Source of the DNA: Hydrogenothermus marinus
Lineage (GTDB): Bacteria > Aquificota > Aquificia > Aquificales > Hydrogenothermaceae
Assembly (NCBI RefSeq): GCF_003688665.1
Contig: NZ_REFO01000010.1
Span: forward strand, 1-64,000
DNA: 64,000 bases
Reading direction: 5' to 3'
Shown: positions 1 through 64,000 of the stretch, in pieces
Numbering within the stretch: position 1 is the first letter of the stretch
How the letters are laid out: each line of letters begins with the position of its first letter
The notes under the pieces: generated by a model
The model's database searches: none
Seen by the model: only the letters and a program-made list of their open reading frames with translations
What the model was told of the DNA's origin: nothing
Made by a program: the position numbers and the translations under genes

Positions 1-113
1 CCTACTAAGACTAAAATAAAAGCCCCAATAATACTTGCTATTACAGCAAGAAATATCATAAATCTACTTTCCCAAAGTATTCTTTCTACTACTTGTTCTA
101 TTATTTTTCTCAT
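1..113 (-). CDS. YqhA-like (UPF0114) membrane protein, N-terminal part
   Basis: Only the first 37 or so codons are inside the window; the rest lies beyond base 1. The visible protein begins MRKIIEQVVERILWESRFM and runs straight into a hydrophobic segment (IFLAVIASIIGAFILVLV). A short amphipathic start with a WESRF-type motif leading into a first membrane helix is typical of the UPF0114/YqhA family of small inner-membrane proteins of unknown function. It starts 7 bases after the thyX stop and is probably the next gene of the same long minus-strand transcript. Family assignment rests on the N-terminus alone. Confidence 0.6.
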   Translation of the reverse strand, partial: MRKIIEQVVERILWESRFMIFLAVIASIIGAFILVLV

Positions 114-120
114 TTTGTAT

Positions 121-1212
121 CTATACCTCTATATTTTGTTTTTCTAATAAATATTTCATTGCATTTGCAACCTTTTGTATTTCCCATTGGGCATGTGGAT
201 CTGTTCTTTTAGTAATAAAATCTTTTATCCAGCTTAAGGTTCCAGATACTACTATTGTTGTTTTTCTTCCATGTGGAAGTATAAATCTTGCATCTTCTCT
301 TTTTATTTTACAGCTGTAAACTGTATAATCGTAAATGATCTCTGTAAGTTGGTCTATATATCTAAATAAATTTTTTATACTTCTATTTTCTTCAGAGCTT
401 AAAAATTTTTCAACCCTTTTAGCTATTTTTTCTTTTAAAGAATCTTTAGTATCAGTATTTTTAATATATTCAGATATTTCTTTTACTATATCTTTTATAA
501 TTTTTAATATTTTATCATTTTCTATTTGACAATTACTTTCTTTTATAGAAGGAGGAATTATAAGCAAGTTTTCATCTTCTTTTACATATCTTTGACTTCT
601 TTGAGAATAATTTAATGCAGTATGTCTTACAAGCTGATGAGTCATAATCCTTGATACATTATCTATATAAAATACTGCATATCCATCATATTCTTTTAAT
701 AATCCTATAAGCCAGATATCATCTTTATATCCAAGAGGTTCTATTGGAATATCATATTCTGCCATTTTATTGAAGGTTTCAAAATATCTTTTTTCATCTG
801 TTTCTAAAAGCTCTTCAAGATAATGTCGTAAAGAGATTCCTATTACTGTTTTATATTTAGGATTATAATAAGATTTAAATCTTGTAGCAGCGATTTTTAT
901 AGCTGCGATTTCTGCTTTTTTATCTTTTGGTAAATCTTGAAGCTCTTTTCCTACTATTTTGTTTAATTTCTCTTCTTCTAAAGTGTTTAAATCTTTATAT
1001 GCAAAAGAATGGGCAAAAACTGAGAAATGCTTGTAATTTCCAAGTTTTGATAAAAATTTAGCTCTTTCTTCTTTACTTACTACCCTTGGATCATTTAGAA
1101 GATAGTTTAGATCTCCACTGCTGTAGCAAGTTCTTGCACCAATTGCTGTAAATGGAATACTTTCTTTAAAATCTTCAAGAGAAAAAATTTCATGTACTTT
1201 AAAAGATTCCAA
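121..1212 (-). CDS. thyX: FAD-dependent thymidylate synthase ThyX (long form)
   Basis: Flavin-dependent thymidylate synthase makes dTMP from dUMP with methylene-tetrahydrofolate and NAD(P)H, replacing ThyA. The signature is R196-H197-T198 followed by seven residues and S206 (RHTALNYSQRSQRY), matching the ThyX RHRx7S motif except that the third residue is Thr, not Arg. An N-terminal GARTCYSS stretch (residues 25-32) fits the early family motif. At 363 residues it is longer than the usual 220-250; extra sequence lies before the signature motif (about residues 70-180) and helical sequence follows. The start is TTG at 1212, preceded by GAGG about nine bases upstream inside the end of the M16 peptidase gene. 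Sole thymidylate synthase in the window. Confidence 0.9.
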   Translation of the reverse strand: MESFKVHEIFSLEDFKESIPFTAIGARTCYSSGDLNYLLNDPRVVSKEERAKFLSKLGNYKHFSVFAHSFAYKDLNTLEEEKLNKIVGKELQDLPKDKKAEIAAIKIAATRFKSYYNPKYKTVIGISLRHYLEELLETDEKRYFETFNKMAEYDIPIEPLGYKDDIWLIGLLKEYDGYAVFYIDNVSRIMTHQLVRHTALNYSQRSQRYVKEDENLLIIPPSIKESNCQIENDKILKIIKDIVKEISEYIKNTDTKDSLKEKIAKRVEKFLSSEENRSIKNLFRYIDQLTEIIYDYTVYSCKIKREDARFILPHGRKTTIVVSGTLSWIKDFITKRTDPHAQWEIQKVANAMKYLLEKQNIEV

Positions 1213-1213
1213 A

Positions 1214-2536
1214 TTACTTTTCCTCTTCTGGTAAAAGTTGAACTTCTGTATAGTTATCTTTTTTAAAATATTTTCTTAAATACTGATCTATATCTTTTTT
1301 AGAAACTTTCTTAATATTATCTATATAATTTAAGGCGTAATTTACATCACCAGTTAAAGCTGCAGCATATCCAAAGTTTTCAGCTTCATTGCTTACTTCT
1401 TCAGACGCAAATATACGACTATTTATTATTTTTCTTTTAGCATCTTCAACAAGGTTTTCAGGTACTCCATTCTCTACATAATTAAAAATTAAATCAAATA
1501 ATTTTTCTTTTGCTTCTTCTACTTTATTAGGCTCTACTACAAAATAAAATAGAAACTGAGAAGTTCCTTTATGGGACATATATCCAGCATAAATACCTTG
1601 AACATAGCCTTTTTCTCTTAACTGTTGATATAAAACAGAGCTTTTTCCACCTGCAAGTATATATTCAAGAATAGATGCTACATAACTTTCTTTATCTTTT
1701 ATAGGTGGTGCCTGCCATCCTATTGCGACATAAGCTCTTGTTATCTGTTTTTTTCTTAATATTTTTTTTCTTATCTCTTTTTGAGGTGGCTCTAAAGGAA
1801 TTTCAGGATTTGGCTGTGCTTCTTTTTTAGGTTTAACAGTTCCAAATGTATTTTCTACTTCTTTTATAACTTCATCTTTATCAACATTTCCAACAACAAC
1901 TATATATGTGTTTTTAGGATAATAATGTTTATTAAAATATCCTTTTACAAGTTTTTCATTAAATTTTTCAATAGTTTCTCTATATCCAATTACAGGGTGT
2001 TTATAGTTAGAGACTTTATATGCAAGTTTATTATAAGTATCCCAAAGATGAGATTTTGGATTATCAAGATGTCTATTTAGCTCTTCTAATACAATTGGTT
2101 TTTCTTTTTTTATCATTTCTTCTGACAATATAGGGGCAGTTGTCATATAAAATAGATATTTAAGCATCTGTTTCCAGTATAAATCTCCAATTTCTATATA
2201 ATAGTATGTAAAATCAAATGAAGTAGCTGCATTTATAATTCCACCTTTCTTTTCAACTTCAAACTCTATTTCTCCAGGGTTTGTATATTTTGTTCCATTA
2301 AAAAGCATATGTTCTAAAAAGTGAGATAAACCTCTTTCATTATCATTTTCATAAACTGAACCTACAGAAAACCAAACCTGTAAAGAAACTGCAGTAGTGT
2401 CTGTTCTTGGTTTTACTATTAAAGTTGCACCATTTTTTAGTTTTTCTACATAAACATTATCTTCTAAAGCTTTTATTTCATTTGTTATAGTAAGCATAAT
2501 TATTAACCCTATAAAAAAATTTTTTAATCTATCCAT
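1214..2536 (-). CDS. M16 family zinc metallopeptidase (pitrilysin/processing-peptidase-like)
   Basis: Secreted M16 zinc peptidase of 440 residues. The inverted zinc motif is H72-F-L-E75-H76 with the third ligand Glu near residue 152 (IVLEELNRH), the spacing normal for the family. A hydrophobic N-terminus (residues 5-17) suggests export to the periplasm or membrane anchoring. The second half is the usual inactive M16 domain with an IVEGGKSS-like segment (LAGGKSSVLYQQLR) and a C-terminal HxxxK-free region. It sits between ugd and thyX with 1-2 base junctions, so it is co-transcribed at the tail of the flagellar run. The substrate cannot be read from sequence; bacterial relatives degrade peptides or mature secreted proteins. 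Confidence 0.88.
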   Translation of the reverse strand: MDRLKNFFIGLIIMLTITNEIKALEDNVYVEKLKNGATLIVKPRTDTTAVSLQVWFSVGSVYENDNERGLSHFLEHMLFNGTKYTNPGEIEFEVEKKGGIINAATSFDFTYYYIEIGDLYWKQMLKYLFYMTTAPILSEEMIKKEKPIVLEELNRHLDNPKSHLWDTYNKLAYKVSNYKHPVIGYRETIEKFNEKLVKGYFNKHYYPKNTYIVVVGNVDKDEVIKEVENTFGTVKPKKEAQPNPEIPLEPPQKEIRKKILRKKQITRAYVAIGWQAPPIKDKESYVASILEYILAGGKSSVLYQQLREKGYVQGIYAGYMSHKGTSQFLFYFVVEPNKVEEAKEKLFDLIFNYVENGVPENLVEDAKRKIINSRIFASEEVSNEAENFGYAAALTGDVNYALNYIDNIKKVSKKDIDQYLRKYFKKDNYTEVQLLPEEEK

Positions 2537-3708
2537 TAATCTCTACCAAAAACATCTCTTGTATAAACTTTGTTTAGAACATCTTTAATTTCATCTGATA
2601 TTCTATTTGCAACTATTAAATCTGCTTCTTTTTTAAATTTTTCTAAATCATTTACTACAGGTATTCCAAAAAATTCTTTATCATTCCAAAAAGGTTCATA
2701 TATGATTATATCTTTTTCTTGAGCTTTCAAGTATTCCATAATATCAATTATAGCAGATGATCTAAAATTATCTGAACCTGCTTTCATTGTAAGTCTATAT
2801 ATACCAATAGTATTTGGGTTTTTTTCTAATATTCTTCTTGCAATATAATATTTTCTTGCAAGATTTGCTTCTACTGTAGCTTTTATTAGATAATGGGGAA
2901 TTCCATTTTCAAGGTAATTTGCTAAAAGCTGTTTTGTATCTTTTGGAAGACAATACCCACCATAACCAAATGATGGATTGTTATAATGCATTCCAATTCT
3001 TGGATCTAAACATACTCCTTCTATAATTTCTTTTGAGTTTAATCCATGCATCTCTGCAAATGTATCAAGCTCATTAAAAAAGGCTACCCTTGTTGCAAGA
3101 TATGAGTTTGCAAAAAGTTTTATACTTTCTGCTTCTGTAGAACCTGTTAATAAAACAGGTACATCTTTTTTTATTGCTCCTTCAAGTAATAAATCTGCAA
3201 ATTCTTTTGCTCTTTCACTTTTTTCTCCAACTATTATTCTTGAAGGATATAAATTATCATAAAGAGCTTTTCCTTCTCTTAAAAATTCCGGTGAGAATAT
3301 AATATTTTCAGTATTAAATCTTTTCTTTGTTTTTTCTGTATAACCTATTGGTATAGTTGATTTAATTATAATTATTGCATCTTTATTTATTTTTAAAACT
3401 TCTTTAATTACAGATTCAACAGATTTTGTATTAAAGTAATTTGTAATTGGATCATAATCTGTAGGTGTTGCTATTATTACATATTTTGCATCTTTATAGG
3501 CTTCTTCTGGATTTAAAGTTGCTCTAAGATTTAATGGTTTATTTTTCAGATAATCTTCTATATCTTTATCTATTATTGGTGATATTTTTTGATTAATAAG
3601 ATTTACCTTTTTTTCATCTATATCTCTTAATACTACCTCATTGTTTTGAGCAAGTAGTATTGCATTTGAAAGACCTACATATCCTGCACCTGCAACTGCT
3701 ATTTTCAA
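2536..3708 (-). CDS. ugd: UDP-glucose 6-dehydrogenase family protein
   Basis: NAD-dependent nucleotide-sugar dehydrogenase that oxidises UDP-glucose (or a related sugar nucleotide) to the uronic acid for surface polysaccharide. The protein opens with a Rossmann motif GAGYVG (residues 7-12), has the central helix region with SPEFLREG near residue 140, and the catalytic cysteine in [14 protein letters not shown] at about residue 253. The length (390) matches the short Klebsiella/Streptococcus type of Ugd. The start is ATG 36 bases after flhB. It is the first non-flagellar gene of the minus-strand run. GDP-mannose dehydrogenase is the main alternative, but the short length and GGYCLPKD context favour Ugd. 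Confidence 0.88.
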
Positions 3709-3744
3709 AAAATTGCCTCCTTTTTTATTGAAATATTTATTTTA

Positions 3745-4791
3745 TCATTTTTTATTTTTATAAATTTTAGCTAAAATTTTTGCTACTGCAATATAAAACT
3801 CTTCAGGTATTGTATCTCCAATTTCACAAGAATCATATAAAGCTCTAGCAAGAGGTGGATCCTGAACTATAGATACATTATGCTCTTTTGCTTTTTCTAT
3901 TATTTTTAATGCAACGCTATTTTTACCTTTTGCTATAACCTGCGGAGCATACATCTTTTCCCTATCATATTTTAAAGCTACTGCAAAATGGGTTGGGTTT
4001 GTAATTACAACATCTGCTTTTGGAATTTCTGCCATCATTCTTCTCATTGCAAGTTCTCTTTGCTTTCTTTTTATTGCTGCTTTTATTTGAGGATTACCTT
4101 CATACATTTTTCTTTCTTCTTTTACTTCTTCTTTTGACATTTTTATATTTTCTTCATACTCATATCTTCTATATAAAAAATCTATAATTGCAATAGGAAT
4201 AGATAAAAGTGCAAAAAAAAGTATCATTATTAATATATTTTTTATTAAATAATGAAGTTCTTGATTGAAAGGCATAAAAGCTAAACTTGAGCTTTCTTTA
4301 AAGATTCTTATAAAAAGTATATAAGCAATAGCTGAAGCCACTATTAGTTTTAGCAAGTTTCTAATAAGTTCAAACACTGTTTTTAAAGAAAAAATTCTTC
4401 CAAGTCCTGAAATAGGATTAATTCTATCTAATTTAGGGATTAAAGGTTTTCCAGTTAATAAAAATCCAAACTGACCTACATTAGCAAGAATTCCTATAAT
4501 CAAAAGGATAGTAAAAACAGGAGCTATTAATATAAAAAATGATTTAAATGTTAAAGAAACAAGTTGTGAAGAATTAGAAGGTATTATATTAAAAACTTGA
4601 GAAAAAGTAAAATGAAAATATTCTATAAGATTTTTAGTTGCAAAAGGTATATAGTATATTAAAATTAGAAATGTAATAAATAAAGTTGCAGCAATAGGTA
4701 TATCCATACTTCTTGCAACTTGCCCTTCTTCTCTTGCTTTTCTTCGCCTATGAGGTGTTGCTTTTTCTGTTTTACTTGGATCTTTTGCCAT
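3745..4791 (-). CDS. flhB: Flagellar export gate protein FlhB
   Basis: Inner-membrane component of the flagellar type III export gate that switches substrate class when the hook is finished. The 348-residue protein begins with the conserved N-terminus KTEKATPHRRRKAREEGQV, has four hydrophobic segments between about residues 30 and 210, and a cytoplasmic domain with the autocleavage motif N265-P-T-H268 followed by FAVALKYD. All residues needed for cleavage between Asn and Pro are present. It follows fliR after a 10-base gap, the standard fliP-Q-R-flhB order. The length is that of a full FlhB, with no truncation. Confidence 0.96.
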   Translation of the reverse strand: MAKDPSKTEKATPHRRRKAREEGQVARSMDIPIAATLFITFLILIYYIPFATKNLIEYFHFTFSQVFNIIPSNSSQLVSLTFKSFFILIAPVFTILLIIGILANVGQFGFLLTGKPLIPKLDRINPISGLGRIFSLKTVFELIRNLLKLIVASAIAYILFIRIFKESSSLAFMPFNQELHYLIKNILIMILFFALLSIPIAIIDFLYRRYEYEENIKMSKEEVKEERKMYEGNPQIKAAIKRKQRELAMRRMMAEIPKADVVITNPTHFAVALKYDREKMYAPQVIAKGKNSVALKIIEKAKEHNVSIVQDPPLARALYDSCEIGDTIPEEFYIAVAKILAKIYKNKK

Positions 4792-4801
4792 TTTTTACCT
4801 T

Positions 4802-5575
4802 CTAAATATTCATTACTGCTTTTAAATATATTTTAGTGAATAATTTCATTACATATGAAGCAAATAAAATTGATCCTGATGCTCCTATAGAAAGAGCTAA
4901 AAGTCCAACAAAAATCTGCATAGGAAGACCTACTATAAAAACATTTACCTGAGGAATAAGTCTATTAACTAAAGCTAAAGCTACATTAAGCATTAATAAA
5001 ACAATAACAAAAGGAAAAGCCATTTTTAATGCTAATAAAAATATTAAAGAAGATTTTAATAAAATATACTCAAATATTCCTGAGTCTATTTTAAGCTCAA
5101 ATAAAGGTACAACTTCAAAACTTTTTACAAGTCCTACAATTAAATATTGATAAGCTCCTGTTATCAAAAATAAAAGATAAAACAAAAATATATAAAATCT
5201 ATCTAAAATAGATACTTGTCCAAAAGTAGGATCAAAAATGTTCGCTATGGTTAATCCCATAAAATATCCTATAAGCTCTGCTGCATATGAAAATATTGCA
5301 ATAAATATATGAGTAATAACTCCAAGTAAAATTCCTATAAGAAGTTCTTTTAAGACAAGCATAAATAAAAAAACTAAATTTATATCTGAAACATTAGGAA
5401 TATTAACATTTGAAAAATGAAAAATAAAAAATGAAAGAGATATAATAAGCATTATTCTTACATTTAAAGGCACAACTTGAGAGTTAAAAATAGGAAAACT
5501 AATAAAAAATCCTATTAATCTTGAAAAAACAAGTCCTATAGCTATTGCTTCAGGAAAAGTAATTAAAGGTTTCAT
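4802..5575 (-). CDS. fliR: Flagellar export gate protein FliR
   Basis: Membrane subunit of the FliP5Q4R1 export gate. The 257-residue protein is almost wholly hydrophobic with about six membrane segments, including FVIVLLMLNVALALVNRLIPQVNVF near the C-terminal third; the NRLIPQ(V/M)N sequence is the most conserved FliR motif. It overlaps the end of fliQ by 4 bases and precedes flhB, as in most flagellated bacteria. The ATG start gives an N-terminus (FPEAIAIGLVFSRLIGF) that aligns with other FliR proteins. Confidence 0.95.
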   Translation of the reverse strand: MKPLITFPEAIAIGLVFSRLIGFFISFPIFNSQVVPLNVRIMLIISLSFFIFHFSNVNIPNVSDINLVFLFMLVLKELLIGILLGVITHIFIAIFSYAAELIGYFMGLTIANIFDPTFGQVSILDRFYIFLFYLLFLITGAYQYLIVGLVKSFEVVPLFELKIDSGIFEYILLKSSLIFLLALKMAFPFVIVLLMLNVALALVNRLIPQVNVFIVGLPMQIFVGLLALSIGASGSILFASYVMKLFTKIYLKAVMNI

Positions 5576-5841
5576 TGTATTAGACTAAATAATATATTAA
5601 AAATCTCATTTGTAAAATCTATTAATTTTCTAAACATCCAAGAACCAAAAATTATAATTGCAATTAAAGTAGCTACAATTTTAGGAATAAAAGTTAATGT
5701 CATCTCGTTAATCTGAGTAGCTGCTTGAAATATACTAACTATTAAACCTACTAAAAAAGTAATTAAAATTACAGGTCCACCTACTATCAAAGCCATCTCA
5801 AAAGTTTTATTCATTAAATCAATAGCTTGATCTAATGTCAT
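5572..5841 (-). CDS. fliQ: Flagellar export gate protein FliQ
   Basis: Small export-gate subunit of 89 residues with two membrane helices (about residues 15-38 and 50-72). The segment between them, QAATQINEMTLTFIPKI, is the nearly invariant FliQ loop. The N-terminal TLDQAIDLMNKTFE is also typical. The gene overlaps fliP by 4 bases upstream and fliR by 4 bases downstream, giving tight translational coupling expected for subunits of one complex. Confidence 0.96.
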   Translation of the reverse strand: MTLDQAIDLMNKTFEMALIVGGPVILITFLVGLIVSIFQAATQINEMTLTFIPKIVATLIAIIIFGSWMFRKLIDFTNEIFNILFSLIQ

Positions 5842-6560
5842 TTATAACTCTCTATTAAAGCTTTTGTTAAAAGTTCCCATCCATCTGCTAAAACAAAAAG
5901 TATTAGTTTAAAAGGAAGGGATATCATCATTGGTGGAATCATCATCATACCCATGGACATTAAGATACTTGCTATTAATAAGTCTATAATTAAAAATGGT
6001 AAAAATATTACAAATACTATCTCAAAAGCAGTTTTTATCTCACTTATCATAAATGCAGGAATTAAAGAAATCATACTTACTTCTTCTGGAGATTTTGGTT
6101 TTTCCTTAGATAAATCTATAAAAAGTTTCAGATCTTCTTTCCTTGTATTGTTTATCATAAACTTTTTTATAGGTTCTTGTGCTTTTTTTATAGCTTCTAC
6201 ATCTGATATCTGTTTATTTATATAGGGTTGTATAGCATTTTTATTAATATCTTCAAAAACAGGTTTCATTACAAAAAATGTTAAAAATAAAGCAAGAGCT
6301 ATTATTACTTGATTTGGTGGTGATTGAGGAATACCAAGAGCATGTCTTAAAAGGGATAATACAATAACTATTCTTACAAAAGAAGTAACTGTAATAAGAA
6401 TGGATGGAACTAAACTAAGAATAGTTATTAAAAATAAGATTTTTAGAGAAATATCTAAATTATTTAATTGAGACAAAGTTTGATTAACAATATCATTCTC
6501 AGCAAATGAATAATTAAATAATAAAAAAATAGAAAGTATTAAAATATTAATCTTTTTCAT
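5838..6560 (-). CDS. fliP: Flagellar export gate protein FliP
   Basis: Core ring-forming subunit of the export gate, 240 residues. It has a cleavable signal peptide (KINILILSIFLLFNYSFAEN), then the first membrane helix with the conserved TSFVRIVIVLSLLRHALG and PPNQVIIALALFLTFF motifs, a periplasmic stretch, and a C-terminal pair of helices with SMGMMMIPPMMISLPFK. All of these are hallmarks of FliP. It overlaps fliO upstream by 14 bases and fliQ downstream by 4. Confidence 0.97.
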   Translation of the reverse strand: MKKINILILSIFLLFNYSFAENDIVNQTLSQLNNLDISLKILFLITILSLVPSILITVTSFVRIVIVLSLLRHALGIPQSPPNQVIIALALFLTFFVMKPVFEDINKNAIQPYINKQISDVEAIKKAQEPIKKFMINNTRKEDLKLFIDLSKEKPKSPEEVSMISLIPAFMISEIKTAFEIVFVIFLPFLIIDLLIASILMSMGMMMIPPMMISLPFKLILFVLADGWELLTKALIESYK

Positions 6561-6828
6561 CTACATTATCTTGCTTAATTTTTTCTATTAATTTTAAACC
6601 ATTTTGATTATCAAATGTGAAAAAAAACTGTTTATCTTTAAGCTGAACAATAATAAAACCTTTATCCTTAGTTAAAAATCTTATATCTTTTATTTTTAGT
6701 TCATTGCTCTTTGGCGTTATAGAAAATTTTGAGCCATATCTCATAAATAAAAAATAAAATCCATATATTAATCCAATTATAAATAAAAATGATAAAAGAA
6801 ATTTTAGAAGATCATATCCTTCAAACAA
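6547..6828 (-). CDS. fliO: FliO-like export gate assembly protein
   Basis: A 93-residue protein with one N-terminal membrane helix (LLKFLLSFLFIIGLIYGFYFLF) and a short cytoplasmic domain rich in beta-type sequence (KDKGFIIVQLKDKQFFFTFD). FliO proteins are small, poorly conserved bitopic proteins that help FliP assemble, and they lie between fliN and fliP, which is exactly this position. The start is a TTG at 6828 overlapping the fliN stop by 8 bases. The identification depends on architecture and position more than on sequence motifs. Confidence 0.82.
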   Translation of the reverse strand: MFEGYDLLKFLLSFLFIIGLIYGFYFLFMRYGSKFSITPKSNELKIKDIRFLTKDKGFIIVQLKDKQFFFTFDNQNGLKLIEKIKQDNVDEKD

Positions 6829-7147
6829 GGTCTATAATCCTAACACTATATTTTTCATTTACAACAACTAATTCTCCAATAAAAAAACGAGTATCATTTA
6901 TATAAATATCTATATAATCTTCAAGATGTTTATTTAGCTTTATTATATCCCCTTCTTTTAATTTAAGGATATCTAAGAACATCTTTCTTGATCTACCAAT
7001 TTCTACAGTTATTTTAAGGGATATATCAGAAAGAAAATCTAAATCTAAGTTTTTAAATTTTTGCATATCTTTTGCCTCAGGATTTTCATCTTTATCCTGA
7101 GGCATCCCTTCTTCTAAGCTTTCTAAATTTTTATTCTCTTCCATCAT
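6821..7147 (-). CDS. fliN: Flagellar motor switch protein FliN (short SpoA-domain form)
   Basis: C-ring protein of 108 residues. The C-terminal 60 residues are a SpoA domain (LKITVEIGRSRKMFLDIL, then LKEGDIIKL, IDIYINDTRFFIGELVVV, YSVRIIDLV), the standard FliN fold that forms the base of the switch and docks FliH. The N-terminal 40 residues are acidic and probably disordered. It lies in the classical fliL-fliN-fliO-fliP position. A second, longer FliN-like gene is found next to fliM at 27784-28380, so the organism has two FliN homologues in one cluster. Confidence 0.93.
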   Translation of the reverse strand: MMEENKNLESLEEGMPQDKDENPEAKDMQKFKNLDLDFLSDISLKITVEIGRSRKMFLDILKLKEGDIIKLNKHLEDYIDIYINDTRFFIGELVVVNEKYSVRIIDLV

Positions 7148-7662
7148 TAAGCTGTCTGTATTACAAATTCTGTAAAGTATACATTTTTTACACCACCAAG
7201 AGGAAGAATTGCATTTACTCTTTTTATTATTTCCTCTTTTAAAAGTTCCATTCCTTCTGCAGTTTTTATTTCTTCAGAAGTTTTTGTTAAAAGTAAAGTT
7301 GTAATAGTATCTTTTATTTGAGGAAGCCTTTTATCAACTTCCATTTTTACCTGTTCATTCTCAACTTCAAGAACAATTGTTATCTTTAAATATCTGTCTG
7401 CATCTCTATCAGCAAGGTTTACTATGAAAGTTCCAAGATCATACATAATTCCTGGTTGCTCTATATTTTTCACATCTTTTACAATCTTTTCAGCCTTTTT
7501 TTCCTCTTTTTTCTCTTCACCTTTACTAAAAACAAATTTATAAGCAGCAAAGCCACCAGCTCCTGCTATTATTAAAAATATTAATAAAAAAAGGAGGAGT
7601 TTTTTCTTTCCTCCTCCTTTTTGTTCTTGATTTTCTAAGTTTTCTTGGTTTTCGTTAGCCAT
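7147..7662 (-). CDS. fliL: Flagellar basal body-associated protein FliL
   Basis: Membrane protein of 171 residues with a basic cytoplasmic tip (GGGKKK), one membrane helix (LLLFLLIFLIIAGAGGFAAY) and a periplasmic stomatin-like domain containing GTFIVNLADRDADRYLKITIVLEVEN, the usual FliL core. FliL surrounds the stator units and supports torque. It is followed after one shared base by fliN and preceded by flgE, a common order. The linker after the helix is a lysine/glutamate-rich run (residues 47-65). Confidence 0.95.
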   Translation of the reverse strand: MANENQENLENQEQKGGGKKKLLLFLLIFLIIAGAGGFAAYKFVFSKGEEKKEEKKAEKIVKDVKNIEQPGIMYDLGTFIVNLADRDADRYLKITIVLEVENEQVKMEVDKRLPQIKDTITTLLLTKTSEEIKTAEGMELLKEEIIKRVNAILPLGGVKNVYFTEFVIQTA

Positions 7663-7682
7663 TTATACCCTCAACTTAAGTT

Positions 7683-9521
7683 TTATCTCTTTAGATTCAT
7701 TGTTTCTTGAAGTACTTGATCAGAAGTTGTTATCGTTCTTGCATTTGCTTGATATGCCCTTTGAGCAGTTATAAGATTAATAAACTCTTGGGATATATCA
7801 ACATTCGAAAGTTCTAAAAAACCTCCTCTAATTTTTGATATAACTCCACCGGGGACTATAATTGGCGTAAATGTTTGACTGTTTGGTAAAAATAGATTAT
7901 TTCCTTTTCTAACTAAAATTTCCTTGTCTTTAAATGTTGCAATAGCTATTCTTGCCCAATCTCTAACTTGTCCATTTGAATAAACTCCTTTAACAAGTCC
8001 ATCTTCACTTACAGATACAGATAATAAATCTCCCTTTCCATATCCATCTTGCTCTGCATAAAATATAAAGTCAGATTGTAACTGTTTAAGTTCCTTTAGA
8101 TTTAATGTATATTGAATAGGATTACCACCTGTATTTAATGTTTGTGAATAATTGTTAGTAGTAGGTATTGCAGCCATTGTTATTTTATCAGGTTGTACAG
8201 AGTTATTATTATCAAACTCATAAACAACATCCAATTGATTTACACTTGACACTCCTGTAATATTTATAGCTCCTGTTGAATAGTTAATAGTTCCAACAAC
8301 ATTATTATTATTGTCAAGATCTATAATATTACCATTACCATCATCTGCCCAGTTTACAATATTCCAATTTGTACCATCAAAGTATTTTCTTATATAAACA
8401 GAATTTTTTAGTACTGGACTTGTAACACTTCCACCATTAGCGATTCTTTCTGAATAGTAATTATAATCTACTGTTAAGCTTTCTGTAGTACCATTTCCAA
8501 CAAAACTATTAATGACTATTTTCCCTGTATCATAATCTACAGAACCTATAATTTGATTATTATTATCAAGGTCTACAATATTACCATTACCATCATCTAT
8601 CCATCTTACATTAAATGTACTTGTTCCATCATTGTAGCTATTAATAACAATAGAACCTGGTAATGATGCAGCCCTATCCAACTTAAATTCTCCATTATCT
8701 GATGATTCAGCAGGAGTTTCACCAGTTATAGATGAAACAGGTCCTTGCAAAGAAACTTTGTTTAATTGTCCTAATCCATTAAACTCTACCCTTAAGAACG
8801 CATATTGATTACCATTTGCATCTGTAAATTTTACTGGCTCGTCATCTAAAACACCAAAAACTTTCCAAGAATTTGCATCTTCATGGACAAAGTAGTATTT
8901 AACTTCATGAGAAACTCCAATACTATCATACACATTAATAGCATTTACATAACTATATGTTCCTGAATCATTTGTATTAAATATATTCCTAACAATTGTA
9001 CTTGTTGCATCTAAATTAGTAGGAGATTTTAAAGCAAGATTTGAGGTTACCTTTGGAGACATATCATTTGGAATGTTTATAGGGCCAATAGCTCCTGCTA
9101 TATTTCCTGCTTCATCTAAAGACCATCCTTTTAAGTACATTCCATTTGTATTTATTAAGTTTCCATCTGCATCAGTTCTAAATTGTCCATTTCTTGTATA
9201 ATAAGTTATTCCTTGTTTATCTTGAACCATAAAAAATCCTTCTCCATCTAATGCTAAATCCGTAGAAGAATTTGTATTCATTAAAGCACCTTGAGAAAAA
9301 TCTTTTATAGTACTTGCAGCAAAAGCTCCACCACCAATCTCTATATTTTTAGGAGATCCATTTGCAAATGAAGTTGTGCTACTTGAGATTAAATCTTCAA
9401 AATTTACTCTTTCAGATTTATACCCTATAGTATTTACATTTGCAATATTATCAGAAATAATAGAAAGCCATTCTTTGTTAGCATTTAAACCAGTATTTCC
9501 TGTATAAAATGATTGAATCAT
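7683..9521 (-). CDS. flgE: Flagellar hook protein FlgE
   Basis: Hook subunit of 612 residues. The N-terminus (FYTGNTGLNANKEWLSIISDNIANVNTIGYKS) and C-terminus (LSNVDISQEFINLITAQRAYQANART) are the paired D0 helices shared by rod and hook proteins. The middle carries extra surface domains, making it longer than the 400-residue enteric FlgE. Two blocks of about 85-90 residues (near 290-345 and 375-425) repeat the sequence DDGNGNI(V/I)DLDNNN followed by a DYDTGKI-like strand, an internal duplication still visible in DNA. A strong GGAGGG site precedes the ATG. Follows flgD by 5 bases. Confidence 0.96.
   Translation of the reverse strand: MIQSFYTGNTGLNANKEWLSIISDNIANVNTIGYKSERVNFEDLISSSTTSFANGSPKNIEIGGGAFAASTIKDFSQGALMNTNSSTDLALDGEGFFMVQDKQGITYYTRNGQFRTDADGNLINTNGMYLKGWSLDEAGNIAGAIGPINIPNDMSPKVTSNLALKSPTNLDATSTIVRNIFNTNDSGTYSYVNAINVYDSIGVSHEVKYYFVHEDANSWKVFGVLDDEPVKFTDANGNQYAFLRVEFNGLGQLNKVSLQGPVSSITGETPAESSDNGEFKLDRAASLPGSIVINSYNDGTSTFNVRWIDDGNGNIVDLDNNNQIIGSVDYDTGKIVINSFVGNGTTESLTVDYNYYSERIANGGSVTSPVLKNSVYIRKYFDGTNWNIVNWADDGNGNIIDLDNNNNVVGTINYSTGAINITGVSSVNQLDVVYEFDNNNSVQPDKITMAAIPTTNNYSQTLNTGGNPIQYTLNLKELKQLQSDFIFYAEQDGYGKGDLLSVSVSEDGLVKGVYSNGQVRDWARIAIATFKDKEILVRKGNNLFLPNSQTFTPIIVPGGVISKIRGGFLELSNVDISQEFINLITAQRAYQANARTITTSDQVLQETMNLKR
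8305..8346 (-). repeat. Direct repeat copy A inside flgE
   Basis: This 42-base block matches 8557-8598 in the same orientation with 3 mismatches (39 of 42 identical by eye). It encodes the DDGNGNIIDLDNNN core of the second hook surface domain. The offset between copies is 252 bases (84 codons), so the reading frame is kept. Confidence 0.8.
8557..8598 (-). repeat. Direct repeat copy B inside flgE
   Basis: Partner of 8305-8346. It encodes DDGNGNIVDLDNNN of the first repeated hook surface domain. The near-identity of the DNA in a fast-diverging surface region suggests a recent duplication or ongoing gene conversion. Confidence 0.8.
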
Positions 9522-9526
9522 GATGA

Positions 9527-10183
9527 CTACCCTCCTATTTGAGAAACTTTATTTAATTCAACTTTATTATTACCAAAAGAAACAAAAATTTGATCATTAT
9601 CTTTTTCCACTGACTCAACATTTGCATATGAATAAACTTTTGCTTTAACTTCTGTACCACCACTTTTTGCATTTACATAAACTGTATAATAACCATCTTC
9701 TAAGGAATTATTATTGATTTCAAAAGGATATTCTTTACCTGCTTGTAAATTTTGAAAAGATTTTCTTTCAACTACATTACCTTGAGAATCTAATAATGTA
9801 ACTTCAACAATATCTGCATTAGATTCTAAAGAAAATTTAGCGGTTCCTTTACCATCTTTTATATATGTTTGATTTCCTTCATAAAGTATTTTTTTGCCTA
9901 TAAGAGAAGATGCATAAACTAAGGCATTAGATTCATTAGCTTTTTTTAATGTTTCTATAGTAGATTGAAAATCATTTAAAACTTCCATTTCTCTTAATTT
10001 TACTGTATTTTCTATAAACTGAGATATATCCTTAGCTTCAAGAGGATCTTGCCATTGCAAATCAGTTAATAGGACTTTAAGAAAGTCATCATTACTCATT
10101 TTAGAATTATCATATCCCGAATCTACAACTGTTATTTCTTTTCCATTTACCCCTTCTATTGTATTAATACCATCTAATGCCAT
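9527..10183 (-). CDS. flgD: Hook assembly scaffold FlgD
   Basis: Hook-capping protein needed to add FlgE subunits. It has the conserved N-terminal stretch NDDFLKVLLTDLQWQDPLEAKD, followed by FIENTVKLREMEVLNDF, and a C-terminal FlgD Ig-like/FLG-hook domain (LLDSQGNVVERKSFQNLQAGKEYPFE, DGYYTVYVNAKSGG). I place the start at ATG 10183, because AGGAAGGTG lies eight bases before it; a GTG three codons upstream overlaps that ribosome site. With this start the protein is 218 residues and overlaps the fliI stop by 20 bases. Confidence 0.93.
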   Translation of the reverse strand: MALDGINTIEGVNGKEITVVDSGYDNSKMSNDDFLKVLLTDLQWQDPLEAKDISQFIENTVKLREMEVLNDFQSTIETLKKANESNALVYASSLIGKKILYEGNQTYIKDGKGTAKFSLESNADIVEVTLLDSQGNVVERKSFQNLQAGKEYPFEINNNSLEDGYYTVYVNAKSGGTEVKAKVYSYANVESVEKDNDQIFVSFGNNKVELNKVSQIGG

Positions 10184-11486
10184 ATCTTTCACCTTCCTTT
10201 ATTATATCTTTTGCTAAATTTTTTAAACTTTGTATACTTTTTTCAAAATTTATTTTATCGTTAATATCTTGCTTTATAAAATTAATAATAGCATCATGAA
10301 ATTTTATGGCAATATCTATTTTCGGATTTGTTCCTTTTTTATAAAGTCCTAAATTAATCATATCTTCTGCTTCTTTATACATACTTTCCATTTCCATTAT
10401 TATTGATTGATATTTCATTATTTCGGAAGAAACAAGTTGAGGCATTAGTCTACTTATGCTTTTTAATATATCTATTGCAGGATATATTCTTTTATTAGCT
10501 ATTTCTCTTGAAAGGACTATATGTCCATCTAAGAAACTTATTGCTGCATCTGCAATAGGATCTGCTGATATATCATCTCCTTCAACTAGTACTGTATAAA
10601 ATCCTGTAATACTTCCTTTTTTAAATTTACCAGTAGATTCTATGATTTTAGGAAGTAAATTAAATACAGATGGTGTATATCCCTTTGTTGTAGGGGGTTC
10701 ACCTACTATTAAGCCTATTTCTCTTTGAGCCATTGCAAGTCTTGTTAAAGAATCAAATAAAAGGTTTACATTTTTACCTTTATTTGCAAAATAAGTTGCT
10801 ATTGCATTGGCAGCATAAGCAGCTCTTATTTTAGTAAGAGGTGGTTGGTCTGAAGTTGCAACTACAACTATAGATCTTTTTAATCCTTCTTCTCCTAAAT
10901 TGTCTTCAACAAACTCTCTAACTTCTCTTCCTCTTTCTCCAATCAAAGCTATTACATTTAAGTCTGCAGAAGAAAATTTAGCTATCATTCCTAATAATGT
11001 ACTTTTTCCTACTCCTGCTCCTGCAAGAAGTCCTACTCTTTGGCCTTTTCCAATACTAAATAAACTATTAATTACTCTAATTCCTGTATCAAGAGGCTCA
11101 TCTATTCTTTCTCTTAAAAGAGGATTTATAGGTTCAAGTTTTAGGTTAATTTTATCTTCTAATATTAAATTCTCTTTATTTAAAGGGTTACCAAAAGCAT
11201 CAATTATTGTTCCAACTAATTTTTCCCCTACTTTAGCATAAGGAAAATATCCCTTTGTTTTTACCTTACTTCCTACTTTTATACCATAGGTATCATTAAA
11301 AACCATAAGCAGTGTTTTATCTTCTTTAAAACCAATAACTTCGGCTTCAAATTTATCATCTATTTGACAAGCATCTCCAACAGAAACTCTCGGAAGATAT
11401 GCTTCTATTAATGGTCCAACAACACTTTTTACTTCACCTGTTATCACATATCTATGAATGCTTTTTAAGTTCTCTAATAAGCTCAT
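10164..11486 (-). CDS. fliI: Flagellum-specific export ATPase FliI
   Basis: Type III export ATPase of 440 residues, homologous to F1-beta. Visible motifs are the Walker A loop GAGVGKST, the Walker B region LLFDSLTRLAMAQREIGL, and EPPTTKGYTPSVFNLLPKIIE, all diagnostic of FliI/YscN ATPases. It drives release of export substrates from chaperones at the cytoplasmic face of the gate. It overlaps fliH upstream by 35 bases and flgD downstream. No fliJ gene lies next to it, which is unusual because fliJ normally follows fliI. Confidence 0.97.
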   Translation of the reverse strand: MSLLENLKSIHRYVITGEVKSVVGPLIEAYLPRVSVGDACQIDDKFEAEVIGFKEDKTLLMVFNDTYGIKVGSKVKTKGYFPYAKVGEKLVGTIIDAFGNPLNKENLILEDKINLKLEPINPLLRERIDEPLDTGIRVINSLFSIGKGQRVGLLAGAGVGKSTLLGMIAKFSSADLNVIALIGERGREVREFVEDNLGEEGLKRSIVVVATSDQPPLTKIRAAYAANAIATYFANKGKNVNLLFDSLTRLAMAQREIGLIVGEPPTTKGYTPSVFNLLPKIIESTGKFKKGSITGFYTVLVEGDDISADPIADAAISFLDGHIVLSREIANKRIYPAIDILKSISRLMPQLVSSEIMKYQSIIMEMESMYKEAEDMINLGLYKKGTNPKIDIAIKFHDAIINFIKQDINDKINFEKSIQSLKNLAKDIIKEGERYGIRWY

Positions 11487-12090
11487 TTTTTATACTTTCC
11501 ATTTTTTCTTTAAAACTACTTTCTATAGAAAATTTATCAAACTTAATTATAAAATCTCCCTCAGGTATATTTGCTTCTTCTACTTTATAAGGGAAATTTT
11601 CAAAATATTTTATTAAATTTTTATTTACTAAAATTTTTACTACTTTTTCTTTTTCAAAATCATTTATAATTTCAAGAATTTTTTCTTTTAAAAATTCTAT
11701 ATTATTTGGATTTATAAATAATAAATTTAAAATTTCTTCTAAACTATTTAAAATAATATCTGTAATATTTTTAGTATACTCATTTTTTAAATTTTCTATT
11801 TGAGCTGGAATTTGTTTTAAAAGATTTTCTTTTTCTTTTTCACAGTTTTGTTTTATATTTTCTATTTCAGATTTATAATTATTAAGTAACTGAGTTTCTT
11901 TTTCTTTTAATATATTTTGATAAAATTCTTCTTTTTCTTTTGATATTTCCTCTATTGCCTTTTTATATCCTTCTTCAAACTTCTGTTTTGATATTTCTTT
12001 TAGCTTTTTTTCATATTCTGCTTTAATTTGATTTATATCTATATTTTCTTCTCTATTTTCAAAATCAAAGTCTTCAATTCTTAAGTTCAT
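11452..12090 (-). CDS. fliH: FliH-like export ATPase regulator
   Basis: A 212-residue, highly charged protein, mostly coiled coil (Glu/Lys-rich from about residue 20 to 100), followed by a C-terminal domain similar in layout to FliH/V-ATPase E subunit (ITDIILNSLEEILNLL ... KVVKILVNKNLIKYFENF ... NIPEGDFIIKFDKFSIESSF). FliH dimers bind FliI and dock it to FliN. Sequence conservation of FliH is low; the identification comes from the domain pattern and the invariant position between fliF and fliI. It overlaps the fliF stop by 4 bases. Confidence 0.88.
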   Translation of the reverse strand: MNLRIEDFDFENREENIDINQIKAEYEKKLKEISKQKFEEGYKKAIEEISKEKEEFYQNILKEKETQLLNNYKSEIENIKQNCEKEKENLLKQIPAQIENLKNEYTKNITDIILNSLEEILNLLFINPNNIEFLKEKILEIINDFEKEKVVKILVNKNLIKYFENFPYKVEEANIPEGDFIIKFDKFSIESSFKEKMESIKNELIRELKKHS

Positions 12091-13688
12091 TGTTCCTTCA
12101 ACCAGGATCTTATTAATGTAGCTATTATTTCTGGATTTTCATCAGCTATTTTTAATAGTTTAATATAATCTGGATCTTTATCAATATTTATTTCTTCCAT
12201 TTCTTTGGCTGCTGATACTGCTGCTAAAGCTTCTGCTTGGGGTCCGCCATATCCAATACCTTCTGCTCCTAAGGATGGAGCAGGAGTTTTTGCTTTCTTT
12301 GATTTTAAGAATATAGCTAATATTAATAAAAGTAGTGTTAATATAACAATAGCAAGAGAGGCTATAATAATAATTTCTTTTAAGGATAAAGGTTTACTTT
12401 CTGCTATGGTAGCTTGAGGTTTCATCTCAAATGGAACACTTACAACAGTTACTTTATCTCCTCTTTTCGGATCATATCCTATAGCACTTTTTACAAGTTC
12501 CTCATACTGTTTTATTTCTTCTGGAGACCGAGGTATAAATTTATAGGTAATATTTCCATTTTTATCTTTTACTTCTTGATATTTACCATCTATTAATACA
12601 CCAACACTAATTTTTTTTATTTTAAAAATAGGTTGGGTTTTTGCTATTATACTTTTTGATACATCATAATTTCTTGTTCTATCTTCTTTTTTACTTTCAA
12701 GAATATTGTTGTTTTCTCCTAAATCCATAATTGGAGGTACATTTGTAGAGGTTCCAGGGGGACCATAATCTTTTTTCTCTTTAACTTTCTTTTCTTCTTT
12801 TATTCTTCTTTCACTAACTACTGCAGTTTTATCTGGATCATAAATCTCATCTTTTTGTTTTAAATTTCCTGTCTCAAGTTCTACTGTAGCCCTTACTACA
12901 ACTTTACCATATCCTAATGCATGAGATAACATAGACTGGATATTTCTTTCTATCTGTTTTTCTAATTTTGTTTTTAGTTGAACAGTTTTGTCTGCTTTTG
13001 CTGTTTCATCTTGTTCTATTAAATCTGATAAAACTCTACCTCTATTATCTACAACAGTGACATTTTCAGGTTTTAATTTTGGGACAGATCTTGAAACTAA
13101 AAAAACTATTGCTTTTACCTGTTCAGGAGTTAAATCTTTACCTGGGAATAACTTTACTAAAATAGATGCTTTTGGTTGATCTTCTTCTCTTGCAAAAATA
13201 CTTTCTTTTGGAAGAGCAATATTAACTTTTGAAGCAATTACAGGATCAAGCTGATTTATAGTTCTTTCTAACTCTCCTTCTAATGCTCTAAGATAATTAA
13301 CATTTTCTTGAAACTGGGTAATACCCATTTTAGGTTCTTTGAATATTTCAAATCCAACAGTACTTCCTGAAGGAATACCTTTTGCTGCAAGTTTTAATCT
13401 TACATCATAAACTTTATCTTTTGGTACAAGTATAATACTTCCATTTCCTTCAACTTTATATGGAATTTTTTCTTCTTGAAGAACTGTCAAAACTTGCCCT
13501 GCATCTTCAGGACTTAAATTAGTATATAAAACTGCATAATCCTGCTTGGAAGATGTAGAGAAAATTATAAATCCTAAAATGCTTAATATAGCAAGGCCGA
13601 TAAGACCAATAGCTATATATTTAGCTTCTAAATATTTTTGTAAGCTCTCCGGAAGTTTCCCTTTTATATTATCTAAAGGTGATGCCAA
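12087..13688 (-). CDS. fliF: Flagellar MS-ring protein FliF
   Basis: MS-ring subunit of 533 residues. It has an N-terminal membrane helix (about 26-46, IAIGLIGLAILSILGFIIF), periplasmic ring-building motifs (YAVLYTNLSPEDAGQVLTVL; FQENVNYLRALEGELERTI; ALPKESIFAREEDQPKASI), a second helix near residues 435-460, and a C-terminal FliG-binding tail (PDYIKLLKIADENPEIIATLIRSWL). The start is TTG at 13688, directly after the fliE stop, with AGGT eight bases upstream. Position fliE-fliF-fliH is standard. Confidence 0.96.
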   Translation of the reverse strand: MASPLDNIKGKLPESLQKYLEAKYIAIGLIGLAILSILGFIIFSTSSKQDYAVLYTNLSPEDAGQVLTVLQEEKIPYKVEGNGSIILVPKDKVYDVRLKLAAKGIPSGSTVGFEIFKEPKMGITQFQENVNYLRALEGELERTINQLDPVIASKVNIALPKESIFAREEDQPKASILVKLFPGKDLTPEQVKAIVFLVSRSVPKLKPENVTVVDNRGRVLSDLIEQDETAKADKTVQLKTKLEKQIERNIQSMLSHALGYGKVVVRATVELETGNLKQKDEIYDPDKTAVVSERRIKEEKKVKEKKDYGPPGTSTNVPPIMDLGENNNILESKKEDRTRNYDVSKSIIAKTQPIFKIKKISVGVLIDGKYQEVKDKNGNITYKFIPRSPEEIKQYEELVKSAIGYDPKRGDKVTVVSVPFEMKPQATIAESKPLSLKEIIIIASLAIVILTLLLLILAIFLKSKKAKTPAPSLGAEGIGYGGPQAEALAAVSAAKEMEEINIDKDPDYIKLLKIADENPEIIATLIRSWLKEQ

Positions 13689-13690
13689 TT

Positions 13691-13972
13691 TTATACCTGC
13701 ATTCTCATTATTTCTTGATAACTTTCAAGGGCTTTATTTCTAATCTCTGTAATTAATGTAAAAGATATACCTGCTTTTTCTATTTGATAAAGAAGTTGCT
13801 CCATATTTTTAACTTCACCATTTAGGATTTTTTCTTTAGCTACTTTTGCTGTTTTTAAATCATTATTAACATCTGCAATAAAGTTTTCTAACATTTTACC
13901 AAAAGAGTTATCTTCTTGCTTCTTTACTGGATTATCTATTAAAAAATTTTCACCAAGCCCATTTATTTTCAT
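13691..13972 (-). CDS. fliE: Flagellar rod/MS-ring adapter FliE
   Basis: Small protein joining the MS ring to the rod. The C-terminal half MEQLLYQIEKAGISFTLITEIRNKALESYQEIMRMQV is the conserved FliE helix pair. I place the start at ATG 13972, giving 93 residues, because GGAGG lies eight bases upstream; the upstream TTG at 13987 overlaps that site. It is followed after two bases by fliF and preceded by flgC, the usual flgB-flgC-fliE block. Confidence 0.93.
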   Translation of the reverse strand: MKINGLGENFLIDNPVKKQEDNSFGKMLENFIADVNNDLKTAKVAKEKILNGEVKNMEQLLYQIEKAGISFTLITEIRNKALESYQEIMRMQV

Positions 13973-13989
13973 AACTAAATCCTCCAAAC

Positions 13990-14403
13990 TTATACTTTAA
14001 TAATTTCTAAGCTTTTTATTAACATATTTTTATGAGTATTAAATGCAGTAAGATTTGCTTCATAACTTCTTGCTGCAGACATCATATCTACCATTTCTTT
14101 TAAAGGATCAACATTTGGAAGTTTAACATATCCATTTTTATCTGCCAGAGGATTGTTAGGATCATATTTAAGTTTAAAAGGTGATTTGTCTTCTTCTATT
14201 TTTGCTACTTTTACTTTATACAAAGGAATATTTGATTCTTTATCTAATATAGATTGAAATACTGGGACTTTTCTCCTATAAGGTTGTCCATTTTTTTCAT
14301 TTACTGAATTTACATTAGCAATATTACTAGATATTATATCTATTCTTACTTTTTGTGCTTCCATTCCAGTCATAGATATTTCTAATCCTTTAAAAAGCAT
14401 CAC
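13990..14403 (-). CDS. flgC: Proximal rod protein FlgC
   Basis: Rod protein of 137 residues. The N-terminal D0 helix contains MTGMEAQKVRIDIISSNIANVNSV and the C-terminus ends with MVDMMSAARSYEANLTAFNTHKNMLIKSLEII, both FlgC signatures. A loop with YRRKVPVFQSIL lies between. It follows flgB by 4 bases and precedes fliE. Confidence 0.95.
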   Translation of the reverse strand: MMLFKGLEISMTGMEAQKVRIDIISSNIANVNSVNEKNGQPYRRKVPVFQSILDKESNIPLYKVKVAKIEEDKSPFKLKYDPNNPLADKNGYVKLPNVDPLKEMVDMMSAARSYEANLTAFNTHKNMLIKSLEIIKV

Positions 14404-14407
14404 TTAT

Positions 14408-14785
14408 TTACCTCCCTTTAATTGCATACTTTAATCTGCCAAAATCTTTTTTCATAATCTCTATTAATGTTTTATACATTATTGAGCTTTCAGCTAATTT
14501 AGCCAGTTCATGATCAACATCTACTTTATTTTTATCATATCCACTATAATATCCATCTTCTACAACTTTTAATTTAGTCTCATTTTTTATTTCTGGAGAT
14601 ATATGCTTTGGATCTGTTTTTTTCAGTTTTATCTGTTCATTTAAAACTTTCTCAAAAACTAAATCCTTAGGTTTATAATTTGGTGTGTCTGCATTTGCTA
14701 TATTACTTTGAATAATTTTTGTTCTTTCTAAATAATATGATGCTTTTTCTGAAACTTTATCTAAATCATTAAATAAAAAGCTCAT
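14408..14785 (-). CDS. flgB: Proximal rod protein FlgB
   Basis: Rod protein of 125 residues. The N-terminus has the rod motif IIQSNIANADTPNYKPKDL; the C-terminal part VDVDHELAKLAESSIMYKTLIEIMKKDFGRLKYAI is the FlgB-type second helix. It overlaps the TPR gene upstream by 4 bases and is followed closely by flgC, so translation is probably coupled through the group. Confidence 0.95.
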   Translation of the reverse strand: MSFLFNDLDKVSEKASYYLERTKIIQSNIANADTPNYKPKDLVFEKVLNEQIKLKKTDPKHISPEIKNETKLKVVEDGYYSGYDKNKVDVDHELAKLAESSIMYKTLIEIMKKDFGRLKYAIKGR

Positions 14786-16710
14786 TTTTTTACCTCCTGA
14801 AAAAGCCTGAAATCTTGATAAATATTTTTAGCTATATTAGCCCATTTGTTATTACAACTACTTATTCTTTTATATATCTCATCTATGTTATTTATCTTGT
14901 TTATTCTTATTTTTGTTATTAAGTACCAGCTATTTATATTGCAATCCTGTTTATAAGTTTCGGATAACTTACTTAAAACTTGATATAGTAAATTATAATT
15001 TCCAAAATTTATTGTTTTATTTGCAAACATATCTAAAACTTTTTTATAGAAAGAAGAATTTTTATATTTTTCTTTAATTAAGTCTAAATTCCTATAAAAT
15101 AGCTTATAGGCATTGTTTATATCATCTTTATAAAGTTTATATGATGCTAAGATTATTGAAGATTCTTTTTCTTTACATTTTCTAATTTTAGGAAGGTGTT
15201 TTTTTACAGTTTCCAATTTATCAAGCATTATATAATTTTTTGAAATTAATATATTTGTTTTACAATCTTTTTTTATTATTTTGTTTAATATGTTTAAAGA
15301 TTTTTTATATTCTCCTATCTCAAAATATGCTTTTCCTAATAAAAATTTAGATTTATCATCTTTATATTTATCAACTAAGAATTTCAAAATTTCTATTTTA
15401 TATTTATTATTACAGCTTGAAACTCTTTGTGATATTTTAATTAGGAATTCTTTATTAAAGATTTCATAAAAAAACCTTTTATTTGAAGAAAATACTAAAC
15501 AGAGCCATTTAGGTTCAATATTTAGTAAATCTTTTTTCCATAATTTTCTTATATACTCTCTTTCTTGGTAATTAAATCTTGCAATTTCAAGAACTGATAA
15601 TTCCCAAGACAATTTATCATAAAGCAGTTTTGAGTTATATTTAAATATAAAATTTCCAAAATCTGCTAAAGCATATCTACCAACTGAGTTATTTCTATTT
15701 GTTATAAGGATAAAATATACAAACCTAAAAGGTTCTTTTAACCATTCATCTTTTGCTCTTAAGATTCTTTTATTAAATTCTGGAATATTCCTATAGCCAA
15801 TTATTTTAAGTTTAGCAATTGTTGCTTCTTTTGTTTTTTTATAATTATTTGCTAAATAATAATAATGATTAAAAGCTGTTGGATAATCTTTTTGTATTAT
15901 GTCTATATCACCAAGCCTAAGCATAGACTTTCTAATTATTTCTTGATTTTGGGTAATACTTACTATTCTTCTAAATAACTGCTTTGCAAAATCTAATTTT
16001 CCAATTCTATACATATTTTCTGCAACTACAAAATAAAATTCAGGGTTATCTATAAGATAAGATTCAAACTCTTTATATGTTTTATAAAGATATTTATAAG
16101 CTTCATTGTATTTACCATTTTGGAAAAGAAGTAGTCCTTTTAAAAATCTAACTTCTGGGTCTTGTATATTTTGTAATAACTTTTTTGCACTTAGTTTAAT
16201 TGCATATTGTGTTATTATATCTAATTTCTTATACCATATAGCAGTTCTAAGAATTCCAATAAGAGATTTATAATACTTATTTTTATCTTTTGTCATGAAT
16301 AAGGATGTCTTATAAAAAAACATTGCTCTTTCATAAAAGCCCAAAACTTCATATAAATTTCCTTTTGTATAATAGTAATCCCAACCTACCTTTTTTTTCT
16401 TTCCTAAATAAAGGTTTAAAAAATATAATCCAGCTGTTAGGTATGTTTTAATTCCTGTTTTTCTTCCTATACTTATATATATCTTACTAAGTAAAAATAA
16501 AGAAGGAGCATAATAAGGGCTTTTTGGGTATTTTATAATTTTATATAAATCATCTATAGCTGAATAATAATCTTTTATTTTATATTCTCTAAATGCTTGA
16601 TTGTATAATTTCTTTAAATTTAAATTTTCCGATTTTTTTTCTACTGAATATGCTAAATTGAAGAATATACCTGTGATAACTACTATAAGTAAAAATTTAT
16701 ACTTTAACAT
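14782..16710 (-). CDS. Secreted TPR-repeat protein of the flagellar cluster
   Basis: I do not recognise a named family for this 642-residue protein. It starts with a signal peptide (LLIVVITGIFFNLAYSVE) and then consists almost entirely of TPR-like helical pairs rich in Tyr, Phe and Lys, for example DYYSAIDDLYKIIKYPKSPYY near residue 45 and GKYNEAYKYLYKTY near residue 200. It is probably periplasmic. It lies between the fliK-like gene (14-base overlap) and flgB (4-base overlap), so it is almost certainly made with the rod genes. A periplasmic motor scaffold role, like the TPR protein PflA of Campylobacter, is a hypothesis only; a BamD/YfgC-like assembly role is an alternative. Confidence 0.7.
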   Translation of the reverse strand: MLKYKFLLIVVITGIFFNLAYSVEKKSENLNLKKLYNQAFREYKIKDYYSAIDDLYKIIKYPKSPYYAPSLFLLSKIYISIGRKTGIKTYLTAGLYFLNLYLGKKKKVGWDYYYTKGNLYEVLGFYERAMFFYKTSLFMTKDKNKYYKSLIGILRTAIWYKKLDIITQYAIKLSAKKLLQNIQDPEVRFLKGLLLFQNGKYNEAYKYLYKTYKEFESYLIDNPEFYFVVAENMYRIGKLDFAKQLFRRIVSITQNQEIIRKSMLRLGDIDIIQKDYPTAFNHYYYLANNYKKTKEATIAKLKIIGYRNIPEFNKRILRAKDEWLKEPFRFVYFILITNRNNSVGRYALADFGNFIFKYNSKLLYDKLSWELSVLEIARFNYQEREYIRKLWKKDLLNIEPKWLCLVFSSNKRFFYEIFNKEFLIKISQRVSSCNNKYKIEILKFLVDKYKDDKSKFLLGKAYFEIGEYKKSLNILNKIIKKDCKTNILISKNYIMLDKLETVKKHLPKIRKCKEKESSIILASYKLYKDDINNAYKLFYRNLDLIKEKYKNSSFYKKVLDMFANKTINFGNYNLLYQVLSKLSETYKQDCNINSWYLITKIRINKINNIDEIYKRISSCNNKWANIAKNIYQDFRLFQEVKK

Positions 16711-18562
16711 TTATTTCTCTGGCTTTACCTTTTGAATTTAAAGATATTTTTTCATCTTTAGATTTTATTTCAAGCTTATACTCTTTAAAACCATATTCTT
16801 GTATTATAGATTTTATTTCTTCTTTCATTGTTTTTATATCTCCAAAGGTTTGAGTATATATGGCAATATTAAGTTTTTGATTTACTAAACTTGCCCTAAT
16901 AGATATATTTTCAATATTTAATTTTACTGACAATAGTTTATTTATATTCTCTTTTAAAGACTGAATATGTTCTATTTTTTCTGCTTGATTTATGTGTTGA
17001 ATCTCAAAATTATTATCTAACCCTTGATCAAAGGAAAAATCATTATTAGTTGAAATGGATGCTTGAGTATTATCGTTTTCAATTTTATATGTTTTCTTCA
17101 ATTCTTTTTGTATATTTTGAGTTATAAGGTTTGTAGGTATATTTTTATTAATCTCATTAAAAGAGTTATTTATATTTTCTTTAGTTGATATTGCTTGATT
17201 ATCTTCTTTCCAACTAAAATTTTTATCTATTTTTGAAAAATAAAAATAACTTTTATGTTTATTATAATATTTAGCTTTTAGCTGATGTATATTATTATCT
17301 GTTGGATAAACTTTTCCTTTATTATTTATATGTTTCTTATTAATTACTATAGTTTTTGATTTTATTATATCTGCTAACTGTTTTATAGTTTTAGAAACAT
17401 TAACTTCTGTTTTTTTAGTAGACTTAATCTTCTGATTAAGATTTAAATTATTTAAAAATAAAGTATTATTAGATAAGTTAAAGTTAGTATTTGATTGTTT
17501 TTTTATGAACTTTGAAAAAGAAATATTAGAATTATCTGTTTGTTTTTTAATTTCAGGATTATAAATAATTACGGATTTGTGAGTTTTTAGCTTTTCTAAA
17601 TTGATTTTTGTATGTGCTGTTTTAATTTTAGTAGTTTTGTGTTTTGAATTAACATTTCCAGTATTAATTAAATTAATTAATGGTAAATTTTCCTGTTCTT
17701 CATTATATGAAAGTTGTTTATCTTTTAAGCCTTTGTCTATTTTTAAATCTTTTTGTTTTTTAGAAGTTTTATTTATATGATTCTCTATATTTAATATATT
17801 GTTATTTATAGGTTCTTGATGTTGAAGAATTTTTTCTATTTTTTTATCAGAAATTTTAAAGCTAATTTTATTATCTTGATTATTTTTATTGGTAAAATTT
17901 AGTTTTATATCTTCAGTATTTTTTAATTTTCCTATATTTTTAACAATTTTATTGCCTTTACTTGAGATAAAATCATTAGAATTATTAATATTATTAAAGT
18001 ATCTTTCATTAGTACTGAAAGTATTTTTTGTTTTATCTTGATAAATTATTCTTTTATTTTCAGTGTTTTTTAAGTCCTTTGTATTCTTTATAGTTTGGTT
18101 ATTTTCAATTGAGATAATATTTATATTTTTACTATTAGATTTGTTATCAATATTAGTTAAATGTTTTTCATTAGCTATATTTATTGTTTTTTTTGACTTT
18201 AAGAAATTTTCAATTTTATCTTGATTAGTTATTCTTTTATTTTTCTTATTTAGTAGCCTAAAAGTTCTTTCATTTGTTTTTAGGTTGTTCTTTTTTTCAG
18301 TGATTTTAAGGATTTTATTATCGTCAATGTTTTCTTTATAGGATTTATTATATTTTTTATTTATTATCAAATTTCTTTGGTAGTTTTTGAAATACTTTAT
18401 ATAATCATTTGTATTTTCTTTACTCGTTTTCTTTAGGAATTCTTTTTTTGTAAAAAAATCTAATGCTTCTTCAAATTTTATTTTTACAGGCTTATTAGAT
18501 TTTTTTGTTTCTTTTATAAATAGCTTATTTAAAAGCAGATTTTTTATTTTTACAGTATTCAT
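16697..18562 (-). CDS. fliK: Probable hook-length control protein FliK
   Basis: A 621-residue protein dominated by low-complexity Asn/Lys/Ile/Thr sequence for about 530 residues, as expected of an unfolded molecular ruler. The last 90 residues are ordered: VKLNIENISIRASLVNQKLNIAIYT, then MKEEIKSIIQEYGFKEYKLEIK, which resembles the FliK C-terminal substrate-switching domain in pattern. The place between fliA and rod genes supports this. It is the only gene in the minus-strand run with a clear promoter-like sequence in front (18576-18604) and no Shine-Dalgarno. The call is by architecture; sequence similarity to known FliK is weak. Confidence 0.7.
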   Translation of the reverse strand: MNTVKIKNLLLNKLFIKETKKSNKPVKIKFEEALDFFTKKEFLKKTSKENTNDYIKYFKNYQRNLIINKKYNKSYKENIDDNKILKITEKKNNLKTNERTFRLLNKKNKRITNQDKIENFLKSKKTINIANEKHLTNIDNKSNSKNINIISIENNQTIKNTKDLKNTENKRIIYQDKTKNTFSTNERYFNNINNSNDFISSKGNKIVKNIGKLKNTEDIKLNFTNKNNQDNKISFKISDKKIEKILQHQEPINNNILNIENHINKTSKKQKDLKIDKGLKDKQLSYNEEQENLPLINLINTGNVNSKHKTTKIKTAHTKINLEKLKTHKSVIIYNPEIKKQTDNSNISFSKFIKKQSNTNFNLSNNTLFLNNLNLNQKIKSTKKTEVNVSKTIKQLADIIKSKTIVINKKHINNKGKVYPTDNNIHQLKAKYYNKHKSYFYFSKIDKNFSWKEDNQAISTKENINNSFNEINKNIPTNLITQNIQKELKKTYKIENDNTQASISTNNDFSFDQGLDNNFEIQHINQAEKIEHIQSLKENINKLLSVKLNIENISIRASLVNQKLNIAIYTQTFGDIKTMKEEIKSIIQEYGFKEYKLEIKSKDEKISLNSKGKAREINVKV

Positions 18563-18575
18563 AATTTATATGACT

Positions 18576-18604
18576 AATTTAGCTTATGGATTATATTTCG
18601 TCAA
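18576..18604 (-). promoter_or_regulatory. Sigma-70-type promoter before fliK
   Basis: On the minus strand the sequence reads TTGACG, 17 bases, TAAATT, close to the housekeeping consensus. The start of transcription would fall about 7 bases before the fliK ATG. No ribosome site is present, so the transcript may be nearly leaderless. It lies in a 48-base gap, the longest in this stretch of the flagellar run. Confidence 0.5.
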
Positions 18605-18610
18605 TAACTT

Positions 18611-19237
18611 TTAATATTTAAATATATTTTTAAGTTTTTTTATAGCTTGAGATTTGAGCTGTGAAATTCTACCTATGGATATACCTAGTTTTTCTGAAAT
18701 TTCCTTTAAATCTTTTTCTTCAAAAAAAATCATCTGAATAACCCTTTTTTCGTTTTCCGTTAATAAATTTAAGGTTGCCTCTATTTTTTCTCTTAATTCT
18801 ACTTTTTGTGCATACTCTTCCGGGGATTCCATATCTGATTTTAAAGTATCTACGAATTTTAAATTTTCACTATTACCTATTGCTTTTTCTATACTTAGAA
18901 ATATTGCTGAATTTGAAAGAGGCATATCCATGATTTCATCAATAGGTTTTTCTTCTTTTTTTATTTTATCTCTTATACCTCTTGGAACAATATCTATACT
19001 CCTTAAATAATCTAAAATTTCACCTCTAATTCTTATATATGCATATGTTGAGAATTTTGCTTTATCTTCATCGTAATTATCTAATGCTTTCATTAAACCT
19101 ATTACGCCTATATTTACAAGCTCATCAAAATCTATTTCTCCTTTTGGAATTCTATAATAGATTTTACTTGCTACTTTCTTTACAAGATTTAAATTATCTA
19201 AGATGATTTTATCTTTTTCTTCTTTTGTTAGTTGCAT
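18611..19237 (-). CDS. fliA: Flagellar sigma factor FliA (sigma-28)
   Basis: Sigma-70 family factor of 208 residues with regions 2 to 4. Region 2 shows NLVKKVASKIYYRIP, DFDELVNIGVIGLMKALDNYD and FSTYAYIRIRGEILDYLRSIDIVPRGIR, the FliA/WhiG signature. Region 4 has TENEKRVIQMIFFEEKDLKEISEKLGISIGRISQLKSQAIKKL. It should direct late flagellar genes; matching promoters are visible upstream of flgK and flgL in this window. It is slightly shorter than enteric FliA (239). No anti-sigma factor FlgM gene is seen nearby. It follows flhG by 6 bases. Confidence 0.95.
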   Translation of the reverse strand: MQLTKEEKDKIILDNLNLVKKVASKIYYRIPKGEIDFDELVNIGVIGLMKALDNYDEDKAKFSTYAYIRIRGEILDYLRSIDIVPRGIRDKIKKEEKPIDEIMDMPLSNSAIFLSIEKAIGNSENLKFVDTLKSDMESPEEYAQKVELREKIEATLNLLTENEKRVIQMIFFEEKDLKEISEKLGISIGRISQLKSQAIKKLKNIFKY

Positions 19238-19243
19238 AATTCC

Positions 19244-20095
19244 TTATTTATTTTTTAAGAATTTCAAAACTTTACGCCAAAAACTTTCATCAGAAACTTC
19301 TATTTTTTCCTGAGTTTCTTTTGATGCAATGTTAATTAAATTTCTTACAAAATCATCAGAAGGATATTCTTCAGATATTAGCTTTTTCTGTCTTATTGCT
19401 TTTTGTACATTTTGAGAAAATAATACCCATCCTTGAAACTCAAAAGATTTATTTAAAAATTTTTTTGCCAAATTATTTAATCTTTCATAGCTGTTTAATG
19501 CTTCATTTTTATTTTTACACATATTTGCAACTAATTTAAAATTACCATATCTATAAATTTTGTATAAAGATTTTATTAAAGCATAAGCATCCATTAAAGA
19601 GGTTGGCTCTGGGGTAAATATTACATAAGATTTGCTTGATGCCCTTACAAATGAACTTACTTTTGTACTTATTCCTGCAGCTGTATCTATAATTACATAA
19701 TCATATTTTTGGGAAAAATTTGATAAATCTTGTATTAACCTTGCAATTACATAATCTTCAAGATCGCTAATACTTTCTATTCCAGAAAAACCTGGGAGTA
19801 TATCTATTCCTCTTGTTCTTATTATTACCTCTGAAGGTTTTTTACCACTTAATAGATTTTTTATATTATTTTCAGGTCTAATATTTAATATTATATGGAC
19901 ATCTGCCATACCCATATCTGCATCAATAAGAAGAACCTTTTTATTAAATTTATTAGCCAGTATATAAGCAAAATTAGTAGCAAATGTTGTTTTCCCTACT
20001 CCACCTTTACCTGATGTAATAGATATAAACTTACTATTTATTTCTGCATTTTTCTTATTTACAAGCTCTATTAACTGTTTTGCTTGCTCATTCAT
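19244..20095 (-). CDS. flhG: MinD-like ATPase FlhG (flagellar number regulator)
   Basis: ParA/MinD-type ATPase of 283 residues with the deviant Walker A motif TSGKGGVGKTTFATN (about residues 27-41), LLIDADMGMADVHIIL, and the switch region YVIIDTAAG. FlhG works with the GTPase FlhF to set flagellar number and position and stimulates FlhF GTPase activity through its N-terminus. The short N-terminal segment MNEQAKQLIELVNKKN fits the activator helix. It overlaps flhF by 8 bases and precedes fliA, the order found in many polar flagellates. Confidence 0.93.
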   Translation of the reverse strand: MNEQAKQLIELVNKKNAEINSKFISITSGKGGVGKTTFATNFAYILANKFNKKVLLIDADMGMADVHIILNIRPENNIKNLLSGKKPSEVIIRTRGIDILPGFSGIESISDLEDYVIARLIQDLSNFSQKYDYVIIDTAAGISTKVSSFVRASSKSYVIFTPEPTSLMDAYALIKSLYKIYRYGNFKLVANMCKNKNEALNSYERLNNLAKKFLNKSFEFQGWVLFSQNVQKAIRQKKLISEEYPSDDFVRNLINIASKETQEKIEVSDESFWRKVLKFLKNK

Positions 20096-21215
20096 TAAAA
20101 TCCTCTAATAAGTAAGAAGCTATTAATTTTGGTGTTAATATTTTTATATCTTCTGGTACTTTTTGTCCTGTGCTTATATAAGAAACTGGCAATCCTGTTT
20201 TTATTGGAATATTTAATAGTATACCTGGCGTGGAAGTCTCATCTATTTTTGTAAAGAGAATATATTTTATTGGAAAATATCTTTTGTAATTGTTAATTAC
20301 ATTTATAGCTTCTTGATAATTAAAATTACAACTTATTGTTAAAACGCTGTCTAACCAATCAACACTTCCTTTTAAAATTTCTTTGATTTCTCCTAATTTC
20401 CAAGCATCATAATGACTTCTTCCAACAGTGTCAATAAAAACAAAATCCATATCAGACATTTTAAATAATGTTTCCCTTAAATTCTTAGAATCTGCAGTTG
20501 TATAAAAGGGTATATTTAAAATATTTGCATAAAATCTTGCTTGCTGTATAGCACCTACTTTAAAAGTATCGGTAGATATTACTCCAACTTTTAGGTTTTT
20601 GTTTAGAATAAAATTTGATGCTATTTTAAATAAATTAGTTGTCTTTCCTACTCCTGTAGGTCCTACAAAAGATATAACTCTAAAACTATTATCTTTATTT
20701 TCAACATTAAAATCTACAGAAAATTTAATATTTTCTTCAATTCCTTTTATTAATGCTTCTTCATAAGTTGATGTATTTAAATCCATTTTTCCTGATTCAA
20801 TATCTAAACCACAAGCAGATTCTATAACTTTCTTAGCTACATCTGGTTGAACTCCTTTCTCTGTTAAAAGTTTTATTAGATCTAATGCTTCTCCTGTAAA
20901 TTCTTTAAAGTCTTCTATATCTGATTTAACTCCAATATCAGTTTTTTCAGTAATAGGATATGTTTGTTTTATTTTTTCTTCTATTAAAGATTCCATTTTT
21001 TCCATAATTTCATCAAAATCAATTTCTGGTTTTTTTTCTTCTTCTTGTTGTTTTTCTACAAATAGCTTATATCTTTTCTTTTTCTTTAAAGGTAACCACC
21101 ATACTCTTTCAAAATATTCTTCATAATATAAGATTCTTACTTTTTCTCCAAGTTCTTGTTTTGCCGTATCTATTAGATTTTGTAAATCTTCTCCTTCATA
21201 AACTTTAATTTCCAT
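20088..21215 (-). CDS. flhF: Flagellar biosynthesis GTPase FlhF
   Basis: SRP-type GTPase of 375 residues that places new flagella, usually at a pole. The N-terminal basic domain is short (KVYEGEDLQNLIDTAKQELGEKVRIL is the typical FlhF opening). The NG domain has the P-loop VGPTGVGKTTN near residue 184, the DTVGRS motif (canonical DTAGRS has Ala, here Val), and the TKIDET specificity loop. It lies between flhA and flhG. No transmembrane segment is present. Confidence 0.94.
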   Translation of the reverse strand: MEIKVYEGEDLQNLIDTAKQELGEKVRILYYEEYFERVWWLPLKKKKRYKLFVEKQQEEEKKPEIDFDEIMEKMESLIEEKIKQTYPITEKTDIGVKSDIEDFKEFTGEALDLIKLLTEKGVQPDVAKKVIESACGLDIESGKMDLNTSTYEEALIKGIEENIKFSVDFNVENKDNSFRVISFVGPTGVGKTTNLFKIASNFILNKNLKVGVISTDTFKVGAIQQARFYANILNIPFYTTADSKNLRETLFKMSDMDFVFIDTVGRSHYDAWKLGEIKEILKGSVDWLDSVLTISCNFNYQEAINVINNYKRYFPIKYILFTKIDETSTPGILLNIPIKTGLPVSYISTGQKVPEDIKILTPKLIASYLLEDFNE

Positions 21216-21216
21216 T

Positions 21217-23289
21217 TTATCTCACCGAACCTAAAATATTTACTTTAATTTTTGGATCAATTTCACTATACGATAAAACAGCAAAATTTGGCAAGTATGG
21301 TTCTATAATCTGTTTTACATATCTCCTAATTACAGGAGATGTAATTAATACTGGCTTTGCCTGATTCATAAGGAATTTTTCGGCAGATTGGGAAAGTTGG
21401 TTAACTAAGTTTTGAATAAACCCTACATCTAATGGAGGTAGATCCCCTTCTGCTTCTTTAATTTTTTCAAGGATTTTATTTTCTATTTCTGGTGATAAGC
21501 TAACTGCATATAGAGTACCATTTGTTGCATATTGCTTTGTAATTACTTTCTTTAATGCTTGTCTAGCAAACTCCGTTAATAAATCAGGATCATTAGTTTT
21601 AACTATATTGTCAGATAAAGATTCTACTATTGTAAGTAAATCTTTAATTGGTACTCCTTCTTTAAGAAGATTTTGTAAGACTCTATGTAAAATATTTAAA
21701 GGTACTTGATCTGGAACAATATCCTTAATTATTGGATGTTTTTTAGCTACTGTATCAACAAGCTCTTTTGTTTCTGCTCTTCCTAAAATTTCATATGCAT
21801 GATTTTTTATTACTTCTGATAAATGGGTAATAATTACAGTAGGAATATCAACTACTGTGTATCCAAGCATTTTTGCTTTATCTTTTAATTCTGGTTTAAT
21901 CCAGTATGCATCAAGTCCAAAAGCAGGTTCTTTTGTCTTTTTACCTTCAATACTACCTTTTGTATTTCCTGTATCTATTGCAAGCAAATGATCTGGTTCT
22001 ATCTCTCCTTTTCCTACTTCTATATCTCTTATTAATATTCTATATTCTCCTGGTTTTAGTTCCAAATTATCTTTAATATGTACTAATGGTATTATAAGAC
22101 CAAGTTCTTTTGATAACTGTTTTCTTAAAGATTTAATTCTTTTTATTACTTCACCATTTTGAGATTCATCTACATAAGGAATTAGAGCATATCCTATCTC
22201 AAAGGTTATAGGTTCAGGTTGTATATCTATCTCTTCTTCCTCTTCTTCTTTTTGAGCTTCTTTTAAAAGTTCTTTGGCTTTCTCTTCTTCTTCCATTTTT
22301 TCTTTTTCTATTAAACTTTTTTGCATCATATAGCCTGTTATTGCAAGTATTACTCCAAGTAAGAAAAATGGAATTGTTGGCATACCAGGAACAATTCCCA
22401 TTATAAATAAAGCAGTAGCAGCCATATATAAAGCTTTTGGGAATGAAGTAAGTTCTTTTACAATTTCAAAGCCTAAATTTTCTTTAGCTACTGCTCTTGT
22501 TACCATCAAGCCTGCTGCTGTTGAAGTTATTAATGAAGGAATTTGAGATACAAGGCCATCACCAACAGTCAATATAGTGAAAGTTTTTAAAGCAGACTGT
22601 AAATCCATATTATGTTGAAAAATACCTATGGCAATACCACCTATAATATTTACTAAGGTAATTATAATTCCTGCTATTGCATCTCCTCTAATAAACTTAC
22701 TTGCACCATCCATAGCTCCGTAAAAATCTGCTTCTTGCTGTATCTGCTCTCTTCTTTTTTGAGCTTCTCTTTCATCAATAATTCCAGCATTTAAATCTGC
22801 ATCTATTGCCATTTGTTTACCGGGCATAGCATCTAAGGTAAATCTTGCTGCCACTTCAGATATTCTTTCTGTACCTTTTGTAATAACTATAAAGTTAATT
22901 GTTACAAGTATAATAAAAACTATAATACCAACTATATAATTCCCCCCTACTACAAATTCTCCAAATGCTTTTATTACTTGTCCTGCAGAATCAACACCTT
23001 CATTTCCATGTAGTAAAATTCTTCTTGTAGTAGCTACATTTAAAGAAAGTCTAAAAAGAGTTGCAAGTAAAAGTAAAGAAGGGAAAGAAGAAAGTTGAAG
23101 AGGATTATTTATATAAATAACTGACATTAATATAACTAAAGAAAAAGTAATACTTGATGTTAAAAGTATATCAAGTAGCAATGGTGGGACAGGGAGAACC
23201 ATTGCTCCAAGTATTGCAAGGATTAAAACTATAACTATTACATCTGAATATTTTTGAAACTTCAGAAAAATAGGTAATATATTTTCCAT
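21217..23289 (-). CDS. flhA: Flagellar export gate protein FlhA
   Basis: Largest export-gate protein, 690 residues. The N-terminal 330 residues carry about eight membrane helices and the conserved cytoplasmic loop FVVGGNYIVGIIVFIILVTINF, TKGTERISEVAARFTLDAMPGKQMAIDADLNAG. The C-terminal cytoplasmic domain, which forms the docking ring for chaperone-substrate complexes, begins after an acidic linker (KEEEEEEIDIQPEP) and contains HLSEVIKNHAYEILGRAETKELVD. It follows the flgJ-like gene with a one-base junction and precedes flhF. Confidence 0.97.
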   Translation of the reverse strand: MENILPIFLKFQKYSDVIVIVLILAILGAMVLPVPPLLLDILLTSSITFSLVILMSVIYINNPLQLSSFPSLLLLATLFRLSLNVATTRRILLHGNEGVDSAGQVIKAFGEFVVGGNYIVGIIVFIILVTINFIVITKGTERISEVAARFTLDAMPGKQMAIDADLNAGIIDEREAQKRREQIQQEADFYGAMDGASKFIRGDAIAGIIITLVNIIGGIAIGIFQHNMDLQSALKTFTILTVGDGLVSQIPSLITSTAAGLMVTRAVAKENLGFEIVKELTSFPKALYMAATALFIMGIVPGMPTIPFFLLGVILAITGYMMQKSLIEKEKMEEEEKAKELLKEAQKEEEEEEIDIQPEPITFEIGYALIPYVDESQNGEVIKRIKSLRKQLSKELGLIIPLVHIKDNLELKPGEYRILIRDIEVGKGEIEPDHLLAIDTGNTKGSIEGKKTKEPAFGLDAYWIKPELKDKAKMLGYTVVDIPTVIITHLSEVIKNHAYEILGRAETKELVDTVAKKHPIIKDIVPDQVPLNILHRVLQNLLKEGVPIKDLLTIVESLSDNIVKTNDPDLLTEFARQALKKVITKQYATNGTLYAVSLSPEIENKILEKIKEAEGDLPPLDVGFIQNLVNQLSQSAEKFLMNQAKPVLITSPVIRRYVKQIIEPYLPNFAVLSYSEIDPKIKVNILGSVR

Positions 23290-23585
23290 TATTTTTCTGT
23301 AGAATACATATTATACTTAGATATAGCTTCTTTTATATATTCTTTCAATCCTACAGAATCAGATTCTGAAATTTTTTCTGCTATCTGCATATCAAACATA
23401 TCTAAGTACATTTTTGAAGAAAAAGAGCTATTAAATATACCTTCAGGAATAGTTTTTCTAAATTCTTTTAATATCATTCTTATAAACATAGCTTCAAACT
23501 CTTTAGCTACACTATCAATATCTTTTTTTGTATCTAAATTTTGAATATCCCAGTAAGCTTTTACATTATTAGATGTTATTTTCAT
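23289..23585 (-). CDS. flgJ: Rod-binding protein (FlgJ N-terminal type)
   Basis: A 98-residue protein that matches only the N-terminal rod-scaffold half of enteric FlgJ: KEFEAMFIRMILKEFRKTIPEG and YLDMFDMQIAEKISES. There is no muramidase domain, which is common outside gammaproteobacteria; the peptidoglycan hydrolase must be elsewhere. It sits between flgI and flhA. The single-domain form is a normal variant rather than a truncation, because it ends cleanly before flhA. Confidence 0.9.
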   Translation of the reverse strand: MKITSNNVKAYWDIQNLDTKKDIDSVAKEFEAMFIRMILKEFRKTIPEGIFNSSFSSKMYLDMFDMQIAEKISESDSVGLKEYIKEAISKYNMYSTEK

Positions 23586-24680
23586 TTACATTACCTCTAT
23601 TTTCGCATGTATTTTCCCTGCTTCTTTTATAGCTTGTATAATTGCTATTAAGTCTCTTGGAGATACTCCTACTGTATTTAAAACATCTACTAAATCTTTT
23701 AAAGTAGGAGATTTAATACCAAAAATTCTTCCTTTTTCCTCTTTTATGTTTGTTTTTACCTGTGTAGTAGTTGCTGTTGCCCCTGCAGAAAGAGGAGGAG
23801 GTTGAGAAACAACAGGGGTTTTAGTAACTTCTACATAAATATTTCCATGAGAAACATAAATAGGTGTATCAAGTTTTATATCTCCACCCATTATAACTGT
23901 TCCTGTTCTTTCATCTATAACGACAACAGGATCATTGCTTACTGTTATTTTTTGGTTTAATACTTCATTCAAAAAAGCAACTTTATCTTTTATCTCTGAT
24001 GGAATTTCTACTTTTACAGTTGAAACATCTATAGCTTTAGCTATTTTTGCTCCAAAATAATTATTTATAGATTTTTCTATTTTGGTTGCAGTATCAAAAT
24101 TAGGATTTTTCAGTGTTAATACTATCTCTTTCTTATTTTCAAAGTTAAAAGGTAAATCTCTTTCTACTATTCCTCCATTTACTATAATTCCAGTAGTTGG
24201 GAAATTTTTTTGAATTTTTCCACCTTTATTAGATTCTGAAAATCCTCCACCTGTTGAAACAGGCCCCTGTGCAAAAGCATAAATTTTTCCATCAGGTCCC
24301 ATTAAAGGAGTTCTTATTAAAACTCCATTTCCAATATTTTTTGCATCTCCTAAGGATGCAACATTTACGTTAAATCTCATACCACTTTTAGCATAAGGTG
24401 GTAAAGAAGCAGTTACAATTACAGCAGCTGCATTTTTTGTTTTTACTTGTGCAGGATCTATATATATTCCCATTTTTCTAAGCATATTGGCAATACTTAA
24501 TAATGTAAATCTACTTGTAGTACCATCTCCTGTTCCATTTAAACCAACTACTATACCATATCCGACTAAGAAATTAGGTCTAACGCCAACAACATTGACT
24601 TCATTTTTTATTTTTACTTCTGTTTCTGCTAAAGCTGAAAATGTGAAAGCAATAATAAATAAAAATATAATCTTCTTCAT
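23586..24680 (-). CDS. flgI: Flagellar P-ring protein FlgI
   Basis: Periplasmic P-ring subunit of 364 residues with a signal peptide (KKIIFLFIIAFTFSALAE). Conserved motifs are VVGVRPNFLVGYGIVVGLNGTGDGT, KNAAAVIVTASLPPYAKSGMRFNV, YAFAQGPVSTGGG and VVVIDERTGTVIMGGDI. The C-terminal LKDLVDVLNTVGVSPRDLIAIIQAIKEAG is diagnostic. It follows flgH and implies a peptidoglycan layer and outer membrane. Confidence 0.97.
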   Translation of the reverse strand: MKKIIFLFIIAFTFSALAETEVKIKNEVNVVGVRPNFLVGYGIVVGLNGTGDGTTSRFTLLSIANMLRKMGIYIDPAQVKTKNAAAVIVTASLPPYAKSGMRFNVNVASLGDAKNIGNGVLIRTPLMGPDGKIYAFAQGPVSTGGGFSESNKGGKIQKNFPTTGIIVNGGIVERDLPFNFENKKEIVLTLKNPNFDTATKIEKSINNYFGAKIAKAIDVSTVKVEIPSEIKDKVAFLNEVLNQKITVSNDPVVVIDERTGTVIMGGDIKLDTPIYVSHGNIYVEVTKTPVVSQPPPLSAGATATTTQVKTNIKEEKGRIFGIKSPTLKDLVDVLNTVGVSPRDLIAIIQAIKEAGKIHAKIEVM

Positions 24681-24689
24681 ACCTATACC

Positions 24690-25394
24690 TTAAAATGGCC
24701 ATATTTTTACTAAAAATCTTGCAAGCCAGCCAGGTCTTTGATTATCTGCTATAAATCCTTTACCATTATATTCAACATACATATCTGATATTTTATCTGA
24801 TAATACAGAGTTATCCTGATTTATATAATTTGGATTTACTATACCAGATATTCTTAATACTTGAGTATCTTCATTTATTTTTATTATTTTTTTACCAACT
24901 ATAAATAAATTTCCATTTGGATAGACTTTAATAACTCTTGCAGTTATAGTAGCAATAAGTTTTGCTTTTCTTTGGGTATCCCCTGATCCTTTAAATGATG
25001 ATTTTGAACCTGCAGTTACTCCTGCAATAGGTGTTTTATTAACAATAGGTTTACCCATTAATGTTGGGGAAGGAAAATCTAAATTTACATTTGAATCTCT
25101 ATCTGATTGTGTATTTGCACTTCCTTGTCCTGTAATATTTTCTTGAACTAATATTGTAATTACGTCTCCTACTTTTCTTGCTTTATCATCTGAAAATAGG
25201 TTGTCATAACCTGTATAAAGAGATCCATCAGATCTTTTTATATTCTCTGTTTTTATATCTGGAGGTTTTGGATTAAAAAGAGGTTTATATACTTCCTTTT
25301 TTGAACTACAAGAACTTATAAAAATTAATCCAATTATTAAAGCTAATCCCTTCCAGATATAAATCTTACTTTGTTCTTTCCAATAACTTCGCAT
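24690..25394 (-). CDS. flgH: Flagellar L-ring lipoprotein FlgH
   Basis: Outer-membrane L-ring lipoprotein of 234 residues. The lipobox FISSC puts the lipidated cysteine at about residue 29 after a hydrophobic segment; the amino-terminal stretch before it is longer than usual. Core motifs are SLYTGYDNLFSDDKARKVGDVITILVQENITG and KVYPNGNLFIVGKKIIKINEDTQVLRISGIVNPNYINQDNSVLSDKISD. It overlaps the end of flgA by 52 bases, so the start codon lies within flgA. Confidence 0.95.
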   Translation of the reverse strand: MRSYWKEQSKIYIWKGLALIIGLIFISSCSSKKEVYKPLFNPKPPDIKTENIKRSDGSLYTGYDNLFSDDKARKVGDVITILVQENITGQGSANTQSDRDSNVNLDFPSPTLMGKPIVNKTPIAGVTAGSKSSFKGSGDTQRKAKLIATITARVIKVYPNGNLFIVGKKIIKINEDTQVLRISGIVNPNYINQDNSVLSDKISDMYVEYNGKGFIADNQRPGWLARFLVKIWPF

Positions 25395-26287
25395 AGTATA
25401 ATCTTCCCTGAAGATAAATTTCTAACTTTTATTATATCTTTTAACTTACCATTTTGTAGAGCTCTACCAATAATTTTTACTATAAAATCATTTCGTATAT
25501 ATATCACTTCTACATTAGTATTTCTTATTACTAATGGAATATCTTCTATATTCTTATATGTAATTGCTTCTCCTTCTTTTATACTATATTTTGCTCTCTT
25601 TCCAATAGCATTTTCTATATTTGAATAATATCTTTCATCTTTTTTTATTTTATGTTCTGCTAATTTTATATCATCTAAGGTTATTTCTTTTCCTTTTGGA
25701 ATAAATTTCTTTGCAATCACTATTTTTTTTACTTGATAATACCTTGTTGTAGCAGAAATTCTTTTGTTATTAATATAAATATCAAAATATATATATCTAT
25801 CTGTTTTTCTTTTTTCTTCAAATTTTATTTTAGGTTTGCCAAGAAATATTAAGTTAACCTTAGGTATATTTACATTTTCTATTTTAATATTCTTATAACG
25901 ATTTGATATATATTTTTTTATTTCATCTTTAAGAAAAGCTTGATCTACTTTTGTTTTTTTTATTACTACTATTGTAAAATTACCTTTTATAACTATATCC
26001 GTAGGTGATATATAATTTTCTTCAAGTTTTTTTAATACTAAATCTTTTGAAATTCTTTCTTTTTCTTTTTTTAAATCTGTTATTTTAATAGAGTTCAAGT
26101 AGTTTAAAAGATTTCTGTTCTCAGATTTTACAGTTGCTATATTTTTTAAGGTAATAGAAGGAGAATCTACGTAAGAAACTCCTTTAAATTCAATAATTAT
26201 TTTTCCATAAGAGAAATTAAATATTATTAATAGTAAAATTAAAAAAAGTTTAGCTTTTAAGTGTACTAACTGTTCTAAGCATTTCAT
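25343..26287 (-). CDS. flgA: P-ring assembly chaperone FlgA
   Basis: Periplasmic chaperone for FlgI polymerisation, about 314 residues. It has a hydrophobic export segment (LFLILLLIIFNFSYG), and in the second half an SAF/AFP-like domain: KKIVIAKKFIPKGKEITLDDIKLAEHKIKKDERYYSNIENAIGKRAKYSIKEGEAITYKNI, followed by the FlgA C-terminal strands DFIVKIIGRALQNGKLKDIIKVRNLSSGKIILCEVIG. It starts inside the end of flgG (ATG 26287; a GTG one codon upstream is equally possible) and its 3' end overlaps flgH. Confidence 0.93.
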   Translation of the reverse strand: MKCLEQLVHLKAKLFLILLLIIFNFSYGKIIIEFKGVSYVDSPSITLKNIATVKSENRNLLNYLNSIKITDLKKEKERISKDLVLKKLEENYISPTDIVIKGNFTIVVIKKTKVDQAFLKDEIKKYISNRYKNIKIENVNIPKVNLIFLGKPKIKFEEKRKTDRYIYFDIYINNKRISATTRYYQVKKIVIAKKFIPKGKEITLDDIKLAEHKIKKDERYYSNIENAIGKRAKYSIKEGEAITYKNIEDIPLVIRNTNVEVIYIRNDFIVKIIGRALQNGKLKDIIKVRNLSSGKIILCEVIGKNKVRFISGRD

Positions 26288-27050
26288 CACCAGTAGTAAT
26301 ACCTTTTGAATTTATTTCATAAGCTCTCTGAGCTACTATCAGATTTATCATTTCTTCTACTATGTTAACATTAGACATTTCAAGAAAACCTTGAGCTATT
26401 TTCCCAAATCCATCAGTATTTGGATCTCCTTCTATAGGATCTCCTGAAGCATCTGTTTGTTTGAACAAGTTTTGTCCTACTGCTTGAAGACCTGAAGGAT
26501 TTATAAATCTATATAATTTTATTTGTCCTAAGTCCTCTGTAGTTTGAGTTCCACCTTGATTCCTTACAGCAATAACATTTCCATTTTCACTAATAGTTAC
26601 ACTAACTAATGTTTCGGGAGATGTAATTTGAATATTAGGACTTAATCTATATCCTTCAGGTGTCACAAGATAACCTTCATTATCAACATTAAAATTTCCA
26701 GCTCTTGTATAAGCTTCTCCACCACCTGGAAGTTCTATTTTGAAAAATCCTCTTCCTTGAATTGCTAAATCAAATTGTCTATCTGTTTTCTTTAAACTTC
26801 CTTGAGAAAACTCCTTAGATACATCAGATAGTTTCACTCCAAGTCCTATCTGTATTCCACTTGGCACTCTTGTTTCTGTTGAGCTTAAAACTCCAGGATC
26901 TTTTAAGTTTTGATATATTAAATCTTCAAAATTTGCTCTACTTCTTTTAAAACCTACAGTATTTACATTAGCAATATTGTTAGATATTACATCTAAATTT
27001 GTTTGTTGAGCTTCCATACCTGTTGCTGATGTCCATAATGCTCTAATCAT
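26250..27050 (-). CDS. flgG: Distal rod protein FlgG
   Basis: Distal rod subunit of 266 residues. It has the N-terminal motif [41 protein letters not shown], the central [10 protein letters not shown] segment, and the C-terminal helix [37 protein letters not shown]. Length and motifs match FlgG closely. It follows flgF by 13 bases, the usual flgF-flgG pair, and its 3' end overlaps the start of flgA. Confidence 0.96.
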   Translation of the reverse strand: [266 protein letters not shown]

Positions 27051-27063
27051 AATAAATCCTCCT

Positions 27064-27780
27064 TTAAGCTTTTCCTATTTCATTACTTTTTTGTTGCAAA
27101 CTATCTAAGCTTCTCATCATTGTTCCATACATTTCCATTCTTCTTTGGGCATTAATAAGCTCAACCATTGATTTTATAGGATTTACATTTGAATTTTCTA
27201 AAAATCCTTGTAGTACTTTAAAGTTAGCATCCTTAGGATTTCCATTAGGAGTATAATAAGAGCTTCCTATTGGCTTTACAGAATAAAAATTTAAAATATT
27301 TAAGCTTGCTACTAAATTGCCTTCTTGATAAATATCTCCATTTTCTAAGATAGTTATATCTTTAGTTGGATCTAACTTTATTTTTTTATCTTGTTTATCT
27401 AATATATAGTTATAATTAGTATCTACTAGATAACCATCTTTATCTATATGAAAATGTCCATTTCTTGTAAGGATAGATTTATTACCAACTTTTACTTTGA
27501 AAAAACCATCTCCATTAATTGCTAAATCTAAAGGATTATCTGTTTTTCTTATACTTCCTTGACTTAAAACTACAGGTGTATCTTCAAATCTTGGGAATAT
27601 AAATAGTTCCTTAGATTGTCCTGGATTATCTGGTATCTTTTGACTCATTTCTTTTAGAAGAATTTTTTTAAATCCGGGTGTATTTACATTAGCTATATTA
27701 TTAGAAATTGTATTTAGCTGTTCAAAAGCTCTTTCTCCTCCAGAAGCTAAAACATATAAAGATTGAAAATTTACTGACAT
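27064..27780 (-). CDS. flgF: Proximal rod protein FlgF
   Basis: Rod protein of 238 residues related to FlgG. N-terminal [31 protein letters not shown], central [18 protein letters not shown] and [15 protein letters not shown], and C-terminal [34 protein letters not shown] place it as FlgF. It follows the long fliN-like gene after only three bases. Confidence 0.94.
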   Translation of the reverse strand: [238 protein letters not shown]

Positions 27781-27783
27781 TTT

Positions 27784-28380
27784 TTATTCACCACCATTTT
27801 CCATTAAAAATTTTAGTCTTTCTTGTACTGTAACAATATTGGTAATTTTTATACCAAAATTATTTTCGACAGTATAAAGCTCACCTTTAGCAATTAATTT
27901 TCCATTTATTTTTATATCTACAGGCTCGTTTATATACCTATCTAATTCAACAATTGCATTTGAATTTAATTTTAAGATATCTTCAAGGGTTAAAGTTTTG
28001 TTTCCTACTTCTACACTTATTTCAAGAGGAATATCAAGAAGCATTTCTAATTTTTCATTATCTATGCCAGGAATATTTATACCTTGAATATTTTCTTTTT
28101 CTGTGGGTTTTCCTTCTTCTTGTTGTAAAGACTCTTCCCACTGTTTTGCTATATCTTCTTGATTATCATTTGATTCTTCATTTTGTTGTTGCAAAGCCTC
28201 TTCCCATTGTTTAGCTAAATCTTCCTGATTTTCATCTGAACTTCCTTCTTGTTTTTTTTCCTGTTGTTGTAAACTTTCTTCCCATTGCTTTGCTAAGTCT
28301 TCTTGATTTAAATCTTGATTTTCTTGCTCTTGCTTTGAAGATTCTTCTTCTGGATTTATATTTTGATTTTCTTCAGCCAT
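27784..28380 (-). CDS. fliN: FliN-like motor switch protein with triplicated N-terminal motif
   Basis: Second FliN homologue of the cluster, 198 residues from ATG 28380; GAAAGGAG lies just upstream, so the extra six codons up to 28398 are not used. Residues 113-190 form a SpoA domain (LLDIPLEISVEVGNKTLTLEDIL, VDIKINGKLIAKGELYTV, GIKITNIV). The first 95 residues are Gln/Glu-rich and carry three copies of QEDLAKQWEE(S/A)LQQ at 26-39, 52-65 and 74-87. Enteric FliN has a single similar DDLWAEAL-type motif near its start. The gene overlaps fliM by 8 bases, so the product probably assembles with FliM in the C-ring. FliY-type naming is possible. Confidence 0.9.
   Translation of the reverse strand: MAEENQNINPEEESSKQEQENQDLNQEDLAKQWEESLQQQEKKQEGSSDENQEDLAKQWEEALQQQNEESNDNQEDIAKQWEESLQQEEGKPTEKENIQGINIPGIDNEKLEMLLDIPLEISVEVGNKTLTLEDILKLNSNAIVELDRYINEPVDIKINGKLIAKGELYTVENNFGIKITNIVTVQERLKFLMENGGE
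28120..28305 (-). repeat. Three tandem 14-residue motifs in the fliN-like gene
   Basis: Coding repeats for QEDLAKQWEESLQQ, QEDLAKQWEEALQQ and QEDIAKQWEESLQQ, spaced by 26 and 22 residues. The protein sequence is better conserved than the DNA, which has silent changes, suggesting selection on the peptide rather than a very recent slippage event. Confidence 0.85.
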
Positions 28381-29341
28381 TATTTTCTCCTTTCTCATAT
28401 AACTTTTTTATTTTTATTGCATATTTTCCTTTTTTCTTTCCTAATTTTGCTAAAAATTTAGGCTTATCTTCAACATATACTTTCAGTAAATCTTGTGTAG
28501 AAACTTCAAATCTTAAATCTGTCCCTATATCCCAGTTTAAAATATCTTTTATTTTATAACTTTCTTTACAAAGTTCTAACCAAAGTTTCACTTTTAATTG
28601 AACTATTTTATATTCTAAATCTTTCTCCCAAGCTAAATCTTTTCCTAACTGGGGAATTTCAGAATATATTAAATCTTTTATTGGTAAAAACATATTTTGT
28701 GGAAAACAAAAGAAAAAAGGTGCTTCATATCCACCAAAATCAATAGATACTTGTACTATTATTACCTTTTCTGTTGGTGAAACTATCCTTGCAAGATTTG
28801 GATTTAGTTCTATTGATTTTAATTCCATTTTTAATGGATAAACATCTTCCCAGGCTACTTCAAACGTAGTTAAAATTTCTGTTACAAATTGCTTTACTAT
28901 TTTAGTCTCTAATTTTGTAAACTCCTTACCTTCTACTTTAAAAGGTTTAGGAGGTCCCCCAAATATAACACTTATTGCTGTATATACTAATCTTGAATCA
29001 AGAACAAGTAAACTATTATCTTTTAATGGCTTCATAGAAAATATACTATAACTAGCTGGAAGTGGTATTTTTAACATAAAATCATTAAATTTTGTAGTGT
29101 AAACATCTGTTATAGATGTCATATCTATAGACTGGATTTTTTTTCTTATCTCTTCTCTGAAGGATTTTATCCATTTTGTTAAAATAAATTCAAGACCGGG
29201 AAGGCCACCTTTTTTTATATGTTCTATGCTATTAAAATCAAAAGGTGCTATTGATTCTTTTGGTACTTCTTTATTTTCTTCCTTTCCTTCTTCTCCTAAT
29301 AAAGCATCAATCTCTTCTTGAGATAAGAAATCCTCAGCCAA
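28373..29341 (-). CDS. fliM: Flagellar motor switch protein FliM
   Basis: C-ring protein of 322 residues. The N-terminal peptide FLSQEEIDALLGEE is the phospho-CheY binding motif. The middle domain contains DVYTTKFNDFMLKIPLPASYSIFSMKPLKDNSLLVLD and VSIDFGGYEAPFFFCFP; the C-terminal SpoA domain ends with FLAKLGKKKGKYAIKIKKLY. It lies between fliG and the long fliN-like gene, a natural C-ring module. Confidence 0.96.
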   Translation of the reverse strand: MAEDFLSQEEIDALLGEEGKEENKEVPKESIAPFDFNSIEHIKKGGLPGLEFILTKWIKSFREEIRKKIQSIDMTSITDVYTTKFNDFMLKIPLPASYSIFSMKPLKDNSLLVLDSRLVYTAISVIFGGPPKPFKVEGKEFTKLETKIVKQFVTEILTTFEVAWEDVYPLKMELKSIELNPNLARIVSPTEKVIIVQVSIDFGGYEAPFFFCFPQNMFLPIKDLIYSEIPQLGKDLAWEKDLEYKIVQLKVKLWLELCKESYKIKDILNWDIGTDLRFEVSTQDLLKVYVEDKPKFLAKLGKKKGKYAIKIKKLYEKGENNG

Positions 29342-29351
29342 TGTTTTCTCC

Positions 29352-30377
29352 TTAAATCATTTCTTCTCCAGAACCATACTCTATAACACCTTTTTCTATC
29401 AATTCTTTTATAGTTAAAATAACTTTTTTACGGGCATTTTCAACTTCAGATTTTTTAACTGGTCCTAATAACTCCATATCTTCCAAGAACATCTGAGCTG
29501 CTCTTTTAGACATATTATTTAAAAATTTATTTAATATCTCTTCTGGGGCTCCTTTTAAAGCTATAAGTAAATCATTTTTATCAACTGCTTTAAGAACTTC
29601 CATAATATCTCTATCGGTTAATTTGATAATATCTTCAAATTTAAACATTCTATCTTCTATCTGTTCAGCTATTTTTTCGTCATCTTTTCTTAGATCTTCA
29701 AGTATCTCTGTTTGTAAGTCCTTAGGTAAAGAATTTACTATTTCAGCGGCTATATCTATACCACTTAATGTTTCTTCTTCTCCTGCTCCTATACTTAAAA
29801 GTTCTTCTTCTAATGTATCTGCTACAGTTTTTAACATCTGACTTGATATTTTTTCTAAGGTTGCAAGTCTTTTTATTACTTCTTCTCTAACATTAGTAAC
29901 TCCAAGTCTTTTTGGTAAATACTGGATTATCTCTGCAGCTTTTTGAGGTTTCAATTGAGATAATATTAATGCAATCACCTGAGGATGTTCATTTTGAAGG
30001 ATATTTGCTATAAGCTTAGGATCTAATTTATCTAACTCTCTAAAAATTGCTTTCCCTTCTTCTGCTGTAAGAGCTTCTCCAAATAATTTTTCTAACTTAT
30101 CTGGAGGAAGAATTTCTTCAAGAATTTTCTTTATATTTGATGGTGCTACTTTCAAAGGTGCCATAGATTTTAATTTATCCAATGCTTCTTTGATTATTTT
30201 TTTAATAGTCTCTTTATCTGGATGTTCTAAAGAAATAATAACTTTTACAATTTTTTCTATCTCTGATTCTTTTAAATGAGAAAAAATATTTTTTGTTTTT
30301 TCTTCAGGTAATAAAGATATTAATATTGCTGCTTTTTCTAATCCTGAAAGCTTACCATTTTTACTTTCCTCAGCCAT
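29352..30377 (-). CDS. fliG: Flagellar motor switch protein FliG
   Basis: Rotor protein of 341 residues. It shows the N-terminal FliF-binding domain (LSGLEKAAILISLLPEEK), the armadillo middle domain with NILQNEHPQVIALILSQLKPQKAAEIIQYLP, and the C-terminal torque domain with FEDIIKLTDRDIMEVLKAVDKNDLLIALKGA and the charged stretch NKFLNNMSKRAAQMFLEDMELLGPVKKSEVENARKKV that meets the stator. It precedes fliM by 10 bases. Confidence 0.97.
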   Translation of the reverse strand: MAEESKNGKLSGLEKAAILISLLPEEKTKNIFSHLKESEIEKIVKVIISLEHPDKETIKKIIKEALDKLKSMAPLKVAPSNIKKILEEILPPDKLEKLFGEALTAEEGKAIFRELDKLDPKLIANILQNEHPQVIALILSQLKPQKAAEIIQYLPKRLGVTNVREEVIKRLATLEKISSQMLKTVADTLEEELLSIGAGEEETLSGIDIAAEIVNSLPKDLQTEILEDLRKDDEKIAEQIEDRMFKFEDIIKLTDRDIMEVLKAVDKNDLLIALKGAPEEILNKFLNNMSKRAAQMFLEDMELLGPVKKSEVENARKKVILTIKELIEKGVIEYGSGEEMI

Positions 30378-30395
30378 AATAAAAAAATCCTATAA

Positions 30396-30794
30396 TTATT
30401 TCTTCTGTATAGCATCCCATACTTTTTCCATTTTTTCCTTTAATGTTCCTGCAGTAAAAGGTTTTACTATATAGTTATTAACTCCTGCTTTTATAGCCAT
30501 TATAACATTTTCTTTTTTTGCTTCTGCAGTAACCATTAAAACAGGTAAATGTTTTAATTCAGGGTCTTGTCTTATGTTCTGAACAAGCTCAAGACCTGTC
30601 ATATTTGGCATATTCCAATCTGTAATTACAAAATCATACTTTTCAGATTTTAGCTTTTTTAAAGCTTCAGCTCCATCTTCTGCCTCATCTATATTTTTAT
30701 ATCCAAGCTGCTCCAACAAGCTTCTTATTATTCTTCTCATTGTAGCCATATCATCTACTACTAAAAATTTGATATCAGGTGGTGGTAAAGCCAT
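30396..30794 (-). CDS. cheY: Chemotaxis response regulator CheY
   Basis: Single receiver domain of 132 residues. Acidic pair D14-D15, phosphoacceptor D59 ([10 protein letters not shown]), T89 and K111 are all in place. The WNMP-x-MTGLE surface and the closely following fliG-fliM genes support a CheY that binds FliM. It starts immediately at the end of the CheV-like gene. Confidence 0.95.
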
Positions 30795-31774
30795 TAATTT
30801 CCTCCTTTTTTAGGAATTACTGCATATTTATGTACTAATTTTAATAGATCTGCTGCATCAAACTTAACTAAATGAGCATCTGCATTTACCATTTTTGATT
30901 TGTCTGTAGTTGCTTTATCACTTAAAGAAGTATTTATTATAACAGGAATTTTTGAAAATTCAGGATGTTCTTTTACTTTTTTAGTAAATGTTAATCCATC
31001 CATTCCAGGCATCTCTATATCAGATACTATAAGTTGAATTTTATCTGTAATATCTACACCTTCTTCTTGAGCTTCTTTTAAAAATTTATTTAAAATATCA
31101 ATTCCTTCTATACCATTTTGTGCTTCTATCACTTCATGTCCATCTTTTTCTAAAATACCTCTTATTATCTTTCTTGCAACAGGAGAATCATCAAGAATTA
31201 AAATTTTAAATTTACCTTTTCTTTTAACTTCTTCTTCAGGAACTTCTTCTTTTATTCCAAAAATTTTTATCATTCCTAGCTCATCTAATATTCCTTCAAA
31301 ATCAAGTAAAAGAAGTAATTGCCCATTTTCTATTTCAATAACACCTATAACTTTTCCACCTAATTTTTCATCTATACTTGCAGGAGGTCTTTTTATATCT
31401 GACCACTTTATCCTTCTTATTCTTTTTGCTTCATGAATGATTATTCCTATTGTTTCTCTTAAAAACTCCATTACAATAACATATTTACCAGCATCTTCTG
31501 AAGGCTCTTTTATTTTCATCCATTTTGCAAGATTTATAATAGGGACTACTTTATCTCTTATTTTTGCCATACCTTCTGCTTCTGGAGGTAGTCCTGGTGA
31601 TTTTACAATATTTGAAGGTTTAAGGATAACTTCTTTAACTTTTGCTACATTAACACCTAAAACCCATTCATAAATACTTCCATCATCAAGTTTCTCATAC
31701 ATTCTAAAATCAATAATTTCTAATTCGTTAGAGCCTGTTTCAAGTATTTTAGGTAAAAAATCCTTTTTAGCCAT
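30794..31774 (-). CDS. cheV: CheV-type coupling protein (CheW domain plus receiver)
   Basis: A 326-residue fusion. Residues about 30-175 are a CheW-like domain ([56 protein letters not shown]); residues about 195-320 are a receiver with [21 protein letters not shown] and [13 protein letters not shown] as the phosphorylation site. CheV links receptors to CheA and can act as a phosphate sink or adaptation module. It lies between cheW and cheY. Confidence 0.92.
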
Positions 31775-31783
31775 AATAAGCTC

Positions 31784-32284
31784 CTATCTCTTATCCCTAT
31801 TAAATATTTTCTTAACATCTAAAAGTATAAGAAGTTTTTCTTCATTTAACATTACAACACCTTTAATATACTCAGGATCTATTCCTATTGCATTCATAGG
31901 AGGTGGAAGTATATCTGTAGCATGTATTTTTACTGCACCTTCTATATTATCAACAGAAATACCTATTTGTCCTAATTCTGTTTCTACTACTAAAATAGTT
32001 GCTGATTCTATATTTTCTTCTTGAGTCGAAAAATTAAACATCTTTTTTAAAGATACTACAGGAATTATATTACCTCTTAAATTCATTACCCCTAATATAT
32101 ATATAGGAGTTTTTGGTACTGGTGTTATTTCAACATCCGTTGTTATCTTCGTAACGTCTTCTATATTGATTCCTATAAGCTCTTCATTTAACTTAAATGT
32201 AATAATTCTTTCTTCTTGAACTGTTTCTTCTTTTATTTCTTCTATCCCTGTTATTTGCATTTCTTCAGAATTATGCTGCATCAT
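31784..32284 (-). CDS. cheW: Chemotaxis coupling protein CheW
   Basis: CheW-domain protein of 166 residues: ITFKLNEELIGINIEDVTKITTDVEITPVPKTPIYILGVMNLRGNIIPVVSLKKMF is the diagnostic CheW stretch, and the second half (LVVETELGQIGISVDNIEGAVKI) completes the fold. It has a 20-residue acidic N-terminal extension. It joins receptors to CheA. It begins 2 bases after the cheA stop. Confidence 0.94.
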   Translation of the reverse strand: MMQHNSEEMQITGIEEIKEETVQEERIITFKLNEELIGINIEDVTKITTDVEITPVPKTPIYILGVMNLRGNIIPVVSLKKMFNFSTQEENIESATILVVETELGQIGISVDNIEGAVKIHATDILPPPMNAIGIDPEYIKGVVMLNEEKLLILLDVKKIFNRDKR

Positions 32285-32285
32285 T

Positions 32286-34289
32286 TTAAATTACTCCTAC
32301 TAATTGATTTTTCATATCATTTATTAATGAATTTGGATCAACTATAAGTACCACTTTACCATCACCTGTAATAGTTGCCCCTGCTATTCCTTTCACATCT
32401 TCTAATAAATCTCCAAGAGGTTTTATAACGATTTCCTCTTCTCCAAATAATTCTTCAACAGCAATTGCTATATTTTTTTCTCCAACTTTAACAATAACTA
32501 CATATTTTTTTTCTTTTTTATCTTCTATTTCAAAAAGCTCGTTTAGATTAAATAATATATACACCTCATCCCTAAGCAATAAAGATTTAAAATGACCTAC
32601 TTGTTTAACATTTTCCGGCTTGTATCTAACAATCTCAACTACAGAGAATAAAGGAATAGCAAAAATTCTATCATTTACTGCTACCATAAGGGTTCTAATA
32701 ATAGCAACAGTTAAAGGTAGTTTCATAATAATCTTTGTACCTCTACCAAGTTCGCTTTCTATCTCTATATTCCCTCTTAATGCATGTATTGTAGATGCAA
32801 CAACATCCATTCCTACTCCACGGCCTGATACCTCACTTACTTTTTCAACAGTTGAAAAACCTGGCATAAATATCAATTCATATGCTTCTTTATCTGACAT
32901 ATTTTCAGCTTGCTCTGGAGTAATTAAACCTTTTTCTATGGCTTTTTGTTTAACTTTTTCTGGATCTATACCTTTACCATCATCTTCTATATAAATAATA
33001 ATCCTATCTCCTTCTTGATAAGCCCCTAATACTATAGTTCCTACTTCAGGTTTTCCAGCTTTTAACCTTTCTTCTGGTGTTTCTATACCATGATCTATAG
33101 CATTTCTAACTAAGTGAATCAAAGGATCTTCTAATTTGTCTAAAATACTTCTATCTATTTCTGTATCTTCTCCTTCAAGTATTAGTTGAACTTTTTTATT
33201 TAATTTTTTTGCTAAATCTCTAACAATTCTTGGGAATTTACTAAATATTTTTTTAACAGGTTGCATACGAAGTTTCATTATTGCATCTTGAAGATCACTA
33301 ACAGTTCTACTCATAGCCGTAATAGCTTCTAGAAGTGTTTCAATATTACTATCTTCTTTTTTTGATTCTGCATGTAATATAGAAGCAAGTTTAACTATTC
33401 TGTTTCTATCAAGAACAAGCTCACCTACTAAATTCATTAGAGTTTCTACTCTTTCTACATCAACTCTTATTACATCTTCCTTTTTCTCAGCTTTCTTTTT
33501 CTTTTCAGCAGCTTTTTTTTCTACTGGTTTTTCTGAAACTTTTTGCTTTTCTTTTGGCTTTTCTTCGACTTTTAATTCTTCTTTTGGTTTCTTTTTTGAC
33601 TCAGATTTGGTTTCTTTAATTTCAATAAGATCTTTAATATCTTTGCCTTCGTTTACTAACTTTTCTAATTTTTCTATAGTTTCTAAAGAAGGTCTTTCAT
33701 CTGGAGGAAGAAGAATAATATCTTCTAAAAGCTCTGCTAAATCTTTAGCACCAAACTTTAAGATTAACTCTTTAATATCATCATCAACACCTTCTTTGAA
33801 TACAAAATTTGCTATAGATTCTTCAAAACCTTTTTGAGAAAATTTACTATTTTCAGTAGAGTCTGAGGTTCTATTCTCTATTTCTTTACCTTCTAATATG
33901 GCTTGAAGTTTTAAAACTATATCTTGAATTTCTTCTTCATCTGGTATTTCATCTTCTTCTTTCAACCTTTCTAAACCTTCTTTTAATTTATCTATTCCTT
34001 CAAGAATAACGTCCATCATTGAAGATGTTAATTTTAATTCATTGTTTCTAAGTTTATTAAAAATATCTTCTATTTTGTGAGCTATCTCTACTATAGTAGT
34101 TAAATTTAAAAAACCAGCACCACCTTTTAGAGTATGGATCTCTCTAAAGATTTTATTTAAAAGATTTACATCTTCTGGATTTTCTTCTAATTCTATTAAA
34201 TCATTATCAAGTTGTTCTACTATCTCATCTGCCTCAACTAAAAATTCACTAAGAATTTCTTGCATATCTTCAGGTATATTTACTTTCAT
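32286..34289 (-). CDS. cheA: Chemotaxis histidine kinase CheA
   Basis: Kinase of 667 residues. The P1 domain has the phosphorylated histidine at H52 in EIHTLKGGAGF. A Lys/Glu/Pro-rich linker (about 225-275) replaces or follows a P2-like region. Then come the P3 dimerisation helices, the P4 ATPase (HLVRNAIDHGIE, DDGKGIDPEKV, GRGVGMDVV, GRGTKIIMKLPLT) and the C-terminal CheW-like P5 domain. All catalytic boxes are intact. Encoded between cheZ and cheW. Confidence 0.96.
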   Translation of the reverse strand: MKVNIPEDMQEILSEFLVEADEIVEQLDNDLIELEENPEDVNLLNKIFREIHTLKGGAGFLNLTTIVEIAHKIEDIFNKLRNNELKLTSSMMDVILEGIDKLKEGLERLKEEDEIPDEEEIQDIVLKLQAILEGKEIENRTSDSTENSKFSQKGFEESIANFVFKEGVDDDIKELILKFGAKDLAELLEDIILLPPDERPSLETIEKLEKLVNEGKDIKDLIEIKETKSESKKKPKEELKVEEKPKEKQKVSEKPVEKKAAEKKKKAEKKEDVIRVDVERVETLMNLVGELVLDRNRIVKLASILHAESKKEDSNIETLLEAITAMSRTVSDLQDAIMKLRMQPVKKIFSKFPRIVRDLAKKLNKKVQLILEGEDTEIDRSILDKLEDPLIHLVRNAIDHGIETPEERLKAGKPEVGTIVLGAYQEGDRIIIYIEDDGKGIDPEKVKQKAIEKGLITPEQAENMSDKEAYELIFMPGFSTVEKVSEVSGRGVGMDVVASTIHALRGNIEIESELGRGTKIIMKLPLTVAIIRTLMVAVNDRIFAIPLFSVVEIVRYKPENVKQVGHFKSLLLRDEVYILFNLNELFEIEDKKEKKYVVIVKVGEKNIAIAVEELFGEEEIVIKPLGDLLEDVKGIAGATITGDGKVVLIVDPNSLINDMKNQLVGVI

Positions 34290-34323
34290 ATTTATAACCT
34301 CTTATCTTAATTGTAATTAATTA

Positions 34324-34857
34324 TTACAATCCAAACTCTTTTAAAATATCATCAACATCATCTTGAGAAACTTCTTTTTTCCATTCTATTTCTTCTAATT
34401 TTTTCTTTAGTTCTTCTTTTTTTTCTTTAGAACTTTCTTCATCTATTCCTAATATTAATAACACTTTTAGTATACTTTTTTCTATATCTTCTATAAAACT
34501 TAAAACTTTATTTAATCTTTGGCCTACTATATCTTGAAACTCAAGTTTTGTTAAACTGTCAGTTAATAAACTGATAGTTTCTTTTGCAAGACTATCAATT
34601 TTATCTTTTATTTCTTTATTATCATCGGATAACATATCCTTTAGTTTTAATATTTCTTCTAAATTTAAAATGGTTTTATTTATGTTATTTAATATAGTTT
34701 CTACTGCATCTTTACTTTCATCAACTGCCGACTTTAAATGGTTCTTAACTGCAAAAAATCCTTCTTTTTTTATATTCAAATCTGTAGCTTCTTCTTTATA
34801 ACTTTCTATTAAGGATAGAAGATTTTTTATCTCTTCTATTACTGTTTTCTTTTCCAT
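34324..34857 (-). CDS. cheZ: CheY-phosphate phosphatase CheZ
   Basis: A 177-residue, all-helical acidic protein. SLTKLEFQDIVGQRLNKVL carries the catalytic pair D109 and Q113 with the same spacing as D143/Q147 of the enteric enzyme. The last residues SQDDVDDILKEFGL match the CheZ C-terminal helix that binds CheY. Length is a little shorter than enteric CheZ (214). It is the first gene of the minus-strand run and has a good GGGAGG ribosome site. No cheC or cheX is seen in the window. Confidence 0.88.
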   Translation of the reverse strand: MEKKTVIEEIKNLLSLIESYKEEATDLNIKKEGFFAVKNHLKSAVDESKDAVETILNNINKTILNLEEILKLKDMLSDDNKEIKDKIDSLAKETISLLTDSLTKLEFQDIVGQRLNKVLSFIEDIEKSILKVLLILGIDEESSKEKKEELKKKLEEIEWKKEVSQDDVDDILKEFGL

Positions 34858-34929
34858 ATTATCCTCCCATAATATTTTATAATTATATTAACCTTTATTA
34901 TAATTATATATAAACCCCTCGTTTATTTC

Positions 34930-34958
34930 TTGCTTTTTATTTAATTTTATTTTAAATT
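34930..34958 (+). promoter_or_regulatory. Possible sigma-70 promoter before flgN
   Basis: TTGCTT, 17 bases, TAAATT lies just before flgN; the start of transcription would be only about 5 bases before the ATG. No ribosome site is visible. The layout is the same as at fliK (18576-18604). In such AT-rich DNA, chance matches are common, so confidence is modest. Confidence 0.35.
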
Positions 34959-34969
34959 TAATCATAACA

Positions 34970-35314
34970 ATGGATTTAGTTAAATTATTAGAAAGCTTAA
35001 AAAATAAGTTAGAAGAAGAAAAAGAGCAGTTACTAAAGCTTGATAATCCTAATGATTTGATAAAAGTTATTGAAGAAAAAAAGGAAATTTTAGTTAAACT
35101 TTCTAAGTTTAATAAAGAAGATTTTTCCAAATATGAGGATATTATTATAGAAATAGATAAATTAAGTAAAGAAAATTTATCTCTTGCAATGAATAATATG
35201 TCTTTAATTGATGAACTTTTCTCTGCAATATTTGAAGAATCTGTAGAAAAATATAATCCTTACGGAGAGGTTTCTAAAAAAGGATCATCTGGCATTTTCA
35301 ATAAAAAAATATAA
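34970..35314 (+). CDS. flgN: FlgN-like export chaperone
   Basis: A 114-residue helical, charged protein encoded directly before flgK. FlgN-family proteins are small chaperones for FlgK and FlgL; they share a long helical hairpin and a C-terminal tail with a YxxxG motif, seen here as YNPYGEV. The pattern LLESLKNKLEEEKEQLLKLD at the start is typical. Position and size carry the assignment. It is divergent from cheZ across 112 bases. No flgM precedes it. Confidence 0.8.
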   Translation: MDLVKLLESLKNKLEEEKEQLLKLDNPNDLIKVIEEKKEILVKLSKFNKEDFSKYEDIIIEIDKLSKENLSLAMNNMSLIDELFSAIFEESVEKYNPYGEVSKKGSSGIFNKKI

Positions 35315-35328
35315 ATTTTAGCCGATAA
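35302..35328 (+). promoter_or_regulatory. Sigma-28 (FliA) promoter of flgK
   Basis: TAAAAAAA at 35302-35309, an 11-base spacer, and GCCGATAA at 35321-35328. The -10 element is an exact match to the known sigma-28 consensus and the spacing is canonical; the -35 keeps TAAA. It overlaps the last codons of flgN and lies 34 bases before the flgK ATG. Confidence 0.75.
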
Positions 35329-35361
35329 ATAATATTAAGGAAATTTTTTAGAGGTAATGTT

Positions 35362-37122
35362 ATGTCCCTTTTTGGAACTTTATCCATAGGAAGTCAAGCT
35401 ATTTTAACAAGCAGAAAAGCAGTAGATATTACAAATGAAAATATATCTAATCAAGATTCAGAAGGTTATTCAAGACAAACTCCTGTAATACAAGACTTAG
35501 TTCCTGTAGGTGTTAGTATAACTAAAATAAAAAGGATATTTGATAATACTTTATATAATAGATATATAAACCTAAATCAGCAAGTTTCAGGTAATAATAC
35601 ATATGTTGATATTCTTTCTGAAGTAGAAACCTTTTTCAATGATATTCATGGTACAGGTCTTTCAGAAAGTATTAATAGCTTTTTTAACTCATTTAATGAT
35701 GTTGCAATAGATCCAAAGGATCCTGCAGCAAGAGAAACAGTTATATCACAAGCAAGACAGTTAATTTCAAAAATAAGAGATACTTACTCAAATATGAAAC
35801 AGATTAAAGAAGATTTAAAAGTTGGAATGGATGAAGATATACAAAAAGTTAACAATATTTTATCTTCTATTGCAAAATTAAATAAAAATATAAAAATTTT
35901 TCACAATGATGAAACAAGATTAAATAATTACTTAGATCAAAGAGATAAACTTTTAAAAGATTTATCTACTTATTTAGATATAAAAGTAGTTTTTAGAAAA
36001 GATGATACAGTAGATATATACACAGTAAAAGGACATTCTCTTGTTTTATATGATAAAGCTAAAACCTTATCTGCTGAGGCTACAAATACAGGTGTAAAAG
36101 TAAGAGTTGATTCAATAGATTTAACATCAGATTTTCAAAATGGAAGTATTGGCGGTAAATTAAGAGCTTTAGATGTTATAAATAAAAAAATATCTGATTT
36201 AAATGATTTTACTGCTTTATTTGCTGCATCTGTTAACAAAATCCATAGACAAGGATATGATCTAAACGGAAATACTGGTAGAGACTTTTTTAAGATTTCC
36301 CCAGATAGTTCTTTAAAATATATAGATGCCTCTAATATTGATTTAAATATAACAGATTATACACAGATTGCTGCTGCATCTGATTCTAATTATTTAAACT
36401 CTGATAACTCAGTAATAAAATCTTTAATAGCCTTAGAGGATTATAATGAGATAACAACAAAAACTTCTATTACAGGTGTTTCTCCAAGCACTACTTTTGG
36501 AAATGGTAGCTTTGATTTGTATTTAGATAATCAAAAAATAGCAACAATAAACTATTCAGCTACGGATACAATATCAAATATTGCAAACACCATAAATTCA
36601 TCACAAAGTAGAGTTGTTGCGAAAGTTTATACTGATTCTTCAGGAAATGAGCATTTACAGCTTTTTGCAAAGGATATAAATCTTTCTCCATCAATAGAGT
36701 TAAAAAATGATACAGGTAGCTTTGTTTCTTCAATAGGAGGATTAAATAGTTATAAAGGATTATTTAACCCGGAAGAAAAAACAGATTTAACTTCTTCTTC
36801 AGGTCTTAACATTGGCGGAACCATATTCAAAGTATCAGATAAAGCCAATTTAGATTTATTAGGAAATACTTCATTTCAAGAACTATATAATAAAAAATTT
36901 GTAGCAGAACTTGGACTTAAAATATCAGATGCAAAAGATAAATTAAGTAGTGATACAATTTTAAGGGATTCTTTAGATCAAAAAATAAAAGAAAAATCTG
37001 CAGTTAATTTAGATGAAGAGCTTGCAAATTTAGTGAAATACCAAAGGGCATATCAATCTGCTGCTAAAATAATAGCAGTTACAGATGAATTAATACAAAC
37101 AGTACTTGGACTTGTAGGATAA
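35362..37122 (+). CDS. flgK: Hook-filament junction protein FlgK (HAP1)
   Basis: First hook-filament junction protein, 586 residues. The N-terminus (GTLSIGSQAILTSRKAVDITNENISNQDSEGYSRQTP) and C-terminus (VNLDEELANLVKYQRAYQSAAKIIAVTDELIQTVLGLVG) are the FlgK D0 helices. A middle segment around residues 375-460 (FDLYLDNQKIATINYSATDTISNIANTIN ... SIGGL) resembles the flagellin/FliD IN-type repeat. Preceded by a sigma-28 promoter and an AGAGGT ribosome site. Confidence 0.95.
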   Translation: MSLFGTLSIGSQAILTSRKAVDITNENISNQDSEGYSRQTPVIQDLVPVGVSITKIKRIFDNTLYNRYINLNQQVSGNNTYVDILSEVETFFNDIHGTGLSESINSFFNSFNDVAIDPKDPAARETVISQARQLISKIRDTYSNMKQIKEDLKVGMDEDIQKVNNILSSIAKLNKNIKIFHNDETRLNNYLDQRDKLLKDLSTYLDIKVVFRKDDTVDIYTVKGHSLVLYDKAKTLSAEATNTGVKVRVDSIDLTSDFQNGSIGGKLRALDVINKKISDLNDFTALFAASVNKIHRQGYDLNGNTGRDFFKISPDSSLKYIDASNIDLNITDYTQIAAASDSNYLNSDNSVIKSLIALEDYNEITTKTSITGVSPSTTFGNGSFDLYLDNQKIATINYSATDTISNIANTINSSQSRVVAKVYTDSSGNEHLQLFAKDINLSPSIELKNDTGSFVSSIGGLNSYKGLFNPEEKTDLTSSSGLNIGGTIFKVSDKANLDLLGNTSFQELYNKKFVAELGLKISDAKDKLSSDTILRDSLDQKIKEKSAVNLDEELANLVKYQRAYQSAAKIIAVTDELIQTVLGLVG

Positions 37123-37125
37123 ATC

Positions 37126-37152
37126 TAAAAAAATATATTTAAATTTCGATAA
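37126..37152 (+). promoter_or_regulatory. Sigma-28-like promoter of flgL
   Basis: TAAAAAAA at 37126-37133, 11 bases, then TTCGATAA at 37145-37152. Same -35 sequence and spacing as at flgK, with a weaker -10 (six-base CGATAA core kept). It lies in the 63-base gap between flgK and flgL, so flgL can be transcribed alone as well as with flgK. Confidence 0.6.
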
Positions 37153-37185
37153 TAAAATTTAACTAAAATTTAATGGTAAGTAAAA

Positions 37186-38403
37186 ATGAGAATACCAGAT
37201 ATAATATTTTATGATAGCTTTATAAAATATAATGCAGAAAAAGAAAATAAGATACAAGAATATACTAATCAGCTTGCTTCTGGGAAAAAAATCTTACAAC
37301 CATCAGATAATGTTTTAGGTGCAGTTAAATCTTTAAGATTAAAAAAGATAAATGAGACTATTGATTCATATAATAGAAATATGGATCAAGTTCAGACAAT
37401 ACTGGATGTTTCTGAAACATCCTTAGCTAATATTATTAATACATCACAAGAAGCAAGGGTTCAAATTGTTCATGTATTAAATACAGGTGTTTTAGATGCA
37501 GAAGATGCACAAGTTTTAAAAGATTATTTTAGTAGTGTTAGAGATTATATAATAAAACAAGCTAACGTAAGTGTCGGAGATTCAAGAATTTTTGCAGGTG
37601 TAAAATCACAACTGGATCCTTTTGATACAAATGGTAATTATCAGGGAGAAACTTTAGAAACAAAGGTTCCTGTATCAAAAGGTGTAGAGTTAAATACTAC
37701 ATTTGATGGGAAAACTTACATAGGTACTATAAAATCAGGACTTGTATCAAACCCTACTGAAAAATTAGGAATAGTAAAGGCTCTTGATGACATTACACAA
37801 ATAATAGATAGTGGAGATCTTTATAAATTACATAGTTATATATCAGATATGGGATATAGTTCTGCAACTTCTCAGATTGATTCTGCTGCATCTGGAACCC
37901 AAACTTTAACAATAACTTCAGGTAGTAGTAGTTTTAGTGTGAATTATGATAACACTACAACATTACAAGATTTAGTAAATGCAATAAATACAAATCCTTC
38001 AAATCAAACTGTTGAGGCTTTTGTTTTCCAAGATAAAGATGGAGTTTATAGACTTGGTTTAGTAAATAAACAAGATCCTTCACAATCAATAACTGTTCAA
38101 GATTCAGGAACATTTATTAATAAAGTAGGTGGACTGCATCATGTATTAGATAACTTTGATAAAGGATTTAATCAAGCTTTACTTGGCAGATCCAAAATAG
38201 GTTTACAATCAAAGATTATAGAAGATTTAAAACCTCAAAATGAGTATATGAAAACACAGTTTTCAGAACTTATATCAAAATTTGAGGATGCAGATTATGC
38301 ATCTGTTATTACAGAGCTTGAAAAGGTTAAAACAGCATATCAAGCTCTTTTAGCTTCTTTTAATCAAAATAAAGATCTTTCTTTATTAAATTTCTTAAAG
38401 TAA
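37186..38403 (+). CDS. flgL: Hook-filament junction protein FlgL (HAP3)
   Basis: Flagellin-related junction protein of 405 residues. The N-terminus ENKIQEYTNQLASGKKILQPSDNVLGAVKSLRLKKINETIDSYNRNMDQVQTILDVSETSL is the FlgL/flagellin D0-D1 helix; the C-terminal KTAYQALLASFNQNKDLSLLNFL completes it. A middle insert (LTITSGSSSFSVNYDNTTTLQDLVNAIN ... ITVQDSG) has the same IN-type pattern seen in the FlgK insert. No flagellin gene follows; a G+C-rich gap comes next. Confidence 0.94.
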   Translation: MRIPDIIFYDSFIKYNAEKENKIQEYTNQLASGKKILQPSDNVLGAVKSLRLKKINETIDSYNRNMDQVQTILDVSETSLANIINTSQEARVQIVHVLNTGVLDAEDAQVLKDYFSSVRDYIIKQANVSVGDSRIFAGVKSQLDPFDTNGNYQGETLETKVPVSKGVELNTTFDGKTYIGTIKSGLVSNPTEKLGIVKALDDITQIIDSGDLYKLHSYISDMGYSSATSQIDSAASGTQTLTITSGSSSFSVNYDNTTTLQDLVNAINTNPSNQTVEAFVFQDKDGVYRLGLVNKQDPSQSITVQDSGTFINKVGGLHHVLDNFDKGFNQALLGRSKIGLQSKIIEDLKPQNEYMKTQFSELISKFEDADYASVITELEKVKTAYQALLASFNQNKDLSLLNFLK

Positions 38404-38426
38404 GATATTTATAATTTTATTAAAAA

Positions 38427-38508
38427 GGCCAGAAGGCTAGCATAGGCTTAGCCTTCTGGAAAGAAGGTAGGTTTAGTAGCAGCAGGATTAAGTGCATCTG
38501 GCTGCAGG
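38427..38508. other. G+C-rich structured intergenic patch (candidate ncRNA or gene remnant)
   Basis: In this 82-base patch 42 bases are G or C (51%), against roughly a quarter in neighbouring spacers. It contains a perfect 11-base-pair hairpin (38429-38459) and a weaker stem GCAGC/GCTGC further on. In AT-rich thermophiles, G+C-rich non-coding islands often mark structured RNA. On the minus strand there is also a 22-codon open stretch ending NPAATKPTFFPEG with its TAA inside the hairpin, so it could be the tail of a lost gene plus its terminator. The rest of the gap (38404-38615) holds only the palindrome noted separately. Confidence 0.4.
38429..38459 (-). terminator. Hairpin with minus-strand T tract
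   Basis: CCAGAAGGCTA and TAGCCTTCTGG pair perfectly (11 base pairs) around a 9-base loop. Read on the minus strand the stem is followed by CCTTTTTAAT, so it can end transcription coming from the methyltransferase gene. The plus-strand side has no T tract, so flgL is not clearly served by it. Confidence 0.55.
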
Positions 38509-38577
38509 TTATAAATTTATGGTGCAAATTATATGCCAATTTTTGATTTGATTTTTGGAAAAAAGATTTAGATGTAT

Positions 38578-38595
38578 TTGTCCCAAATGGGACAA
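38578..38595. repeat. Perfect palindrome TTGTCCCA-AA-TGGGACAA
   Basis: Two 8-base arms separated by two bases, between flgL and the methyltransferase gene, 21 bases after the latter's stop. It could be a short bidirectional terminator or a protein-binding operator. There is no strong T tract on either side. Confidence 0.45.
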
Positions 38596-38615
38596 TATAT
38601 TTCCAATTAGAACAG

Positions 38616-39230
38616 TTATTTTTTTAAAGCTATCAAAACACCATCTCTTAAAGGTAAGATAGAAGTTTTAAAATTTGCACTCATATATTCATTAAATTCG
38701 TTTATTTTTTCTGTTTTTTTATCTTTATCTTCTTCAATAACTTTTCCATGCCATAAAACATTATCTGCAATAATAATAGCTTCTTTTGAGAGATTATTTT
38801 CTAATTGCTTTATAGCTTCTAAATATCTTGATTTTTCATGGTCTAAAAAAAGAATATCTATATTATTATATTTCTTTGCATTTTCTACTGCATCTCCAAC
38901 TTCAAAAATAGCTTTTTCATATAAATTGCCTTCTTTAAAAAATTTTTTTGCAAGATTTATATTTTCTTCTTTATAGTCATTTAATACTACTTTTCCATCT
39001 TCAAGTCCTTTCGCAAACCAGTAAGCAGAATAGCCAAATCCTGAACCAAGTTCTACGATAAGTTTTGGCTTTTTTATTTGTGTAATTATATAAAGAAGGT
39101 TTCCAACTAATCTATCAACAATTGGGAAATTAAGTTTATGTCCTAGATTTTCCATTTTTTCCAAAACAGAATCATTTATATGTACTAAAGATTTAAGATA
39201 AGCTTCTATTTCTGGATTTGTTATAAACAT
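38616..39230 (-). CDS. SAM-dependent O-methyltransferase (class I, CCoAMT-like)
   Basis: Rossmann-fold methyltransferase of about 204 residues. Motif I is IVELGSGFGYSAYWFAKGL; motif II region GKVVLNDYKEENINLAKKFF; then AIFEVGDAVENAKKYNNIDILFLDHEK and ADNVLWHGKVIEE, matching the O-methyltransferase family 3 layout in which a divalent metal is bound by the D...DN residues. I place the start at ATG 39230 with GGAG eight bases upstream; an upstream ATG at 39284 lacks this. Substrate unknown. Transcribed towards flgL. Confidence 0.85.
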   Translation of the reverse strand: MFITNPEIEAYLKSLVHINDSVLEKMENLGHKLNFPIVDRLVGNLLYIITQIKKPKLIVELGSGFGYSAYWFAKGLEDGKVVLNDYKEENINLAKKFFKEGNLYEKAIFEVGDAVENAKKYNNIDILFLDHEKSRYLEAIKQLENNLSKEAIIIADNVLWHGKVIEEDKDKKTEKINEFNEYMSANFKTSILPLRDGVLIALKK

Positions 39231-39314
39231 ATTTTTTTCTCCATAAGATAATGTAAATTTTGTTAATATAATTATAATATTCAATTGATAGAAAAATTTT
39301 CCAAAGAGGTTATT

Positions 39315-39569
39315 ATGGAGATAAATAATATTTTAGAAGTTTTACAGAATATAGATTTTAAAATTATGGAACCATTTATTGGTAATGTTAACATGGAAGA
39401 ACATAAATATACAGCTATGCAAGGAATTATTCATTTAATAGGATGGAGTATTTTTATTTTAATTTTAGTAGGTGTTTTTATGTATATGAAAAAACATACT
39501 CAACAAGATGAAAGAATGAAAAAATATTATGGAAATAAAGAAGAAGAAACAGAAAATAAATCTAACTAA
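39315..39569 (+). CDS. Small single-pass membrane protein, function unknown
   Basis: An 84-residue protein, not recognised. It has an N-terminal hydrophilic part, one membrane helix (GIIHLIGWSIFILILVGVFMYM) and a highly charged cytoplasmic tail (HTQQDERMKKYYGNKEEETENK). The start at ATG 39315 is chosen because AAAGAGGT precedes it by a few bases; an earlier frame-compatible ATA/ATG at 39285 has none. Its 3' end overlaps the converging RNase Z-like gene by 8 bases. Confidence 0.6.
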   Translation: MEINNILEVLQNIDFKIMEPFIGNVNMEEHKYTAMQGIIHLIGWSIFILILVGVFMYMKKHTQQDERMKKYYGNKEEETENKSN

Positions 39570-40539
39570 CATTTGGGAAAAACTGTTTTATCTCATTTAA
39601 AATAAGTTCTTTATTTCTTCCATATCTTCTTGAAAAATGAAATACAACTAAATTTTTTACATTTGCTAAATTGGCTATTTCTGCAGTTTGTTTTGTTGTT
39701 AGATGATAAACTTTTGCTGCTTGTTCTTTATCTTTATCTAAAAATACAGACTCACAGTATAGATAATCTGAATCTTTAACAAGATTTATTATCTTTTCTT
39801 TATTCTCTTTTGAATAAATAACATCAGTAATATAAGATATTTTTATTCCTTTTTGTATATAACTATATTCTTCTTTTAAATATTCATAATTAAACTCTTT
39901 ATCTTTTATTTTAAATGTTTTCCCTTTATTATTCTCATCTTCTAGGAATTTTTTAAATTCCCCAATTTCTTTGCCAACTAAAGGAAGTTCTTTTATTTTT
40001 TCTTTTTTTAGATAAAGTTTATCTTTATAAATAAAAGAGTATCCCATTACAGGTATTTTATGATCTAAAACTGCATATCTTACAAGATAATTTTCATTTT
40101 CATAAATGATATCCGAGTTAACTTGTTCCTCTTTTTCAAAATCTTTTGCAAATCTTTTTTTTATGTCAAAGTTATAAGTTTCAAACATTTTTCCATTTAG
40201 CTGTTTTACTTTAAAAATAATTTGTGGCTCATACTCAACTAAATTCCAAGTATATCCTTGAAGTTTTGAATATACATTATAAGCTAAAGGATTTATTCCA
40301 AATATTTCAACTATCTGTTGTTTCCCAAGTTTATTTCTAAGCATATAATCAAAACCAATAAAATGATCCATATGGGTATGGGTAATAAATAATTTATTAA
40401 CCTTTTTTAATAAATGTCTATCTAAATTATGTATATTACCTATATCAAAAAGAATATAATCACCTGTATTCTCTACCTCAATAAATAAGCCTGGATCATC
40501 AAATTTATCATTTACTAAATAATGCTTTACTCTAGCCAT
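39562..40539 (-). CDS. Metallo-beta-lactamase fold hydrolase, RNase Z-like
   Basis: MBL-fold protein of 325 residues with the zinc motif THTHMDH (about residues 53-59), a central insertion rich in Lys/Glu, ISYITDV (Asp ligand) near residue 232, and the C-terminal HLTTKQTAEIANLANVKNLVVFHFSRRY, which is the usual ending of the RNase Z/ElaC group. RNase Z trims tRNA 3' ends. The insertion makes the protein divergent, so another phosphodiesterase role is possible. Confidence 0.8.
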   Translation of the reverse strand: MARVKHYLVNDKFDDPGLFIEVENTGDYILFDIGNIHNLDRHLLKKVNKLFITHTHMDHFIGFDYMLRNKLGKQQIVEIFGINPLAYNVYSKLQGYTWNLVEYEPQIIFKVKQLNGKMFETYNFDIKKRFAKDFEKEEQVNSDIIYENENYLVRYAVLDHKIPVMGYSFIYKDKLYLKKEKIKELPLVGKEIGEFKKFLEDENNKGKTFKIKDKEFNYEYLKEEYSYIQKGIKISYITDVIYSKENKEKIINLVKDSDYLYCESVFLDKDKEQAAKVYHLTTKQTAEIANLANVKNLVVFHFSRRYGRNKELILNEIKQFFPNVS

Positions 40540-40616
40540 TTAAACTCTTTATATTTTTTTAGTCTAAAAATTATATAATTAATTTATTAAAAAAATAATT
40601 TTTTGAGGTTATCAAA
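40540..40616. promoter_or_regulatory. Divergent intergenic region with overlapping -10 elements
   Basis: Seventy-seven bases separate the diverging RNase Z-like and CDGSH genes. ATTATATAAT at 40570-40579 holds TATAAT on both strands, so each gene may have its -10 here. Matching -35 boxes are poor. The CDGSH gene has a GAGGT ribosome site; the other has only AGAG. Confidence 0.25.
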
Positions 40617-40811
40617 ATGGCAAGATTAGTAAAATTAACAGAGAAAAAACCTTTAAAACTTGAAGGTAAAGAGGAAGATTATTATATATGCCAGTGTGGC
40701 CTTTCTAAAAAATATCCTTTCTGTGATGGTTCCCATAAAAAAGCAAGAGATGAAGAAGAAGGGAAATTATATATTTATGATGAAAATGGTAGAGTAGAAA
40801 TTAATCCATAA
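40617..40811 (+). CDS. CDGSH-type iron-sulfur protein
   Basis: A 64-residue protein with one CDGSH motif: C25-x-C27, then KKYPFC36DGSH40, giving the three-cysteine, one-histidine ligand set of a [2Fe-2S] cluster. Family members act in electron transfer or iron-sulfur/redox balance; no specific role can be read here. It has its own promoter region and a GAGGT site. It precedes carB2 by 49 bases. Confidence 0.9.
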   Translation: MARLVKLTEKKPLKLEGKEEDYYICQCGLSKKYPFCDGSHKKARDEEEGKLYIYDENGRVEINP

Positions 40812-40860
40812 TTATCTGATAAAATAAATAGCTGATTTTTCTTAATATCTGGAGGAATTT

Positions 40861-42453
40861 ATGGGGCAAAAGCCTAAGGTAATTATTTTAGGAAGTGGTC
40901 CAAATAGAATAGGTCAAGGTGTTGAGTTTGATTATGCTTGTGTTCATTGTGTCCTTTCTCTAAAGGAAGAAGGATATGAAACAATAATGGTAAATTGCAA
41001 TCCGGAAACAGTTTCAACAGATTATGATACATCTGATAAACTTTTTTTTGAGCCTATTGTTTTTGAAGATGTATTAAATATTATCCAATCAGAAAACCCT
41101 ATTGGTGTTGTTGTTCAGTTTGGGGGACAAACACCTTTAAAACTTTCTGTGCCTCTTCAAAATGCAGGAGTTAATATTTTAGGAACATCCCCTGAAAGTA
41201 TTGATATAGCAGAAGACAGAGAAAGATTTAGAGATTTAATAATAAATCTTAGATTAAAACAACCAGAGAGTGGTATAGCAAAATCAAAGGAAGAAGCAAT
41301 AAGTATTACAGAAAAAATAGGATACCCTGTTTTAGTTCGTCCTTCTTATGTACTTGGTGGAAGAGCTATGAAACTTGTATATGATACAGCAGAATTACTT
41401 GAATATATAGAAGAAGCAGTATTAGTTACAGAAGATAAACCTCTTTTAATAGATAGATTTTTAGAAAATGCAATAGAACTGGATGTAGATGCAGTATCTG
41501 ATGGAGAAGATACCCTTATTGGGGCAGTAATGGAACATATTGAAGAAGCAGGAATCCATTCAGGAGATAGTGCAACCTGTATTCCACCTTATTCCTTAGA
41601 TGATGATTTAATAATAAAAGTAAAAGAACAAACAAGAAAGCTTGCAAAAGCATTAAATGTTAAAGGCTTAATGAATGTTCAGTATGCAGTAAAAGATGGA
41701 GAAATCTATATAATTGAAGTAAATCCAAGAGCATCAAGAACAGTACCATTTGTAAGTAAATCTATTGGCTATCCTCTGGCAAAAATAGCATCAAAAGTAT
41801 TAATAGGAAAAAAATTAAAAGATATAGTGTCAGAAATTTTTGAAATAAAAGAAAAACATCCTGCATCTGACTTTTGGGATAAATCTGTAAAAAGATATTC
41901 AATTAAAGAAGTTGTATTTCCTTGGAATAGATTCCCTGAAGTTGATCCTCTTCTTGGTCCTGAAATGAAATCAACAGGAGAAGTAATGGGAATAGATGAA
42001 GATTTTGGTCTTGCATTTTGGAAAGCACAAGCAGGAGCTGGCAATATCCTACCAGAAAAAGGAAATGTATTTATATCTGTAGCTGATAAAGACAAACCAA
42101 AAATATTAGAAATAGCAAAAAAACTAAAAGATTTAGGCTTTAATATCTTTGCTACAAAAGGTACATATAAATTTTTAAAAGAAAATAATATAGAATCAAC
42201 CTTAGTAAACAAACTTTCAGAAGAAAGACCTAATATTGTAGATAAAATAAAAAATGGAGAAGTTCATCTAATAATAAATACACCTTCAGGAAAAAGAGAA
42301 AGATCAGATGCATATTTTATTAGAAGAGCGGCAGTAGAGCATAAAGTACCATATTTTACAACTGTTAGAGGTGCTTATGCTTGTGTAGAAGCGATAAAAT
42401 CTTATAAAGAAAAAGGTATTAATGTCATTTCCTTGCAGGAGGTAAAAATTTGA
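40861..42453 (+). CDS. carB: Carbamoyl-phosphate synthase large chain, C-terminal half (split CarB)
   Basis: This 530-residue protein corresponds to the second half of CarB, with the carbamate-phosphorylating ATP-grasp domain (ILGSGPNRIGQGVEFDYACVHC at the start, VRPSYVLGGRAMKLVYD, IEVNPRASRTVPFVSKSIGYPLAKIA) and a C-terminal MGS-like allosteric domain (KLKDLGFNIFATKGTYKFL, FIRRAAVEHKVPYFTT). It has a clear GGAGG site and ATG, so it is a real separate gene. Split carB genes are known in Aquifex and methanogens. The N-terminal half is not in the window. Confidence 0.95.
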   Translation: MGQKPKVIILGSGPNRIGQGVEFDYACVHCVLSLKEEGYETIMVNCNPETVSTDYDTSDKLFFEPIVFEDVLNIIQSENPIGVVVQFGGQTPLKLSVPLQNAGVNILGTSPESIDIAEDRERFRDLIINLRLKQPESGIAKSKEEAISITEKIGYPVLVRPSYVLGGRAMKLVYDTAELLEYIEEAVLVTEDKPLLIDRFLENAIELDVDAVSDGEDTLIGAVMEHIEEAGIHSGDSATCIPPYSLDDDLIIKVKEQTRKLAKALNVKGLMNVQYAVKDGEIYIIEVNPRASRTVPFVSKSIGYPLAKIASKVLIGKKLKDIVSEIFEIKEKHPASDFWDKSVKRYSIKEVVFPWNRFPEVDPLLGPEMKSTGEVMGIDEDFGLAFWKAQAGAGNILPEKGNVFISVADKDKPKILEIAKKLKDLGFNIFATKGTYKFLKENNIESTLVNKLSEERPNIVDKIKNGEVHLIINTPSGKRERSDAYFIRRAAVEHKVPYFTTVRGAYACVEAIKSYKEKGINVISLQEVKI

Positions 42454-43703
42454 TTAAATATAAAGAAGCTTTAGATATAGTTATTAAAAATACAAAACAA
42501 CTTGGATTTGAAAAAGTATTTTTAAAAGATGCCCTTGGAAGAATACTTGCTGAAGATATAGTAGCAGATAGAGATAATCCACCTGCAGACAATAGCGGAA
42601 TGGATGGATTTGCAGTTAGATATGAAGATATTAAAGGAGCTACAGAAGAAAATCCTGCAGTTTTAGAAATAGTAGGAGAAGCAAAAGCAGGAGGAAATCC
42701 ACCTGTTATAAAAAAAGGACAAGCATCTTATATATTCACAGGAGGACTTATTCCTGAAGGAGCAGATACAGTTATTCAAAAAGAACTTACAAAAGTAGAG
42801 GATAACAAAGTTTTTATATTTCAAGAACTTCCTAAAGGAGCAAATATTAGACCTCAAGGTGGAGATTTTAAAAAAGGAGATATTTTAATAAAAAAAAGGA
42901 AAAAGATAAGATCTGCAGAAATAGGAGTAATATCTTCTGTAAATAAACCTACTGTTTATGTTTATCAAAAACCGAGAGTAGCAATACTAACAACAGGTGA
43001 TGAGATTTTAGATTTAGCAGAACCAATTACCTCAGATGCTCAGATAAGAACATCTAATACATATGCTTTATATGCTCAGATTTTAGAAACAGGAGCAGAA
43101 CCTATCATAATAGGTTTTGCAAAAGATGATCCTGAAGATTTAAAAAGAAAGCTTTCTTATGCAAAATCATGCGATATTCTTTTAACAACAGGTGGAGTAT
43201 CAGTTGGAGAGTATGATTTAGTAAAAGATTTTGTATGTACAGAGCTTGGAGTTAATATTTTATTCTGGAAAGTAGCACAAAAACCTGGAAAACCAGTTGC
43301 ATTTGGAATATGGGGACAAGAAAAAGAAAAACTTTTCTTTGGAATACCGGGAAATCCAGTAGCATGTATGTTTGTTTATGAAACTCTTGTAAAACCTGCT
43401 ATCAAAAAAATGATGGGATATGAAAATTATTATAATCCTGTAATTACTGCAAAACTTAAAGGTGGATATAAAAGAAAAAAAGCTGATAGACAGGAATTTA
43501 TAAGAGTAGCTATTGAGTATAAGAATAATGAGTTCATAGCTAAACCTTTCGGAAAGCAAGGTTCAAACATACTTACAGGAATGGTAAATGCAAATGGCTT
43601 TGGAGTTGTTAATATTGGAGTAAATGAAATAAAAGAAGGGGAAGAAATAAAAGTAATTCTTTTTGACACTTCCTTTTTAGATACAAAAGATATTGAGATA
43701 TAA
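42450..43703 (+). CDS. moeA: Molybdopterin molybdenumtransferase MoeA
   Basis: Inserts molybdate into adenylylated molybdopterin. The 417-residue protein has DRDNPPADNSGMDGFAVRYED near the start, IFTGGLIPEGADTVIQ, PRVAILTTGDEIL, TTGGVSVGEYDLV and FFGIPGNPVACMFVYE, the typical MoeA motifs. The start is TTG overlapping the carB stop by 4 bases, with GGAGGT eight bases upstream. MobB and a ModE-like regulator lie nearby on the same strand, a loose molybdenum cofactor theme. Confidence 0.94.
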   Translation: MIKYKEALDIVIKNTKQLGFEKVFLKDALGRILAEDIVADRDNPPADNSGMDGFAVRYEDIKGATEENPAVLEIVGEAKAGGNPPVIKKGQASYIFTGGLIPEGADTVIQKELTKVEDNKVFIFQELPKGANIRPQGGDFKKGDILIKKRKKIRSAEIGVISSVNKPTVYVYQKPRVAILTTGDEILDLAEPITSDAQIRTSNTYALYAQILETGAEPIIIGFAKDDPEDLKRKLSYAKSCDILLTTGGVSVGEYDLVKDFVCTELGVNILFWKVAQKPGKPVAFGIWGQEKEKLFFGIPGNPVACMFVYETLVKPAIKKMMGYENYYNPVITAKLKGGYKRKKADRQEFIRVAIEYKNNEFIAKPFGKQGSNILTGMVNANGFGVVNIGVNEIKEGEEIKVILFDTSFLDTKDIEI

Positions 43704-43736
43704 TATTTAAATGAAAAATTTCCTTAGAGATAAATA

Positions 43737-43982
43737 TTGAAAGACGAAATTTTTGTTAATTTTGAGCTTTTTATAGATCAGAAAGATTTAAAATCTGAAA
43801 ATTTAGAAGAAGGAAAAACAATAGAAATAAACCCTAAGAAAATTTTCATAACAGTTAATAAAGTTCCTTTTTATGAATGTGATATTAGAAATTATGATGA
43901 CATTTTAATTGGAAGGATAAAAAAGATTTTTGATCTTGGAGAAAGTTTAGATATTAAAGAAAATGTTTTTCAAAAGGAGTAG
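43737..43982 (+). CDS. Small protein, possible minimal SpoA (FliN-like) domain
   Basis: An 81-residue protein starting at TTG 43737. I see no firm family match. Its pattern VNFELFIDQKDLKSENLEEGKTIEI, IFITVNKVPFYECDIRN, DILIGRIKKIFDL parallels the SpoA domain of the FliN at 6821-7147 (VEIG...LKEGDIIKL...IDIYINDTRFFIGEL...YSVRIIDLV) in strand order and spacing. This is an inference by eye. It sits between moeA and folD (2 bases before folD), away from the flagellar genes. Confidence 0.55.
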   Translation: MKDEIFVNFELFIDQKDLKSENLEEGKTIEINPKKIFITVNKVPFYECDIRNYDDILIGRIKKIFDLGESLDIKENVFQKE

Positions 43983-43984
43983 AA

Positions 43985-44869
43985 ATGGCAATAATCTTAG
44001 ATGGTAAAAAAGTTGCCCAAAAAATAAAAAAAGAGTTAAAAAAAGAAGTAGAAGAATATATAAAAAAAGGATTAAGAAATCCAACCTTAGCTGTAGTATT
44101 AGTTGGAAATGACCCTGCAAGTCAAGTTTATGTAAGAAATAAAAGAAAATCATGTGAAGAAGTTGGAATTAAATCAATGTATATACATCTTGAAGAAGAA
44201 ACACCTGAAGAAGAACTTTTAAGGATAATAGACAAACTAAACAAAGATGAAGAAGTTGATGGAATACTTGTACAACTTCCACTTCCAAGACATATTAATA
44301 CATCAAATATAATTATGGCAATAAATCCAGAAAAAGATGTAGATGGGTTTCATCCTGATAATGTAGGGAAACTTGCTACAGGCTTAAAAGATGCAATAAT
44401 ACCTTGTACCCCTCTTGGTATATGGCTTTTATTAAAAGAATACAATATAGAAACATACAAAAAAGATGTTGTTATAGTTGGAGCAAGTAATATAGTAGGA
44501 AAGCCTATGTCCCTTTTATTCTTAAAAAATGAAGAAGCAACTGTTACAGTCTGTCATAGAAATACAAAAAATTTAGAAAAACATACAAAAAATGCAGAAA
44601 TTTTAGTAGTAGCAGTAGGAAAACCAAATTTAATAACTTCTGATATGGTTAAAGAAAATGTAGTAGTTGTTGATGTTGGAATAAATAAACTTGAAGACGG
44701 AAGATTAGTAGGAGATACAGATTTTGAAAATATAAAACATAAAGCTTTTGCAATAACCCCTGTTCCTGGTGGAGTTGGGCCTATGACAGTAGCATCTTTA
44801 TTAATAAATACCATAAGTGTATATAGACAGAAATTTGGATTTTCTAAACATCCTTTAACTGATATTTAA
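43985..44869 (+). CDS. folD: Methylenetetrahydrofolate dehydrogenase/cyclohydrolase FolD
   Basis: Bifunctional one-carbon enzyme of 294 residues: methylene-THF to methenyl-THF to formyl-THF. Conserved motifs are VGNDPASQVYVRNKRKSCEEVGI with the catalytic Tyr/Lys pair, VDGILVQLPLPRHIN, NPEKDVDGFHPDNVGKLATG, IPCTPLGIWLLL, VVIVGASNIVGKPMSLLFL, ATVTVCHRNT and ITPVPGGVGPMTVASLL. A strong AAAGGAG site precedes the ATG. It may be co-transcribed with the 81-residue protein upstream. Confidence 0.96.
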   Translation: MAIILDGKKVAQKIKKELKKEVEEYIKKGLRNPTLAVVLVGNDPASQVYVRNKRKSCEEVGIKSMYIHLEEETPEEELLRIIDKLNKDEEVDGILVQLPLPRHINTSNIIMAINPEKDVDGFHPDNVGKLATGLKDAIIPCTPLGIWLLLKEYNIETYKKDVVIVGASNIVGKPMSLLFLKNEEATVTVCHRNTKNLEKHTKNAEILVVAVGKPNLITSDMVKENVVVVDVGINKLEDGRLVGDTDFENIKHKAFAITPVPGGVGPMTVASLLINTISVYRQKFGFSKHPLTDI

Positions 44870-44933
44870 CATAGAAAATAAACTGAAAATTAGATTTTAT
44901 TAGGATTAATATTAAAAACAATAGAGGATTAAA

Positions 44934-45233
44934 ATGGCAGATTTTACAAAAGCAGGAAGTGATAGAGGAGATTTTGAAAAGCAGTTAAAACATCATTTAA
45001 TATCTGCAAATTATACATACCATGCATATATGGCTAATATAGATGATTTAACAGAAGAAGAGCTTAAAGCAGATTTAGAAGAATATCTTGATCAGATATC
45101 AATGGAAATAATACCTTTAATAAAAATGGCTGAAAGTTTAGAGGAAGAAAAATTTATTGAAAAGGCACTGAAAATAAAGGAAATTTATAATAATCTTGTA
45201 GATGAAATAAAAGCAAGACTTGAAACTAAATGA
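44934..45233 (+). CDS. Conserved small helical protein of unknown function
   Basis: A 99-residue acidic protein, not recognised. It is predicted to be nearly all helical; the centre is YTYHAYMANIDDLTEEELKADLEEYLDQISMEIIPLIKMAESLEEEKFIEKALKIKEIYNNLVDEI. No cysteines or membrane segment. The start ATG 44934 follows AGAGGA. It precedes accD by 8 bases. The high charge and even helix pattern suggest a cytosolic helical bundle; no function is assigned. Confidence 0.7.
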   Translation: MADFTKAGSDRGDFEKQLKHHLISANYTYHAYMANIDDLTEEELKADLEEYLDQISMEIIPLIKMAESLEEEKFIEKALKIKEIYNNLVDEIKARLETK

Positions 45234-45241
45234 GGTAAATC

Positions 45242-46078
45242 TTGGGATTAAAAGATTTCTTAGATAAGCTAACAGGAAGAAAGAAACTAAATATAGAAAA
45301 AGGAGAATGGATTAACTGCCCTAAATGTAAAAATCTGCTTTACAGCCAGGATTTAATTAAAAATCTAAAGATATGTCCCCATTGTGGATACACATTTAGA
45401 ATGTCTGCAAAAGAAAGGGTAGATCTGCTTTTAGATGAAGTTAAAACTTATGATTTATTTCCTGACATAAAACCAAAGGATATTTTAGGTTTTAAAGATA
45501 CAAAAAAATACAAAGATAGATTAAAAGAATATCAGAAAAAAACCGGTTTAAATGATGCAATAATAATTGCAAATGGAAATATTTATGATAGAGAAATAGT
45601 TGTTGCTGCTATGGATTTTAGGTTTATGGGCGGAAGTATGGGAAGTGTTGTTGGTGCTAAATTTGTAAGAGGTGCAGAGTTTGCAATAGAAAAAAAGATA
45701 CCATTTATCGCTATAACTGCATCAGGTGGAGCAAGGATGCAAGAAGGGATTATATCTTTAATGCAGATGGCTAAAACTTCAATGGCAGTAAATAGATTAA
45801 ATAAAGAAGGAATTTTATATATATCAATTCTTACTGATCCTACAATGGGAGGAGTTTCTGCAAGCTTTGCTTTTTTAGGAGATATTATAATTGCAGAGCC
45901 TGAAAGTTTAATAGGGTTTGCAGGACCAAGGGTAATACAAGAAACAATTAAACAACAACTACCAGAAGGATTCCAAACTGCAGAATTTTTACTTGAAAAA
46001 GGCCAGATTGATATGGTAGTTCCAAGGCAAAATCTAAAAAAAACAGTATATACTCTAATAAAACAAACTCAAGGTTAA
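45242..46078 (+). CDS. accD: Acetyl-CoA carboxylase carboxyltransferase subunit beta
   Basis: Beta subunit of the carboxyltransferase that makes malonyl-CoA for fatty acid synthesis. The 278-residue protein has the N-terminal four-cysteine zinc ribbon WINCPKCKNLLYSQ...KICPHCGYTFRMSA, then the crotonase-like domain with MDFRFMGGSMGSVVG, ASGGARMQEGIISLMQM, LTDPTMGGVSASFAFLGD and LIGFAGPRVIQETI. The start is TTG at 45242 with GAGGT five bases upstream. accA is not in the window. Confidence 0.95.
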   Translation: MGLKDFLDKLTGRKKLNIEKGEWINCPKCKNLLYSQDLIKNLKICPHCGYTFRMSAKERVDLLLDEVKTYDLFPDIKPKDILGFKDTKKYKDRLKEYQKKTGLNDAIIIANGNIYDREIVVAAMDFRFMGGSMGSVVGAKFVRGAEFAIEKKIPFIAITASGGARMQEGIISLMQMAKTSMAVNRLNKEGILYISILTDPTMGGVSASFAFLGDIIIAEPESLIGFAGPRVIQETIKQQLPEGFQTAEFLLEKGQIDMVVPRQNLKKTVYTLIKQTQG

Positions 46079-46081
46079 AAA

Positions 46082-46579
46082 TTGAAAATCATAGGTATTG
46101 TAGGTGCCCATAATAGTGGCAAAACTACTTTTATCTCAAAGCTTATTACAAAACTAAAAGAAAAAGGATATAAAGTAGTAGCTATTAAACATGATCCAAA
46201 AGGAAAAGCAAAAGTAGATACAGAAGGAAAAGATAGTTATAAATTCCAAGAAGCAGGAGCAGATCAAGTAATATTAGTTTCTCCTACCAAAATAACAACT
46301 TTTAACAAAATAGAAAAAGAATTACATCCAAATGAGATAATAGAAAAGTTTGTAAATAAATCGGCAGATTTAGTAATACTTGAAGGATTTAAATGGTATA
46401 AAGGATTTGATAAATTTGAAGTAATAAGAAAAGAAGAAAGTAGAGAACTTCTTTTAAAGGATAATGAAGAGCTAAAAGGTGTAATTACAGATTATTATCC
46501 TTTTAATCCTTCATTTGATATAAATAATGTAAATGATTTTATAAAATATTTGGAAAACAATTATTTAAAAGGAGATTAA
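46082..46579 (+). CDS. mobB: Molybdopterin-guanine dinucleotide biosynthesis adapter MobB
   Basis: P-loop GTPase of 165 residues. IGIVGAHNSGKTTFISKLI is the Walker A region (GAHNSGKT), followed by YKVVAIKHDPKGKAKVDTEGKDSYKFQEAGADQVILVS, which is characteristic of MobB, and ADLVILEGFKWYKGF. MobB assists formation of the guanine dinucleotide form of the cofactor. The start is TTG at 46082. It is tightly linked to accD and proC, spacing 3 and 2 bases. Confidence 0.92.
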   Translation: MKIIGIVGAHNSGKTTFISKLITKLKEKGYKVVAIKHDPKGKAKVDTEGKDSYKFQEAGADQVILVSPTKITTFNKIEKELHPNEIIEKFVNKSADLVILEGFKWYKGFDKFEVIRKEESRELLLKDNEELKGVITDYYPFNPSFDINNVNDFIKYLENNYLKGD

Positions 46580-46581
46580 AA

Positions 46582-47364
46582 TTGCAGATAGGAATTATTG
46601 GCGTTGGTAATATGGGAGAGGCTATACTAAAAGGCTTAATATCTGTTGTAAATCCGGAAAATATATATGTTTCAGATATAAATCAAGAAAGACTAAATTA
46701 TATAGAAAAAAAATATAAAGTTAAAAGCTTAAAAAATGAAGAATTAGTTAAAAATTCAGATATTATATTTTTGGTAGTAAAACCAAAAGATTTTGAAAAT
46801 ACTGCAAATCAAATCAAAGTTATATCAGATAATAAAATAATAATTTCATCAATAGCTGGCCTAAAAATAGAGAAAATTAAAAATATTCTAAATAAAAGTT
46901 ATATTGTTAGAATAATGCCAAATACACCTGCATCAGTTAAAGAAAGTGCAACTGGCATATCTTTTGAAAATAACTTTCCTGAAGAAAAAAAAGAGATTGT
47001 AATAAATCTTATAAACAGCTTTGGAAAAGGCTTTGTTATATCAGAAGATTTAATGGATGCTTTTACAGGTCTTTCAGGAAGCGGTCCAGCATACATTTTA
47101 ACTATAGTAGATGCTTTAGCTCAAGCAGGTGTAAAACAAGGATTTAGCTACAATCAAGCTTTAAATATTGTTATTCAAACATTAAAAGGAACTGCAATTC
47201 TTTTAGAAGAAACAAAAGAACATCCAGCAAGTTTAAGAGATAAAATAACATCTCCAGCAGGAACAACTATTTATGGTCTTCATGCTTTAGAAAAAGGCAA
47301 GATAAGAGATACTTTGATAAACTGCGTGGAAGAAGCAACAAAAAGAAGCAAAGAATTATCATAA
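46582..47364 (+). CDS. proC: Pyrroline-5-carboxylate reductase ProC
   Basis: Last enzyme of proline synthesis, 260 residues. It begins with a Rossmann motif IGIIGVGNMGEAILKG, has IFLVVKPKDFE, the VRIMPNTPASVKESATG loop and the catalytic/dimer region AFTGLSGSGPAYILTIVDALAQAGVKQG, TSPAGTTIYGLHALEKG. Start is TTG at 46582 with AAAGGAG upstream. All conserved residues present. Confidence 0.95.
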   Translation: MQIGIIGVGNMGEAILKGLISVVNPENIYVSDINQERLNYIEKKYKVKSLKNEELVKNSDIIFLVVKPKDFENTANQIKVISDNKIIISSIAGLKIEKIKNILNKSYIVRIMPNTPASVKESATGISFENNFPEEKKEIVINLINSFGKGFVISEDLMDAFTGLSGSGPAYILTIVDALAQAGVKQGFSYNQALNIVIQTLKGTAILLEETKEHPASLRDKITSPAGTTIYGLHALEKGKIRDTLINCVEEATKRSKELS

Positions 47365-47430
47365 GAATTCTTAATTAAGCTAAAATTAATTTATGATACC
47401 ATTATATTAAACTAAAAATTGGAGGAAAGA

Positions 47431-47712
47431 ATGCAAGGCGGTGAACAAATTATAAGTGCTGTTATTTGGATGGTACTTCTTATAGCAATTTTCTATTTTT
47501 TACTTTACAGACCACAACAACAACAAAGAAAGAAGCATGAAGAGTTCTTAAAAGGATTAAAAAAAGGAGATAAAGTAATTACAACAGGTGGACTTATAGG
47601 GGAAATTAAAGCTATAGATGAAAATATAGTTTCTTTAAAAACCTGTGAAGGATGTGTTGTAAAAGTATTAAAACCTTCTATCACAGCATATTATGAAGAA
47701 AAGAAAAATTAA
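47431..47712 (+). CDS. yajC: Sec translocase accessory protein YajC
   Basis: Membrane protein of 93 residues associated with SecDF. One helix (ISAVIWMVLLIAIFYFLLY) leads into the family motif RPQQQQRKKHEEFLKGLKKGDKVITTGGLIGEI, typical of YajC. The start is ATG 47431 after GGAGGAAAGA; an in-frame TTG at 47419 lies before this site and is unlikely to be used. Its 3' end overlaps the ModE-like gene by 20 bases. Confidence 0.93.
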   Translation: MQGGEQIISAVIWMVLLIAIFYFLLYRPQQQQRKKHEEFLKGLKKGDKVITTGGLIGEIKAIDENIVSLKTCEGCVVKVLKPSITAYYEEKKN

Positions 47713-48025
47713 ATATAGAGTTTGGCTTGAAGAAGATGGTGAGATAATTATAGGTATTGGTAGAGATGAGCTTTTAAAACAGATAGAGGAAACTGGTTCA
47801 ATAAGAAAAGCAGCAGAAAATGTTGGTATATCTTATAAGAAAGCTCTTGAATATATAAAAGCAATGGAAAAAAGAACAGGGAAAAAACTTGTTGAAACAT
47901 TTAGAGGAGGAAAAGAAGGAGGAGGTGCAAGATTAACTCCTTATGCAAAAAAACTTTCACAGGAGTTTGAAGATATAAAATCTAAATTTGATAAGCTAGT
48001 AAAAACATTAGAAAAAAATGGATAA
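47693..48025 (+). CDS. ModE-like winged-helix regulator
   Basis: A 110-residue protein made of a LysR/ModE-type winged helix: GRDELLKQIEETGSIRKAAENVGISYKKALEYIKAMEKRTGKKLVETFRGGKEGGGARLTPYAKKLSQEF. The GSIRKAA-x4-SYxxA pattern and GGKxGGGAxLT wing match the ModE N-terminal domain. There is no molbindin (molybdate-binding) domain, so it is a stand-alone DNA-binding form. Nearby moeA and mobB make molybdate-responsive regulation plausible, not shown. Confidence 0.85.
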   Translation: MKKRKIKYRVWLEEDGEIIIGIGRDELLKQIEETGSIRKAAENVGISYKKALEYIKAMEKRTGKKLVETFRGGKEGGGARLTPYAKKLSQEFEDIKSKFDKLVKTLEKNG

Positions 48026-48389
48026 TCTTTTAAAAAAAAGACAGTTATACTTTGCATCTTTATTTTCTTCTTTTATTTATTTTGCTTTAATTATAATTTT
48101 AGTAGGAAAAATAAAGCCATATCCTATTAAAGACTTTTATATTTATATCTTAACAGCAACTAGTATCGTTATATTAATAACTGCTTTTTTTACTATAAAA
48201 GGGAAACTTTTAGATTTAAAAAGTTATAAATTATTTTTGATCTTAAATCATATACCTTTATTACTTGGCTTTTTATTAACTATTATTGGCAAAAATTATA
48301 TTTATATTCTAAATGGATTTTTTATATTTTTAATTGGTTATATGATACTTATTCCAAGAGGTAAAAATGGATTATTTAAGAAAAATTGA
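48018..48389 (+). CDS. Four-helix membrane protein of unknown function
   Basis: A 123-residue hydrophobic protein with four likely membrane helices (about residues 14-30, 41-58, 72-90 and 95-112) and a basic C-terminus (PRGKNGLFKKN). No family recognised. It overlaps the ModE-like gene by 8 bases and the following nucleotidyltransferase gene by 23 bases, so it is part of the same tightly packed operon. The overlaps and the intact frame support a real gene. Confidence 0.65.
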   Translation: MDNLLKKRQLYFASLFSSFIYFALIIILVGKIKPYPIKDFYIYILTATSIVILITAFFTIKGKLLDLKSYKLFLILNHIPLLLGFLLTIIGKNYIYILNGFFIFLIGYMILIPRGKNGLFKKN

Positions 48390-48819
48390 AAACTGGAAAA
48401 AAGAAGGTAAAAAAATAGTTTTTACAAATGGATGTTTTGATATAATCCATGCTGGACATGTTGATTATTTAGAAAAAGCAAAAGCATTAGGAGATATTTT
48501 AGTAGTAGGATTAAACTCAGACAGTTCTATTAAAAGAATTAAAGGCAAAGATAGACCTATAAATCCACAAGAATATAGAAAAAAAGTATTACAAGCTTTA
48601 AAACCTGTAGATTTAGTAATAATATTTGATGAAGATACACCAGAAAGATTGATAAAAGAAGTAAAGCCAGATATTTTAGTAAAAGGTGGAGATTATACAA
48701 TTAATACAATAGTTGGAGCTGATTTTGTTATGTCTTATGGAGGAAAAGTAAAAACTATAGATTTTGTGTATGATATTTCAACAACAAAAATTCTTGAAAA
48801 AGCAAGGAGCAAACAATAA
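48367..48819 (+). CDS. hldE: HldE/RfaE2-type heptose 1-phosphate adenylyltransferase
   Basis: Cytidylyltransferase-fold enzyme of 150 residues matching the C-terminal domain of HldE. IVFTNGCFDIIHAGHVDYLEKAKALGD holds the HxGH nucleotide motif; GLNSDSSIKRIKGKDRPINPQEYR and KPDILVKGGDYTIN and the C-terminal ISTTKI are typical. It makes ADP-heptose for lipopolysaccharide core. It is a separate one-domain protein, as in other Aquificota. It ends in TAA that overlaps the proposed pgsA start. Confidence 0.9.
   Translation: MDYLRKIENWKKEGKKIVFTNGCFDIIHAGHVDYLEKAKALGDILVVGLNSDSSIKRIKGKDRPINPQEYRKKVLQALKPVDLVIIFDEDTPERLIKEVKPDILVKGGDYTINTIVGADFVMSYGGKVKTIDFVYDISTTKILEKARSKQ
48804..48809 (+). promoter_or_regulatory. 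Ribosome site deciding the pgsA start
   Basis: AAGGAG ends six bases before ATA 48816. Between the in-frame TGA at 48795 and the first ATG at 48978 there is no ATG, GTG or TTG in the pgsA frame, so this site points to the ATA as initiator. Confidence 0.6.
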
Positions 48820-49352
48820 ATATAGGAATTCCTAACTGGCTTACTATTTTTAGGATATTTCTTGTACCTATTTTTATAATTTTTATAGGCTATAATAGAC
48901 CTTTATATGCTCTTATAGTTTTTATTATTGCAGGACTTACAGATGCTTTAGACGGATATATTGCAAGAAAATTTAATATGATAACAAACCTAGGTAAGAT
49001 TTTAGATCCAATAGCTGATAAAACCTTGCTTGTATCTGCATATATATTTATTTATAACTCTCATTTGGAGATTAAATTTCCATATTGGTTAGTTGTAATT
49101 ATAATTAGTAGAGATATTTATTTACTTGCTGGTACCGCTTTTATCTATTTTTTCAAAGGAAGCGTAAAAGTTAAACCTTCTTTTTTTGGTAAAGCTACAA
49201 CTTTTTTTCAGATATTATCTGTAATAGCTGTTCTTTTAGCTAATATTTTTATTTATTCTACATATATATTAGATATAATATTTTATATTACTGCAGGATT
49301 TACTTTATTGTCAGCAATTTTATATACAAGATATGGTTTAAATCAGCTTTAA
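48816..49352 (+). CDS. pgsA: CDP-diacylglycerol-glycerol-3-phosphate 3-phosphatidyltransferase, ATA start
   Basis: Membrane enzyme for phosphatidylglycerol synthesis. The CDP-alcohol transferase motif DGYIARKFNMITNLGKILDPIAD (DGxxAR-x8-G-x3-D-x3-D) is complete. The natural N-terminus IGIPNWLTIFRIFLVPIFIIF is encoded before the first ATG (48978), which lies inside the active-site motif and cannot be the start. The frame opens after a TGA at 48795, and the only well-placed initiator is ATA 48816, six bases after AAGGAG and overlapping the hldE stop as ATAA. About 178 residues, normal for PgsA. An error turning ATG to ATA is the alternative. Confidence 0.85.
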   Translation: MNIGIPNWLTIFRIFLVPIFIIFIGYNRPLYALIVFIIAGLTDALDGYIARKFNMITNLGKILDPIADKTLLVSAYIFIYNSHLEIKFPYWLVVIIISRDIYLLAGTAFIYFFKGSVKVKPSFFGKATTFFQILSVIAVLLANIFIYSTYILDIIFYITAGFTLLSAILYTRYGLNQL

Positions 49353-49362
49353 AGGAGTAAAT

Positions 49363-49755
49363 ATGAATATTAAAACCCATAATAGAATAAATCAAACACT
49401 ATCGGGAAAACCTATAAAAATAGAAGGCAAAAAAACAGCAGAAGTTTTACTTGAAACTACTGAAAGTATGATTGCTGATGATTTTGGCTTAATACATGGA
49501 GGTTTCATATTTTCTGCCGCTGATTATTGTGCTATGCTGACTATAAATCATCCGAATGTAGTATTAGCTAAATCTGAAGTTAAATTTTTAAAACCTGTAA
49601 AAGTAGGAGAAAAAGTTTTATTTAAAAGTAATGTTTTAAAACAAGAAAATAATAAGTTTGAAATAGAAGTTAACGGATATAAAAATGATGACAAAATATT
49701 TACAGGAAGATTTTACTGTGTAATAACAAAAAATCATGTTTTAAAAAATGGCTAA
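49363..49755 (+). CDS. Hotdog-fold thioesterase (PaaI-like)
   Basis: A 130-residue hotdog protein. DDFGLIHGGFIFSAADYCAMLTINHPNVVLAKSEVKFLKPVKVGEKVLFKSNV has the HGG motif and the KFLKPVxxGE strand of PaaI/FapR-type acyl-CoA thioesterases. Substrate unknown. A GGAG site precedes the ATG. Its 3' end overlaps the next gene by 8 bases, joining the metabolic group to the pilus locus. Confidence 0.82.
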   Translation: MNIKTHNRINQTLSGKPIKIEGKKTAEVLLETTESMIADDFGLIHGGFIFSAADYCAMLTINHPNVVLAKSEVKFLKPVKVGEKVLFKSNVLKQENNKFEIEVNGYKNDDKIFTGRFYCVITKNHVLKNG

Positions 49756-50794
49756 AAAAGAAATTATAAAGCAAATTGTTAAAAGCTTTTTTGATATTAA
49801 GTTTTGGGGTGTTATTTATGGAAATAATACTAGAGATATTGTTGATTTTTTAAGAGATTTGTTAGAAAAAGAATATATTGAGTATATTTATATTCCTGTA
49901 GATATAATAAATTTAGAAGAGGAAATAAAAAATTTAGTTATTAAAGATTACACAGTATTAATATTAGATCATGCAGAAAATATTATTCCTAAGGATTTAG
50001 AAAAACTTTATAAACTCTATAAACAAACTCAAAATTTAAATATTATTCTTGTTGGAAATTATAAATTAGAAGATAAATTAAAAAATTTAAAAAATAAAAA
50101 TATATTCCAAAGTATAAATTATTTTTTAGAATATTCTGCAGATACAAATAAACCTAATAATAAAAACCAAAAAAGAGAGCAAAAACTAAAATTACCTAAT
50201 ATGAATAAAAAAACTTTTTTCTTTTTGGTTTTTAGTTTGATATTTGTAATTATAATTTATCTTTGGAATAATGAAAATAATCAAAAAAAGATTGAAAAAA
50301 ACAAGCTAAAATCACTACCTCTAGAAAGCAAAGTTGAAAATAATATAGACATTGCAAAATTAGAAAAAAAAGATAATGATAATAATTATAAAACTTTAAA
50401 TGATAAAGATATACTTTATAAAATATGCAATTATATAAATATTGAAGAAATTCCTACTTTCATAAAAGATTTTAACATAGAACATAAAGATAATAAGCGG
50501 ATAAAACCTATAAAGGTTAAACAAATATATCCAGAGAAAAATTATTATATTTTGTACTTATTTACTTCCCATTCCTTAAAAAAGGCTAAAGAATTGAAAG
50601 AAATGTATGAAAAGATTTTAAATAAAAAAGTTGCTTTATTAAAGGTTAAACAAGGAAAGTATTATTCAGTAGCTTTATTATATGAAGGTTATAAAAAAGC
50701 AAAAAAAGAGAAAGAATACATAAAATCTAAACTAAACATAAAAGATATATTCTTAACAAAGAAAAAATGTAATTCTATAATTTTAGATTATTAA
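49748..50794 (+). CDS. Degenerate ATPase-like protein with membrane helix and SPOR-like domain
   Basis: A 348-residue bitopic protein. Residues 1-135 look like a AAA-type fold without a Walker A motif (GVIYGNNTRDIVDFLRDLLE, TVLILDHAENI as a Walker B-like strand, NIILVGNY). One helix lies at about 157-173, then a charged linker. The last 85 residues (NYYILYLFTSHSLKKAKELKEMYEKIL ... KYYSVALLYEGYKKAKKEKEYIKSKL) fit a SPOR domain, which binds denuded peptidoglycan. The same C-terminal domain occurs in the next gene, with near-identical DNA at the end. Probably a paralogue that lost ATPase activity and now partners the neighbour. DamX-like layout. Confidence 0.65.
   Translation: MAKKEIIKQIVKSFFDIKFWGVIYGNNTRDIVDFLRDLLEKEYIEYIYIPVDIINLEEEIKNLVIKDYTVLILDHAENIIPKDLEKLYKLYKQTQNLNIILVGNYKLEDKLKNLKNKNIFQSINYFLEYSADTNKPNNKNQKREQKLKLPNMNKKTFFFLVFSLIFVIIIYLWNNENNQKKIEKNKLKSLPLESKVENNIDIAKLEKKDNDNNYKTLNDKDILYKICNYINIEEIPTFIKDFNIEHKDNKRIKPIKVKQIYPEKNYYILYLFTSHSLKKAKELKEMYEKILNKKVALLKVKQGKYYSVALLYEGYKKAKKEKEYIKSKLNIKDIFLTKKKCNSIILDY
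50699..50768 (+). repeat. 70-base direct repeat, copy 1
   Basis: Matches 52010-52079 with 2 mismatches in 70 bases by my comparison. It encodes AKKEKEYIKSKLNIKDIFLTKKK at the end of the SPOR-like domain. The copies are 1,311 bases apart, a multiple of three, and both are in the same codon phase. Confidence 0.85.
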
Positions 50795-50806
50795 GGTATT
50801 AGTAAA

Positions 50807-52105
50807 ATGAGAGATGATTTTTTTAAATTTTTTGGCTTAAGAGAAAATCCTTTTAAGTTAACGCCTGATCCTAGATATTATTTTTTGTCTAAAAAACATG
50901 AAGAAGCTATTTATGCTTTGCAATATTTATATCAATCAGAAGAAGGATTTGCAGTAATAATTGGGGAGCCAGGGACAGGAAAAACATTAACAGTTAGAAA
51001 ATTTATAGATGAACTATCACGTAAATCAAAATATCCACAAGAAACAGAAGTTGCATATATTTTATTTCCTAATTTATCACCTGAAGAACTATTTTTAGCA
51101 ATTTTAGAAGATTTAAAATTAAATATTCCAGATAATAATCAAAATATTTCAAAAAATAAACTTTTTTCAATTTTTAGAGATTATTTAATCCAGAAAAAAA
51201 ATGAAGGAAAAAAAGTATTTATAATAATAGATGAAGCTCAAAATCTTCCTATTGAAACCTTAGAAGAATTAAGAATTTTATCTAATTTAGAGACAGAAAA
51301 TGAAAAACTTCTTCAGATATTGCTTTTAGGACAACCGGAACTTGAGAAAAAACTAAATGATCCAAGATTAAGACAGTTAAAACAAAGAATAACCTTATTT
51401 ATAAAGTTAGAACCTTTAAATGAAAAGGAGATTGAAGATTATATAAAATTTAGAATATCAAAAGCTACAGATAAACCTATAGATATTGATAAAAAAGCAG
51501 TTAAGTTAATAGAAAAATATTCAAAAGGAATTCCAAGAATTATAAATCAAATAATGGATAGAGCTTTAATAGCAGCATATATGGAGGAAAAGAGGAAAGT
51601 ATCAATAGAGGAAATTAAGGCTGCTATAAAAAGCTTAAATCTAACTTTAAAGGAAAAAGATTCTAAAATACTTAAAATAACTATTCCTGTATTTTCTTTT
51701 TTTATAATTATTTTTTTAATAGTTGCATATGGTAATAAAGAGATATTTATTGATAAAAATAAATCAAAGATAGAAATATCTGAAAATTCAAAGCAAACAA
51801 AAAATTTACAAAATATACCCCAAGAAAATGAGGAAAAGCAGATAGAAAAAAAATACTACATTCTATATTTATTAGCTACACCAAATATAGAAGAAGCAAA
51901 AGCAAAAAAGACAAAATTTGAAAAAATGCTAAATAGAAAAATTTATTTACTTCAAGTAAAAGATGGAAAATATTATGCATTAGCTTTATTATTTGAAGAT
52001 TTTGAAAAAGCAAAAAAAGAGAAAGAATACATAAAATCTAAACTAAATAAAAAAGATATATTCTTAACAAAGAAAAAATATAGTCCTGTAATATTAGAGT
52101 ACTAA
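50807..52105 (+). CDS. ExeA/MshM-like AAA ATPase with C-terminal SPOR-like domain
   Basis: A 432-residue bitopic ATPase. The N-terminus FKFFGLRENPFKLTPDPRYYFLSKKHEEAIYAL is the ExeA/GspA/MshM opening. The P-loop is GEPGTGKT; Walker B is VFIIIDEAQNL; the sensor region includes PRIINQIMDRALIAAYME. A membrane helix lies near residues 284-303, followed by a SPOR-like domain (KKYYILYLLATPNIEEAKAKKTKFEKML...). ExeA proteins help secretins cross peptidoglycan, usually through a PG_binding domain; here SPOR takes that place. Likely works with the MshL-like secretin encoded at 55835-57412. Confidence 0.85.
   Translation: MRDDFFKFFGLRENPFKLTPDPRYYFLSKKHEEAIYALQYLYQSEEGFAVIIGEPGTGKTLTVRKFIDELSRKSKYPQETEVAYILFPNLSPEELFLAILEDLKLNIPDNNQNISKNKLFSIFRDYLIQKKNEGKKVFIIIDEAQNLPIETLEELRILSNLETENEKLLQILLLGQPELEKKLNDPRLRQLKQRITLFIKLEPLNEKEIEDYIKFRISKATDKPIDIDKKAVKLIEKYSKGIPRIINQIMDRALIAAYMEEKRKVSIEEIKAAIKSLNLTLKEKDSKILKITIPVFSFFIIIFLIVAYGNKEIFIDKNKSKIEISENSKQTKNLQNIPQENEEKQIEKKYYILYLLATPNIEEAKAKKTKFEKMLNRKIYLLQVKDGKYYALALLFEDFEKAKKEKEYIKSKLNKKDIFLTKKKYSPVILEY
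52010..52079 (+). repeat. 70-base direct repeat, copy 2
   Basis: Partner of 50699-50768, at the end of the ExeA-like gene. Such identity at third codon positions means a recent duplication or gene conversion between the two SPOR-like domains. Confidence 0.85.
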
Positions 52106-52133
52106 TGAATGATATATTCCTAAATAAAAGAAA

Positions 52134-52148
52134 GAGGGAAAATCCCTC
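52134..52148 (-). terminator. Terminator of the minus-strand pilus operon
   Basis: GAGGGA, three-base loop, TCCCTC; on the minus strand it is followed by TTTCTTTTATTT. It lies 9 bases after the TAA that closes the orphan cysteine-rich module (52157), so the natural 3' end of the pilin operon is after that module rather than after the present pilin stop. The two converging operons meet here. Confidence 0.7.
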
Positions 52149-52156
52149 ATGTTATA

Positions 52157-52738
52157 TTAACGATCACTTAGTCTACAGGTAGAGCTACCATCATATCCAA
52201 CGTTAACTTTACAATCGTAATCAGTGTCAATACTTGGGTTAAATGATTGATCAAAATGTACTTCACAAAGTTGACGCCTACACCTAGTATCCCCATATCC
52301 ATAAACTGTTCCTGATGAATCTACTAAAATACTCGTTCCACAACCTCCACCACTAAATCCAACTCGCTTTATAGGAGAACGGCGATAAAATCCAGCCCTT
52401 GGACAGAAGACTGTTTCAGTATTATAAGTTCTACACTGACCTTCTGCACAAGAGATATAAACATTACAATCTCCGTCTGTATCTATTGAAGCTAAATCAT
52501 AACTTGCTATTTGAGTACCACTACAACTATTATTATCATATAGAGTGATATTTTCTGGAGGAGCACTAATAGGAGGAATTTCACCTCGTGAGCTTGAAGA
52601 TGTTCTCTGACATGAACCATTAAAGGAAACGCTATCTACATCATTACTAGTAGAATATCCAGATTTAATAAGAACAACATATTAAGAAATACAACTACTA
52701 CTGCCACTTCCACCAGAACCTTCCCGTCTCTTCTTGAA
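52157..52738 (-). pseudogene. Orphan Gly/Ser-linked cysteine-rich C-terminal module of the pilin
   Basis: Downstream of the prepilin stop (TAG TGA) and in the same frame, the minus strand continues with FKKRREGSGGSGSSSCIS, a TAA at 52682-52684, then 174 open codons to TAA 52157-52159. There is no ATG, GTG or TTG start suited to it. The product has 11 cysteines and two related segments, SIDTDGDCNVYIS and SIDTDYDCKVNVG. Its Gly/Ser lead matches the linker before the pilin LamG domain, both ending SSCI-type. G+C is raised (25 of 60 in line 52381-52440). It is best read as a silent, displaced or decayed alternative C-terminus. No function known. Confidence 0.65.
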
Positions 52739-52741
52739 TCA

Positions 52742-54661
52742 CTATGGACAGGACATATTCGGATTGTAAAGTTGTTGAACTTCTGAATCTGTTAAAGCAC
52801 GGTTAAATATACGAACTTGGTCTATTGAACCAAATTTGTTATACCTATTATCAGCTCCCCATCCGAAAATATGGAACTTATCTCCTAATGTAGCATAAGA
52901 GTTAAGAGGTCTTCCTTGTTGTTTAGATAGAGCTTGTGGATTACCATTTATCCATAGTTTATCTGCGGTAACATCTCCTTCGTGGAACTCTGCAACGACA
53001 TGAACCCATCGTGTAGTGCTAAATGGATTCCAGCTTATTCCATATACATCACTATTTGAAGTATTAAAACCAAAAGGTCCTGAGCGAGATGGCAACCACA
53101 AATCATATAAGTAAAATCCAATAGGCATTACACTATTTCTTCCGCTCCATTTTGCCCAAAATGATATTGTAATTATATTTCCTGAATAATTTAAAGGAAT
53201 ATTTATTTTTCCACCTCTTGATTTGGCCGCTTGTCCAAATTTACCTGTCACCCAGCTTACACGACCAGATATAGTCCCATTATAAGTTCCACTTGCGTCA
53301 TTGGCATTTCCATCAAGTTTAAATAATGCTATTTCGCTACCATCACAGAAAAAATCCACATTATTAAAACATCCAGGTATACAGCTACTACCACTGCTAC
53401 CACCACTACTACCACCGCCACTACTACCACCAGACCCACTACCAGAGCCGCCTCCTGCAGTAGAGCAGTCAGGATCATTTACAATTAAAGGAAGTATTTT
53501 TGTATCTGTCCTACTTCCACCACAAGAAGATGCAGTTATAGTTATAGAGCAGGTATCAGCATCACAAGTATTATTTGAATCTGTGCCAATAGTTCCTGTT
53601 ATCTTTCCATCAGATCCAATAGTTAATCCATTTAATAAGTTAGCGTTAGTGCTACAATTTCCTATAGTCCCTGAAAAGGTATAAGTCCCATCTCCACCTG
53701 TAGCATAAACTTGAGCATTATAAGAAGACCCTTGTAAAGTAGAAGGTAAAGAAGTAGTAGTAATTTCAACAGGTATATGTTTCACAGGTATAGTAAAATC
53801 TTTTGATACACTATATCCAGCATCATCTGTTACTGCTACCGTAAATGTAATATCTCCATTTATACATTTATCAAGGGTGCCAGATATAGAGCCATCAGAA
53901 TTTAAAGTTAATCCATGTCCAATACTGCCAGTCCAAGTATAAGGAGGCTTTCCACCTTCAGCCTGAAGTTGATAATTATAGGATTGTCCTTCTGTTGCCT
54001 CTGGCAGAGGATTTTCTGTAATTATATGTAAAGGTTGACAACCTAAAGATGCCTTAGTTTGTAATTCATAAACATTTACCCATTTTACTATATCATCATA
54101 ATCTTCAGGTCTATTCATATCAGATGGGAAATTATCTATATTCTTTGTTCCATAATCATAAACATTTATTGTTGTAGCAGAAGAAACTTTTACTACCCAA
54201 AAAGGTTTAGAAGGTGGTTGTTCTACTATAGAAAGAGAAGAATTACCAGTTTGAATATTATAATTAGCACCACCACTAACAACCAAAAATGCCACATTTT
54301 GTATTTCTTGAAATGAAGAACATGTTGCATCTTTACAAATATGAATAATGATATTTGTGCTATTTACCCCACAAGAATTAGAAGCAGTTTCATCATAAAT
54401 ATATAAAAGTTCTTTTGTATAAGCATCTTTATTTCTTTTTACTGCCTGTAATAATTCATCTGAGTTTGAAGGAAGGCGTTTATGAGTGTTTGCATAACTT
54501 ATTATTCCTTCTACTGCTGCATTTACAATTTCCTTACTTTCTTCATATTTAGCTTTTTTTGTTAATACACTAAAGGTAGTTACACCAATAGATAGTAAAA
54601 TACCTATTATAACTAAAATCATTGCAAGTTCTATTAATGAAAAGCCTTTTATTTTATTCAT
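52742..54661 (-). CDS. Large type IV prepilin with Ig-like and LamG lectin domains
   Basis: A 639-residue pilin-like protein. The prepilin motif is MNKIKG/FSLIELAMILVIIG: cleavage after G6, F7 at mature +1, E11 at +5. A pilin-like head runs to about 205. Two putative Ig-type domains follow (about 212-292, EATEGQSYNYQLQAEGGKPPYTW; about 296-395, TLQGSSYNAQVYATGGDGTYTFSGTIG). A 24-residue Gly/Ser linker (about 403-426) joins a LamG/ConA-like domain (about 438-635; ALFKLDGNANDASG..., SIDQVRIFNRALTDSEVQQLYN). The size suits a minor, tip-located adhesin rather than a shaft pilin. It ends the mshI-N-like operon. The lectin part has higher G+C than its neighbours. Confidence 0.88.
   Translation of the reverse strand: MNKIKGFSLIELAMILVIIGILLSIGVTTFSVLTKKAKYEESKEIVNAAVEGIISYANTHKRLPSNSDELLQAVKRNKDAYTKELLYIYDETASNSCGVNSTNIIIHICKDATCSSFQEIQNVAFLVVSGGANYNIQTGNSSLSIVEQPPSKPFWVVKVSSATTINVYDYGTKNIDNFPSDMNRPEDYDDIVKWVNVYELQTKASLGCQPLHIITENPLPEATEGQSYNYQLQAEGGKPPYTWTGSIGHGLTLNSDGSISGTLDKCINGDITFTVAVTDDAGYSVSKDFTIPVKHIPVEITTTSLPSTLQGSSYNAQVYATGGDGTYTFSGTIGNCSTNANLLNGLTIGSDGKITGTIGTDSNNTCDADTCSITITASSCGGSRTDTKILPLIVNDPDCSTAGGGSGSGSGGSSGGGSSGGSSGSSCIPGCFNNVDFFCDGSEIALFKLDGNANDASGTYNGTISGRVSWVTGKFGQAAKSRGGKINIPLNYSGNIITISFWAKWSGRNSVMPIGFYLYDLWLPSRSGPFGFNTSNSDVYGISWNPFSTTRWVHVVAEFHEGDVTADKLWINGNPQALSKQQGRPLNSYATLGDKFHIFGWGADNRYNKFGSIDQVRIFNRALTDSEVQQLYNPNMSCP
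53384..53455 (-). repeat. Gly/Ser linker tract in the prepilin gene
   Basis: Twenty-four codons of only Gly and Ser (GGT, GGC, AGT, AGC, TCT) between the Ig-like and LamG domains. A shorter related tract starts the orphan module at about 52690-52730 in the same orientation, making the two tracts possible recombination sites. Confidence 0.8.
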
Positions 54662-54710
54662 GGCTATAAACCTCTAAATAATTTAAAATTTATAACATCT
54701 TAAAATAAGC

Positions 54711-55838
54711 TTATCTAATTCCGTATATCTTTAAAACATTAATCCTATTTTTTACTATCTTTCTTAAATTATCACTTATATCTAAACTTAATATCTCTTT
54801 ATATATATTAACGGCTTTTTCATAATTTCCTTTTATATCTAATATTCTTGCATAAGAGTAAGCTATTAAACTATCATTTGGCCTCATTTTATATGCCTTT
54901 TCATAATAAGTTAAAGCATCTTTTAAATGTCCAGTTTTCTCATAAAATAAACCTTTTAAATATAAACATAAATATTTTTGATTTTTCTGACAATATTTAT
55001 TTAATATTTCTTCTGCTGTAGAAAATTTTTGAAATTTGAGTAAAAGAGCTACTGTTTTTGTAAATATTTTTGGCTTTTCATAAATTTTATATTTACTAAT
55101 TGCTTGCTGTAATTTTTCTATATCTCCATTAACTATTAATAAATATACTAAATTAGAGGCTACTTTATCGTAAAACCTGTTATTTAAAACAAATTCATAT
55201 TCTTTTATTGCTTTTTCTATTTGATTATTTCTTATATAGCTATCAGCCAAATATATATGTTCCCAAAGCTCCGATTCTGTTCTTTCTTTTTTTACTATTG
55301 GTGGAGGGACTGATTGGAAACTCTTAATTAAATCCTGATTTGAGATTTTATTTATATTTTTATTATTAGGTGATATAGGGGGTTTTACAGATAGTTTTTT
55401 ATTGTTTGATATTGATGATTGTTTATTTTCAATTTTTACATTATCTTCTTTTTCAGTTGTTTTTAAGCTTTTATTTTGTTGTAAATCCTCTTTCTTTTCC
55501 ATCTCAAGAGTATTATTAACTTCCTTTGTTTTTATATTATTTTGAATGTTAGTATTATTTTTACTATTATCATTAATTCCTAATGTTTTATATTTTTGGT
55601 AAGTATTATTAGCATTGCTTAAATAAGTTTGCTTTGTTTCTGATTTTAAAAATTCTAATCCTAATAAAGCAAAAATACCTGTAATTACAACTAAACCTGT
55701 TAAAATAAGTAAATTTTTATATTTTTGTAGAAAAATACGATTATCTTCTTTTTTTAAATTAGGAGGTAATACAGTATTTTCATTATTTGCTTTATCTTTT
55801 CTTTTTAATTTTTTTAAAGCTTCTATTATTAAGCTCAT
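54711..55838 (-). CDS. MshN-like TPR protein of the pilus locus
   Basis: A 375-residue bitopic protein: short cytoplasmic start (SLIIEALKKLKRKDKANN, shared by many MshN/GspB-type proteins), one helix at about 39-59 (LILTGLVVITGIFALLGLEFL), a long Asn/Lys-rich linker, then TPR repeats in the last 200 residues (NNQIEKAIKEYEFVL, GHLKDALTYYEKAYKMRPNDSLIAYSYARILDIKGNYEKAVNIYKEIL). It overlaps the secretin gene by 4 bases and precedes the pilin. MshN function is poorly known; a periplasmic assembly role is likely. Confidence 0.78.
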   Translation of the reverse strand: MSLIIEALKKLKRKDKANNENTVLPPNLKKEDNRIFLQKYKNLLILTGLVVITGIFALLGLEFLKSETKQTYLSNANNTYQKYKTLGINDNSKNNTNIQNNIKTKEVNNTLEMEKKEDLQQNKSLKTTEKEDNVKIENKQSSISNNKKLSVKPPISPNNKNINKISNQDLIKSFQSVPPPIVKKERTESELWEHIYLADSYIRNNQIEKAIKEYEFVLNNRFYDKVASNLVYLLIVNGDIEKLQQAISKYKIYEKPKIFTKTVALLLKFQKFSTAEEILNKYCQKNQKYLCLYLKGLFYEKTGHLKDALTYYEKAYKMRPNDSLIAYSYARILDIKGNYEKAVNIYKEILSLDISDNLRKIVKNRINVLKIYGIR

Positions 55839-57412
55839 TCTACACCCTTAATAATGCGAGGTATTAGAAATATTATTAACTCTTTTTTCTGTTTTGATAC
55901 AGATTTTTGTTTAAATAAATTGCCAACATAAGGAATATCTCCAAGTAAAGGTACTTTTTTCTCATCAGTTTGTTTATCAGTACTTATAAGTCCACCTATT
56001 ATTACAGTGTTTCCATCTTCTACTCTTACTACAGTTCCAGCTTCTTTAAGCTCTATTATTGGTGCCTGAGCTACTACCTGATTATTATCTAAAAGCTGTT
56101 TTTCTCCTCTTATTTTTGTTGAAACAGGAATTATATTCAATGTAATAGTTCCATCATCATTTATAAATGGTGAAACTCCTAAAAGGATACCATCTAAAAC
56201 TGAAGATCTTACATAAGTTACTTGCTGTTGAGAAGTTCCTGTTGTAGCTAATGTATTTATCTGTTTTTCCCAGTAAGGTGTTACTGTTCCTGTAGATATA
56301 AGAGCATTTTGGCCATTTAAAACTCTAATCCTTGGACTTGATAATGTCTCAACTTTTCCTGTTTGTGCAAGAGCATTTAATATTGCATTAAAATGAAGTC
56401 CAGTAACTACTAATTGTCCTGCTGAATTAGGTAAAGCTAATGTTTGGCTTAATGTTATAGTTCTGTTATCTCCAAAAGTTTTAGCAAATAAAGCTGACCA
56501 ATCTATTCCATAACTCCAACTATCATTTAGATAAACCTCTACTATTTTTGCTTCAATTAATACCTGTTTTTGCAGTTCTTTTTTTAATTTTTGTAAAAAT
56601 TTTTCAATTCTTTTTATATTCTTAACTTTGTCCGTAACAATTAATGTACCAGTCATTCTATTAAAAGTGTATTTACCATTGTTTGAGAGAAGATTTTTTA
56701 TATTTTCTTCAAACTGACTATAAAAATCACCTAAATCAGTATCTTTTTCATATTTCAAAGAAAAATTTCCTGTTAATGTCCCACCACTACTATATCCTCC
56801 ACCACCATATCCTCCTACACCTCCAACTTGTCTACCAAAACCACCACCTCCACTTGTACCTATACTCCCAAGAACATCTCCTCCTAAATCAACATTATAG
56901 CTTGATAAAGCCTGAATATAAGGGATATAAAATATTTTTGTTTCTGTAGATTTTATATATAGGATATTATTTTTTTCTTTATAACTTATATCTGCTAAAT
57001 CTCTAATTATATCAAGTGCATCTTTTGCAATAACATTATTTAGATTTAAAGTTATCTGCTGGTTTATATCTACATCAGGGGAAACTACAAGATTCATACC
57101 TAAATCATTTGCAATTGAGTATAAAACTTGCTTTAAAGGAGCATTTATAGCATTTATAGTAATTCTTTTTTCTTTTAGAGGATCTATTTTTTCATATCCA
57201 GTAATTAAATCTGTTGGTGAAGGAGGCGGTGGTATATGCTTAGGTTGATTATTTTCATATATATAAGAACTTTGTTGTGAATTGGTTTTAAACTGCTTTT
57301 GCTGATTAATTTCTACAGTTTTAGCAGTATTTTTAGTACTACATCCTGCAAACATAAAAGTTAATATTAAGCTAAATATACCTAAAACCTTTACTTTATA
57401 ATATAAATCCAT
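55835..57412 (-). CDS. MshL-like secretin
   Basis: Outer-membrane secretin of 525 residues, a lipoprotein by its lipobox MFAGC (Cys24). An STN/N0-like domain (RITINAINAPLKQVLYSIANDLGMNLVVSPDVDINQQITLNLNNV) is followed by a Gly-rich loop (about 185-215, GGGGFGRQVGGVGGYGGGGY), an N1 domain (KYTFNRMTGTLIVTDKVKNIKRIEKFL) and the secretin core ending in VRVEDGNTVIIGGLISTDKQTDEKKVPLLGDIPYVGNLFKQKSVSKQKKELIIFLIPRII. It forms the pilus exit channel. The closest layout is MshL/PilQ. Confidence 0.92.
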   Translation of the reverse strand: MDLYYKVKVLGIFSLILTFMFAGCSTKNTAKTVEINQQKQFKTNSQQSSYIYENNQPKHIPPPPSPTDLITGYEKIDPLKEKRITINAINAPLKQVLYSIANDLGMNLVVSPDVDINQQITLNLNNVIAKDALDIIRDLADISYKEKNNILYIKSTETKIFYIPYIQALSSYNVDLGGDVLGSIGTSGGGGFGRQVGGVGGYGGGGYSSGGTLTGNFSLKYEKDTDLGDFYSQFEENIKNLLSNNGKYTFNRMTGTLIVTDKVKNIKRIEKFLQKLKKELQKQVLIEAKIVEVYLNDSWSYGIDWSALFAKTFGDNRTITLSQTLALPNSAGQLVVTGLHFNAILNALAQTGKVETLSSPRIRVLNGQNALISTGTVTPYWEKQINTLATTGTSQQQVTYVRSSVLDGILLGVSPFINDDGTITLNIIPVSTKIRGEKQLLDNNQVVAQAPIIELKEAGTVVRVEDGNTVIIGGLISTDKQTDEKKVPLLGDIPYVGNLFKQKSVSKQKKELIIFLIPRIIKGVE

Positions 57413-57891
57413 CTTTTACCCCATTCTCCTTCTAATAAAATACGATCTTTTTCAATTTTAATTATTTTTTCTTGATTAGAAATAAAATCACCCTCTGTAA
57501 ATAGTTTTCCATTTATTAAAACATATTTTTTATTAACTCCTATATAAATAAATGAAATTTTGTAATTTGGAAGATTCTGCTGTTTTTTTACTAAATTTTT
57601 AGGTTGCTTTATTTGATTATATTGAGGATTATTATCAGTTTTTGCAGGATATATGGCATCAATAATTTTTACTATTTCATTTACTGAAATAAAAGTAATT
57701 TTAGTAGGAGCTTTTTTGATGGAAGCAATTTTATATTGTAAATTAGTATCCCCCCAGAATATTTGAAGTATATATGTTTTTAAATATATATAAGAAAGTA
57801 TAAATAATATGGATATTATAAATGGCAAAATTAACATAAAAATATGATTTTTCCCTATATTTAAAGCTTTTATATAAATTCTTAAATCCAT
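57391..57891 (-). CDS. MshK/PilP/GspC-like periplasmic connector
   Basis: A 166-residue protein with one N-terminal helix (HIFMLILPFIISILFILSYIYL), a linker, and a small C-terminal beta domain (KISFIYIGVNKKYVLINGKLFTEGDFISNQEKIIKIEKDRILLEGEWGKRWIYII). This is the pattern of the homology region of GspC/PilP, which contacts the secretin. It overlaps the start of the secretin gene by 22 bases. The family name is assigned from layout and position; sequence motifs are weak. Confidence 0.72.
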   Translation of the reverse strand: MDLRIYIKALNIGKNHIFMLILPFIISILFILSYIYLKTYILQIFWGDTNLQYKIASIKKAPTKITFISVNEIVKIIDAIYPAKTDNNPQYNQIKQPKNLVKKQQNLPNYKISFIYIGVNKKYVLINGKLFTEGDFISNQEKIIKIEKDRILLEGEWGKRWIYIIK

Positions 57892-57894
57892 ATT

Positions 57895-58365
57895 TTATTC
57901 CATATAAGGCTGTTTTAGAGTAATTTCCATATATTTTCTTTCGTTGGTTATATGAAGTTTATTAATTGAGATTACAGGAGAAATGTTTCTTAGCATATAA
58001 GTTATTAAATTTTTTAGTTCTTCTTTATCTAAATTTAGTTGTAAATTTGCTTTTGCTTCAATAAATTTTGATTTATCTTTTATATATTCTATTGTTAGTG
58101 GATATTTATCTTTTAAGTTTTGTAAGAAAAGTAAACAGATATTATAAGCTTCCTCTTTGTTTACAGTTTTTAAATTTAATTTTTGAACTAAATTTTTAAT
58201 TTGCTCTTTTTCTTTTAAAGAAATTCTTAATTCTCTTTGATATTTAACAAGGTTCTCTTTTTCATTTGACAATCTATTTTCAATATCTATTAATGAAAGG
58301 AATAAGATTATTATAAATGACAAAACTATTGTAAGAAAAAAATATAAAATATATATTACTCTCAT
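57895..58365 (-). CDS. MshJ/PilO/GspM-like assembly protein
   Basis: A 156-residue bitopic protein: N-terminal helix (IYILYFFLTIVLSFIIILFLSLI), coiled coil (NRLSNEKENLVKYQRELRISLKEKEQIKNLVQKL), and a ferredoxin-like periplasmic half (YPLTIEYIKDKSKFIEAKANLQLNLDKEELKNLITYML...). This is the usual order of PilO/GspM/MshJ. It overlaps the upstream mshI-like gene by 4 bases. Confidence 0.75.
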   Translation of the reverse strand: MRVIYILYFFLTIVLSFIIILFLSLIDIENRLSNEKENLVKYQRELRISLKEKEQIKNLVQKLNLKTVNKEEAYNICLLFLQNLKDKYPLTIEYIKDKSKFIEAKANLQLNLDKEELKNLITYMLRNISPVISINKLHITNERKYMEITLKQPYME

Positions 58366-59735
58366 AAATTACCTCTTACATTTAGAAATATAGTAGCTTC
58401 TAATTTATTAATATCAAATTTTGAGTTATCTGTAATACTATAATCCTTAGATATAGCTTTTAATTTTTCATAAAATCTTTTTTTAAAATTATTTATCTCT
58501 AAAAGATTGCTAAACTTAATTTTATCTCTTATTGAAATCTCAAAACTGTTATCTTTAACTTGAGAGTCTATGTAATTAAATTTATGTAAACTTAAAATAG
58601 GGAAAACTTTCTGTAAAGCAATAATAGCATTCTTAGTTTGAGCATCATTTATTAATTTTAAATAATTAGTATAGTAAATACTTTTTTTCTCACTAAACCC
58701 AGAGACTTTCATTAAACCTTTTATATAACTTTGCTTTATCTTTTCTTCTAAAGTTGATATCTCTTGTTGTTTTTTTTGAATATCTTTAAATTTTAAAATA
58801 GGAAAAATAGATAATATAAATATTAAAAAGATTAAAATCCTTATTAAAACCTTTGATATTTTATAAAAATTTTTATCATGAATATATTTTGCTGGTCTAA
58901 TATCATGTTCAGATTTATCAATGAAAAGATTTCCTATATTAATTATATTTTGTTGAAAATCTTCTCCAGAGCAGTTTTCCAAAAATCCTTGATAGGTTAA
59001 ACTACATAAAGGTAATTTTGCAAAATTAAAGATTAAATTAGCTAATTCTTCCGACTGGGATTCTAATCCGGAAATAATAATTTTATCTATTTTAATAGAT
59101 ATAGATTGTCTTATATAATTGAAAGTAAGGTTTATATTTTCATAAAGAAAATTAATATAGCTTTCTGAAGGATAAGAAATATGAGAAGGAATCTCAATAG
59201 TTCTAAAATATTTTAAGTTTTCATTTTCATTAAGAACTATTATTAGTTGACTTTTATCTGAATAAATATGAAGGGTATTTTTTTCTTTAAAAAATTTTTT
59301 AGAAATAGAAAAAATAGAAAATATTGGCAAACTAAATAACTCTATATATAGATTTTTATCTTCTAAATTAAGTTCTTTAAAAATAGAATAAGGAATCAAA
59401 TATATATTATATATTTCTCTATCTGTTTCAACATTATTTAAAATAGGAATATATTTGAATTTATTTAAATCTATATCCTGATTTTTTAATTTAGCTTCTA
59501 TAAGAACTTCTTTTGTTTTTTTATCTTTAACTAAAGGTATTTCTACTCTTGTATTTTCTATATTAAAAAAGCTATAATTGACAAAATTTTTATAATTTTT
59601 GTCAATTAAATTAGCAACTTTATTATTTTCTTTTAAAGAAATAAGTTCCTTTTTTAAAAATCTATATCTGTTTCTGTTTTTTTTCAGATAAACTATATTT
59701 ATTAAATTTTTATAAATATAAATTGATTTAAACAT
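58362..59735 (-). CDS. MshI/PilM-PilN-like assembly protein
   Basis: A 457-residue protein joining an N-terminal actin-like, PilM/GspL-type cytoplasmic domain (about 1-285; LIEAKLKNQDIDLNKFKYIPIL, KIDKIIISGLESQSEELANLI) to a membrane helix at about 300-318 (VLIRILIFLIFILSIFPIL), a coiled coil, and a PilN-like periplasmic domain. This one-protein PilM+PilN layout is that of MshI/GspL. It is the first gene of the minus-strand pilus operon. No Shine-Dalgarno is visible before the ATG. Confidence 0.78.
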   Translation of the reverse strand: MFKSIYIYKNLINIVYLKKNRNRYRFLKKELISLKENNKVANLIDKNYKNFVNYSFFNIENTRVEIPLVKDKKTKEVLIEAKLKNQDIDLNKFKYIPILNNVETDREIYNIYLIPYSIFKELNLEDKNLYIELFSLPIFSIFSISKKFFKEKNTLHIYSDKSQLIIVLNENENLKYFRTIEIPSHISYPSESYINFLYENINLTFNYIRQSISIKIDKIIISGLESQSEELANLIFNFAKLPLCSLTYQGFLENCSGEDFQQNIINIGNLFIDKSEHDIRPAKYIHDKNFYKISKVLIRILIFLIFILSIFPILKFKDIQKKQQEISTLEEKIKQSYIKGLMKVSGFSEKKSIYYTNYLKLINDAQTKNAIIALQKVFPILSLHKFNYIDSQVKDNSFEISIRDKIKFSNLLEINNFKKRFYEKLKAISKDYSITDNSKFDINKLEATIFLNVRGNL

Positions 59736-59766
59736 ATGTTTTCACTTTTTATTTATTTTATTTAAA

Positions 59767-59795
59767 ATGATATATACTATAAAAAAATAAATCAA
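59767..59795 (-). promoter_or_regulatory. Possible promoter of the minus-strand pilus operon
   Basis: On the minus strand TTGATT, 17 bases, TATCAT, in the 72-base divergent gap between the mshI-like and mshE-like genes. Start of transcription would be about 25 bases before the mshI-like ATG. The mshE-like gene on the other strand has an AAGGAC ribosome site in the same gap. Confidence 0.35.
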
Positions 59796-59807
59796 GGACT
59801 TATATTT

Positions 59808-61484
59808 ATGCCTGAAAGAAAACCTATAGGACAGCTTTTAAAAGAAGAAGGATATATTACAGAAAAGCATATAAAAATAGCATTAGAAATACAAAAAATA
59901 AGAGGTGGTCTTTTAGGAGAAATTTTAGTTGAACTTTCTTTTGTTTCTCCAAAAGAAATATCTCAAGCAATTGCAAAACAAGCAAATAAACCTTATATTG
60001 ATTTATCCCAGTATCCACCAACTAAAGAAGCACTTAAAAGTTTACCTAAGGAAGTAGCTAAACAACTTGAAGTTATACCTTTTGATATTTCTGAAAAAAG
60101 TGTAAAAATAGCAATCTCAAATCCTTACGATATAAATGCTATAGATATATTAAAAAGAAGATATAAAAATTTAGAGATTGAATTTTATGTTGCAGATAAA
60201 GAAAGTATCTTAAAAACTATAGAAGTTTATTACTATTTACTTGAAAATCCTATAGAAAAAGAGATAGAAAAAATTGTTCAAGAAGCAGTAAGCACAGGTA
60301 CTACTACTCAAATTCCAAAATTATTTGATTTAATATTAGATAATGCCATTTTGAATAGAGCTACTGATATACATATATCACCTGAAAGTGTTGCATCTCA
60401 TGTATTTTATAGAATAGATGGAATTATGACCCATTTTAATGCTATACCTTTAAATCTACATTCAAGTTTAGTTTCAAGAGTAAAAATACTTGCTGGTTTA
60501 GATATAGCAGAACAAAGACTTCCTCAAGATGGTTCTTTTTCACATGAATTCTTTGAAGAAGAATATGATTTTAGAGTTTCGACAGTTCCTACTGCTTTTG
60601 GAGAAAATGTTGTTATAAGAATTTTATCTAAAAATATTTCTTTATTTAACTTAAGAAGTTTAGGCTTTGAAGAAGATATTTATGAAAAGATAGAAAATCA
60701 GTTTTTAAAACCTCAAGGTATAATATTAGTTACAGGTCCGACAGGTTCTGGTAAAACAACTACCCTTTATGCTGCTTTAAGAAGGATTAATGCTATTGAA
60801 AAAAATATTCTTACTGTAGAAGATCCTATAGAATATAAATTTCCATTTATTAAACAAACACAAGTTAACGAAAAAGCAGGTTATACATTTGCAAGAGCTA
60901 TAAGATCATTTTTAAGACAGGATCCTGATGTGATTTTAGTAGGTGAGATTAGAGATGAAGAAACTGCAGAAATGGCAATAAGAGCATCAATTACTGGTCA
61001 TCTTGTTTTATCTACATTACACACAAATGATGCAGTAAGTGCTATACCAAGACTTATAGATATGGGAATAAAAGATTATATGGTAGCCTCTGGTATTTCT
61101 GCAATTACTGCCCAAAGACTTATAAGAAAAAACTGTACTTTTTGTATAACAGAATATAAAATAAAGGCTAAAGAATTGGTAAAATATGGTTTTCCTGAAA
61201 GTATGCTGAGAAAATACATATCAGATTTAGAAGAAAATATCACTTTAAAAAGATCAACAGGATGCTCTCATTGTAATAATACTGGCTATCTTGGAAGGAC
61301 ATTAATTGTAGAATTATTAGAAATAGATGAAGAAATATCTGATTTAATAGTTCAAGGTGCAACACCTCTCGCTATACAAAAAAAGGCTGTTAGTAAAGGA
61401 ATGAGATTAATGAAAGAAGATGGCTTAATTAAAGTTTTAAAAGGAATAACTACTCCTGAAGAAATAAAAAGAGTTGTAGGATAA
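59808..61484 (+). CDS. MshE/PilB/GspE-type pilus assembly ATPase
   Basis: Hexameric extension ATPase of 558 residues. The N-terminal MshEN domain has two tandem motifs (IGQLLKEEGYITEKHIKIALEIQ and LGEILVELSFVSPKEISQAIAKQ), the type that binds cyclic di-GMP in MshE. The core has the Walker A loop GPTGSGKTTT near residue 310, the Asp box, EDPIEYKF, Walker B DVILVGEIRDEETAEMA and the His box. A four-cysteine zinc site CTFC...CSHC lies near residues 440-490. It powers assembly of the pilus with the platform protein encoded next. Confidence 0.95.
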   Translation: MPERKPIGQLLKEEGYITEKHIKIALEIQKIRGGLLGEILVELSFVSPKEISQAIAKQANKPYIDLSQYPPTKEALKSLPKEVAKQLEVIPFDISEKSVKIAISNPYDINAIDILKRRYKNLEIEFYVADKESILKTIEVYYYLLENPIEKEIEKIVQEAVSTGTTTQIPKLFDLILDNAILNRATDIHISPESVASHVFYRIDGIMTHFNAIPLNLHSSLVSRVKILAGLDIAEQRLPQDGSFSHEFFEEEYDFRVSTVPTAFGENVVIRILSKNISLFNLRSLGFEEDIYEKIENQFLKPQGIILVTGPTGSGKTTTLYAALRRINAIEKNILTVEDPIEYKFPFIKQTQVNEKAGYTFARAIRSFLRQDPDVILVGEIRDEETAEMAIRASITGHLVLSTLHTNDAVSAIPRLIDMGIKDYMVASGISAITAQRLIRKNCTFCITEYKIKAKELVKYGFPESMLRKYISDLEENITLKRSTGCSHCNNTGYLGRTLIVELLEIDEEISDLIVQGATPLAIQKKAVSKGMRLMKEDGLIKVLKGITTPEEIKRVVG

Positions 61485-61488
61485 AAAG

Positions 61489-62709
61489 ATGCCGCTATTT
61501 TCTGTAGAAGCTATAGATATAGAAGGGAATAAAATAAGAAGACTGTTTGAAGTTGATAGTGAAAATAGGCTTTTAAATATTTTAGAAGCTTCAGGATTAA
61601 CACCTATTAAAATACATAAATTACCAGGATTTTTTAAATATTTAAATATCTCTAAATTTTTTCAAAAAATAAAAAAAGCAGAACTTATAGAAGTTTTAGA
61701 TAATTTACATTTAATAGTACAATCAGGACTTCCATTAAATACAGGTATTATGGATTTAGCGAAAGATGCAGAAAATACTGCTATAAAAGATATGCTTCTT
61801 GATATTTCATTCCAGATTCAAGGAGGAATGCCATTATCTCAGGCTGTAGAAAGATATAAAAATATTTTTGGTGATGTTGTAATATCTCTTTTTAAAATTG
61901 GAGAAGAAACAGGAACATTAGATCAAACTTTAAAAGATGCTGCTGAGCATTTAAGAAAGATTGAAGATATAAAATCAAAAGCAAAGCAAGCTCTTATCTA
62001 TCCTGCTTTTGCATTTTTTTCTACACTCTCAGCAATGATTTTCTGGCTTGTTTATGTACTTCCTAAGATAATAGAAGCATTTAAAACTATGAATATAGAG
62101 CTACCTTGGACAACAAGAATGGTAATGGCAATTTCAGAATTTACCCAAAACTATTTTTTTCAAATGTTAGGATTTTTAGTTTTAGCTATTATAATAATCT
62201 TATTCTTAAGAAGAAAATTTTTTAAATTTAAATATCAATCAGATAAGGTTTTATTAAAACTTCCTATTATTGGTATTATTCTTAAAAATTTTAATTATGC
62301 ATTTTTTGCAGAATATATGAGATTAATGATTTCTGCTGGACTTCCTTTATATCAAGCTTTAAATATTATGGAAAAGGCAATGAATAATAGTTTATTTAAA
62401 GTAGCAATTAGAAATGTAAGAGAAGAGATAGAGATGGGAGAAAGTTTATCTAAGGCTTTAAAGAAGCAAAATCTATTTTCATCTCTTATTATAAGAATGA
62501 TATCTGTGGGGGAACAAACAGGAGGTTTAGATACTCAGCTTTCATATATAGCAGATTATTATTACAAAAAAGTAGATTATATTACTCAAAATATAGCTAA
62601 AATGATAGAACCTATAGTAATTGGTATAGTTGGTGGGTTTATGGCATTAATAATGATTTCATTAATGGGACCTATTTATACATTAATATCTCAAATTGGA
62701 AAAATGTGA
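61489..62709 (+). CDS. MshG/PilC/GspF-type pilus platform protein
   Basis: Inner-membrane platform of 406 residues with two T2SF domains: ELIEVLDNLHLIVQSGLPLNTGIMDLAKDAEN ... VVISLFKIGEETGTLDQTLKDAAEHLRK and FFAEYMRLMISAGLPLYQALNIMEKAMNN ... LIIRMISVGEQTGGLDTQLSYIADYY. Three membrane helices (about 168-190, 218-238, 375-398). It follows the ATPase gene by 4 bases. No PilT, prepilin peptidase or further pilin is next to it in the window. Confidence 0.94.
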   Translation: MPLFSVEAIDIEGNKIRRLFEVDSENRLLNILEASGLTPIKIHKLPGFFKYLNISKFFQKIKKAELIEVLDNLHLIVQSGLPLNTGIMDLAKDAENTAIKDMLLDISFQIQGGMPLSQAVERYKNIFGDVVISLFKIGEETGTLDQTLKDAAEHLRKIEDIKSKAKQALIYPAFAFFSTLSAMIFWLVYVLPKIIEAFKTMNIELPWTTRMVMAISEFTQNYFFQMLGFLVLAIIIILFLRRKFFKFKYQSDKVLLKLPIIGIILKNFNYAFFAEYMRLMISAGLPLYQALNIMEKAMNNSLFKVAIRNVREEIEMGESLSKALKKQNLFSSLIIRMISVGEQTGGLDTQLSYIADYYYKKVDYITQNIAKMIEPIVIGIVGGFMALIMISLMGPIYTLISQIGKM

Positions 62710-62711
62710 AA

Positions 62712-62733
62712 AAGATTATATATTTCTAATCTT
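62712..62733. terminator. Weak hairpin after the pilus platform gene
   Basis: AAGATTA and TAATCTT pair over an 8-base AT-rich loop, just after the platform gene stop. There is no T tract, so termination is doubtful; the stem is short and AT-rich. Confidence 0.25.
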
Positions 62734-62776
62734 GAACTATTGTAAAATACTTTAAAATTTCAACATGAGGTAAAAA

Positions 62777-63457
62777 ATGAGTTTTGATTTTATGCAACTT
62801 ATATTTATGCTTCCTGCTTTACTTTTAGCTGTAATTATGCATGAAATAGGACATGGATATATTGCTTATAAACTTGGTGATAATACTGCTAAAATTGCTG
62901 GAAGATTAACTTTTAATCCAATTCCACATATAGATCCAATAGGTTCAATACTTGTTCCTGCTATATTACTTTTATTTAAATCTCCTGTTTTATTTGGTTG
63001 GGCAAAACCGGTTCCTATAAATCCATTAAATTTTAAAAAATTAGGTTATAAAAAAGGAATGGCTTTAACTGCTATAGCTGGTCCAAGTATTAATCTTCTT
63101 TTAGCTTTTATTTTTGGAATTTTATATCAAATATTTAATTCTCAGCAATTCCTTGCTTTTATAATATCAATTTTTGGAATAGGATTTGTCAAATCTGTAA
63201 TACTTCCTCTTGTAATATTTTTTAAATATAGTGTAATGATAAATGTAATTCTTGCAATATTTAATATTATTCCTATTCCACCTTTAGATGGTGGTAGAGT
63301 AATAATGAGTTTAGCATCTCCTTCTTTAGAAAGAAAGTTAGAAAGTTTAGAGCAATATGGATTTATAATTATTGTAATATTACTTTTTACAGGTATTTTA
63401 AATTATGTAATACTACCACCTTATAAATTTTTAACATCTTTATTCTTAGGTAGTTAA
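62777..63457 (+). CDS. M50 family membrane metalloprotease (site-2 protease-like)
   Basis: A 226-residue membrane protein with the zinc motif H22-E23-IGH26 in the first helix (AVIMHEIGHGYIAYKLGD) and the third-ligand motif NIIPIPPLDGGRVI near residue 170. The RLTFNPIPHIDPIGSILVP segment is common to the short FtsH-less M50B subgroup. There is no PDZ domain, so it is not a full RseP. It may cut membrane-bound regulators. A GAGG site precedes the ATG; it is followed 10 bases later by an alcohol dehydrogenase gene. Confidence 0.9.
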   Translation: MSFDFMQLIFMLPALLLAVIMHEIGHGYIAYKLGDNTAKIAGRLTFNPIPHIDPIGSILVPAILLLFKSPVLFGWAKPVPINPLNFKKLGYKKGMALTAIAGPSINLLLAFIFGILYQIFNSQQFLAFIISIFGIGFVKSVILPLVIFFKYSVMINVILAIFNIIPIPPLDGGRVIMSLASPSLERKLESLEQYGFIIIVILLFTGILNYVILPPYKFLTSLFLGS

Positions 63458-63467
63458 GGAGAGAATT

Positions 63468-64000
63468 ATGAAAGCAGCATACTATGAAAAACATGGGAAT
63501 TATGAAAATATAGTTATAGGAGAAAGACCAAAACCAAAAATAAAAGCAGATGAAGTTTTAGTAAAAGTAAAAACATTTTCTTTAAATCATCTTGATATAT
63601 GGGTAATGGAAGGTAAATATCCTGTTGAAATTCCTATGCCTCATATATTTGCATCAGATGCTTCAGGAATTGTTGAAAATGTAGGAGAAGCAGTAAAAAA
63701 TGTAAAAGTAGGTGATGAAGTAATTGTTTATCCAGGGCTTTCATGTGGTTATTGTGAAAAATGCTTAGCAGGGAAAGACAATGAGTGTAGTAATTTTTCT
63801 GTACTTGGAGTTTTAACAGATGGTGTTTCTGCAGAATATGTAAAAGTTCCTGCTATAAATGTTTTTAAGAAGCCAGAAAATTTATCCTTTGAGGAAGCAT
63901 CTACAATAGGTATTACCTATACAACAATGTGGCATTCTATAGTTACAAGAGGAAAAATTAAAGCAGGAGAGATAGTTTTTATTCATGGTGGTGGTTCTGG
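63468..64000 (+). CDS. Zinc-type alcohol dehydrogenase/quinone reductase family protein, 5' part
   Basis: The gene runs off the window end; about 177 codons are seen. The GroES-like domain includes NHLDIWVMEGKYPVEIPMPHIFASDASGIVENVG, and the structural zinc site is C93, C96, C99, C107 (CGYCEKC...NEC). The usual catalytic-zinc cysteine near residue 40 is replaced (SLNHLD), as in the NHLD-type subgroup. The coenzyme domain starts at the end (IVFIHGGGSG). A strong AAGGAG site precedes ATG 63468. Substrate unknown. Confidence 0.88.
   Translation, partial: MKAAYYEKHGNYENIVIGERPKPKIKADEVLVKVKTFSLNHLDIWVMEGKYPVEIPMPHIFASDASGIVENVGEAVKNVKVGDEVIVYPGLSCGYCEKCLAGKDNECSNFSVLGVLTDGVSAEYVKVPAINVFKKPENLSFEEASTIGITYTTMWHSIVTRGKIKAGEIVFIHGGGS

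What the first reader, a model, noticed from the sequence alone, without database searches (positions are those of the whole stretch)
52157..52738. Silent alternative C-terminal module downstream of a lectin pilin
Sequence shows: directly after the prepilin stop, in the same frame and orientation, lies a Gly/Ser-linked, 11-cysteine module of 174 codons with no start codon, closed by its own TAA and then by the operon terminator. Its Gly/Ser lead mirrors the linker in front of the LamG domain. One TAA (52682) breaks the joint. Inference: this is a second, swappable tip domain (compare the PilV shufflon or neisserial silent pilin loci, both established) or the older tip displaced by the LamG module. 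In its present form any linker fusion would hit the TAA, so it may be decaying.
Basis: partly seen in the sequence, partly recalled or inferred. Interest (0 to 1): 0.85.

Follow-up and report, generated by a model that had tools for sequence, protein, structure and literature searches.

The report
Leftover tip of a swapped pilin
Just behind a bacterial pilus-tip gene lies the cut-off end of an older, different tip: the gene was given a new sugar-binding-type tip and the old one was left stranded and silenced, a fossil of how these surface hooks get exchanged.

Summary
On the minus strand, right after the stop (TAG TGA) of a 639-aa modular prepilin, lies an in-frame, startless Gly/Ser lead plus 174 open codons with 11 Cys. 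A TAA separates lead and module; the module has its own TAA and a terminator behind it. In two relatives (one congeneric) the same module is fused, after a Gly/Ser linker, to the C-terminus of the orthologous prepilin. The TAA aligns with a Tyr codon (TAT) that is intact in both. The module is two tandem copies of an otherwise unnamed C-terminal tip domain that ends many of these prepilins. The LamG tip now in front of it is the newcomer: unique among 136 Aquificota genomes, compositionally atypical, and 47% identical to the tip of an unrelated prepilin on an Alkaliphilus plasmid. The stalk is also foreign to its operon: flanking genes group with the genus, the stalk does not (p-AU 2e-6). Best reading: gene or tip replacement stranded the old tip, as in Rhs/CDI C-terminal displacement. 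A switchable cassette is not supported: there is one copy, no start, no recombinase seen in the genes scanned nearby, and simple linker recombination would still hit the TAA.

The parts
52742..54661 (-). Modular prepilin gene (639 aa): N-terminal methylation motif, two Ig-like (He_PIG) domains, Gly/Ser linker, LamG tip; stop TAG
53462..54661 (-). Prepilin stalk; lineage foreign to its operon (nearest stalks G059, G007, not the genus)
53375..53461 (-). Gly/Ser linker in front of the LamG tip
52745..53374 (-). LamG (Laminin_G_3) tip, the newcomer: unique in the phylum, GC3 excess z 3.05, 47% identical to the tip of an Alkaliphilus prepilin
52682..52741 (-). Joint: TGA, FKKRRE, Gly/Ser lead GSGGSGSSS, conserved Cys, IS, and TAA (52684-52682) at the position of a conserved Tyr codon
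52157..52681 (-). Orphan tip module, 174 codons, 11 Cys, no start codon; includes the stop TAA 52159-52157
52460..52621 (-). First copy of the conserved C-terminal tip domain within the orphan module
52184..52336 (-). Second copy of the conserved C-terminal tip domain within the orphan module
52134..52148 (.). Stem-loop with T tails on both strands, between the orphan and the convergent ATPase gene
50807..52105 (+). Convergent ExeA/MshM-type AAA ATPase; native flank, groups with the genus. In L050 (G003) the fused tip ends 5 bases from its orthologue
54711..55838 (-). MshN-like TPR gene upstream in the operon; best matches in the genus
55835..57412 (-). MshL-like secretin gene; groups with the genus (99/98)

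Best explanation
The orphan is the 3' end (linker plus tip) of the former prepilin gene at this locus. The ancestor here, as in G003 and G009, was stalk - Gly/Ser linker - double Cys tip. Recombination brought in a different modular-pilin sequence ending in a LamG tip with its own stop. Its right-hand breakpoint fell at the old Gly/Ser linker, so the old tip was stranded downstream without a start. The stranded piece is not translated and has begun to decay: a one-base nonsense change hit the conserved Tyr codon after the linker. The working pilus now carries the LamG tip, probably an adhesin or lectin. Shown: homology, fused relatives, shared position, mosaic ancestry of stalk versus flanks, atypical LamG, absence of a start. 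Inferred: order of events, breakpoint mechanism, lack of translation, and whether stalk and LamG came together or LamG was added later.
For: Fused homologues at the same locus in L050/L069 (G003, same genus) and L052/L070 (G009). TAA aligned without gaps to TAT in both. In G003 the fused tip ends 5 bases from the convergent ATPase gene, so the orphan sits where an old tip would sit. LamG absent from the other Aquificota except one weak hit. LamG GC3 above all 105 reference chunks, while stalk and orphan are native-like. Nearest LamG found is the C-terminal end of another prepilin, so the TAG after LamG is a natural end. Secretin and ATPase trees put the window in its genus (99/98, 100/99) while the stalk rejects it (p-AU 2.3e-6). 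Similar replacements elsewhere in the family.
Against: One genome only; no strain that still has the ancestral arrangement. The orphan is in frame with LamG (expected 1 in 3 by chance after a replacement). FKKRRE between stop and linker is unexplained. Only two fused relatives are known, at 35% identity, so the ancestral stalk type is not known directly. Tree conflict could in part reflect old alleles rather than recent transfer.
Confidence: 0.83

Rival explanations
1. Silent cassette of a switching system: the Cys tip can be recombined back onto the stalk through the Gly/Ser linkers, as in shufflons, pilS or Rhs/CDI loading.
For: Own Gly/Ser lead mirroring the live linker; same frame and strand; open frame and all conserved Cys kept. 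Tips do change often in this family.
Against: TAA lies downstream of the shared linker, so recombination there gives a tipless pilin. Single copy, no second LamG, only 74% identity over 27 nt between linkers, no recombinase among neighbours scanned. No orphan was seen in the up to 700 bases downstream of the other prepilins read.
Confidence: 0.06
2. Truncated long pilin: the ancestor was stalk-LamG-linker-Cys tip in one frame, and nonsense mutations after LamG cut off the end.
For: Orphan is in frame with LamG; several relatives carry extra domains between linker and the terminal tip domain.
Against: The Alkaliphilus LamG pilin also ends right after LamG. In relatives with extra domains no second Gly/Ser linker precedes the terminal tip. 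Needs two adjacent stops plus a third within 20 codons and none in the next 174. LamG composition differs from the orphan's.
Confidence: 0.09
3. Expressed separate protein or read-through extension of the pilin.
For: Long open frame; rare start codons cannot be excluded by sequence.
Against: No ATG/GTG/TTG in frame, three stops between LamG and module, and no signal peptide of its own in the sequence shown.
Confidence: 0.02

Closest known systems
Rhs / CdiA C-terminal displacement and orphan CT modules (PMC3150448)
   Same: Variable C-terminal module replaced; displaced module left downstream, usually without translation start but with the junction motif; the same module found fused to full-length genes in other bacteria.
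   Different: No toxin or immunity gene; junction is a Gly/Ser linker rather than a VENN or PxxxxDPxGL motif; the orphan has a nonsense codon next to the junction.
Modular type IV pilins such as S. sanguinis PilB and PilC (PMC8179133, PMC9934059)
   Same: Pilin moiety with a grafted C-terminal module; PilC is pilin - Ig fold - ConA-like lectin, the same order as here.
   Different: MSHA-like operon of a diderm thermophile; two He_PIG domains; a stranded second tip. No stranded module was mentioned in the passages I read.
PilV shufflon (R64) and neisserial pilS loci (own knowledge)
   Same: Alternative pilin C-termini encoded silently downstream of one expressed gene.
   Different: No repeats or recombinase found nearby, one copy only, nonsense codon in the silent copy.

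Membership tests
Modular type IV prepilin | N-terminal class III signal/methylation motif with an extra non-pilin C-terminal domain | tested here: met
   N_methyl, He_PIG x2 and Laminin_G_3 in order; N_methyl just below cut-off and over it
Modular type IV prepilin | Incorporated in or at the tip of a pilus | not testable with these tools
   Needs microscopy or pull-down
MSHA-like pilus operon | Secretin, TPR protein, ExeA-type ATPase, MshE-type ATPase with MshEN, GspF protein close together | tested here: met
   assignment as MshL/MshN/MshM is by context
Displaced C-terminal module (Rhs/CDI-like process) | Downstream remnant with junction sequence, lacking a start | tested here: met
Displaced C-terminal module (Rhs/CDI-like process) | Same module fused to a full-length gene in relatives | tested here: met
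Rhs/CDI system itself | Toxin domain, immunity gene, VENN or DPxGL motif | tested here: not met
   No such domain; no such motif or immunity gene seen in the sequence read
Shufflon / invertible or convertible silent cassette | Recombinase or recombination repeats at the cassettes | tested here: not met
   no long repeats; no recombinase in the neighbouring genes scanned
Shufflon / invertible or convertible silent cassette | Switching seen between isolates or within a culture | not testable with these tools
   Single genome; no reads available

The most novel reading that the evidence does not exclude
Gly/Ser linkers act as generic crossover points by which Aquificota exchange pilus tips, and stranded tips such as this one serve as a reservoir: in strains without the TAA the Cys tip could be reloaded onto the stalk, a tip-loading system for type IV pili like orphan loading in CDI.
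Probability: 0.07. Interest if true: 0.8.

Novelty: new variant of a known kind. Interest (0 to 1): 0.47.

Why it matters
Modular pilins are known to be widespread and very diverse, but the passages read give no route by which tips are exchanged. This locus catches one exchange with the old tip still in place, and the surrounding family shows that the prepilin gene is replaced repeatedly within an otherwise vertically inherited operon. It extends the C-terminal displacement idea, described for toxin delivery proteins, to type IV pilus tips, and it points to a conserved, unnamed terminal domain worth characterising.

Tried and rejected
Pfam and PDB searches of the module gave nothing usable (NifU at E 0.006 in one member is probably Cys-driven chance). 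AlphaFold of the module was weak (pLDDT 66, pTM 0.50) and Foldseek found no match at E <= 0.001, so no fold is claimed. An inverted repeat (52205-52221 / 52757-52773) was considered as an inversion site and rejected as a short chance match that would flip rather than swap tips. Viral contigs gave no relative of the module. Own-genome searches for further copies of the module or LamG found none.

Full report
OBSERVATION. The feature lies on the minus strand. The prepilin (54661-52742) ends TAG, directly followed by TGA; then in the same frame come FKKRRE, a Gly/Ser lead GSGGSGSSS, Cys, Ile, Ser, a TAA (52684-52682), and 174 open codons closed by TAA at 52159-52157. No ATG, GTG or TTG is in frame. 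A stem-loop with T-rich tails on both strands follows. All counts in the finding are right; a twelfth conserved Cys sits in the lead.

WHAT IT IS. Pfam and PDB know no relative of the module. Whole-genome searches do: in G003 (same genus; WFXI01000191, a Hydrogenothermaceae MAG) and G009 (same family; JALTUV010000043) it is the C-terminus of the orthologous prepilin, after a Gly/Ser linker, in intact frames of 557 and 537 aa. In G003 the tip ends 5 bases from the convergent ATPase gene, the place where the orphan sits in the window, some 50 bases from the same gene. Identity is 35% to either, against 39% between the two live copies; all eleven Cys positions that both live copies share within the module are kept. 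The TAA aligns without gaps to a TAT Tyr codon in both. A profile made from the C-terminal tip domains of eight other prepilins (83 positions) finds two tandem copies in the orphan. The domain, ending in SDR or similar, closes many of these prepilins in Hydrogenothermaceae and in one neighbouring family.

THE NEWCOMER. The LamG tip has no close match among 136 Aquificota genomes, only a weak partial hit in one. Its synonymous GC is higher than expected (z 3.05, above all 105 reference chunks of 200 codons), while stalk (0.23) and orphan (1.14) are not unusual. The best match in the plasmid collection is on a plasmid of Alkaliphilus sp. B6464 (Bacillota): 47% identity over 172 aa, at the C-terminus of a protein that also starts with a prepilin motif (KAFTIVELIVVILVLG) but has an unrelated stalk, and that ends right after LamG. 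The TAG behind LamG is therefore most likely a natural end.

MOSAIC ANCESTRY. The secretin and ATPase genes on either side put the window in its genus (99/98 and 100/99). The stalk does not: holding it with the genus is rejected at p-AU 2.3e-6, and its nearest stalks are G059, of another family, and G007. This is not a single case. Within the group labelled g7, the secretin tree and stalk tree conflict at p-AU 5e-7 or below for each clade tested, and stalk type changes at least five times on the secretin tree. The prepilin gene is thus repeatedly replaced within an otherwise stable operon. G010 shows another fate: only a 3' tip remnant survives at what looks like the prepilin locus, judged by shared downstream sequence with its congener G017.

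MECHANISM. Most likely: an incoming modular-pilin sequence with a LamG tip and its own stop recombined into the locus, with its right-hand junction at the old Gly/Ser linker, and left the old linker and tip behind. Whether stalk and LamG arrived together, or LamG later (its composition hints at later), is open. FKKRRE may be donor sequence after the LamG stop. With about 5% of substitutions making a stop, 174 codons would stay open with probability 0.28 at 0.05 and 0.08 at 0.1 neutral substitutions per site, so silencing is either fairly recent or, less likely, some constraint remains.

WHY NOT A SWITCH. There is one orphan and one LamG in the genome, no recombinase among the neighbours scanned, only a 27-nt, 74% linker match, and the TAA lies beyond it, so recombination through the linkers would yield a tipless pilin. 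An ancestral single frame (stalk-LamG-linker-Cys) is less likely for the reasons given under rivals.

COMPARISON. The process matches C-terminal displacement in Rhs and CDI, where displaced CT fragments lacking initiation signals but keeping the junction motif lie downstream, and are found fused to full-length genes elsewhere (PMC3150448). It is not a member of those systems. The live protein is a modular pilin in the sense of PMC8179133 and resembles the Ig-lectin pilin PilC (PMC9934059).

LIMITS. One genome, two distant fused relatives, no reads. The structure of the Cys tip is unresolved. MshL/MshN/MshM names rest on context. The species was not identified; the genome is placed by relatives whose records are titled Hydrogenothermaceae.

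Noticed in passing
L106:5585-5869 (G010): Isolated remnant of a prepilin tip domain, with a stop, at what looks like the prepilin locus (downstream sequence shared with congener G017); the rest of the gene is gone.
   Followed up: partly
L113:2743-5934 (G072): Two prepilin genes in tandem with different tips in one operon of a neighbouring family.
   Followed up: no
L118:2251-3621 (Alkaliphilus plasmid pB6464): Prepilin of Bacillota whose LamG tip is 47% identical to the window's, with an unrelated stalk: tips seem to cross phyla.
   Followed up: partly
L119:2027-3482 (Priestia megaterium plasmid): A LamG domain of the same kind sits inside what looks like a flagellin.
   Followed up: no
L039, L040, L041, L042, L043 (G026, G011, G028, G034, G036): Five genomes of group g7 share a large different tip in place of the SDR-type tip, without a Pfam match in the one scanned; the secretin tree rejects them as one clade.
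   Followed up: partly
C-terminal ~88 aa of prepilins in L036, L037, L038, L045, L046, L047, L049: A conserved terminal domain (ending SDR or similar), apparently without a Pfam model, closes many of these prepilins.
   Followed up: partly
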